From: Clostridia bacterium
Lineage (GTDB): Bacteria > Bacillota_A > Clostridia > Christensenellales > Aristaeellaceae
Assembly (NCBI GenBank): GCA_017432405.1
Contig: JAFRJF010000152.1
Coordinates: 1 to 32,239 of the forward strand
Length of the DNA stretch: 32,239 bases
Reading direction: 5' to 3'
Part shown: one piece after another, positions 1 through 32,239 of the stretch
Numbering within the stretch: position 1 is the stretch's first letter
How the letters are laid out: every line of letters begins with the position of its first letter
The notes under the pieces: model-generated
The model's input: only the letters and a program-made list of their open reading frames with translations
Told to the model about the DNA's origin: nothing
Databases searched by the model: none
Made by a program: the position numbers and the translations under genes

Positions 1-642
1 CCGCGCCTGCGCGTGCGGACGGGCATCGCCTGCGCCTCCAGGGAAGCCGGCGCGCCCTGCGGCGACAGCCACCTGACCTGCATGCTGGACGACGAGCGCC
101 TGCTGGTGCTGATCTGCGACGGCATGGGCAGCGGGGAGGCCGCCTGCCGGGAGAGCGCCGTGGCGGTGCGGCTGCTGGGACGCTTCCTGCGGGCCGGGGC
201 GGCCTGCGGCCTGGCCATCGAGACGGTGAACGCGCTGCTGTTGAACCGGGGCGGCGAGGAGATGTTCGCCACGGTGGACATGCTGATATTCAATCTCAAT
301 ACCGGCGAGGCGGAGCTCGTAAAGCTGGCGGCCTGTCCCTCGCTGATCCTGCGGGGCGAAGCGCTGCATAAGGTGGAGGGCGGACGCCTGCCCATGGGCA
401 TACTGGAGAAGGTGCAGCCAGGCGCCCAAAGGACGCGGCTTCTGCCCGGCGACGTGCTGCTGATGGCCAGCGACGGCGTGATGGACGCCGCCGGGGAGGC
501 GGCACTGGCCCGGCTGATGCACCGGGAAGGCGAGGACATGCCCCGCCTGGCGCGACAGGCCCTGGCCGCCGCCGAAGGCGCCAGCCGGGAGGGCCGAAGG
601 GATGACATGACCGCGGTGTGTTTGAGGGTGGAAGAACGATAA
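1..642 (+). CDS. spoIIE: Stage II sporulation protein E, C-terminal PP2C phosphatase domain (5' truncated)
   Basis: The reading frame is open from base 1, so this is the C-terminal ~213 residues of a longer protein. The fold is that of a PPM/PP2C serine phosphatase. An ICDGMGSGEAA motif supplies a metal-binding Asp and Gly, a second acidic motif reads ASDGVMDAAG, and the closing motif RRDDMTAV supplies the last metal-binding Asp. In SpoIIE this domain dephosphorylates SpoIIAA and so activates sigma-F in the forespore; the missing N-terminal part would carry the membrane helices. Other PP2C regulators such as RsbU share the motifs. The SpoIIE assignment rests on the DGMGSG-type motif and the overall resemblance of this segment, so it is likely but not certain. 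A GTG at 13 is only an internal codon. The gene converges on the methyltransferase gene, with a 53-nt gap. Confidence 0.8.
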   Translation, partial: PRLRVRTGIACASREAGAPCGDSHLTCMLDDERLLVLICDGMGSGEAACRESAVAVRLLGRFLRAGAACGLAIETVNALLLNRGGEEMFATVDMLIFNLNTGEAELVKLAACPSLILRGEALHKVEGGRLPMGILEKVQPGAQRTRLLPGDVLLMASDGVMDAAGEAALARLMHREGEDMPRLARQALAAAEGASREGRRDDMTAVCLRVEER

Positions 643-695
643 TGCCGGGGCCGCGACATCTGCCGCGCTCTGGATGTGAAGGGAAGGAGAACGGT

Positions 696-1724
696 TCATC
701 CAAATTGTTTGACGGTATCGACAAAGGCGAACAGGTTTTCAGGGGGCGTGTTCGGGCCGAGGGCGCAGCCGGGACCGATCATCAGGCCGCCCTCTCCCCG
801 GAACAGCTCGCACAGCGATCGGGTCACCCGGCGGATGTCGTCGGGTGTCCCGCTGGTGAACAGGGCAGGGTCGATGTTGCCGGAGATGGCGAAGTGGCCC
901 TTGGCTATGGCCTTGGCGCGGACGATGTCGGTCTTGTAATCCAGCTCATACATGGGGCAGCCGGTCTGCGCGAGGTCCTCGAGGATCAGATCGACGCTGC
1001 CGCATATGTGGCAGAGCGTGAAGATGCCGTCCTGCTTCAGCTGGGCGGCCAGCCGCGTCTCAAAGGGCTTGCCGAACTTCCTGAACAGAGCGGGCGATAT
1101 CACCGAGCAGCCCTCGGGGCTGTTGCCGTAGCTGGTGCAGTCCGCGCCGGCGGCGTGGCACAGGCGGTGCATCTTCAGGCTGACTTTGTAGGTGGCCTCC
1201 AGCAGGGTCATCAGGTCCTCCTCGCAATCCTCGTCCAGCAGGTCCTCGAGAAATTGGTTCATCCCCACCAGCAGGCAGGCCAGGGAAAAGCTGCCCTGGT
1301 CGGCATTGCCCCGGATAAACACCCGGTTGCGCCGGCCCCATTCCGCCAGCCGCTCGATGGTCTCAAGGTACAGTACTATGCGGGGTTGCTTTTCCAGCTC
1401 CAGCCGGTCCAGGGCTTCGAGGATCTCCGGGATACTGCGGGACTGTTTGTCCAGCGTAACGGCGGCGATATCCTCCGGATAGGCCACGTCCGCCCCGCAG
1501 GCACTGGCCAGGAGGGCGGTGTCCACGTCCAGGAGCACGCCATCGGTATCGTACTTCTCACAGCTTTCTGTCAGCACTTTGACGATGGTTTGGGGGGATT
1601 GACGGAATTGCCGCATGGTGACGCCGCCTTCCCGGGCGGCCATCAGGAAGTTGTGGGTCATGATCGGAATCCGGTCCGGCACCCGGCCGTCCATGACGGC
1701 GCGTATGCGTTCGATCTTGTTCAT
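696..1724 (-). CDS. URO-D-fold methyltransferase (MtaA/CmuA-like, cobalamin-dependent type)
   Basis: The 342-residue protein belongs to the uroporphyrinogen decarboxylase superfamily. It opens with the family's usual MNKIERIRAVMDGRVPDRIP segment. His239-x-Cys241 in LCHICGS and Cys320 in GPGCALGPNTPPENL match the His-x-Cys...Cys zinc site of methylcobamide:thiol methyltransferases (MtaA, MtbA, CmuA). True HemE decarboxylases lack this site, so a methyl-transfer role in the cytoplasm is more likely than haem synthesis. The substrate is unknown, and no corrinoid protein gene lies nearby. The start at 1724 is chosen because an AGGAGA site sits 7 nt upstream; an in-frame codon 18 residues earlier has no such site and lies inside the promoter. 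The gene is divergent from the sugar-binding protein gene, which suggests shared control. Confidence 0.8.
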   Translation of the reverse strand: MNKIERIRAVMDGRVPDRIPIMTHNFLMAAREGGVTMRQFRQSPQTIVKVLTESCEKYDTDGVLLDVDTALLASACGADVAYPEDIAAVTLDKQSRSIPEILEALDRLELEKQPRIVLYLETIERLAEWGRRNRVFIRGNADQGSFSLACLLVGMNQFLEDLLDEDCEEDLMTLLEATYKVSLKMHRLCHAAGADCTSYGNSPEGCSVISPALFRKFGKPFETRLAAQLKQDGIFTLCHICGSVDLILEDLAQTGCPMYELDYKTDIVRAKAIAKGHFAISGNIDPALFTSGTPDDIRRVTRSLCELFRGEGGLMIGPGCALGPNTPPENLFAFVDTVKQFG

Positions 1725-1757
1725 ATGCTTTCTCCTGTAAGCGTTGATTACAGGGCA

Positions 1758-1786
1758 ATTGTACCACTGACCCGGCAAATATTCAA
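1758..1786 (-). promoter_or_regulatory. Promoter of the URO-D-fold methyltransferase gene
   Basis: Read on the minus strand, a TTGAAT -35 (1781-1786) and TACAAT -10 (1758-1763) are separated by exactly 17 nt. They lie ~35 nt upstream of the start codon. The elements are good but not perfect sigma-A matches. Confidence 0.55.
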
Positions 1787-1804
1787 TTGGTTTTTAATTG
1801 CGTC

Positions 1805-1833
1805 TTTACACATCCCCCTTCCTGTGGTATAAT
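1805..1833 (+). promoter_or_regulatory. Promoter of the first sugar ABC operon
   Basis: TTTACA (1805-1810) and a perfect TATAAT (1828-1833) are separated by 17 nt. They lie 37 nt before the start codon of the binding protein. The promoter is divergent from the methyltransferase promoter. CAATTG occurs at 1756-1761 and again at 1784-1789 in the stretch between them and could be part of an operator. Confidence 0.7.
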
Positions 1834-1870
1834 GGACCCGGTAATCCAATCAAAGTAGGAGGTATTTCTT

Positions 1871-3127
1871 ATGAAGAGAATGCTGGCACTGGCTCTGGCC
1901 ATGCTGCTCGCGCTGGGCTGCTGCGCGGCCTTCGCGGAGGCGGAACCGATCACGCTGAACGTCATCATCGCCCAGTACGGGCCCAATACCGAGAATTGGT
2001 TCCTGGGCAACGGCATGGACGGCACGAACTTCGTCGCCAAGTTCGAAGAAGCGAACCCCGACATCAAGCTGAACCTGGAGGTCGTCTCCTGGAATGACCT
2101 GGATACCGTGGTCAGCACCCGTATCTCCAACAACAGCGCTCCCGACATCCTGAACAACGACAACTTCTCCGAATATGTCGTCGATGGCCTGCTGCTGCCG
2201 GTCTCCGACTACTGCACGGACGAGCTGTTCGCGGATTTCTTCCCGTCCTTCATCGAGCAGTCCATCATGGACGATGTGTGCTGGGCCGTGCCGGATCTGG
2301 CTTCCGCCCGCGCGCTCTACGTGAACACCGATATCCTCGCTGAGGTCGGCATCGAAGTGCCCACCACCTGGGCTGAGCTGGAAGACGCCTGCCAGGCGAT
2401 CGTCGATTTCTACAATGGCGATGTGTATCCCTGGGGCATCGACATGACCACCGACGAGGGCCAGGCCGCGTTCTCCTACTATGTGTGGAACAACGACGGC
2501 GGCTTCCTGGATGCTGACGGAAACCTGGTCGTGAACAGCGACAAGAACGTCGAGGCCATCGAGTACGCCATCGGCCTGTACAACAAGGGCTTTACCAACC
2601 CCAACCCGGCCACCCAGACCCGCTACGACCTGCAGGATATGTTCGGCGCCGGCAAGCTGGCGATGATCATCGCCCCCAACCAGCTGCCCAGTTACCTGAA
2701 GGACAAGAGCTATGAGGTCAACTTTGCCACCGCCGCGCTGCCCGTGAACGAAGGCGCCGCCCCCGGTGCCACCGGCGTCATGGACCGCATCATGGCCTTC
2801 AAGAACGACGCCTATCCCGATCAGGCGGCCCGCAACGAAGCCATCGGCAAGTTCCTCAGCTTCTTCTACGCCCCGGAAAACTACGTGGGCTGGGTCTCCA
2901 TGGAGGGCTTCCTGCCCGCCGTCAACAGCTCCGTCGCGGCGCTGGTCGAATCTGACCCGTCCTTCCAGGCGTGGCTCGATGTCCTGGACAGCTGCAAGTT
3001 CTATCCCACCGCCAATCCCAAGTGGGATGTGGCCCGCCAGGGTGTCATCGAAGTCGAGCAGCAGGCGCTGACCGGCGGCGACGTGAAGGCGCTGCTGGAC
3101 GACCTGCAGGCGAAGATCGACGGCTGA
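1871..3127 (+). CDS. Sugar ABC transporter substrate-binding protein
   Basis: The protein has 418 residues, usual for family 1 extracellular solute-binding proteins. It starts with a signal peptide (MKRM, then a Leu/Ala-rich core) and a likely signal peptidase I site after AFA, near residue 23. A Cys pair lies in the core, but LALGC is not a good lipobox, so a lipoprotein is less likely. The body has the family's typical segments, such as PDILNNDNFSEYV and PTTWAELEDACQAIVDF. It should capture a carbohydrate outside the membrane for the two permeases that follow. AGGAGG lies 8 nt before the ATG. The exact sugar cannot be told from the sequence. Confidence 0.88.
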   Translation: MKRMLALALAMLLALGCCAAFAEAEPITLNVIIAQYGPNTENWFLGNGMDGTNFVAKFEEANPDIKLNLEVVSWNDLDTVVSTRISNNSAPDILNNDNFSEYVVDGLLLPVSDYCTDELFADFFPSFIEQSIMDDVCWAVPDLASARALYVNTDILAEVGIEVPTTWAELEDACQAIVDFYNGDVYPWGIDMTTDEGQAAFSYYVWNNDGGFLDADGNLVVNSDKNVEAIEYAIGLYNKGFTNPNPATQTRYDLQDMFGAGKLAMIIAPNQLPSYLKDKSYEVNFATAALPVNEGAAPGATGVMDRIMAFKNDAYPDQAARNEAIGKFLSFFYAPENYVGWVSMEGFLPAVNSSVAALVESDPSFQAWLDVLDSCKFYPTANPKWDVARQGVIEVEQQALTGGDVKALLDDLQAKIDG

Positions 3128-3152
3128 TCGAATCCAACCGCATAGTCGTTTT

Positions 3153-3181
3153 CCGCTCCCGCCCCCTCGGGTCGGGAGCGG
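3153..3181 (+). terminator. Intercistronic hairpin after the binding-protein gene
   Basis: CCGCTCCCG (3153-3161) pairs perfectly with CGGGAGCGG (3173-3181) across an 11-nt loop. No T-run follows, so it is better read as a partial terminator or an mRNA-stabilising hairpin between the binding protein and the permease genes than as a full stop. Confidence 0.6.
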
Positions 3182-3224
3182 AATTCAATTGAAAAACTCC
3201 ATCTTCACAAAAGGAGCGTTGCCC

Positions 3225-4109
3225 ATGAACACCATACCGATCCGGCACAAGTGGGAGCCCTATGTCTGGCTGCTGCCCAGCATACTGTTGATGTCGATAT
3301 TTGTCGTGTTTCCCATCGGCATCGTGTTCAAGCTGTCCATGAGTGAGATCTCCAAGGCGGGCGTCGTGGGCGCGTGGAACAACTTTGCAAACTTCCGGGC
3401 CGCGTTCCGGGATCCGGCCTTCGGCACCGTCATGCTGAACACCGCGGTGTGGGTGGTGTCGGTGGTGGGACTGAGCACGTTGCTGGGCTTCGTCACGGCC
3501 ATGGCGCTGAACGCGGAGTTCCGTGGCCGCCGCGTCGCCCGGTCCATCGTGGTATTCCCCTGGGCCACGTCGCTGGTGATCCAGGCGTCGGTGTGGAATT
3601 ACATCATCAAGGGTGAGTACGGAAACCTGAACAACGTGCTTCTCAATTTGGGCATCATCAAAAGTGCCGTGAACTGGCGGGCGACCTACCAGATCGAATT
3701 CGCCTGGGAGTGCGGCGTGGGCATATTCGTCACCATACCCTTCGTGGCCTTTACGGTGCTGGCGGGTCTGCAGTCCATCGACAACGCCTACTATGAGGCC
3801 GCCACCGTGGACGGCGCGGGCTTCTGGCGCAAGCTGTGGAACGTGACCATCCCGCTGGTGAAGCCCTCGCTGACGGTGTGCACCGTGTTGAACATCATCT
3901 ACGTGTTCAACTCTTTCCCTATCATCTATACCATCACCAAGGGCGCGCCGGCCAACAAGACCGACACGATGGTCACGCTGCTGTATATGCGGGCCTTCTA
4001 TGACAACCAGAAGGGCCCGGCGACGGCCATGTCGGTCATAGGCTTCGCCATACTGTGCGTGTGCGCCGGCGTCTACATGATGGTCACCATGCGGAAGGAG
4101 GAGCAGTGA
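3225..4109 (+). CDS. Sugar ABC transporter permease (MalF/UgpA-type)
   Basis: A 294-residue inner-membrane permease of the carbohydrate importer family with about six helices. The first helix follows the short N-terminus at WEPYVWLLPSILLMSIFVV. The ATPase-contact EAA loop is clear near the C-terminal third: EAATVDGAGF, then WNVTIPLVKP. The start is placed at 3225, where AGGAG lies 8 nt upstream; a TTG 12 codons earlier has no site. It is the first permease of the operon, and its stop overlaps the next start by one base (TGATG), which points to coupled translation. No ATPase gene is present; Firmicutes often serve several such importers with one shared MsmK-type ATPase encoded elsewhere. Confidence 0.88.
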   Translation: MNTIPIRHKWEPYVWLLPSILLMSIFVVFPIGIVFKLSMSEISKAGVVGAWNNFANFRAAFRDPAFGTVMLNTAVWVVSVVGLSTLLGFVTAMALNAEFRGRRVARSIVVFPWATSLVIQASVWNYIIKGEYGNLNNVLLNLGIIKSAVNWRATYQIEFAWECGVGIFVTIPFVAFTVLAGLQSIDNAYYEAATVDGAGFWRKLWNVTIPLVKPSLTVCTVLNIIYVFNSFPIIYTITKGAPANKTDTMVTLLYMRAFYDNQKGPATAMSVIGFAILCVCAGVYMMVTMRKEEQ

Positions 4110-5713
4110 TGAGGCTGAACACCCCTGAAGCCGTGCTGCGTGTGAACCGTCGGGCCCTGATCGCCGCGCTGCTGGCGGCGGCGCTTTGCCTGGTGGCGGT
4201 GAGCCTGCCCATATGGGAATTTTCCGTCACGGTGTTCGCCAGGAAATCCGGCAACACCTTTGTGGGGGATGAGAAGTACCAGGCCGTGAAGGCCGAGGTG
4301 GAGGCCGAGGCCGTCCGCTACAGCGAAGAGACGGGCGCGGTCACCCAGCTCTTCGAGAACGTCACCGAGCGCACCAATTCCAAGGGCGAAAAGACCAGCA
4401 TGGTGGCCTTTGAGGTGCGCCAGGCGATGCGCCGCACCGGCTGGGATTTCGTGCGCTCCCCTCTGGCGTCGGGCCGGATACTGCTGGCCCTGATCCTCTG
4501 CCTGCTGGCGGCGGCAGTGCTGCTGGGCGCGGGCATGATGGGCGCGATGGACACGGACTGGCCGGAGCTGGACCTCCGCAAGCGGGGCATGCGCATGGGC
4601 GCGGCTGGCCTGGGGCTTGTGGCGCTGCTGCTGGTGCCCGTGTTCATGATGAGCTGCAACCTTGCCTTCACCCGCTGGATCAAGCTGGCCTCGGACGGCA
4701 TGCCCCGCCCGGGCACTGAGGCCCTGCTTCATACGTTGGACGGCTTCCTCTACGGGGGAACGGCGGGGGATAAGGTCCTGGAGCTGATGGGGGGCGTGCG
4801 CCACGGTCCCCTGTGGCCACTGCTGGCCACACTGCCGCTGCTGGTCGGGTTTGGGCTGTGCGCGGTGGTCTGCGCCGACGGCGACCCGAGGCATACGCTG
4901 GCCCGGGCGCTGCTGATCGCCTTCGTCGTCGTGCTGTGCGTGGTCATACTGTACCCCTACTATGTGATGGTGATCACCGGCTTCCGCAGCAACGCGGAGA
5001 CCACGGACATGTACTTCCAGCACATGTTCCCGACAAAATGGGTGTGGGGCAACCTGAAGGACATCATCGACCGGGGCGTGCTCCGCTACCTGCTGAACTC
5101 GCTGCTGTTGTCGGTTGGCGCCACGGCCATCGCGCTGCTGTGCGGCATCCCGGCGGCCTATGCCATGGCCCGTATGCACTTTGCCGGCAGAAAGGTGTTC
5201 CTGGGTTTTGTGATCATGAGCCAGATGTTCTCGCCGGTGGTGCTGCTGGTGGGCATCTCCCGACTGATGAACACGCTGCACCTGAATGATTCCCTGCTGG
5301 GGCTGATATTCATCAACGCGGCCTTCAACCAGGCCTTCGCCATATGGCTGCTGCGGGGCACCTTCGTGTCCATCTCCTCGGAGATGGAGCAGGCTGCCTG
5401 CATCGACGGCTGCAGCACCGTCAGCGCCATGCTGCGGGTGCTGCTGCCCATCGCGGCCCCCGGCATCGTGACCACGTTGATCTTCGTGTTCATCAACGCC
5501 TGGAACGAGTATACGATCTCCACGGTGCTGATCTCCACGACGTCCAACAAGCCCATCACCGTGGGCATCACCCAGTTCAGCTCCTTCAACATGATCGAGT
5601 GGCAATACCTGTTCGCGGCAGCGCTGCTGGCCACCGTGCCCGTGGTGATCCTGTTCATGTGCATCGAAAAGCATCTGGCCGCGGGCCTGACCGCGGGCGG
5701 CGTGAAGGGATAA
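4109..5713 (+). CDS. Sugar ABC transporter permease (MalG-type) with a long N-terminal membrane extension
   Basis: A 534-residue protein, nearly twice the usual ~280 for this family. The normal permease domain begins near residue 270 (ALLIAFVVVLCVVILYPYYV) and carries the EAA loop EQAACIDGCSTVSAML followed by RVLLPIAAPG. In front of it lie ~265 extra residues: a helix at about 14-34, an extracytoplasmic stretch of ~90 charged residues, then about three more hydrophobic helices (near 130-155, 172-192 and 245-267). The start at 4109 overlaps the previous stop and has GGAGGAG just upstream, so the extension is part of the gene and not a mis-chosen start. The extra part resembles nothing I recognise. 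It could form a docking or sensing domain for the binding protein or the sugar. Confidence 0.85.
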   Translation: MRLNTPEAVLRVNRRALIAALLAAALCLVAVSLPIWEFSVTVFARKSGNTFVGDEKYQAVKAEVEAEAVRYSEETGAVTQLFENVTERTNSKGEKTSMVAFEVRQAMRRTGWDFVRSPLASGRILLALILCLLAAAVLLGAGMMGAMDTDWPELDLRKRGMRMGAAGLGLVALLLVPVFMMSCNLAFTRWIKLASDGMPRPGTEALLHTLDGFLYGGTAGDKVLELMGGVRHGPLWPLLATLPLLVGFGLCAVVCADGDPRHTLARALLIAFVVVLCVVILYPYYVMVITGFRSNAETTDMYFQHMFPTKWVWGNLKDIIDRGVLRYLLNSLLLSVGATAIALLCGIPAAYAMARMHFAGRKVFLGFVIMSQMFSPVVLLVGISRLMNTLHLNDSLLGLIFINAAFNQAFAIWLLRGTFVSISSEMEQAACIDGCSTVSAMLRVLLPIAAPGIVTTLIFVFINAWNEYTISTVLISTTSNKPITVGITQFSSFNMIEWQYLFAAALLATVPVVILFMCIEKHLAAGLTAGGVKG

Positions 5714-5724
5714 TCGATCGCGGC

Positions 5725-5769
5725 GGCGGCAATCTGCCGCCATGACCGTAACGCCGGCAACCTGCCGCC
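5725..5769 (+). repeat. Small GC-rich hairpin with a direct repeat
   Basis: GGCGGCA (5725-5731) pairs with TGCCGCC (5735-5741) over a 3-nt loop. The 14-mer GGCAATCTGCCGCC (5728-5741) recurs with one change at 5756-5769. There is no T-run. It may separate the permease from the deaminase gene at the mRNA level. Confidence 0.4.
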
Positions 5770-5812
5770 TCCAATAACCCTACAGATACAAACCGTACAA
5801 GGAGGTGCGCCC

Positions 5813-6283
5813 ATGGACAAGTGGGACGCGCGATTCATGGAGCTGGCCGATACCATCTCCGGCTGGGCCAGCTGCTACAAGCCGGACCGCAAGATCGGCG
5901 CGGTGATCGTTCGAAACAAGCGCATCGTGACAACGGGCTACAACGGCGCGCCGGCGGGCATCAAGACCTGCGTGGAGCGGGGCGAGTGCCTGCGGCAGAA
6001 GCTGGGCATCGCCTCGGGCACCCGGGCCGAGCTGTGCTATGCCGTGCACGCCGAGCAGAACGCCATCATACAGGCGGCGCGCCTTGGCAGCAGCATCGAC
6101 GGGGCCACGCTGTACTGCACCCACCAGCCCTGCGTGCTGTGCGCGAAGATGATCGTCAACGCCGGCATCAGGCGGGTGGTGTACCGGGAGGGCTATCCCG
6201 ACGACTTCGCCCGGCAGATGCTCAGCGAGGGCGGCGTGGCGCTGGAGCGGTTTGATCCGCAGGAAAATATAAAGACGGAGTAA
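5813..6283 (+). CDS. Deoxycytidylate (dCMP) deaminase, ComEB-like
   Basis: A 156-residue zinc enzyme that converts dCMP to dUMP, a precursor for dTMP synthesis, in the cytoplasm. The catalytic HAE motif holds His79 and Glu81 (VHAEQNAII), and the second zinc motif PCVLC holds Cys107 and Cys110. TGYNGAPAG (41-49) is the dCMP deaminase signature that separates it from free cytidine deaminases. The length is normal for the family. A strong AAGGAGGTG site precedes the ATG. It lies 99 nt after the ABC operon and 7 nt before the peptidase gene, so it probably shares transcription with the latter. The link to sugar transport looks incidental. Confidence 0.88.
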   Translation: MDKWDARFMELADTISGWASCYKPDRKIGAVIVRNKRIVTTGYNGAPAGIKTCVERGECLRQKLGIASGTRAELCYAVHAEQNAIIQAARLGSSIDGATLYCTHQPCVLCAKMIVNAGIRRVVYREGYPDDFARQMLSEGGVALERFDPQENIKTE

Positions 6284-6290
6284 GAGAGAA

Positions 6291-7337
6291 ATGAATATCA
6301 AACGCATCGAAAAGGTCACCCAGAATATGCGCGCCTGCGGGCTTCGGCAGATCATCGTCTCCAGCACCGCCAACGTGTACTACCTCACCGGCGTGTGGTG
6401 CGAGCCCTTTGAGCGCATGCTGGCGCTGCTGGTGAAGGACAGCGGCGAGATGACGCTGTTCGCCAACCGCATGTTCGCGCTGCAGGGGCTGACGGACGTG
6501 CCCATGGTCGAATACGAGGATACCGACGACTGCGTGGCGGTGCTGGCGCCCCACGTGCTGCCGGGGAAGGTCGGCATCGACAAGACCTGGCCCAGCCACT
6601 TCACCATCCGCCTGATGCAGCAGCGCCCGGACGTCGTGCCGGCCCTGGGCAGCCAGCCGCTGGACGACGCCCGCCTGACCAAGGACGCGGAGGAGCTTGA
6701 GCTGATGCGCATCAGCTCAAAAAAGAACGTGGAGGTCTGCGACCGCATCGCCAGCGCCCTGAAGGAGGGCGTCACCGAGAAGGAGATCCAGGCGCTGTAC
6801 ATACAGATCGCCCGGGAGCTGGGCTCTCCGGGCCCAAGCTTCACGCCGCTGATCTGCTTCGGCCCCAACGGCGCGGAGCCCCACCACGACAGCGACGGCA
6901 CGAAGCTGGTGTCGGGCAGTACCGTCATCATGGACGTGGGCCTGCTCTGGCAGCACTACTGCAGCGACATGACCCGCACCGTGCACTTCGGCGCGGTCAC
7001 TGACGAGGAAAAGCGGGTGCACGAGATCGTCACCGCCGCCAACCGCGCGGGCATCGCCGCCTGTCGCCCCGGGGTAAAGATGAAGGACATCGACCGCGCG
7101 GCGCGAAAGGTGATCGAGGACGCCGGTTACGGCCCGTACTTCACCCACCGCACCGGCCACGGCATCGGCCTGGACGAGCACGAGTTCCCGGACTGCTCCT
7201 CCGTCAGCGAAACCGTCACCCGTCCCGGCATGATCTTCTCCATCGAGCCCGGCATCTACCTGCCCGGCAAATTCGGCGTCCGGGTGGAGGACCTGGTAGC
7301 CATCACCGAGGACGGCTGCGAGGTGCTGACGTGGTAA
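6291..7337 (+). CDS. M24-family metallopeptidase (Xaa-Pro aminopeptidase / prolidase type)
   Basis: A 348-residue cytoplasmic peptidase with a creatinase-like N-terminal domain (to about residue 125) and a pita-bread catalytic domain. All five metal ligands of the M24 family are visible: Asp215 (IMDVGLLW), Asp226 (CSDMTRT), His290 (RTGHGIGL), Glu319 (SIEPGIY) and Glu333 (RVEDLVAI). Members release N-terminal residues before proline or split Xaa-Pro dipeptides; which activity applies here cannot be told. The start ATG follows the deaminase stop by 7 nt with only a weak GAGAGAA site, consistent with translational coupling. Downstream lie a palindromic element and a strong terminator. Confidence 0.87.
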   Translation: MNIKRIEKVTQNMRACGLRQIIVSSTANVYYLTGVWCEPFERMLALLVKDSGEMTLFANRMFALQGLTDVPMVEYEDTDDCVAVLAPHVLPGKVGIDKTWPSHFTIRLMQQRPDVVPALGSQPLDDARLTKDAEELELMRISSKKNVEVCDRIASALKEGVTEKEIQALYIQIARELGSPGPSFTPLICFGPNGAEPHHDSDGTKLVSGSTVIMDVGLLWQHYCSDMTRTVHFGAVTDEEKRVHEIVTAANRAGIAACRPGVKMKDIDRAARKVIEDAGYGPYFTHRTGHGIGLDEHEFPDCSSVSETVTRPGMIFSIEPGIYLPGKFGVRVEDLVAITEDGCEVLTW

Positions 7338-7353
7338 TTCTGTTTTGAACATT

Positions 7354-7425
7354 ACTGTTCTTTCGCATGCAAATACTGATTTGTAGGGCTGCGACAAATC
7401 AGTATTTACCTGACTGAACATACGC
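7354..7425 (+). repeat. 72-nt palindromic intergenic element, copy 1
   Basis: The core is a perfect 14-bp stem, AAATACTGATTTGT (7371-7384) with its complement at 7394-7407, around a 9-nt loop. Including its flanks, 61 of 72 bases match the reverse complement of 13157-13228. It begins 16 nt after the peptidase stop codon. It has no T-run of its own. Confidence 0.8.
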
Positions 7426-7435
7426 TTTAAAACGA

Positions 7436-7479
7436 CAAAGAGAACCCGTTTTTCGGCTGTGAAAAACGGGTTCTCTTTG
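7436..7479. terminator. Bidirectional terminator between converging genes
   Basis: A perfect 19-bp stem (7436-7454 with 7461-7479) has a 6-nt loop. The A-rich left edge and T-rich right edge let it end transcripts from both directions: the peptidase gene on the plus strand and the Cys/His-repeat gene on the minus strand. Confidence 0.85.
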
Positions 7480-7489
7480 CTATCGGTTG

Positions 7490-9109
7490 TCACGGCCCGT
7501 CGCTGACGGTGGCCTCGCCGTTCGCGGACCAGCACTCGGGGCAGCGGGTCAGCCCGGCCACCAGGGCGTTGACCAGTATGCCCTGGGTGGCGTGGGTCAT
7601 GCCCGAGCAGGTGGCGTAGGAGTGGTAATAGGGATTGCCCTTTTCCGCAAACACCGTGGATTCCGCGTTGGGGCAGCACTTGGGGCAGGCCGGGCGGTTT
7701 TCCTTGAGCATGTCGGAAAGCAATACCTGCTGGGCGTTCTGCATGCCCGAGCACGTGGAATTGACGTGGTAGTAGGTGCCCTTGGGCGTGGCGTAGACGT
7801 AGTAGCCCTCAGCCTGGGCCTGTGTCCCGGCGTCACCCGCGCCCTCGGTTTCGGCCAGGGCCTCGGTCTCGTCCTCGCCGCCGATGCAGGTCGGGCAGCG
7901 CTTCTTGCCCGTCACCCGAGCCTCCGCGTAGGTGACGCGGCTGGCGTTGCGCATGCCGGAGCATTCGTCGTCCATGTGGTAATAGGTGCCGTCGACGGTG
8001 CAATACACATCGATCCCGGCCCTGGGGCAGCAGGTCTGGCAGGCGGTCTTGGCCATCAGCAGCGCGTCCTTCAGGCTGACCTCGTGGGCGCTGCTGCCCA
8101 TGTCGCTGCAATCCGCCTTGATGTGGAACGAGCCGTTGTAGGGCGAGCACCACACACTGACGTTGCTGCGGTCCTCGGTGTCGGCGTTGACGAACACCAG
8201 GTCAAAGGAGCCGTCGCTGTACTGGCCGCCGATGCAGTAGGGGCAGGCCATCAGGTCGCTGTCGATGGCGCTGTTGCGGGATACCCGCGCGGTCTGCGCG
8301 TCCTCGCCGATGACCACGCAGTCCTCGGTCTGGTGGTAGTAGGGGCCGCCCTCCACGGTGTAGACGGCGTTGAGGTCGTCCACCTCCTCGGTGGACACCA
8401 CCTCTGCCACGGCAGCCTCGGCGGGTTCCTCCTCCTCGACCTCGGGCACGGCGGTGGGCGCGAGCGTAGTGACCCCAACGGCCTGAGGCGTGATGGTGGT
8501 GTCGTTGGCGGGCTTGAAGGGCCTCGCCACCAGCACGTAGATCACCGCCGCCATCCACAGCGCCGACAGCACGCTCAATACGATGTTCACGCCGGTGGAA
8601 TAGCGCCGCCGGCGCCACAGCAGCCAGATGCCCACCGGCGGCAGCAGCACCAGCAGCAGCCAGGTCGGCCAGTCGTTCTCGTCCAGGAAGCGCATCAGGC
8701 CGTCGGGGCGTTCGTCCCGGCGGGGATCGTATTCGGGCGCGTCGTAATAGGGCCCCCGGTCATCGTCCCGGTCGTCGTCATAGTCGTCGTCGTAGCCGTA
8801 GTCGTCGTCATAGCGGCTGCGGCGATAGCCTCTGTCATAGCGTTCGTCCTCATAGCGCTCATCCGCATAACGATCGTCGTCGTAGCGGGCATCGCCGTAA
8901 TCACCGTCCTCGTAGTCGTCCTCATAGCGGTCGTCATACCCGTCGTCATCGTCGTAATCTGACCTGTTTTTGTTGGGCATCCAGGGCTCCTCGCCGTTGT
9001 AGGGCGTGTCATAGCCTCCCGGCATGTAGGGCTCTTCGCCGTCGTAGTTGGAAAGCAGTTCATCCCGTCGCTTTCCGGGGTTCAAGCCCCCGACGCGCAG
9101 CAATGCCAT
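7490..9109 (-). CDS. Membrane protein with Asp/Tyr-rich region and five HxxxxC...CxxC modules
   Basis: 539 residues; I do not recognise the whole protein. Residues 50-135 are low-complexity, rich in Asp, Tyr and Arg. Two hydrophobic helices follow at about 148-165 and 173-194, joined by RRRR, then an acidic Pro/Glu linker (215-245). From 247 on there are five modules with the same spacing: His, four residues, Cys, 21-24 residues, Cys-x-x-Cys. The residues are H259/C264/C289/C292, H329/C334/C357/C360, H378/C383/C405/C408, H448/C453/C475/C478 and H496/C501/C523/C526. Modules 3-5 share TYYH or PYYH and CSGM. The pattern suggests metal binding or disulfides. The basic loop would place both ends outside the cell by the positive-inside rule, but topology is uncertain. 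The start at 9109 has an AGGGG site 7-8 nt upstream; an ATG at 9175 lies ahead of the promoter's -10. Confidence 0.75.
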   Translation of the reverse strand: MALLRVGGLNPGKRRDELLSNYDGEEPYMPGGYDTPYNGEEPWMPNKNRSDYDDDDGYDDRYEDDYEDGDYGDARYDDDRYADERYEDERYDRGYRRSRYDDDYGYDDDYDDDRDDDRGPYYDAPEYDPRRDERPDGLMRFLDENDWPTWLLLVLLPPVGIWLLWRRRRYSTGVNIVLSVLSALWMAAVIYVLVARPFKPANDTTITPQAVGVTTLAPTAVPEVEEEEPAEAAVAEVVSTEEVDDLNAVYTVEGGPYYHQTEDCVVIGEDAQTARVSRNSAIDSDLMACPYCIGGQYSDGSFDLVFVNADTEDRSNVSVWCSPYNGSFHIKADCSDMGSSAHEVSLKDALLMAKTACQTCCPRAGIDVYCTVDGTYYHMDDECSGMRNASRVTYAEARVTGKKRCPTCIGGEDETEALAETEGAGDAGTQAQAEGYYVYATPKGTYYHVNSTCSGMQNAQQVLLSDMLKENRPACPKCCPNAESTVFAEKGNPYYHSYATCSGMTHATQGILVNALVAGLTRCPECWSANGEATVSDGP

Positions 9110-9143
9110 GCACTTCACCCCTTTATACAAAACTCCATCTTTG

Positions 9144-9152
9144 ATTATAACA
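9144..9152 (-). promoter_or_regulatory. Extended -10 promoter of the Cys/His-module gene
   Basis: On the minus strand, TG-T-TATAAT forms an extended -10 about 35 nt before the chosen start codon. No convincing -35 lies at 17 nt, which an extended -10 can tolerate. Confidence 0.5.
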
Positions 9153-9193
9153 CATGCCGCCCCCGATGGGGACAAAAGTCAAGAGATGATAAC

Positions 9194-9226
9194 GCAAAAA
9201 CCGCCTGCGTGTCACACAGGCGGTTT
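9194..9226 (-). terminator. Rho-independent terminator of the TRAP operon
   Basis: AAACCGCCTG (9198-9207) pairs with CAGGCGGTTT (9217-9226) over a 9-nt loop. Read on the minus strand, the stem ends in a TTTTT run, 15 nt past the dctM stop. Confidence 0.8.
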
Positions 9227-9241
9227 GGGAAAATGACGATC

Positions 9242-10510
9242 TTACCCCAGCAGCAGGTTCGGCAGCCAGGTGACGATGCTTGGCAGGTAGGTCACCAGGG
9301 CCAGCGTGGCGATCAGCGGGAGCAGGAAGGGGAGTATGGACTTGTACAGGCTCTCCAGCCTGACCTTGTTCACGTCCGAGATGACGAACAGGCAGACGCC
9401 GAAGGGCGGCGTCACCTGGCCGATCATCAGGTTCAGCACGACCATCACGCCGAAGTGCACCAGGTTCAGACCCAGGCCATTGGCGATGGGCAGCAGCACC
9501 GGCAGCATCAGCGTCAGGATCGCGCCGGGCTCCATGACCATGCCCAACAGCAGCAGCAGCACGTTGATGACCAGCAGGATCACGTTGGGGTTGCTGCTCA
9601 CGCCCAGTATGAAGTCGGCCATCTGGCGGGAGATGCCCTCCATCGCCATCACGTAGGTAAACAGCGTGGCGGTGCCGATGATGAACAGCGTGTTGGCCGA
9701 GGAGATCGCGGAGTCCTTCAGGCACTTCAGGAAGTCCTTCCAGCCCAGCGACCGATACACGAATATCGCCACCAGCAGCGAGTAGATCACCGCGATGCTG
9801 GAGGCCTCGGTGGGGGTGAACCAACCGAGGGTGAAGCCCGAGAGTATGATCAGCGGGCTGCCCAGCGCGGGGATCGAGTAGAGGAACTGCTTGATGAAGC
9901 GACCCAGGTTGAAGCTGTGGCGCTCGTATTTGCGCACGATGGCGAAGATCAGTATCAGCACCATCAGCAGCACGCCCATCAGCAGGCCGGGGACCACGCC
10001 GCCCATGAACAGGCGCTCGACCTGCACGCTGGCGACGCTGCCGTAGATGATCAGCGGTATGGACGGCGGGAAGATGGGCCCGATGACCGAGCTTGCGGCG
10101 GTCACCGCGCCGGAGAACTCCTTGTCATAGCCGTTGGTGGTCATGGCCTCCATCTCGATGGCCCCCAGGCCGCCGGCGTCCGCCACGGCGGAGCCGGACA
10201 TGCCGGCGAATATGATGCTGGCCACCACGTTGGCGTGGGCCAGGCCGCCGGGGATCCAGCCCACCAGCTCCTTGGCGGTGTCGAACATCTTCTTGGTGAG
10301 CTTGCTGGCGTTCATCAGGTTGCCCGCCAGTATGAACAGCGGCACGGCGATCAGCAGGAACGAGTCGATGCCGCTGACCATCTTCTGGCCGATGACGACC
10401 ATGGGGTAGCCCAGGGACAGGCAGCCCAGTATCGCCGACGCGCCGATGGAGATGCTGATGGGCACGCCGATCACCAGGAATACGACGAACGCGATGATGA
10501 ATATGGTCAT
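9242..10510 (-). CDS. dctM: TRAP transporter large permease subunit
   Basis: A 422-residue, very hydrophobic protein with about a dozen helices and the DctM family's glycine-rich segments (FAGMSGSAVADAGGLGAIE; GPIFPPSIPLIIYGS; GQVTPPFGVCLFV). It forms the sodium-driven channel of a TRAP importer together with DctQ and takes organic acids from the binding protein DctP. It is the last gene of kduI-dctP-dctQ-dctM, and its ATG overlaps the dctQ stop by four bases (ATGA). Length is normal. The company of kduI suggests an acidic sugar, such as a uronate or its unsaturated derivative, as substrate. Confidence 0.92.
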   Translation of the reverse strand: MTIFIIAFVVFLVIGVPISISIGASAILGCLSLGYPMVVIGQKMVSGIDSFLLIAVPLFILAGNLMNASKLTKKMFDTAKELVGWIPGGLAHANVVASIIFAGMSGSAVADAGGLGAIEMEAMTTNGYDKEFSGAVTAASSVIGPIFPPSIPLIIYGSVASVQVERLFMGGVVPGLLMGVLLMVLILIFAIVRKYERHSFNLGRFIKQFLYSIPALGSPLIILSGFTLGWFTPTEASSIAVIYSLLVAIFVYRSLGWKDFLKCLKDSAISSANTLFIIGTATLFTYVMAMEGISRQMADFILGVSSNPNVILLVINVLLLLLGMVMEPGAILTLMLPVLLPIANGLGLNLVHFGVMVVLNLMIGQVTPPFGVCLFVISDVNKVRLESLYKSILPFLLPLIATLALVTYLPSIVTWLPNLLLG

Positions 10511-11025
10511 GCGGCGCCCTCCTCTCCGGTCGCGGGCAGCCTGCCCGTCAGCACCAGTATGCGCTCAATGACCTGCTCGACGGTCTTGACGGCGATGTAG
10601 ATCCCCGCGATCATCATCGGCACATACTGCACCGTGTAGGGGACCTTCACCGAGAAGGTCTGGTAGGTGCGGGTGCTGACGAAGGGATACTGGTAGATGA
10701 AGGCGACGACCATCACGACGCCCAGCATCAGGCTCACGCCCTTGTTGACGAAGTAGAGCACCTGGGCCATGGGGCCGTGGACGCGGGCGGCCAGGAAGTC
10801 CAGCCGCATCAGGCCGCTTTTACAGTAGAGGGGGATCAGCCCGATAAAGGCCATCCACAGGAATATGATGCCGCAAAGCTGTATGTTTCCGGCGAAGGAC
10901 TGGTTGAAGAAGTTGCGGCGCACCAGCTCCAACACGATGGCGATCACCAGGCCCGCGATGGCCGCCATGACGATCCACTCGGCGACCTTTGCGATGCCCT
11001 CGGTGATTTTCTTGCAGGTTTTCAT
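10507..11025 (-). CDS. dctQ: TRAP transporter small permease subunit
   Basis: 172 residues with four helices, starting KVAEWIVMAAIAGLVIAIVLELVRRNFFN, the usual DctQ opening. It pairs with DctM in the inner membrane and is needed for a working TRAP importer. An AAAGGGG site lies just upstream of the ATG at 11025. Between it and dctP lies a 15-bp hairpin that may hold membrane-subunit expression below that of the binding protein. The four-base overlap with dctM indicates coupled translation. Confidence 0.9.
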   Translation of the reverse strand: MKTCKKITEGIAKVAEWIVMAAIAGLVIAIVLELVRRNFFNQSFAGNIQLCGIIFLWMAFIGLIPLYCKSGLMRLDFLAARVHGPMAQVLYFVNKGVSLMLGVVMVVAFIYQYPFVSTRTYQTFSVKVPYTVQYVPMMIAGIYIAVKTVEQVIERILVLTGRLPATGEEGAA

Positions 11026-11042
11026 AGTTGCCCCTTTCAGTT

Positions 11043-11076
11043 ATTGAGGGTGCATAGCAAACTATGCACCCTCAAT
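11043..11076 (-). terminator. Intercistronic hairpin between dctP and dctQ
   Basis: A perfect 15-bp stem, ATTGAGGGTGCATAG (11043-11057) with its complement (11062-11076), and a 4-nt loop. No T-run follows on the minus strand, so it more likely protects the upstream dctP message or attenuates than fully terminates. Confidence 0.65.
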
Positions 11077-11092
11077 GCTTTCAGATCGGTGA

Positions 11093-12091
11093 TCAGCGCA
11101 CGACGGCCAGGATGGCGTCCAGCAGCTCCTGGCTGTACCAGCTCTCGCCCTCATAGCGCTTGTAGTACTCGTCGCCGCCCAGGGCGTCCTTGAAGGACTG
11201 CACGTCGGGCTCGAAGTTGAACTCCACGCCGGCGTCCTGCAGCACCTTGGTGGCGGTCTCGTTGTCCTCGGCGATGGTGTCGAAGCTGTACTTCGCGGCG
11301 ACCTTGGCCTGCTCCTTCAGGATGTCCTGCACCTCGGCAGGCAGGGAAGCCCACTTGGCGGCGTTCACGGCCATGGTGCAGCCCATCCACATGTAGTTGA
11401 TGTTGGAGAAGTACTTGATGCTGTCATAGGTGGCGTTGGCGACCAGGTGATAGGTGGCGTTGTCCTGGCCTTCGGCGGTGCCGTTGGCAAGGGCGGGGGC
11501 CAGCTCCGGCAGGGCCAGGCCGATGGGGGTGGCGCCCAGGGCGGACCAGACGTCCAGGTACAGCTGGCTCTCGGGCACGCGGATCTTCAGACCCTTCACG
11601 TCCTCGGCGGTGTTGATGGGCCGGTTGGTGGTGGAGATGTGGCGCATGCCGTTGTCGCCCTCGGCCAGGTACACCAGGCCGAAGTCCTCGAAGTTCGCGA
11701 AGATCTTCTCGCCGATCTCGCTGTTGGTCACCTCATAGGCCTGCTCGGCGCTGTTGAACAGGAAGGGCAGGTCCAGAACCTTGGCGGGCTCATAGAAGGA
11801 GGTGAAGCCGGAGGTGCCGGCGAAGATGATGTCGATGGTGCCCATGCGGGTGGACTCGATCGCCTCGGCGTCGTTGCCCAGCTCGTTGGAGTGGTGCACG
11901 TCCAGGGTGATGGCGCCGTCGGAGGCCTCGGAGACCAGGCGCGCGTACTCGACGATGGTCTTGGTGGGCACGGCGTTCTCGTTGCCGGGGGAGTAGATGA
12001 CCAGCTTGACGGGCTCGATTTCAGCCAGCGCGAAGCTGCCCAGCATCAGGATCATGGCGGCGGTCAGAAGCATGCAGAGAAGTTTTTTCAT
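11093..12091 (-). CDS. dctP: TRAP transporter substrate-binding protein
   Basis: 332 residues with a signal peptide (MKKLLCMLLTAAMILMLGSFALA) and a likely cleavage after ALA, near residue 23. The body is DctP-like: GIDIIFAGTSGF-type segments, the helix region LKIRVPESQLYLDVWSALGATPIGLALPELAPAL, and the Arg of KIRVPES that in this family contacts a substrate carboxylate. It works outside the membrane, delivering an organic acid to DctQM. AGGAGG lies 9 nt before the ATG. It is 66 nt downstream of kduI and co-directional with it, so a keto-uronate or related acid is a reasonable but unproven ligand. Confidence 0.92.
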   Translation of the reverse strand: MKKLLCMLLTAAMILMLGSFALAEIEPVKLVIYSPGNENAVPTKTIVEYARLVSEASDGAITLDVHHSNELGNDAEAIESTRMGTIDIIFAGTSGFTSFYEPAKVLDLPFLFNSAEQAYEVTNSEIGEKIFANFEDFGLVYLAEGDNGMRHISTTNRPINTAEDVKGLKIRVPESQLYLDVWSALGATPIGLALPELAPALANGTAEGQDNATYHLVANATYDSIKYFSNINYMWMGCTMAVNAAKWASLPAEVQDILKEQAKVAAKYSFDTIAEDNETATKVLQDAGVEFNFEPDVQSFKDALGGDEYYKRYEGESWYSQELLDAILAVVR

Positions 12092-12157
12092 CGTTGGATT
12101 CCTCCTGTTCTATTATCCACAGGACGTTTCCCGCCCTGCGATATACCTGTAGATATG

Positions 12158-13000
12158 TTACCTAAGCTCGGTGGTGGGGATGCCGTCCATGTCGTCGAAG
12201 GCCTGGTTTTCGCCGCCCATGGCCCAGATGAAGGTGTAGTTGCTGGTGCCAGCACCGGCGTGGATGCTCCAGGACGGGGAGATGACGGCCTGCTCGTTCT
12301 GCATCACGATGTGGCGGGTCTCGGTGCCCTCGCCCATGAAGTGGAACACGACCTCGTTCTCGGGAACCTCGAAGTAGAAGTAGACCTCCATGCGCCGCTC
12401 GTGGGTGTGGGCGGGCATGGTGTTCCACACGCTGCCCGGCTCCAGCACGGTCATGCCCATGGACAGCTGGCAGGTCTTCAGCACGTCGGGATGGATGAAC
12501 TGGTTGATGACGCGCTTGTTGCTGGTTTCCGCCGCGCCGCAGGGCTTCTTGGCCGCGTCGGCGATGCGGATCAGGCGGGTCTCATAGCTGGTGTGAGCAG
12601 GGGCCGACACGATGTAGAACTTTGCCGGCTGCGCCGGATGGTCGGAGGCGAAGGTGACCTCCTTCGCGCCGCGGGTGACGTACAGGCAGTCCTTGTAGCC
12701 CAGCTCGTACACCTTGCCGTCCACGGTGACGGTGCCCGCGCCGCCCACGTTGAACATGCCGCATTCCCGGCGCTCCAGGAAGAAGTGGGTGCCGAAGTTC
12801 TTCCACACGTCGATGCCCTTGTCGATGGCCACGGTGTCGCCCACGGGCATGATGCCCAGGGTCACCATGCGGTCCACATGGCTGTACACGGCCACGACCT
12901 CGTCGGGCACGAACAGCTTTTCGATCAGGAACTCGTTGCGGGTCTCCTCGGTGGTGTAGCGCTTGAAATCGCGCTGGTTGCAGGAATAACGGATGTCCAT
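12158..13000 (-). CDS. kduI: 4-deoxy-L-threo-5-hexosulose-uronate ketol-isomerase
   Basis: A 280-residue cupin-fold enzyme that interconverts 5-keto-4-deoxyuronate and 2,5-diketo-3-deoxygluconate, a step in the breakdown of unsaturated uronates from pectin or glycosaminoglycans. The zinc ligands are intact: His198, His200 and Glu205 in MPAHTHERRMEVY, and His247 in SWSIHAGAG, each offset by two from the E. coli enzyme. The start at 13000 is chosen for the AAGGAG site upstream and the normal length; the 26-residue upstream extension would run into the promoter. It leads an operon with a TRAP transporter. No kduD gene is in the window. Confidence 0.94.
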   Translation of the reverse strand: MDIRYSCNQRDFKRYTTEETRNEFLIEKLFVPDEVVAVYSHVDRMVTLGIMPVGDTVAIDKGIDVWKNFGTHFFLERRECGMFNVGGAGTVTVDGKVYELGYKDCLYVTRGAKEVTFASDHPAQPAKFYIVSAPAHTSYETRLIRIADAAKKPCGAAETSNKRVINQFIHPDVLKTCQLSMGMTVLEPGSVWNTMPAHTHERRMEVYFYFEVPENEVVFHFMGEGTETRHIVMQNEQAVISPSWSIHAGAGTSNYTFIWAMGGENQAFDDMDGIPTTELR

Positions 13001-13037
13001 AGTCGTCTCTCTCCTTGATGTGGTAATTTTATCGGAA

Positions 13038-13060
13038 ACCGTTATAAAAATTATAATGGT
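13038..13060. promoter_or_regulatory. Operator-like palindrome over the kduI promoter
   Basis: ACCGTTATAA and TTATAATGGT face each other across 3 nt, with 9 of 10 positions symmetric. The site covers the -10 of the kduI promoter, where a repressor would block transcription. The regulator is not identified in the window. Confidence 0.5.
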
Positions 13061-13078
13061 ATAATCGAAAATTGTCAA
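13050..13078 (-). promoter_or_regulatory. Consensus promoter of the kduI-dctPQM operon
   Basis: On the minus strand a perfect TTGACA (13073-13078) and perfect TATAAT (13050-13055) are 17 nt apart, about 50 nt before the start codon. Such a strong promoter usually needs repression, which fits the overlapping palindrome. Confidence 0.85.
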
Positions 13079-13104
13079 CGGTCAAAGTAAGATTGGGCAG
13101 ACAA

Positions 13105-13148
13105 AGAATCCCCCTTCCGACGCGCCAGGGCGGGGAAGGGGGGCTTTG
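13105..13148 (-). terminator. Probable terminator downstream of lon
   Basis: CCCCCTTCC (13110-13118) pairs with GGAAGGGGG (13134-13142). Outer AAAG/CTTT bases extend the stem with an interruption. On the minus strand it is followed by ATTCTTTG, a weak T-run. It lies beyond the palindromic element that follows lon. Confidence 0.5.
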
Positions 13149-13156
13149 ATATCGGT

Positions 13157-13228
13157 GCATATATTCAGTCAGGGAAATACTGATTTGTCGCAGCGCGACA
13201 AATCAGTATTTGCATTTGCCTGAACAGC
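13157..13228 (-). repeat. 72-nt palindromic intergenic element, copy 2
   Basis: A perfect 17-bp stem (13175-13191 with 13195-13211) with a 3-nt loop. Read on the minus strand, 61 of 72 bases match copy 1 at 7354-7425. It starts 15 nt after the lon stop codon, the same placement and orientation as copy 1 has behind its own upstream gene. Confidence 0.8.
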
Positions 13229-13243
13229 TATGACATAACATTA

Positions 13244-15544
13244 TCACATCGCCTTCGGCATCCCGGATGCCACAGGCATGCCCAGGGCCAGCAGCACCTC
13301 GGCGATGGTATCCACGGGAACGATCTCCAGCGCCTGCTTGACCTCGTCCGCCACGTCCTTCAGGTCGTCCAGGTTGTCCCGGGGGATGAACACCCTCTTC
13401 ACGCCGCTGCGCTGGGCGGCCATCAGCTTCTCCGGCAGGCCGCCGATGGGGTTCACGTCCCCCTGCAGCGACACCTCGCCGGTCATGGCCGTCTCCGGCG
13501 GCACGGCGACGCCTGTCAGCAGCGAGGCCAGCGCGGTGGTCAGCGTGATGCCCGCCGAGGGGCCGTCCTTGGGAGTCGCGCCGTCGGGCACGTGGATGTG
13601 CAGGTCGCTGCCCTCCAGCGTCTGCGCCTGCTCCGGCAGCATGGCCTTCACCAGGCTGACGGCGATCCGGGCCGACTCCTTCATCACGTCGCCCAGCTGG
13701 CCGGTGACGGTCAGCTGGCCGCTGCCGTGGGTCAGCAGGCTCTGGATATACAGTATGTCGCCGCCCACAGGCGTCCAGGCCAGGCCGGTGACGATGCCGG
13801 GGCGGGCGCCTTCGGGCACGTGCTTGCGGCGCACCGGGTTCATATCCATATACTCCGAGAGGTTTTCCTCGGTGACGGACAGCTTCGCCTCGGGGTCGTC
13901 CACCATGGCCACCGCCGCGCTGCGGCACAGCTGGTCCATGCGCTTCTTCAGGCCGCGGACGCCCGCCTCCCGGGTGTAGTGCTCGATGACCGCCTCGATG
14001 GCTTCGTCGGAAACCGTCAGCGCGCCGTCGGGGACGCCCACCTCGGCCATGGCCCGGGGCAGCAGGTGCTTCCGGGCGATCTCGCGCTTCTCGATGGGCG
14101 TGTAGCCCTGGAAGCGTATGACCTCCATGCGGTTCAGCAGCGGCTCGGGGATGGTGTCCAGCGTGTTGGCGGTGCAGATGAACAGCACGTCCGACAGGTC
14201 GAAGGGCACGTTCAGGTAGTGGTCGGTGAAGGAGAAGTTTTGCTCCGGGTCCAGCACCTCCAGCAGGGCGCTGGAGGGGTCGCCGTTGTAGCTCTGGGAC
14301 AGCTTGTCCACCTCGTCCAGCACCATCACCGGGTTGTTGGCCCCGCACTTGTGGATGCCGTCGATGATGCGCCCCGGCATGGCCCCGATATAGGTGCGCC
14401 GGTGGCCGCGGATGTCGGCCTCGTCCCGCACGCCGCCCAGGGAGACTCGCACGTATTCGCGGCCCAGGGCCTGGGCGATGCGCTCGCCGATGGAGGTCTT
14501 GCCGGTGCCCGGCGCGCCGACGAAGCACAGGATCGAGCCGGACTGGCGTCCCTTCAGCCGCATCACCGCCAGCTGCTGGAGGATGCGCTTCTTCACCTTG
14601 TCCAGGCCGGAATGCCCGGCGTTCAGCGCGGCCCGGGCCTCGTCCATCGAAATGTCCTTCGCCTCGGCCTTTTTCCAGGGCAGGCTGGTCAGCAGGTCCA
14701 GCCAGTCGGTGAGCATGCCCGCCTCAGGGCTGTTGGCGCCCTCGCCCTTGATGCGGTTGAGCACCTTGCGCCCCTCCTTCAGGGCGGTCTCGTTCATCCC
14801 GGCCTCCTCCAGCTTCAGCTCCAGACGCCGCAGCTCGGAGACGTTCTCCGGGTGCAGGGCGTCCAGCTCCTTCTGCAGGTATTCGATCTGCTTTTTGATG
14901 GCCGACTCCCGGTACAGCTTCTCGTGGTCCTCCTGCTGGGCGCTCTGGGCCGCGCTCTGCACGTCCGCCAGCTCCAGGCCCTCCAGCAGCATCCGCTCCA
15001 GGGCGTCGAACCGTGCGGACAGGCTGTCCTCGGCCAGCAGCGCGTAGCGCTCCTCCGAGGGCGCGCTCAGCCAGGGGGACATGGTCGCCGCCACCGTCCA
15101 CAGGCTGTCCCAGTGGGCGGCGAAGCCGCGCAGCATGCCTTCCCACTGCTTGCCCCGGGCGAAGCTGAGGATGCGGTCCTTCACGCCGGTCAGGCGCCGG
15201 GCGGCGTCGGCGGGGTCCAGGTCGTCCAGGTCCGCTCGGCGGGAGACAGTCATGCTGAAGCTGCGGTCCCGCAGCACGGCCACCTCCTCGATGTTCACCC
15301 GGTTCTGGATGTCCACGCAGACGTAGCCGTTGGCGTTGACCTCCGAAATGGCGCCGGTGACCCCGATGGGCCGGAAGCTGTCGCCGTCCAGCGCCGCGCG
15401 GGGCTGCTCGTCCTTCTGCACCAGCAGCGTCACCCGCTCGCCCTCGACGGGGGCCTTGCCGGTCAATTCCTTATAGATCCTGGTCTGCAGCCACAGCTTC
15501 GCGCCGGGCAGGGCAATGATATTGTACAAAGGCATGACGGACAT
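13244..15544 (-). CDS. lon: ATP-dependent protease Lon (endopeptidase La)
   Basis: 766 residues, normal for LonA. An N-terminal substrate-binding domain (1-~200) and a helical coiled region (~200-260) precede the AAA+ module. The Walker A is GAPGTGKT (343-350) and the Walker B is VMVLDEVDK (407-413). The protease domain follows, with catalytic Ser663 in KDGPSAG and Lys706 in GGLPEKL, 43 residues apart as in E. coli Lon. It degrades damaged and regulatory proteins in the cytoplasm. AGGAGGT lies 6-7 nt before the ATG. The gene is divergent from a TetR-family regulator, and its promoter contains a palindrome shared with that gene plus a second one in the leader. lon may therefore be under this local repressor, an inference. 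Confidence 0.95.
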   Translation of the reverse strand: MSVMPLYNIIALPGAKLWLQTRIYKELTGKAPVEGERVTLLVQKDEQPRAALDGDSFRPIGVTGAISEVNANGYVCVDIQNRVNIEEVAVLRDRSFSMTVSRRADLDDLDPADAARRLTGVKDRILSFARGKQWEGMLRGFAAHWDSLWTVAATMSPWLSAPSEERYALLAEDSLSARFDALERMLLEGLELADVQSAAQSAQQEDHEKLYRESAIKKQIEYLQKELDALHPENVSELRRLELKLEEAGMNETALKEGRKVLNRIKGEGANSPEAGMLTDWLDLLTSLPWKKAEAKDISMDEARAALNAGHSGLDKVKKRILQQLAVMRLKGRQSGSILCFVGAPGTGKTSIGERIAQALGREYVRVSLGGVRDEADIRGHRRTYIGAMPGRIIDGIHKCGANNPVMVLDEVDKLSQSYNGDPSSALLEVLDPEQNFSFTDHYLNVPFDLSDVLFICTANTLDTIPEPLLNRMEVIRFQGYTPIEKREIARKHLLPRAMAEVGVPDGALTVSDEAIEAVIEHYTREAGVRGLKKRMDQLCRSAAVAMVDDPEAKLSVTEENLSEYMDMNPVRRKHVPEGARPGIVTGLAWTPVGGDILYIQSLLTHGSGQLTVTGQLGDVMKESARIAVSLVKAMLPEQAQTLEGSDLHIHVPDGATPKDGPSAGITLTTALASLLTGVAVPPETAMTGEVSLQGDVNPIGGLPEKLMAAQRSGVKRVFIPRDNLDDLKDVADEVKQALEIVPVDTIAEVLLALGMPVASGMPKAM

Positions 15545-15573
15545 ATGCGTACCTCCTGATTGCGTGCAATTAC

Positions 15574-15589
15574 CTTGACATTTGTCAAG
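15574..15589. promoter_or_regulatory. Operator-like palindrome A in the lon leader
   Basis: CTTGACA-TT-TGTCAAG is a perfect 16-bp dyad (7-bp arms). It lies just downstream of the expected lon transcription start, where a bound repressor would act as a roadblock. It matches palindrome B except for the two central bases. Confidence 0.6.
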
Positions 15590-15597
15590 TTTACAGC

Positions 15598-15626
15598 ATG
15601 ATACAACAAACCTTGACAGATGTCAA
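15598..15626 (-). promoter_or_regulatory. Promoter of lon
   Basis: On the minus strand TTGACA (15621-15626) and TATCAT (15598-15603) are 17 nt apart. The -35 lies inside palindrome B. Confidence 0.7.
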
Positions 15627-15628
15627 GG
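15611..15628. promoter_or_regulatory. Operator-like palindrome B between lon and the TetR gene
   Basis: CCTTGACA-GA-TGTCAAGG is a perfect 18-bp dyad. It holds the -35 hexamers of both divergent promoters, so one bound dimer could shut off lon and the regulator together. Confidence 0.65.
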
Positions 15629-15641
15629 CTTTTGATATAAT
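15613..15641 (+). promoter_or_regulatory. Promoter of the TetR-family regulator
   Basis: Perfect TTGACA (15613-15618) and TATAAT (15636-15641) with 17-nt spacing. The leader to the start codon is ~100 nt and contains an 8-bp hairpin, GTGGCGGC (15667-15674) with GCCGCCAC (15704-15711). Confidence 0.8.
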
Positions 15642-15745
15642 ATTTACAATCACCGGGCAGGGGACGGTGGCGGCAGATTGCGACACGGAGTTAGTCCTTT
15701 AGGGCCGCCACGATACGAATTGATACCTATACTTGGAGGATACGG

Positions 15746-16291
15746 ATGTACTGCGGAACCAACAAGACGGCGCTGGCCTCCCAGCGTCAGCTGGCCGACG
15801 CGATGATGCGCCTGATCGCACAGAAGCCCTACGCCCAGATCTCCGTCAGCGAGCTATGCAAGGCGGCGGGCATATCCAGGCAGACCTTCTATACCCTGTT
15901 CACCAGCCGGGAAAACGTGATGGTGTTCACGCTGCAATCCCGGGCCTGCTGCGCGCCCGAGGCGGCGCACGCCGGCGGGGCGGGGCAGGAGGGCCTGCGC
16001 CGGCTGTGCCGGGGCTACAGCGAATACCTGCTGCGCAACCAGCGGCTGATTAAGCTGCTGGTGGAGAACCACATCGATCATCTGCTCTACGACACCTTCT
16101 TCGAGACGCTGGACGGCTGCGACTGCTTCCTGGGCAGCGCCGATCCCTGCGCCCGCCGCTATGCCGTCAGCTTCTACGCCGGAGGCGTGGCCAGCGTCGC
16201 CCGCCGCTACGCCCAGGAGGATTGCGCCGCCACCGCAGAGCAGCTTGAGTGCCTGCTGATGACCCTTTTCACGGGCGGGATGTTTCGATAG
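15746..16291 (+). CDS. TetR/AcrR-family transcriptional regulator
   Basis: 181 residues. The N-terminal helix-turn-helix is typical: RLIAQKPYAQISVSELCKAAG followed by ISRQTFYTLFTSRENV (about residues 22-60). The C-terminal ligand-binding half resembles the Firmicutes DhaS-like type and has several cysteines (C67, C68 and others), of unknown meaning. TetR proteins bind palindromic operators as dimers and let go when a ligand binds. The two matched palindromes in its own upstream region are the natural candidates, which would make it autoregulatory and a controller of lon. GGAGG lies 6 nt before the ATG. The neighbouring amylosucrase gene starts 77 nt downstream with its own likely promoter. 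Confidence 0.88.
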   Translation: MYCGTNKTALASQRQLADAMMRLIAQKPYAQISVSELCKAAGISRQTFYTLFTSRENVMVFTLQSRACCAPEAAHAGGAGQEGLRRLCRGYSEYLLRNQRLIKLLVENHIDHLLYDTFFETLDGCDCFLGSADPCARRYAVSFYAGGVASVARRYAQEDCAATAEQLECLLMTLFTGGMFR

Positions 16292-16301
16292 CAGATTTTA
16301 T

Positions 16302-16330
16302 TTGCATTCCCCGCCAATCCATGTTATGAT
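16302..16330 (+). promoter_or_regulatory. Probable promoter of the amylosucrase gene
   Basis: TTGCAT (16302-16307) and TATGAT (16325-16330) with 17-nt spacing. ATGTTAT (16321-16327) is repeated inverted as ATAACAT (16344-16350), flanking the expected start point; this is a possible regulator site. Confidence 0.45.
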
Positions 16331-16368
16331 AATGTATGAAAAAATAACATTCACTGGGGGGTTGGAGG

Positions 16369-18225
16369 ATGGACAAGAGCAATTGGGACGCGACCTTTGC
16401 CGCGCGCTTTGCCCGGCACGAGGACGAGCTGCAATGGCTGTACTGTGAGCTGTACCACGCAGACATGCAGGCCTATGACTATTTCGTGAACATGCTGCAC
16501 CGCGCCTGGCTGGACAGGCCGGAAGCGCTGCGGAACATCGATGCCCAGCGGGAGAACAACCCAGATTGGTATCGGGGCCATGACATGACCGGCATGTTGA
16601 TGTACGTCAAGGCCTTCGCCGGCACGTTGAACGGCGTGCGGGAAAAGCTGGATTACATACAGGATTGCGGCGTGAACTACCTGCACCTGATGCCGCTGCT
16701 GGAGAGCCCGGAGGGGCGCAGCGACGGCGGCTATGCCGTATCCGACTTCAGGAAGGTGCAGCCGGAGCTGGGCACGATGGACGACCTGGCGGCCCTCGCC
16801 GGGGACTGCCACGGGCGGGGCATCGCGCTGTGCCTGGATTTCGTGATGAACCACACCAGCGAGGACCACGCGTGGGCGCGCAGCGCCCGGAAGGGCGACC
16901 CCACCGACATGGCCCGCTACTTCATCTATGACAACTGGGTCGTGCCCGACGAATACGAGCGGACTGTGCCCCAGGTGTTCCCCACCACCGCGCCGGGCAA
17001 TTTCAGCTGGTGTGATGAACTGCACAAGGTGGTCATGACCACCTTCTGGCCCTACCAGTGGGACCTGAACTACGCCAACCCCATGGTGTTCAACGACATG
17101 ACCGACAACATGCTGTACCTGTGCAACCGGGGCGTGGACATCATCCGGCTGGACGCGGTGCCCTATATATGGAAGTCGCTGGGCACCAACTGCCGCAACC
17201 TGCCCCAGGTGCATTCCCTGGTGCGCATGATGCGCATGGCCTGCGAGATCGTGTGCCCCGGCACGCTGCTGCTGGGCGAGGTGGTCATGGCGCCGGACAA
17301 GGTGGCGCCCTACTTCGGCAGCGTCTACAAGCCGGAGTGCCACATGCTGTACAACGTGACCACCATGGCCTCCATCTGGCACACCGTGGCCACCCGGGAC
17401 GTGCGGCTGCTGCGCAACCAGCTGGAGCAGGTGTTCGCCCTGCCGGGCCAGTACACCTTCCTGAACTACCTGCGCTGCCACGACGACATCGGCTGGGGCC
17501 TGGACTACGATTTCCTGAGTCAGTTCGGCCAGTCGGAAATTCCCCACAAGAAGTACCTGAACGATTACCTGACCGGCAAGTGGCCCGGCAGCCCCGCCCG
17601 GGGCGAGCTGTACAACGACGACCCCCGCCTGGGCGACGCCCGGTTGTGCGGCACCACCGCCTCGCTGTGCGGCGTGCAGTCGGCGCTGGAGAGCGGGGAC
17701 GGCAGGGCCCTCGACCAGGCCCTGACCCTGGATGTGGCGCTGCACGCGCTGATGTTCACCCTCAGCGGCGTGCCGGTGCTGTACAGCGGCGACGAGATCG
17801 CCCAGCTGAACGACGATGCCTATCACGACGACCCGCTGAAGGCCGGTGACAGCCGCTACCTGCACCGGGGCGACATGGACTGGAGCGCCGCCGATAAGCG
17901 TGGCGACGCCGCAACCCCCCAGGGCCGCATGTTCGAGGCCGTCAAGCGGCTGGAAGGCCTGCGCGCCGAGCACGCCGCCTTCGGCGCGGACGCTGAGGTG
18001 CGTCTCATGAACGCGGTGGACGATTCCCTGCTGGGCATCGAGCGCCGCGTGAAGGGCGAGCGGCTGATCGCGCTGTTCAACTTCTCCGAATGGCCGAAGC
18101 CCGCGGGGATCGGGGGCGGCGGCAGCTTTACCGACCTGTGGGCGGGCAGCCACGTGCGCGCCGAGGGCCTGACCGTGCCCGCGAGCGGATTCCTGTGGCT
18201 GCTGGATGCCGGTACGGAGGATTGA
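16369..18225 (+). CDS. Amylosucrase (GH13 subfamily 4 type)
   Basis: 618 residues, close to the ~636 of Neisseria amylosucrase, which it resembles along its length. It should transfer glucose from sucrose to an alpha-1,4-glucan and release fructose. No signal peptide is seen, so it acts in the cytoplasm. The GH13 machinery is intact: nucleophile Asp262 (IIRLDAVPYIWK), acid/base Glu304 (LLGEVVM), and the HDD motif at 371-373 (RCHDDIGW). Asp119 (RSDGGYAVSDF) and Arg496 (GDSRYLHRG) correspond to the Asp-Arg pair that closes the sucrose pocket in Neisseria amylosucrase, which supports sucrose over maltooligosaccharide hydrolysis. A related sucrose hydrolase is the alternative. GGAGG lies only 1 nt before the ATG, but a GGGGGG run 8 nt upstream may serve. 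The sugar ABC operon downstream could feed it. Confidence 0.85.
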   Translation: MDKSNWDATFAARFARHEDELQWLYCELYHADMQAYDYFVNMLHRAWLDRPEALRNIDAQRENNPDWYRGHDMTGMLMYVKAFAGTLNGVREKLDYIQDCGVNYLHLMPLLESPEGRSDGGYAVSDFRKVQPELGTMDDLAALAGDCHGRGIALCLDFVMNHTSEDHAWARSARKGDPTDMARYFIYDNWVVPDEYERTVPQVFPTTAPGNFSWCDELHKVVMTTFWPYQWDLNYANPMVFNDMTDNMLYLCNRGVDIIRLDAVPYIWKSLGTNCRNLPQVHSLVRMMRMACEIVCPGTLLLGEVVMAPDKVAPYFGSVYKPECHMLYNVTTMASIWHTVATRDVRLLRNQLEQVFALPGQYTFLNYLRCHDDIGWGLDYDFLSQFGQSEIPHKKYLNDYLTGKWPGSPARGELYNDDPRLGDARLCGTTASLCGVQSALESGDGRALDQALTLDVALHALMFTLSGVPVLYSGDEIAQLNDDAYHDDPLKAGDSRYLHRGDMDWSAADKRGDAATPQGRMFEAVKRLEGLRAEHAAFGADAEVRLMNAVDDSLLGIERRVKGERLIALFNFSEWPKPAGIGGGGSFTDLWAGSHVRAEGLTVPASGFLWLLDAGTED

Positions 18226-18251
18226 CACTGGATCATCACCCGTTTCAAATC

Positions 18252-18298
18252 AAAACCCCTCAGAATTGCCGCTTTCGGGCAATTCCGGGGGGCTTTTA
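18252..18298 (+). terminator. Rho-independent terminator after the amylosucrase gene
   Basis: GAATTGCC (18263-18270) pairs with GGCAATTC. An outer AAAACCCC/GGGGCTTTT extends the stem across a 3-nt internal loop. It ends in a CTTTTAAT tail. Confidence 0.85.
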
Positions 18299-18352
18299 AT
18301 GGCATTTCGCCTAAAAAGTTAGTGATGCGCAAAAATTAACGAAAACGATGTA

Positions 18353-18381
18353 TTGACAAGAAATAAACAATGGTATAAAAT
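18353..18381 (+). promoter_or_regulatory. Promoter of the second sugar ABC operon
   Basis: TTGACA (18353-18358) and TAAAAT (18376-18381) with 17-nt spacing. The leader to the start codon is about 75 nt. Confidence 0.7.
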
Positions 18382-18463
18382 TGGTGTGCAATCCGATAAG
18401 ACAGTAGGTTTTTATTGGATCGAGGCAAGAGATTGCCACAAAAATTCAAGGAGGTTACCGCAC

Positions 18464-19816
18464 ATGAAAAAGGTAATCAGTCTGGTTCTCGTCCTGGCCC
18501 TGTTCGCCATGAGCGCCGTCGCGTTCGCCGCTACGCCCGTGGCCGCTACCGATCTGGCCTATAAGGGCGAACTGGTGCTCATGCACTTCTCCACCTCCGA
18601 GGAGTCCGAGGGCAACGGCGGCTCCGACGGCTTCCGCACCACCATCGCGGCCTGGAAAGAGGCCCATCCCGACATCACCCTGACCGAGAACGTGCTGGCC
18701 AACGCCGAGTACAAGACCCAGGTCGCCACCCTGGCGGCGGCTGACAACCTGCCCGACGTGTTCCTGCTCCAGGGCATGAACACCATCGCCTGGGCGAATC
18801 AGAACCTGGTGATGGACATGACCGACATCATCAAGGCTTCCCCCTACTATGATGCCTACAATCAGGCTTACTTCACCCCCTTCACCACGCCCGAAGGCAA
18901 GATCTACGGCCTGCCCGTGCTGACCGGCGGCACCTGCACCATCGTGATCTACGACAAGGCCATGTGGGCCGAGAAGGGCTACGAGACCTTCCCCGCCACC
19001 TGGGCTGAGGTCGAGGAAGCCGCTGAGAAGTTCTCCGCGGAAGGCATCGACACCATCGCCTTCGGCAACGGCGGCCAGTGGCAGCTGAACTCCGACTTCG
19101 TGTCCACCCTGGGCAACCGCTACACCGGTCCCGAATGGTTCGCCAGCCTGATCGCCAACACCGGCGCCAAGTTCACCGACGAAGCGTTCGTGAAGTGCCT
19201 GACCGAGACCCAGCGCCTGTTCAAGGACACCAAGATCTTCAACGCCGACTTCAACGCCGTGACCAACGAGGACGCCCGCGAGTACTTCATCGCCGGCGAC
19301 GCCGCGGCCTTCATCGGCGGCAACTGGGACTGGTCCTACATCTGGCAGACCCTGAAGGACGGCAACGAAGAGAAGTACAACAACATGGGCATCGCCGTGC
19401 TGCCGCAGCCTGCGGACGCCGAGTTGTATCCCAACAGCCAGAACATCGGCCTGGGCTATGCCATGGCCATCAACCCCAAGCTGGCTGAGGATCCCGACAA
19501 GCTGGCCGCCGCCATCGACCTGTGCTACGAGCTGACCGGCCCCGCCTTCTCCTCCTATGTGGCTGAGAACTACGCCCTGGGCGGCCTGACCAGCGCCGGC
19601 GACGTCGACCTGAGCGCCTTCGACCAGCAGACCCAGGACTTCTACAACTGGTCCTATGTCGATACCGACACCTGCGAGATCTACGACTCCTACCTGGATT
19701 CCTCCATCTGGAGCGTGCTGAACACCGAGATGCAGGAGATGCTGAACGGCGACAAGGATCCCGCCACCGTCGCGGCCGACACCCAGGCGGCTTACGACGC
19801 TGTGTACAACAGCTGA
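18464..19816 (+). CDS. Sugar ABC transporter substrate-binding protein
   Basis: 450 residues, family 1 solute-binding protein. The signal peptide is [22 protein letters not shown], with a cleavage site after AFA near residue 22. No lipobox Cys is present. Typical segments include [39 protein letters not shown] (written in pieces here: [31 protein letters not shown]). The start at 18464 follows AAGGAGG by 8 nt; a longer reading frame would begin inside the promoter. It heads an operon with two permeases. The amylosucrase next door makes sucrose or an alpha-glucoside a candidate ligand, by context only. Confidence 0.88.
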
Positions 19817-19835
19817 TAACCTTATGACTGACCGA

Positions 19836-19869
19836 CAGCCGTCCGTCTGCGAAAGCGGACGGGCGGCTG
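19836..19869 (+). terminator. Intercistronic hairpin with GAAA tetraloop after the binding-protein gene
   Basis: A 15-bp stem with two G-T pairs closes on a GAAA loop (19851-19854). No T-run follows. It probably protects the 3' end of the binding-protein message. Confidence 0.65.
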
Positions 19870-19885
19870 CCCTGTATTGACAGCC

Positions 19886-19936
19886 GCTTCCGGTCCCATG
19901 CTGCGCCGGCGCCTTGCGAGGCGTGGGAGCGGAAGT
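19886..19936 (+). terminator. Second intercistronic hairpin before the permease gene
   Basis: Bases 19886-19898 pair with 19924-19936 with one G-G mismatch, around a 25-nt GC-rich loop. No T-run follows. Together with the previous hairpin it fills the 155-nt gap between binding protein and permease. Confidence 0.5.
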
Positions 19937-19971
19937 GCGCTTACCAAGAAAAGGAAAGGAAGGGACAGTGC

Positions 19972-20868
19972 ATGCTTGATTCCATCAGGCCCAAGAAATC
20001 AACCATCTATCTGTACCTGTTGATCCCGGTTGCCCTGTTTATATTCACCGTGTTCTTCCCGTTGGTCTCCGCGCTGGTGTACAGCTTCTTCGAGTGGAAG
20101 AGCGGCCCCAACAAGATATTCAACGGCATTGCCAACTATAAGCAGCTGTTCGCGGACCAGGTGTTCTGGGCGTCCTTCGGCCACAACCTCTATCTGGTGG
20201 CGGCCTGCATCATCGGCCAGATCGGCATCGCGTTCATATTGGTGCTGTTCGCCAATTCCCGCCTGGCCAAGTGCCAGACCATCCACCGCACCTTCGGCTT
20301 CTTCCCCAGCACCATCTCCGCCGTCTGCATCGGCATGATCTGGAGCATGGTGTATCACAACAAGTACGGCATACTGAACTGGTTCATCATCAATGTGCTG
20401 GGCCGTCCCGAGTGGGCCAAGGTCTGGCTGAACGATACCAAGAACATCATGCTGTACGTGTCCATTCCGCTGATCTGGCAGTACATAGGCTATTACATGG
20501 TCATCATGTTCTCCGCTATCGCCGGCATCGACAAATCCATCTTCGAATCCGCCGAGATCGATGGCGCCACCGGCTTCCAGACCGCCGTGCACATCACGCT
20601 GCCCCTGATCCGCAATACGATGCTGGTCTGCCTGACGCTGTGCATCGCCGGCAACATGAAGGCCTTCGACAACATCTATACCATGACCGCCGGCGGACCG
20701 GGTTATTCCTCGATGGTGATGGCCATGTACGGCTACAAGGTCTCCTTCGAGCAGTCCAACCTGGGCTACGGCAGCACCATCTCCGTGGCGATATTCGTGC
20801 TGTCCCTGGCCGTCATCGGCGGCAGCCAGTGGCTGGTCAAGCGGGCCACCCGCAGAATGGAGGTGTGA
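19972..20868 (+). CDS. Sugar ABC transporter permease (MalF/UgpA-type)
   Basis: 298 residues with about six helices, the first at YLYLLIPVALFIFTVFFPLVSALVY (written as part of the N-terminus). The ATPase-contact loop reads ESAEIDGATGFQTAVHITLP followed by LIRNTM, a good EAA motif. Length is normal for the family. A purine-rich GGAAAGGAAGGG stretch precedes the ATG. The next permease gene starts 3 nt after its stop. It should form the heteromeric channel with that protein, using a shared ATPase encoded elsewhere. Confidence 0.9.
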   Translation: MLDSIRPKKSTIYLYLLIPVALFIFTVFFPLVSALVYSFFEWKSGPNKIFNGIANYKQLFADQVFWASFGHNLYLVAACIIGQIGIAFILVLFANSRLAKCQTIHRTFGFFPSTISAVCIGMIWSMVYHNKYGILNWFIINVLGRPEWAKVWLNDTKNIMLYVSIPLIWQYIGYYMVIMFSAIAGIDKSIFESAEIDGATGFQTAVHITLPLIRNTMLVCLTLCIAGNMKAFDNIYTMTAGGPGYSSMVMAMYGYKVSFEQSNLGYGSTISVAIFVLSLAVIGGSQWLVKRATRRMEV

Positions 20869-20871
20869 TCC

Positions 20872-21744
20872 ATGCAGAAGAGCGAAATGACCGCCGTGCG
20901 CCAGACCTCCCCGGTGGGCAAGGCCATCGGCACGGTGCTGATCAACCTGGTGCTTTGGATCTTCTCCCTCAGCTGCATCTTCCCGCTGGTCTGGATGTTC
21001 TATTCCTCCTTCAAGGAGAAGCGCGCCTTCAACGCCGACATCGTCGGCCTTCCGAAGGTCTGGGACCCGGTGAACTACGTCAAGATCCTCTCCAACAAGG
21101 ACTATCACCTGTGGCAGTCCATGTGGAACAGCCTGCGCACCACCGGCATATCGATCATACTGATCGTGCTGCTCAGCTTCATCGTGGGCTACATACTGGC
21201 CCGCGTGCGCTTCAAGCTGAACCGGCCCCTGTACCTGATGTTCCTGATGGGCATGCTGATCCCGATCCATTCGCTGCTGGTGCCCATCTACGTGGTGTTC
21301 AAGGACGCCAACCTGCTGGACAAGTGGTACACCCTGCTGTTCCCCTATGTGTCCTTCGGCCTGCCCATGGGCATCTTCCTCACGGAGGGCTATGTCAAGG
21401 GCATCCCCGTGGCGCTGGAGGAGGCGGCGTCCATCGACGGCGCGGGCTTCTCCCGTTCACTGTGGACCATCATCTTCCCGCTGTGCCGTCCGATCCTGGT
21501 GACCATCGCCATCATACAGATCTTCGGCTGCTGGAACGAGTTCTCATTCGCTCTGGTACTGATGAACGACGTCAACCTGCAGACGGTGCCGCTGGCGCTG
21601 ACCCAGTTCAAGGGCCAGTTCGCCTCCGATTATCCCAAGCAGATGGCCGCCATGCTGATCACCATGGCGCCCATCGTGATCATGTACTTCGCCTTCAACG
21701 GCCAGATCATCAAGGGCATGGTCGCCGGCGCGGTGAAGGGCTGA
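20872..21744 (+). CDS. Sugar ABC transporter permease (MalG-type)
   Basis: 290 residues, the usual length, unlike the 534-residue MalG-type protein at 4109-5713. The EAA loop is clear: ALEEAASIDGAGFSRSLWTI followed by IFPLCRP. A GGAGGTG site lies at the end of the preceding gene. It is the last gene of the operon and is followed by a strong terminator. The protein ends GMVAGAVKG, the common ending of this family. Confidence 0.9.
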   Translation: MQKSEMTAVRQTSPVGKAIGTVLINLVLWIFSLSCIFPLVWMFYSSFKEKRAFNADIVGLPKVWDPVNYVKILSNKDYHLWQSMWNSLRTTGISIILIVLLSFIVGYILARVRFKLNRPLYLMFLMGMLIPIHSLLVPIYVVFKDANLLDKWYTLLFPYVSFGLPMGIFLTEGYVKGIPVALEEAASIDGAGFSRSLWTIIFPLCRPILVTIAIIQIFGCWNEFSFALVLMNDVNLQTVPLALTQFKGQFASDYPKQMAAMLITMAPIVIMYFAFNGQIIKGMVAGAVKG

Positions 21745-21769
21745 CAGAATCCCTGTATCCTGTATGATC

Positions 21770-21828
21770 AAAGCGTCTGTCTCAAAATGACATGAAAGGA
21801 TCATTTTGAGGCAGCCGCTTTTGTTTAC
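21770..21828 (+). terminator. Rho-independent terminator of the second sugar ABC operon
   Basis: CTCAAAATGA (21781-21790) pairs with TCATTTTGAG (21801-21810). Outer CTG/CAG and AAAGCG/CGCTTT segments extend the stem, and TTTTGTTT follows. It isolates the cas operon from upstream transcription. Confidence 0.88.
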
Positions 21829-21920
21829 AGATAAAACGCATAATGACAGCTGGAATGTAAACAATTACAGTGAGATCGATACAAGTCCAAGAAATTACCC
21901 TTAGAAAGCAAGTGCATATA

Positions 21921-21949
21921 TTGACTGTTTTTTGAATGTATGATATCAT
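21921..21949 (+). promoter_or_regulatory. Promoter of the cas operon
   Basis: TTGACT (21921-21926) and TATCAT (21944-21949) with 17-nt spacing, 54 nt before the cas3 start codon. Two perfect 12-bp palindromes, TATGATATCATA (21939-21950) and ATTATTAATAAT (21950-21961), overlap the -10 and the expected start point. The rest of 21829-22003 is AT-rich with no gene visible. Confidence 0.7.
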
Positions 21950-22003
21950 ATTATTAATAATCTTTACTTAACGAAGCGATGAATAGAAGACGGGGGTAAG
22001 GGG

Positions 22004-24760
22004 ATGGAAGATATTGATTCCAGACTATATGCTATACCTGCCAAATGCGATCGTGAGCGCAATTCATGGCTGCCGTTGCCGATTCATCTAAAGGATACGA
22101 GTAACATATTGGAGTGGCTGTATCGTGAATGGTTGCCAAGGAGCGAACGACTGGCTATGCTTCCAGATTTCGACCATGCTACGGAGCGAGCAGTTCTTAA
22201 CTGCTTGGGCATGCTTCATGATCTGGGAAAAGCGACGCCGTCATTTGTTGCACATATAGCAAACTCTGGCGGAATGCCGGAACTTCTTGAACGCCTTGAA
22301 AAGTCGGGATATCCAACTTTTTGGCCTTCGGTATACGCGGTAACCCACGCGGCTGCGGGAGAGGCGCTTCTTTTATCTGCAGGCGCACCGGTTGGTATTG
22401 CATCGATCATAGGGGCGCATCATGGAAAACCGCAGGATGCCGAAAAACTACGGTTTATATGGAATAATTATGAACATTTGATAAGAGGAAGAAGCGAGGA
22501 TGGGAATACCTGGACGCAGGCGCAAGAGGAGATAATTCATTGGGCCGTATCACAAGGCGGCATCCCTTTGGATAAATTGCCAACCCTTTCTGATGCATCG
22601 CAGATGCTCCTTTGCGGTCTTTTGATCATGGCGGATTGGATTTCGAGCAATACATATTATTTTCCGATGATTCCCATTGAGGATGATGGGCGGGATGCAG
22701 ATTCTGAACATCGTTTTCAAGATGCTTTGGAACGATTGAAGTTGCCTGCATGCTGGCAAACGGAAGCAGAAGCATTCTGGGCAGATCGGATCTATGACTT
22801 GCGTTTCGGGAGGGGGGAGGCGCCATTCATTCCACGCCCCATGCAAATTGAAGCAGCGCAAACAGCTTCACAGATGCTTGTGCCAGGTTTGATAATCCTT
22901 GAGGCGCCGATGGGCTCAGGAAAGACAGAAGCTGCACTGGCTGTGACGGAACTGATAGCTTTTCAAACAGGTGCAGGGGGCATATTTTTCGGGCTACCGA
23001 CTCAGGCAACGGCCAACGCGTTGTTTGGCAGGTTAAAGGATTGGGCGGAGCGTCAAAGCGAGGATGCGGTAAACACGATCATGCTGAGCCATCGTATGGC
23101 GATGATGAATCCACTCTATCAGGATCTGCTGAAGGGAACACCGGAGGATGTCACGGTTGGAGAGGAAAGCGGCCTGGAGGTTCACAGCTTTTTCCAGGGC
23201 AAGAAAACTGCGCTGCTGTCGAGCTTTGTTGTCGGCACGATAGATCAACTGTTGATGGCAGCCTTGCGTCGCAAGCATGTCATGCTTCGACAACTGGGTT
23301 TGGCAGGCAAAGTTGTCATCGTAGACGAGGTTCATGCCTATGATGCCTATATGAGCCGCTATTTGCAGCGGGTATTGCAATGGCTGGGCGCATGGGGAAC
23401 GCCGGTTGTGCTGCTCTCGGCAACGCTGCCGGCAGCTGCACGATCACAATTGATGGATGCGTATTTGGGCATAAAACCCAGGAAAAAAGACACCTCTGAG
23501 TGGCGGACGAGTATAGAATATCCCCTGTTGACGTGGTCAGATGGAGGCCAGGTGAGGCAACGAACGTTGACAGGAGATGGACGTCGAATCAAGGTGCGCA
23601 CAGAGATAATCCCGGATGAAGCGAGGATTGACATTCTTAAAGATAAACTGTCAAATGGAGGGTGCGCTGGGGTCGTTTGCAATACTGTCGCACGCGCCCA
23701 GTCTTTTGCTATGGCTGTTTCAAAAGCTATGCCGGAGCTCAGGGTCATACTGTGCCACGCTCAATTTGTCATGCCAGAGCGAGCGCGTATTGAGGAAGAA
23801 CTGCTGCAGAAGCTTGGACGCGACGGAAAGCGCCCTATAAAGCTGGTATTGGTTGGAACCCAGGTGATAGAACAAAGTCTTGATATAGACTTGGATGTGC
23901 TTATAACAGATTTGTGTCCCATGGATTTGTTGTTGCAGCGAATTGGGCGCTTACACCGACATGAACGTTCCAGACCCGCACGGATGGTTAATGCGGAATG
24001 TTATATTGCAGCTGCTACGGATGATGCATTGAAGGATCATCCAATTTACGAGGAATATCTGTTGCGGCGCACGCGTGACAAGCTGCGACAGCAGCTGGTT
24101 ATACCGGATGACATTGCCGGCTTGGTACAACAGACTTACAGCGCTCCTGAAGGCAACGAAAACAATGCTGAAAAGCTTCAGGAGATGTGGGAAAGGATGA
24201 CGCGAAATATAAAAACACAGGAAGAAAAAGCGGATGCGTATCGGCTACGACCACCGATGCGTAGAGCAGGGATGATCCCTGCAACATTGAATGGCATTTT
24301 GGAGACAGATGAAAAATCTGACGACGTTCAAGCCGAAGCCAGCGTGCGAGGCGGCGGATCAAGTGTGGAAGTGCTGCTGTTAAGACGCACAGGAGAAGGC
24401 AAGGCGTGTACAATCACAGGGGAAGTCGATGAGGGTATTGCCTCGGATAATATGTCGTTTTCACTGAATCACATGCCGTCGACTCAGGAAGCAATGCTCA
24501 TTGCGCAGCAAAGGCTGAAACTGCCCTGGTCGCTGTGTGCGCCATGGCGAATAGATCAGACCATTGCGCTGCTTGAACGACAAACCTCGACGCTTGTTCC
24601 GGAGTGGGAACAATCCCATTGGTTGAAGGGAGAACTTATTCTGTTGTTGAATGAGGATGGGAAAACTGTTTTGAACGGCTTCCAGCTGAGCTATGACAAA
24701 CAATACGGCATGATATGTGAGAGATATGAGGAGGTGTCTGGCGATGAATCCGTGCTTTAA
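22004..24760 (+). CDS. cas3: CRISPR-associated nuclease/helicase Cas3, type I-E
   Basis: 918 residues. The N-terminal HD nuclease domain (1-~250) shows His72-Asp73 in LGMLHDLGKATPSF, His115 in THAAAGE, His139-His140 in IGAHHGKP and Asp211 in LIMADWISSN. The SF2 helicase follows, with Walker A APMGSGKTEAAL (301-312), DEVH at 441-444, motif III LLSATLP (470-476), and a motif VI QRIGRLHRHER near residue 640. In type I-E systems Cascade recruits Cas3 to unwind and shred the non-target strand after the R-loop forms. A GGGGGTAAGGGG stretch precedes the ATG. It is the first gene of the operon and overlaps cse1 by 17 nt. All nuclease and helicase motifs look intact. Confidence 0.96.
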   Translation: MEDIDSRLYAIPAKCDRERNSWLPLPIHLKDTSNILEWLYREWLPRSERLAMLPDFDHATERAVLNCLGMLHDLGKATPSFVAHIANSGGMPELLERLEKSGYPTFWPSVYAVTHAAAGEALLLSAGAPVGIASIIGAHHGKPQDAEKLRFIWNNYEHLIRGRSEDGNTWTQAQEEIIHWAVSQGGIPLDKLPTLSDASQMLLCGLLIMADWISSNTYYFPMIPIEDDGRDADSEHRFQDALERLKLPACWQTEAEAFWADRIYDLRFGRGEAPFIPRPMQIEAAQTASQMLVPGLIILEAPMGSGKTEAALAVTELIAFQTGAGGIFFGLPTQATANALFGRLKDWAERQSEDAVNTIMLSHRMAMMNPLYQDLLKGTPEDVTVGEESGLEVHSFFQGKKTALLSSFVVGTIDQLLMAALRRKHVMLRQLGLAGKVVIVDEVHAYDAYMSRYLQRVLQWLGAWGTPVVLLSATLPAAARSQLMDAYLGIKPRKKDTSEWRTSIEYPLLTWSDGGQVRQRTLTGDGRRIKVRTEIIPDEARIDILKDKLSNGGCAGVVCNTVARAQSFAMAVSKAMPELRVILCHAQFVMPERARIEEELLQKLGRDGKRPIKLVLVGTQVIEQSLDIDLDVLITDLCPMDLLLQRIGRLHRHERSRPARMVNAECYIAAATDDALKDHPIYEEYLLRRTRDKLRQQLVIPDDIAGLVQQTYSAPEGNENNAEKLQEMWERMTRNIKTQEEKADAYRLRPPMRRAGMIPATLNGILETDEKSDDVQAEASVRGGGSSVEVLLLRRTGEGKACTITGEVDEGIASDNMSFSLNHMPSTQEAMLIAQQRLKLPWSLCAPWRIDQTIALLERQTSTLVPEWEQSHWLKGELILLLNEDGKTVLNGFQLSYDKQYGMICERYEEVSGDESVL

Positions 24761-26483
24761 TCTCTCTGAGGAAAAATGGATTCGGGTACTTGAAGAAGAT
24801 GGAAGCATCAAAGAAGCAACTCTTCCGGAGGTCTTTGAAAAGGCTCATGTATATCCTGGCCTCGCAGGGGAAACACCCACACAAAACGTGGCGATACTGC
24901 GCTTCCTGATGGCTGTATTATATGCATCGCTGTTCAATCAGGACTATGAAACGCCGGACGATGCACTGAATGCCTGGTTCGAACTGTGGGATGCCGGTTG
25001 TTTTCCTATGGCCCCCATTACAGAGTATCTTGCACGGTGGCGGGAAAGGTTTTGGCTCTTCCATGATGAACGGCCCTTTTGCCAGGTTGCTGCCGGTCGG
25101 GATGGAATAACGATGGAGAATGCTGCCGGGAAGGCGGGATTGGAAAAGCCGGGAAAACCGACTGCCAAAGGCGTACAGAAGGCATCAAAGCTCAATGGTG
25201 CGATATTCGAGAGCGGAAATACAGATAAGCTCTTCAATATTGCGACAGGTTCCGGTAAAAACAGCCTTTCCTATTCTGAAGCTGCAAGGTGGTTGATACA
25301 TGTTATCGGTTTTGATGATGGTGGCATAAAGCCATACTACGAAAAGAACTCGTCGATGAATCACGCAGATGATTTAGCAAAGTGTACTGTGGCGTGGCTG
25401 GGAAGTATCAGCCCTGTGCACGCAGAGAGCGATACGTTGTTTAAAACACTGATGCTGAATATGGTAATGCTGAAAAACGGCGAGTATACGGACGAGGCCC
25501 TGTGGCCTCACCAGAGGCCAAGCTGGGAATATGACACGCCTCATACCGTTGAAATGACAGGCGTTCCGCTGCCGGACAACCCGGCAGAGCTGTGTACTTT
25601 CCTTTCCAGGCGCATCATGCTGATAAGGAGCGGTGAACGTGTTTTGGGATTTGTGCGCTATGTTGGGGAAGCGTTTGCCAGGGAGGCAGCTTCTACGGAG
25701 CAATGGTCGCTGTGGGTGATACCAAAGGCGAAGAAGGGCGAGGTGAGTCTTCCGGTTCCTCGGTCAAACAGGTTACCCGCACAGATGTGGCGTGAGATGG
25801 GTTCTCTGGTAGCTGTACGGGATGGCGATTATCCACCGGGTGTCGTAAGGTGGGTCAGGCTTCTGAGTAAGCCTGCTCAATCACCCCTGAGGGATGTAAT
25901 GTGTCGGTTCAGGTATGTTAAAGCACTTTATGACGTTGCGCAGTCTTCGAGCATGACTGAAATACTGGAAGACAGTCTGACGTTCAGTGTAGGCCTGTTG
26001 AGCGAGGCTGGGCGTGCCTGGCTTGAGCTGCTTGCAAGCGAGCTTGAGCTGTATAATCGGGTCGCTTGGCAGCTGGGTCTTTTGGCTGAACAGTTGTTGA
26101 GTGCGGAGGGCGGTAAGGTGTTTGAAGGTAAGAATAAACGTACCGATACAGCCGAAGCCTTAAGAATTGATGCTCAGGAGCGCTTTTTCTATATACTGGA
26201 TAAGCCGTTTCGCATATGGCTGCAGGGCCTTCGCGCAGAGGACGATTCTCAGACAAGACAGGAACGGATACAGCAGCTTCGAAGAATTGGAAGGCAGAAT
26301 GCCATGAAGTGTGGACGAGAGATGCTGGATCAGGTCAGTCCGTCCGCATATCGCAAGCGAGGAAAAGGCGAAGGAGAAAATCACAATACGGCCCCGGAGG
26401 CATGGCTGTTGTTTCGCAGGGCGATCAATAAACTGATTCAAGTGGATACAGATCAATCACCTGAAGGAGGTGCAGATATTTGA
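24744..26483 (+). CDS. cse1: Cascade large subunit Cse1 (CasA/Cas8e)
   Basis: 579 residues, somewhat above the ~500 of E. coli Cse1. The start MNPCFNLSEEKWIRVLEEDG is the family opening (N-terminal FNL...W sequence). The start at 24744 has AGGAGGT about 8 nt upstream and lies inside the end of cas3; an ATG nine codons earlier lacks a site. Cse1 reads the PAM in target DNA, helps unwinding and recruits Cas3. Typical segments include the region of Trp and Pro-rich motifs around LWPHQRPSWEYDTPH and a helical C-terminal bundle. The gene's stop overlaps the cse2 start by four bases. Confidence 0.93.
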   Translation: MNPCFNLSEEKWIRVLEEDGSIKEATLPEVFEKAHVYPGLAGETPTQNVAILRFLMAVLYASLFNQDYETPDDALNAWFELWDAGCFPMAPITEYLARWRERFWLFHDERPFCQVAAGRDGITMENAAGKAGLEKPGKPTAKGVQKASKLNGAIFESGNTDKLFNIATGSGKNSLSYSEAARWLIHVIGFDDGGIKPYYEKNSSMNHADDLAKCTVAWLGSISPVHAESDTLFKTLMLNMVMLKNGEYTDEALWPHQRPSWEYDTPHTVEMTGVPLPDNPAELCTFLSRRIMLIRSGERVLGFVRYVGEAFAREAASTEQWSLWVIPKAKKGEVSLPVPRSNRLPAQMWREMGSLVAVRDGDYPPGVVRWVRLLSKPAQSPLRDVMCRFRYVKALYDVAQSSSMTEILEDSLTFSVGLLSEAGRAWLELLASELELYNRVAWQLGLLAEQLLSAEGGKVFEGKNKRTDTAEALRIDAQERFFYILDKPFRIWLQGLRAEDDSQTRQERIQQLRRIGRQNAMKCGREMLDQVSPSAYRKRGKGEGENHNTAPEAWLLFRRAINKLIQVDTDQSPEGGADI

Positions 26484-27100
26484 GGACTCAGAAGGACATG
26501 ACGCGGCGAGTAGAGCTGGTGACGGAGAGCAAGCTGGAATGGCTTCTGAAGCGGGCATCCGAAAGCGTATGTCGCGCTACGCTCGCTCGGCTTCGTCGGG
26601 GCGTTGGACGAGCACCGGGGGAAATACCAGCCTTGTGGGGAATTCTGTTGCAGGATATGCCTGAAGATATGCAAGCCAGCGGCAGAACGGCCAGCCATCA
26701 GGAAATTGCCATTTATACAGCATTGACGCTCTTTGCAGTACACCAACAGGGCTGGAATCCGCAAAGTCGGCCGATGCATCAAAGGGATTGCACTCTTGGA
26801 GGCGCTATGGCAAGGCTCATTACACCAGGCGATGAGGATTCCAGAAACCGGGTTGAGAGGCGTTTCAGCCAGGCGGCTACTGCTTCAGATATGTCGGAGT
26901 TTTCCCATCATCTGAGGGGACTTGTACAGTTGCTTGGCGCGCAAGGTATACCATTGGACTGGGCAAGGCTTGCAGGACAAGTCTTTGCTTATCAGAATCC
27001 CGAACGCGTTGGCCAGGTGCGATTGCGCTGGGGCGAGGAGTTTTACACAGCAATAAACCGGGAAAAGGACAACCATGATGAGGAGGAAAAAACAGTATGA
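26480..27100 (+). CDS. cse2: Cascade small subunit Cse2 (CasB), TTG start
   Basis: 206 residues, all-helical and basic (many Arg), as usual for Cse2, which binds the displaced DNA strand in Cascade as a dimer. The start is read as TTG at 26480. AGGAGG ends 9 nt before it, and TTGA overlaps the cse1 stop, like the other junctions of this operon. An ATG at 26498 would shorten the protein by 6 residues and sit too far from the site. Segments typical of the family include ALTLFAVHQQGWNP and RRFSQAATASDMSEFSHHLR. Confidence 0.9.
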   Translation: MRTQKDMTRRVELVTESKLEWLLKRASESVCRATLARLRRGVGRAPGEIPALWGILLQDMPEDMQASGRTASHQEIAIYTALTLFAVHQQGWNPQSRPMHQRDCTLGGAMARLITPGDEDSRNRVERRFSQAATASDMSEFSHHLRGLVQLLGAQGIPLDWARLAGQVFAYQNPERVGQVRLRWGEEFYTAINREKDNHDEEEKTV

Positions 27101-28191
27101 ATACCAATTGCAAGTATCTTGACATTCATGTGCTTCAGAATGTGCCGCCGAGCTGCATCAACCGGGATGATACCGGAAGCCCAAAGACTGCTGTTTACGG
27201 TGGAACAACCCGGTCGCGCGTTTCTTCACAGGCTTGGAAACGGGCTGTGCGCCTGTACTTCAAGCAAAAGTTGGCCAGAGAGGACATAGGAGAACGAACA
27301 AAGCGCATCATTCCGATGGTCGCGGAGGAGATCGAACGCATTGATCCCTATGCGGATTCAATGAAGCTGGCGAGAAAGGTTCTGGAAGCGGGGGATATCG
27401 GCATCAAGGCAAAAAATGAAAAGAAGGATGACGCCAAAGCGGATTTGGAAGGAACAGGCGCACTGTTTTTCATGAGTCATCGGCAAGCGGAAGCTTTGGC
27501 GAAATTCGCAGTGCAGGTGCCGGAGAAGACATGGAAGAAGGATGACATCAAGGCAATCATTGCAAGCCGGCCTTCTGTGGATATGGCGCTGTTTGGGCGT
27601 ATGGTGGCCAGTGATCCATCGTTGAATATCGATGCTGCCTGCCAAGTTGCACATAGCATTTCAACGCATGCAGTGCGCAATGAGTTTGATTACTTTACGG
27701 CGGTGGACGATCGTTCGCCGGAAGATAATGCCGGGGCAGGGCATATTGGTACGGTAGAATTCAATTCCTCCGTGCTATATCGGTATGCGACAGTCAATTT
27801 GCGCGAGCTGAATGAAAGCCTGGAGGAAGGGGAGGCGATCGATGCTGTTTTGGCGTTTTCGGAAGCTTTCATCTGCTCCATGCCTACTGGAAAGCAGAAT
27901 ACCTTTGCAAATCGAACGCTGCCGGATGTGGTATATATCGCTTTGCGTGGCGATCAGCCGCTCAACCTGGTTGGCGCATTTGAAAAACCGGTGCGCGCAA
28001 ATGATGGATTGCTGGGACCGTCTGTCCGAGTGCTCGCGAACTATGCCAGATCCATATGTGAGAAATACGATATGCCACCCCTGATTGAATATGATCTGGG
28101 AGGTGATATTACGGGCCGTTCGTCGGGCGGTTTGAAGCGGATGCTTGAAGCGCTGGGCGAATACCTGAAACAACAGAGAGGAGTGCTTTAA
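27097..28191 (+). CDS. cas7e: Cascade backbone protein Cas7e (Cse4/CasC)
   Basis: 364 residues, normal for the family. The opening YLDIHVLQNVPPSCINRDD, followed by GSPKTAVYGGTTRSRVSSQAWKRAVR (written in parts), is the Cas7e signature for the crRNA-gripping RRM-like fold. Six copies form the Cascade spine along the guide. The ATG overlaps the cse2 stop (ATGA), and GAGGAGG precedes it. Its last base is shared with the cas5e start (TAATG). No missing segment is seen. Confidence 0.95.
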   Translation: MNTNCKYLDIHVLQNVPPSCINRDDTGSPKTAVYGGTTRSRVSSQAWKRAVRLYFKQKLAREDIGERTKRIIPMVAEEIERIDPYADSMKLARKVLEAGDIGIKAKNEKKDDAKADLEGTGALFFMSHRQAEALAKFAVQVPEKTWKKDDIKAIIASRPSVDMALFGRMVASDPSLNIDAACQVAHSISTHAVRNEFDYFTAVDDRSPEDNAGAGHIGTVEFNSSVLYRYATVNLRELNESLEEGEAIDAVLAFSEAFICSMPTGKQNTFANRTLPDVVYIALRGDQPLNLVGAFEKPVRANDGLLGPSVRVLANYARSICEKYDMPPLIEYDLGGDITGRSSGGLKRMLEALGEYLKQQRGVL

Positions 28192-28871
28192 TGGGCACAT
28201 TGCTTTTGCGGCTTGCCGCGCCGCTTCAGGCATGGGGCATTGATTCCAAATTCAATATTCGCCAGACGGGAAATGTACCAAGCAAAAGCGGCGTTGTAGG
28301 ATTGCTTGCGGCTGCGTTGGGGCGAACCAGGGACGAATCCGTAGAGGATCTGTCGTTCCTGCGCTTTGGTGTGCGCATTGTGCGCGAAGGAAGGCTGCTT
28401 TGCGATTATCATACCGTCAGCCGCAATCCGAACCCCCGTCCTGCCCTGAACAAGACCGATTATGTCACAAAGCGCTATTATCTGTCAGACGCGGTATTCA
28501 TTGTCGGCTTTGAATCGGACGATCGGGAATGCCTGCATCGAATGGATGATGCGATTCATGCACCGGCCTTTCCTCTATTTCTCGGAAGGCGCTCCTGCCC
28601 TCCGACATTCCCGATTTCATTGGGAATATCCGATGAGGGCTTGGAGCAGGCGCTGGTCGGAGCTCAATGTTCGGAGACAATGGTTGAAGCGGAATCTGGC
28701 AAACAGGTTCGCATGATTTTGGATGCGCCTCAAACGATGCGTACAACAGCTATGCTCAAGGATAAGCCGATCTCTTTTTCTTCCCGGAAGCGGGAACACG
28801 GCTTTAGAAGTGTGATCGAAGCTTATCAGTTTTCGTCCGAGCATGATCCATTTAGCGAATTGGAGGGATAA
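28191..28871 (+). CDS. cas5e: Cascade subunit Cas5e (CasD)
   Basis: 226 residues, normal. The RAMP-fold N-terminus reads TLLLRLAAPLQAWGIDSKFN and continues RQTGNVPSKSGVVGLLAAALGR, matching the Cas5e family (P-S-K-S-G-V-x-G-L-L). Cas5e caps the 5' handle of the crRNA in Cascade. The gene starts on the last base of the cas7e stop. A GAGGAG stretch ahead of that stop can serve as its ribosome site. Confidence 0.94.
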   Translation: MGTLLLRLAAPLQAWGIDSKFNIRQTGNVPSKSGVVGLLAAALGRTRDESVEDLSFLRFGVRIVREGRLLCDYHTVSRNPNPRPALNKTDYVTKRYYLSDAVFIVGFESDDRECLHRMDDAIHAPAFPLFLGRRSCPPTFPISLGISDEGLEQALVGAQCSETMVEAESGKQVRMILDAPQTMRTTAMLKDKPISFSSRKREHGFRSVIEAYQFSSEHDPFSELEG

Positions 28872-28873
28872 TC

Positions 28874-29500
28874 ATGTATATGACCCGTATGGAGCTGGAT
28901 CGTTCTCGCAGGGCGACAATACTGGCGCTTGCTTCCCCCAATAAACTGCATGGTGCCATAGAATCAAGCTTTTCTGGTGAGAGGCAGCGACGCCTATGGC
29001 GTATAGACGAGTTGAATGGCAAGTGCTATTTATTGGTAGTCAGTGAAGCCAAGCCGGATTTCAGCGCTGCCGCTGCCCAGTTTGCCCCGACGCCGGATTG
29101 CTGGGAGACGCGGGAATACGGCACTTTCTTGCAGCGAATAACCGTGGGTAGCCACTGGCACTTTCGGCTTTCAGCCAATCCCACCATTTCACATTCCAGA
29201 GAAGGTGAGAAACGGGGAAAGGTATACGCGCATGTTACAGCGGAACAGCAAAAAAACTGGCTCATGCAACGCGCCGCCAAGAGTGGCTTTCGACTGAAAG
29301 AAGATTATGAAGTCGTTAAGCGAGATACGCTGACCTTCTATAAAGGCGCGGATCGCAAGCGCGTGACACTGGGAGTTTGCGAGTATGAGGGATGGCTGGA
29401 AGTTACAGACGCAGATTTGATGCGGGCGGCTCTTACGAATGGAATCGGCCGAGGCAAGGCATATGGACTTGGACTTCTGACGATTGCACAGAGAATATAA
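28874..29500 (+). CDS. cas6e: CRISPR RNA endonuclease Cas6e (Cse3/CasE)
   Basis: 208 residues. It opens MYMTRMELDRSRRATILALA. His26 in NKLHGAIESSF sits at the place of the catalytic His of T. thermophilus Cse3 and E. coli CasE. The C-terminal glycine-rich loop GIGRGKAYGLGLL is typical of RAMP proteins. It cuts the repeat transcript below the CCCCGC/GCGGGG hairpin of the array and stays bound to it in Cascade. GGAGG lies at the end of cas5e. Confidence 0.94.
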   Translation: MYMTRMELDRSRRATILALASPNKLHGAIESSFSGERQRRLWRIDELNGKCYLLVVSEAKPDFSAAAAQFAPTPDCWETREYGTFLQRITVGSHWHFRLSANPTISHSREGEKRGKVYAHVTAEQQKNWLMQRAAKSGFRLKEDYEVVKRDTLTFYKGADRKRVTLGVCEYEGWLEVTDADLMRAALTNGIGRGKAYGLGLLTIAQRI

Positions 29501-29511
29501 GGGGAATTCGT

Positions 29512-30456
29512 ATGACAAAGGAAATGCCGGGAATCGTGCGTCCTGAATTGCAAGCATTGCCCCAGGTTGGCGACCGCATGACATTTCTCTATCTTGAACG
29601 ATGCGTTATCAACCGGGAGGATGGAGCGATTACAGTTAAGAATGAAAAGGGCGTCATTCACATACCTGCTGCAATGATAAGCGTATTGATGCTTGGACCA
29701 GGTACGACCATAACCCATCGCGCTATGGAATTGATAGGGGATACAGGCGTTAGTGCCATATGGGTTGGAGAGCGGGGCGTCAGGTATTATGCCGCGGGGC
29801 GTCCGCTTACCGGCAAAGCGAATCTGCTGCTCAAACAGGCGGAATTGGTTACCAATATGCGCTCTCATCTCGCAGTAGCCAAAAAAATGTATCAGATGAG
29901 ATTTCCCGAAGAGGACGTTAGCCATCTGACAATGCAACAGCTTCGTGGCAGGGAGGGGGCGCGTGTGCGTGGCATCTACCGCAAATGCGCTCGGGAATCC
30001 GGCGTGACATGGAATGGGAGAGATTACAATCCAGATGATTTTTCCGCAAGTGATTCCATAAATCAGGCCTTGTCGGCTGCTCATCAGTGTTTGTATGGGC
30101 TTGCAGCAGCGGTCATACAAGCATTGGGATGCTCTTTGGGTCTGGGCTTTGTTCATGTTGGGCATGAATTGTCATTTGTCTATGATATAGCAGATCTCTA
30201 CAAAGCCGAATTCAGTATTCCGATTGCCTTCAGATGTGTTGCGCAAGCTCCGGAGGATCTGTGTGGGACGGTTCGACGCGAGGTGCGCGACGCAATGGCA
30301 CACGGCAAGCTAATATCTCGCATGGTGCATGATTTGCAGTTTTTGCTGAATGGAGAAGAGAACATGGACGATAATGTGAATGTCGTTTATCTGTGGGACG
30401 ATCGATTTGGTAACATTCACAACGGAATCAACTTTGAGCGGGAGGGAGACGCGTGA
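29512..30456 (+). CDS. cas1: CRISPR adaptation integrase Cas1, type I-E
   Basis: 314 residues, close to the ~305 of E. coli Cas1. Metal-binding residues are in place: Glu148 in GREGARVRG, His215 in GFVHVGHEL and Asp225/Asp228 in FVYDIADLY, with the same spacing as E. coli E141/H208/D218/D221. It inserts new spacers at the leader end together with Cas2. The start at 29512 has AAGGGG about 8 nt upstream; the 40-residue upstream extension overlaps cas6e in another frame and is not Cas1-like. The stop overlaps the GTG start of the next gene. Confidence 0.95.
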   Translation: MTKEMPGIVRPELQALPQVGDRMTFLYLERCVINREDGAITVKNEKGVIHIPAAMISVLMLGPGTTITHRAMELIGDTGVSAIWVGERGVRYYAAGRPLTGKANLLLKQAELVTNMRSHLAVAKKMYQMRFPEEDVSHLTMQQLRGREGARVRGIYRKCARESGVTWNGRDYNPDDFSASDSINQALSAAHQCLYGLAAAVIQALGCSLGLGFVHVGHELSFVYDIADLYKAEFSIPIAFRCVAQAPEDLCGTVRREVRDAMAHGKLISRMVHDLQFLLNGEENMDDNVNVVYLWDDRFGNIHNGINFEREGDA

Positions 30457-31376
30457 TCGTTGTAACTCTGACGGATTGTCCCCCTGCCCTGCGTGGCGAC
30501 TTGAGTAAATGGCTACTTGAGATCAATACAGGTGTATATATTGGGCAGGTTAATGCGAGAGTACGGGACAAGCTGTGGCAAAGAATTACACAGAACATTA
30601 AGTGTGGCCGTGCAACTATGGTGTTTGATGCACAAAATGAACAAAGAATGGATTTCAGAATTCACAATACCTCCTGGGAAATTGTGGATTGTGATGGAAT
30701 TAAGCTTATAAGGCGGCCTTCGGAGCAACGGTTGGCGGAAATCAAGGATGCAGGAGAAGGTGTATTGGTGCCTGGCTTTTCGAATGCAGCCAAGTACTTA
30801 CAGCTAAGTAGATTACAAAAGTCCCAAGGAAAGACAAATGCTTCCAACGGAAAACTGAGGAAAGGCTGTGTTTCGAATTGCACGGTGGTGGATATCGAGA
30901 CGACAGGCTTGGATGCAGATAACGACAGCATCGTTGAAGTGGCTGCGTTGCGTGTGCGTAATCTGCAGCCTGTCGAGGAATATAGCGCGCTGATCCGGAT
31001 TGAGCGTTCTTTGCCTGACAGCATAATCCAATTAACGGGGATAACAGACGAAGCACTTGCAGAAAGCGGAATCCCTCTTTTTAAAGCGCTTCAATCATTG
31101 TTGGAATTTATAGGCGAGGATATTATGTTAATTCACAATGCATCCTTTGATCTTGCGTTTTTGAGAAACAACTTGGCACGGCAGGGTTTGCCGGCGCTGA
31201 ACAATAAATCATTGGATACTTGTCAGTTGGCACGAAAAGCTTTTCTGAATGTGTCCGATTACAAGTTGTCAACGCTGGCTCGCCATTACAGCATTGAGCA
31301 AGCAATTCAACATAGAGCATTGGAGGATTGCAGGGTAACCTTGGATGTCTACAAGGCCATTGCTCAAACTGAATGA
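30453..31376 (+). CDS. cas2: Cas2 fused to a DnaQ-like DEDDh exonuclease
   Basis: 307 residues. Residues 1-~95 are a type I-E Cas2 (VVTLTDCPPALRGDLSKWLL, then EINTGVYIGQV). After a ~45-residue linker, residues ~143-305 form a DEDDh 3'-5' exonuclease with all five residues: Asp147 and Glu149 (VVDIETTGL), Asp233 (HNASFDLAFL), His287 and Asp292 (HRALEDCRVT). Fused Cas2-DnaQ proteins are known, for example in S. thermophilus type I-E, where the exonuclease trims pre-spacers before integration. The GTG start overlaps the cas1 stop (GTGA). The gene ends 52 nt before the first repeat. Confidence 0.94.
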   Translation: MIVVTLTDCPPALRGDLSKWLLEINTGVYIGQVNARVRDKLWQRITQNIKCGRATMVFDAQNEQRMDFRIHNTSWEIVDCDGIKLIRRPSEQRLAEIKDAGEGVLVPGFSNAAKYLQLSRLQKSQGKTNASNGKLRKGCVSNCTVVDIETTGLDADNDSIVEVAALRVRNLQPVEEYSALIRIERSLPDSIIQLTGITDEALAESGIPLFKALQSLLEFIGEDIMLIHNASFDLAFLRNNLARQGLPALNNKSLDTCQLARKAFLNVSDYKLSTLARHYSIEQAIQHRALEDCRVTLDVYKAIAQTE

Positions 31377-31428
31377 AAACGACATAACTATCGCGAAAAA
31401 ACACTGGAAATACGGGATCTTTTTAAGT
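31377..31428 (+). promoter_or_regulatory. CRISPR leader
   Basis: These 52 AT-rich bases separate the cas2 stop from the first repeat, and in type I-E loci the leader lies here. No convincing array promoter is seen within it. The array may be read through from cas2 or from a weak promoter in its 3' end. Confidence 0.7.
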
Positions 31429-32239
31429 GTAGTCCCCGCACACGCGGGGGTGATCCCTAATTCGGCTGGCTGGCCTGAGGGCGATCCCTGTAGTCCCCGC
31501 ACACGCGGGGGTGATCCTAATGCAGGATTGAAAGATAGATAATTCATATTGTAGTCCCCGCACACGCGGGGGTGATCCCAGGCTCCAGCCCTGCATCTGC
31601 TCCAGCAGGGCGTAGTCCCCGCACACGCGGGGGTGATCCTCGCTTGTATGAGTCAAATTGATAGAACACAAGGTAGTCCCCGCACACGCGGGGGTGATCC
31701 TATCGCAAAGCATATAGGCGGCGCGAAATTCGAGTAGTCCCCGCACACGCGGGGGTGATCCCCGTTATACATCAGCTTTAGCAAGATTTTACCCGTAGTC
31801 CCCGCACACGCGGGGGTGATCCTGACATGCCCGTCGCCAGTGGGCGAGCGGAAGCGTAGTCCCCGCACACGCGGGGGTGATCCCTTGAAACCATGCTTGT
31901 AACTCATAACTGCCCCGTAGTCCCCGCACACGCGGGGGTGATCCTGATCGGATTAAGGATTTGGCGAACATGACGAAGTAGTCCCCGCACACGCGGGGGT
32001 GATCCCATTTCAATGATTCCAATACGATTCCAATACAAGTAGTCCCCGCACACGCGGGGGTGATCCCTGCGGAGCTATCCAAAAACAAGCGAATTTTGCG
32101 TAGTCCCCGCACACGCGGGGGTGATCCTACCCCCGTCCCGGTCTCCGCATATCGAAAGATGTAGTCCCCGCACACGCGGGGGTGATCCCCTGCGTCTGAA
32201 GAATGTTGATGTTCTTCCCTTGTAGTCCCCGCACACGCG
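31429..32239 (+). CRISPR. Type I-E CRISPR array, 13 full repeats plus one cut by the window edge
   Basis: The 28-nt repeats start GTAGTCCCCGC, continue ACAC and end GCGGGGGTGATCC; CCCCGC pairs with GCGGGG over ACAC. They begin at 31429 and then every 61 nt (31490, 31551, 31612, 31673, 31734, 31795, 31856, 31917, 31978, 32039, 32100, 32161, 32222). All full repeats are identical, and all 13 spacers are 33 nt. The repeat resembles the S. thermophilus type I-E (CRISPR4) repeat. With the leader on the cas2 side, the transcript runs on the plus strand and the newest spacers are nearest 31429. The array continues beyond the window. Confidence 0.98.

Follow-up and report, generated by a model that had tools for sequence, protein, structure and literature searches.

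A palindromic element behind two unrelated genes as the probable solo form of a non-autonomous mobile repeat family in Clostridia

Why does the same short palindrome stand shortly behind two unrelated genes? In the window, the whole 32,239-nt stretch of DNA analysed here, one copy (copy A) follows an M24 metallopeptidase gene and the other (copy B) follows lon (Table 1). A first-pass annotation of the letters alone had offered two readings, a REP/MITE-like element that survives in 3′ untranslated regions or a true RNA element of the 3′ end. The evidence assembled below favours the former: copies A and B are probably solo elements, the minimal form within a family of palindromic DNA elements that are small, mobile and non-autonomous. 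This family looks REP/MITE-like and concentrated in one genus; the set of forms that replace one another is unusual, and copies are over-represented at stop codons.

The two copies and the anatomy of the element

Copy A and the reverse complement of copy B agree at 61 of 72 bases in an ungapped alignment, with the stem arms conserved as annotated, and the extended match (pair I1) reaches 84% over 76 nt. For comparison, 300 random 72-mers from window positions 1-31400 gave a mean best match of 37 and a maximum of 60, the latter perhaps from 72-mers sampled on the element itself. With up to three mismatches allowed, the 16-nt arm AAATACTGATTTGTCG occurs four times in the window against 0.13 expected, a count reached by 0 of 100 shuffles. 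Folded as DNA, both copies beat 200 of 200 shuffles (z -4.4 and -7.4 for A and B, respectively), and RNA folding gave z values of -4.0 and -7.4. The annotated spacing was likewise confirmed, with copy A beginning 16 nt after the M24 stop, which ends at 7337, and copy B 15 nt after the lon stop at 13244-13246. Copy A lies between convergent genes and copy B between two genes in the same direction; the orientation to the upstream gene, noted as the same at both, counts as weak evidence because the element is nearly palindromic. The lon-side gap also contains a perfect consensus promoter-like site before kduI (13078-13050, minus strand).

Table 1. Positions of the two copies, their arms and the adjacent features in the window
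Feature	Position	Strand	Remarks
M24 metallopeptidase gene	6291..7337	+	upstream of copy A
Copy A, solo palindromic element	7354..7425	+	between M24 peptidase gene and convergent gene
Copy A, left stem arm	7371..7386	+	one mismatch to AAATACTGATTTGTCG
Copy A, right stem arm	7392..7407	-	exact AAATACTGATTTGTCG
Separate hairpin behind copy A	7436..7479	+	-31.2 kcal/mol, z -8.1
Separate hairpin between copy B and kduI promoter	13102..13148	-	-25.5 kcal/mol, z -2.6
Copy B, solo palindromic element	13157..13228	-	behind lon; paired form here in G001 (L197)
Copy B, outer arm TTCAGTCAGG	13164..13173	+	partner GCCTGAACAG at 13218-13227
Copy B, arm farther from lon	13175..13190	+	exact AAATACTGATTTGTCG
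Copy B, arm nearer lon	13196..13211	-	exact AAATACTGATTTGTCG
lon protease gene	13244..15544	-	upstream of copy B

The stem consists of (G)TAAAT(T/A)CTGATTT(G/A)TCG and its partner around a short loop, and two solo hairpin types are distinguished, H1 (..TGATTTGTCG) and H2 (..TGATTTATCGAGC). Of 175 distinct elements, 127 stand alone and 48 form pairs; this set allows three mismatches and includes chance matches, one of them at window 30036-30065 in the cas region. A paired element is laid out as H1, heptad arrays, a core, inverted heptad arrays and H2; its 7-nt units are, for example, GGTTTTA or GTGGCTA, and the same arrays return inverted past the core. The hairpins of 45 pairs lie 110-244 nt apart, and 43 of these 45 combine a pure H1 hairpin with an H2-type hairpin. 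The stem arm also occurs singly, in inverted pairs that form the terminal inverted repeats of larger elements with varied non-coding interiors, for which there are 34 candidates of 96-406 bp (31 under another filter), some perhaps mispaired (two have one end in common).

The two arms agree at the G/A column in 263 of 288 hairpins, compared with 18 of 31 terminal-repeat elements (p 6e-6), so that, judged from sequence comparison, the palindrome seems to have been made or kept as a unit and not joined from two independent ends. An origin of the solo form by simple internal deletion was rejected, as this would often leave mixed H1/H2 arms, which only 25 of the 288 hairpins have. The hairpin sets of 292 and 213 used in parts of this work are looser or differently filtered than the set of 118 elements considered below.

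Two other repeats are found in the vicinity. Outer TTCAGTC arms, with one mismatch allowed, accompany 18 of 140 elements (3 of them on both flanks), against 21 of 1107 intergenic 22-mers in the control; because they occur at only 18 of 140, they were rejected as part of the element and are regarded as a separate, favoured neighbour. Arms resembling TTCAGTC/GACTGAA stand on one or both sides in the stretches L005, L017, L072, L144, L152 and L289 (1740-2030) and also occur in genomes without the exact core (L213, L264); they seem to be a further palindromic repeat. Arrays of 7-nt units lie behind the M24 gene in L175, L178 and L183, from genomes of the genus without the exact hairpin core, and L178 has such an array with an inverted partner array; these arrays constitute a second, wider repeat system.

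Distribution across genomes and forms at shared sites

The nearest relative of the window's genome is G001, with 68% of sampled 31-mers in common. The first-pass annotation had suggested a search of the whole genome and of relatives for further copies, and in relatives these are abundant: exact H1 cores number 142 in G001, 119 in G009, 82 in G026, 15 in G018, 2 in G025 and 1 each in G020 and G010, with none in the other 21 of the 28 genus genomes searched. Outside the genus, the exact core was found in one of 272 other genomes of the family, as one copy. A scan of 84,980 species genomes yielded at least 120 stretches with the element, and among the 80 scan matches listed, 79 come from Clostridia or Clostridiales MAGs and one from Gilliamella. 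Rfam gave 0 hits in the window at the gathering cut-off, in line with the annotation, which had recognised no named family, and a search of titles and abstracts found no work on such a repeat family in these bacteria. IMG/VR, PLSDB and phage records, which may omit entries very close to the genome of the window, contained no match, and a viral, plasmid or phage source was accordingly rejected.

One and the same site can hold different forms of the element. The lon site, with the same flanking regions on either side, carries a solo H1 in the window and a pair in G001; the solo of L107 occupies the same site as the pair of L114; and at a further site three forms are found, a solo H2 in L155, a pair in L057 and a terminal-repeat element in L070. 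The end of the L114 gene carries pairs in G009 and G018, solos in G001 and G026 (the latter decayed) and no element in G010, G014, G020 and G008. Diverged look-alikes lie farther downstream of this gene in G010 and G008, where related hairpins with other stem sequences seem to be present; since genomes with at most one exact core appear to have such hairpins, the patchiness of the family may partly be divergence. The M24 site is seemingly empty in G018, which keeps the downstream hairpin and has different flanks, and in G001 nothing but an element-like left portion remains, with 1.4 kb behind it that contain three small reading frames (L289 13144-14346, beside the apparent left half of the palindrome).

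A clean empty site was obtained at none of the sites compared, the G018 M24 site having the different flanks just described. A 391-bp difference between window 15647-15704 and G001 was rejected as an empty site, because the window retains a piece of the interior, and no target duplication is readable there for the same reason. The G001 stretch, otherwise mostly colinear with the window, lacks 9229-12158 (TRAP-type transporter genes by eye). Taken as a whole, the many dispersed copies, the patchy bursts between sister genomes and the alternative forms at one site bear out the annotated likeness to REPs and MITEs.

Placement at stop codons and the possibility of an RNA function

Placement was assessed on the window and 118 of the 120 scan stretches with a home-made gene caller based on codon usage, leaving out L075 (Gilliamella), L142, duplicates and elements less than 300 nt from a locus end; this caller misses AT-rich genes and lost most cas genes of the window. 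In that cas region, positions 30453-31376 encode Cas2 fused to a DnaQ-like exonuclease (Pfam Cas_Cas2CT1978 and RNase_T), and a CRISPR array with 61-nt spacing follows the fusion gene; we take the system to be type I-E, and fusions of Cas2 with a DnaQ-like exonuclease are already known.

None of 118 elements lies inside a called gene (300 nt considered on both sides); 70 are in tandem, 27 in convergent and 19 in divergent gaps and 2 at an edge, with 116 classed after two lacking a gene on one side were dropped. An element is present in 26 of 58 convergent, 71 of 237 tandem and 19 of 76 divergent gaps (convergent versus the rest, p 0.02). The annotated link to stop codons persists in a changed form: the stop codon lies inside the outer bases of the element (TAAATTCTGA) at 46 of 124 stop-side contacts against 18.0 (sd 3.0) expected from random placement in the same gaps, a number that none of 2000 permutations reached, but stems 1-15 nt behind the stop are not enriched (15 versus 19.0 expected). 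On the start side, overlap is found at 0 of 108 contacts (8.0 expected), and elements 1-15 nt before a start are rare (4 versus 12.0 expected). The stop ends 9 nt into the element in 20 of 43 genes (TGA of AAATTCTGA), 2 nt into it in 16 (mostly TAA of TAAATTC), 1 nt into it in 6 and just before it in 1.

Where this could be judged, genes that end inside the element have not been shortened by much. The MetY stop codon in G009, where the element is present, occupies the same position as in G026, G001, G023, G028 and others, where it is absent; SpoIIE-like proteins end in RVEER both in G009, with the element at the stop, and in the window, without one; and the end of the L114 gene comes some two codons before that of its G010 counterpart. 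Among 20 such genes, 9 reach within 4 positions of the end of their family model (Spo0A, MetY, PyrR, chorismate synthase, CobQ, GlpK, LarC2 and phosphoglycolate phosphatase-like and MetI-like proteins, the last two with matches below the curated cut-off). The other 11 have no such model match, having no family, a match that ends earlier or a domain elsewhere in the protein.

Because the overlap with stop codons exceeds chance, the element may to some extent target gene ends or function there. A more far-reaching proposal, which we offer tentatively and consider rather doubtful, is of an element that is directed to stop codons, or retained there, and comes to provide translation termination for its host genes (spo0A, pyrR and the genes of chorismate synthase and glycerol kinase among them). 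A single locus would then change between solo, paired and terminal-repeat forms through an enzyme that copies an element end onto itself.

The same overlap at 46 of 124 stop sides, together with strong and co-varying stems, could also be read as the mark of a functional RNA hairpin at mRNA 3′ ends, which would stabilise transcripts or, within 15 nt of the stop, stall ribosomes and lower expression. A precedent exists in E. coli, where REPs within 15 nt of stop codons are reported to stall ribosomes (PMC12306157). The compensating changes that the annotation associated with a functional RNA are found in one respect, as the two sides of a stem change together and stay paired (one position, for example, is T-A in 132 cases and A-T in 58). 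Where a single side has changed, however, the mispairs read on the strand of the gene comprise 27 G-U versus 41 A-C in 132 hairpins (p 0.11) and thus reveal no G-U excess on the transcript strand. Nor is there a fixed orientation, H1 coming first in 20 and H2 in 19 pairs relative to the upstream gene. The interval of 1-15 nt behind the stop, in which stalling would act, is unenriched, copies also occur before starts and, in 19 of 116 classed elements, between divergent genes, presence and form vary at one gene among close species, and the exact copy is absent from most sister genomes. At the M24 site, moreover, one relative lacks the element but still has the downstream hairpin. The annotated alternative of a true 3′-end RNA element is therefore not upheld, and an RNA function of this kind appears improbable.

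Candidate movers and comparison with known repeats

Somewhat less probable still, and in our estimate very unlikely, is a true REP element with a RAYT (Y1 tyrosine transposase) as its mover. The element does resemble REPs in its short intergenic palindromes, high copy number, dimers of two hairpin types and 3′ bias, and Y1 matches are present in 16 of the 28 genus genomes, including all four element-rich ones (G001, G009, G018 and G026), with a single arm about 0.5 kb from a Y1 match in L240 of G009. Against this, no H1/H2 hairpin was found at any of the 30 Y1 loci examined, out of 45 Y1 matches; the element is present in G020, G025 and G010, none of which has a Y1 match, and in 12 of the 24 genus genomes that are not element-rich a Y1 match occurs but no exact element copy. 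The 13 nt around the hairpin foot show no excess of either GTAG (13/194 versus 17/344 in the control) or CGTC (2/194 versus 24/344). A RAYT or IS200 mover was rejected, given the 30 Y1 loci without the hairpin and the one (L240) with a single arm. The RAYT-type genes in L247 and L249 seemingly stand beside another repeat, probably a REP family of their own, and in L247 frames reading KEPVPVTH or TEPVPVTH lie on both sides of the gene.

A transcription terminator, which strong hairpins behind stop codons might suggest, is scarcely credible: of the terminator-like hairpins annotated after each copy, separate hairpins do fold there (Table 1), but a simple scan detected a T-tailed terminator at neither copy, and G018 keeps the hairpin of the M24 site without the element.

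The reading of copies A and B as solo forms of a mobile DNA family was also examined for traces of movement. No mobilising enzyme was found. Inspection by eye of the sequences flanking the 34 terminal-repeat candidates showed no target-site duplication, and comparable sites look old. A larger, coding version was likewise missing: in the loci examined, no gene was seen between single arms and partners up to 6 kb away, and none turned up among those of the 244 G009 arm matches that were listed, which include at least 13 inverted pairs of 184-349 bp.

Among known systems, the element resembles REPs and BIMEs as short intergenic palindromes of high copy number, frequently in dimers and near the 3′ ends of genes; REPs with GTAG or CGTC tags and their RAYTs are described in PMC3733652, which also includes CGTC REPs without a known transposase. 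It differs from them in having no excess of GTAG or CGTC at its foot, no RAYT seen beside its hairpins, arms that double as terminal repeats of larger elements and stop codons inside the element. MITEs such as RUP, ERIC/IRU and Correia are, in their generally known features, non-coding and intergenic, with terminal inverted repeats, varied interiors and patchy bursts, all of which the present family shares; it differs in showing no visible target-site duplication and no parent insertion sequence and in having as its commonest form one end duplicated as a hairpin. PATE-type non-autonomous IS200/IS605 elements bear a hairpin at each end and cause no visible target duplication, as does the paired form, which differs in showing no short conserved target, by eye, beside either element end. 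A further difference is that a strong Y1 match of the 173-aa kind is intact in G018 and G024 alone; the G003 copy has stops, G027 and G019 retain pieces, and G001, G009 and G026 have no such match.

A plausible course of events can be outlined for the mobile family. A transposase acting in trans on the arms may spread it in bursts in a few species, and hairpins may arise when one end of the element is copied back on itself. Copies would then be retained in positions where the harm is slight, between genes and also at stop codons, since the outer bases TAAATTCTGA supply a stop in two of the reading frames; if the hairpin influences the upstream mRNA at all, this would be a by-product. The family represents a repeat that appears in bursts across close species with differing forms at one site, so that its sequences may reveal how REP-like palindromes originate from the ends of elements. 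In addition, dozens of natural genes have their stop codon within a repeat that forms a hairpin, and these provide a ready test set for the effects of hairpins at stops.
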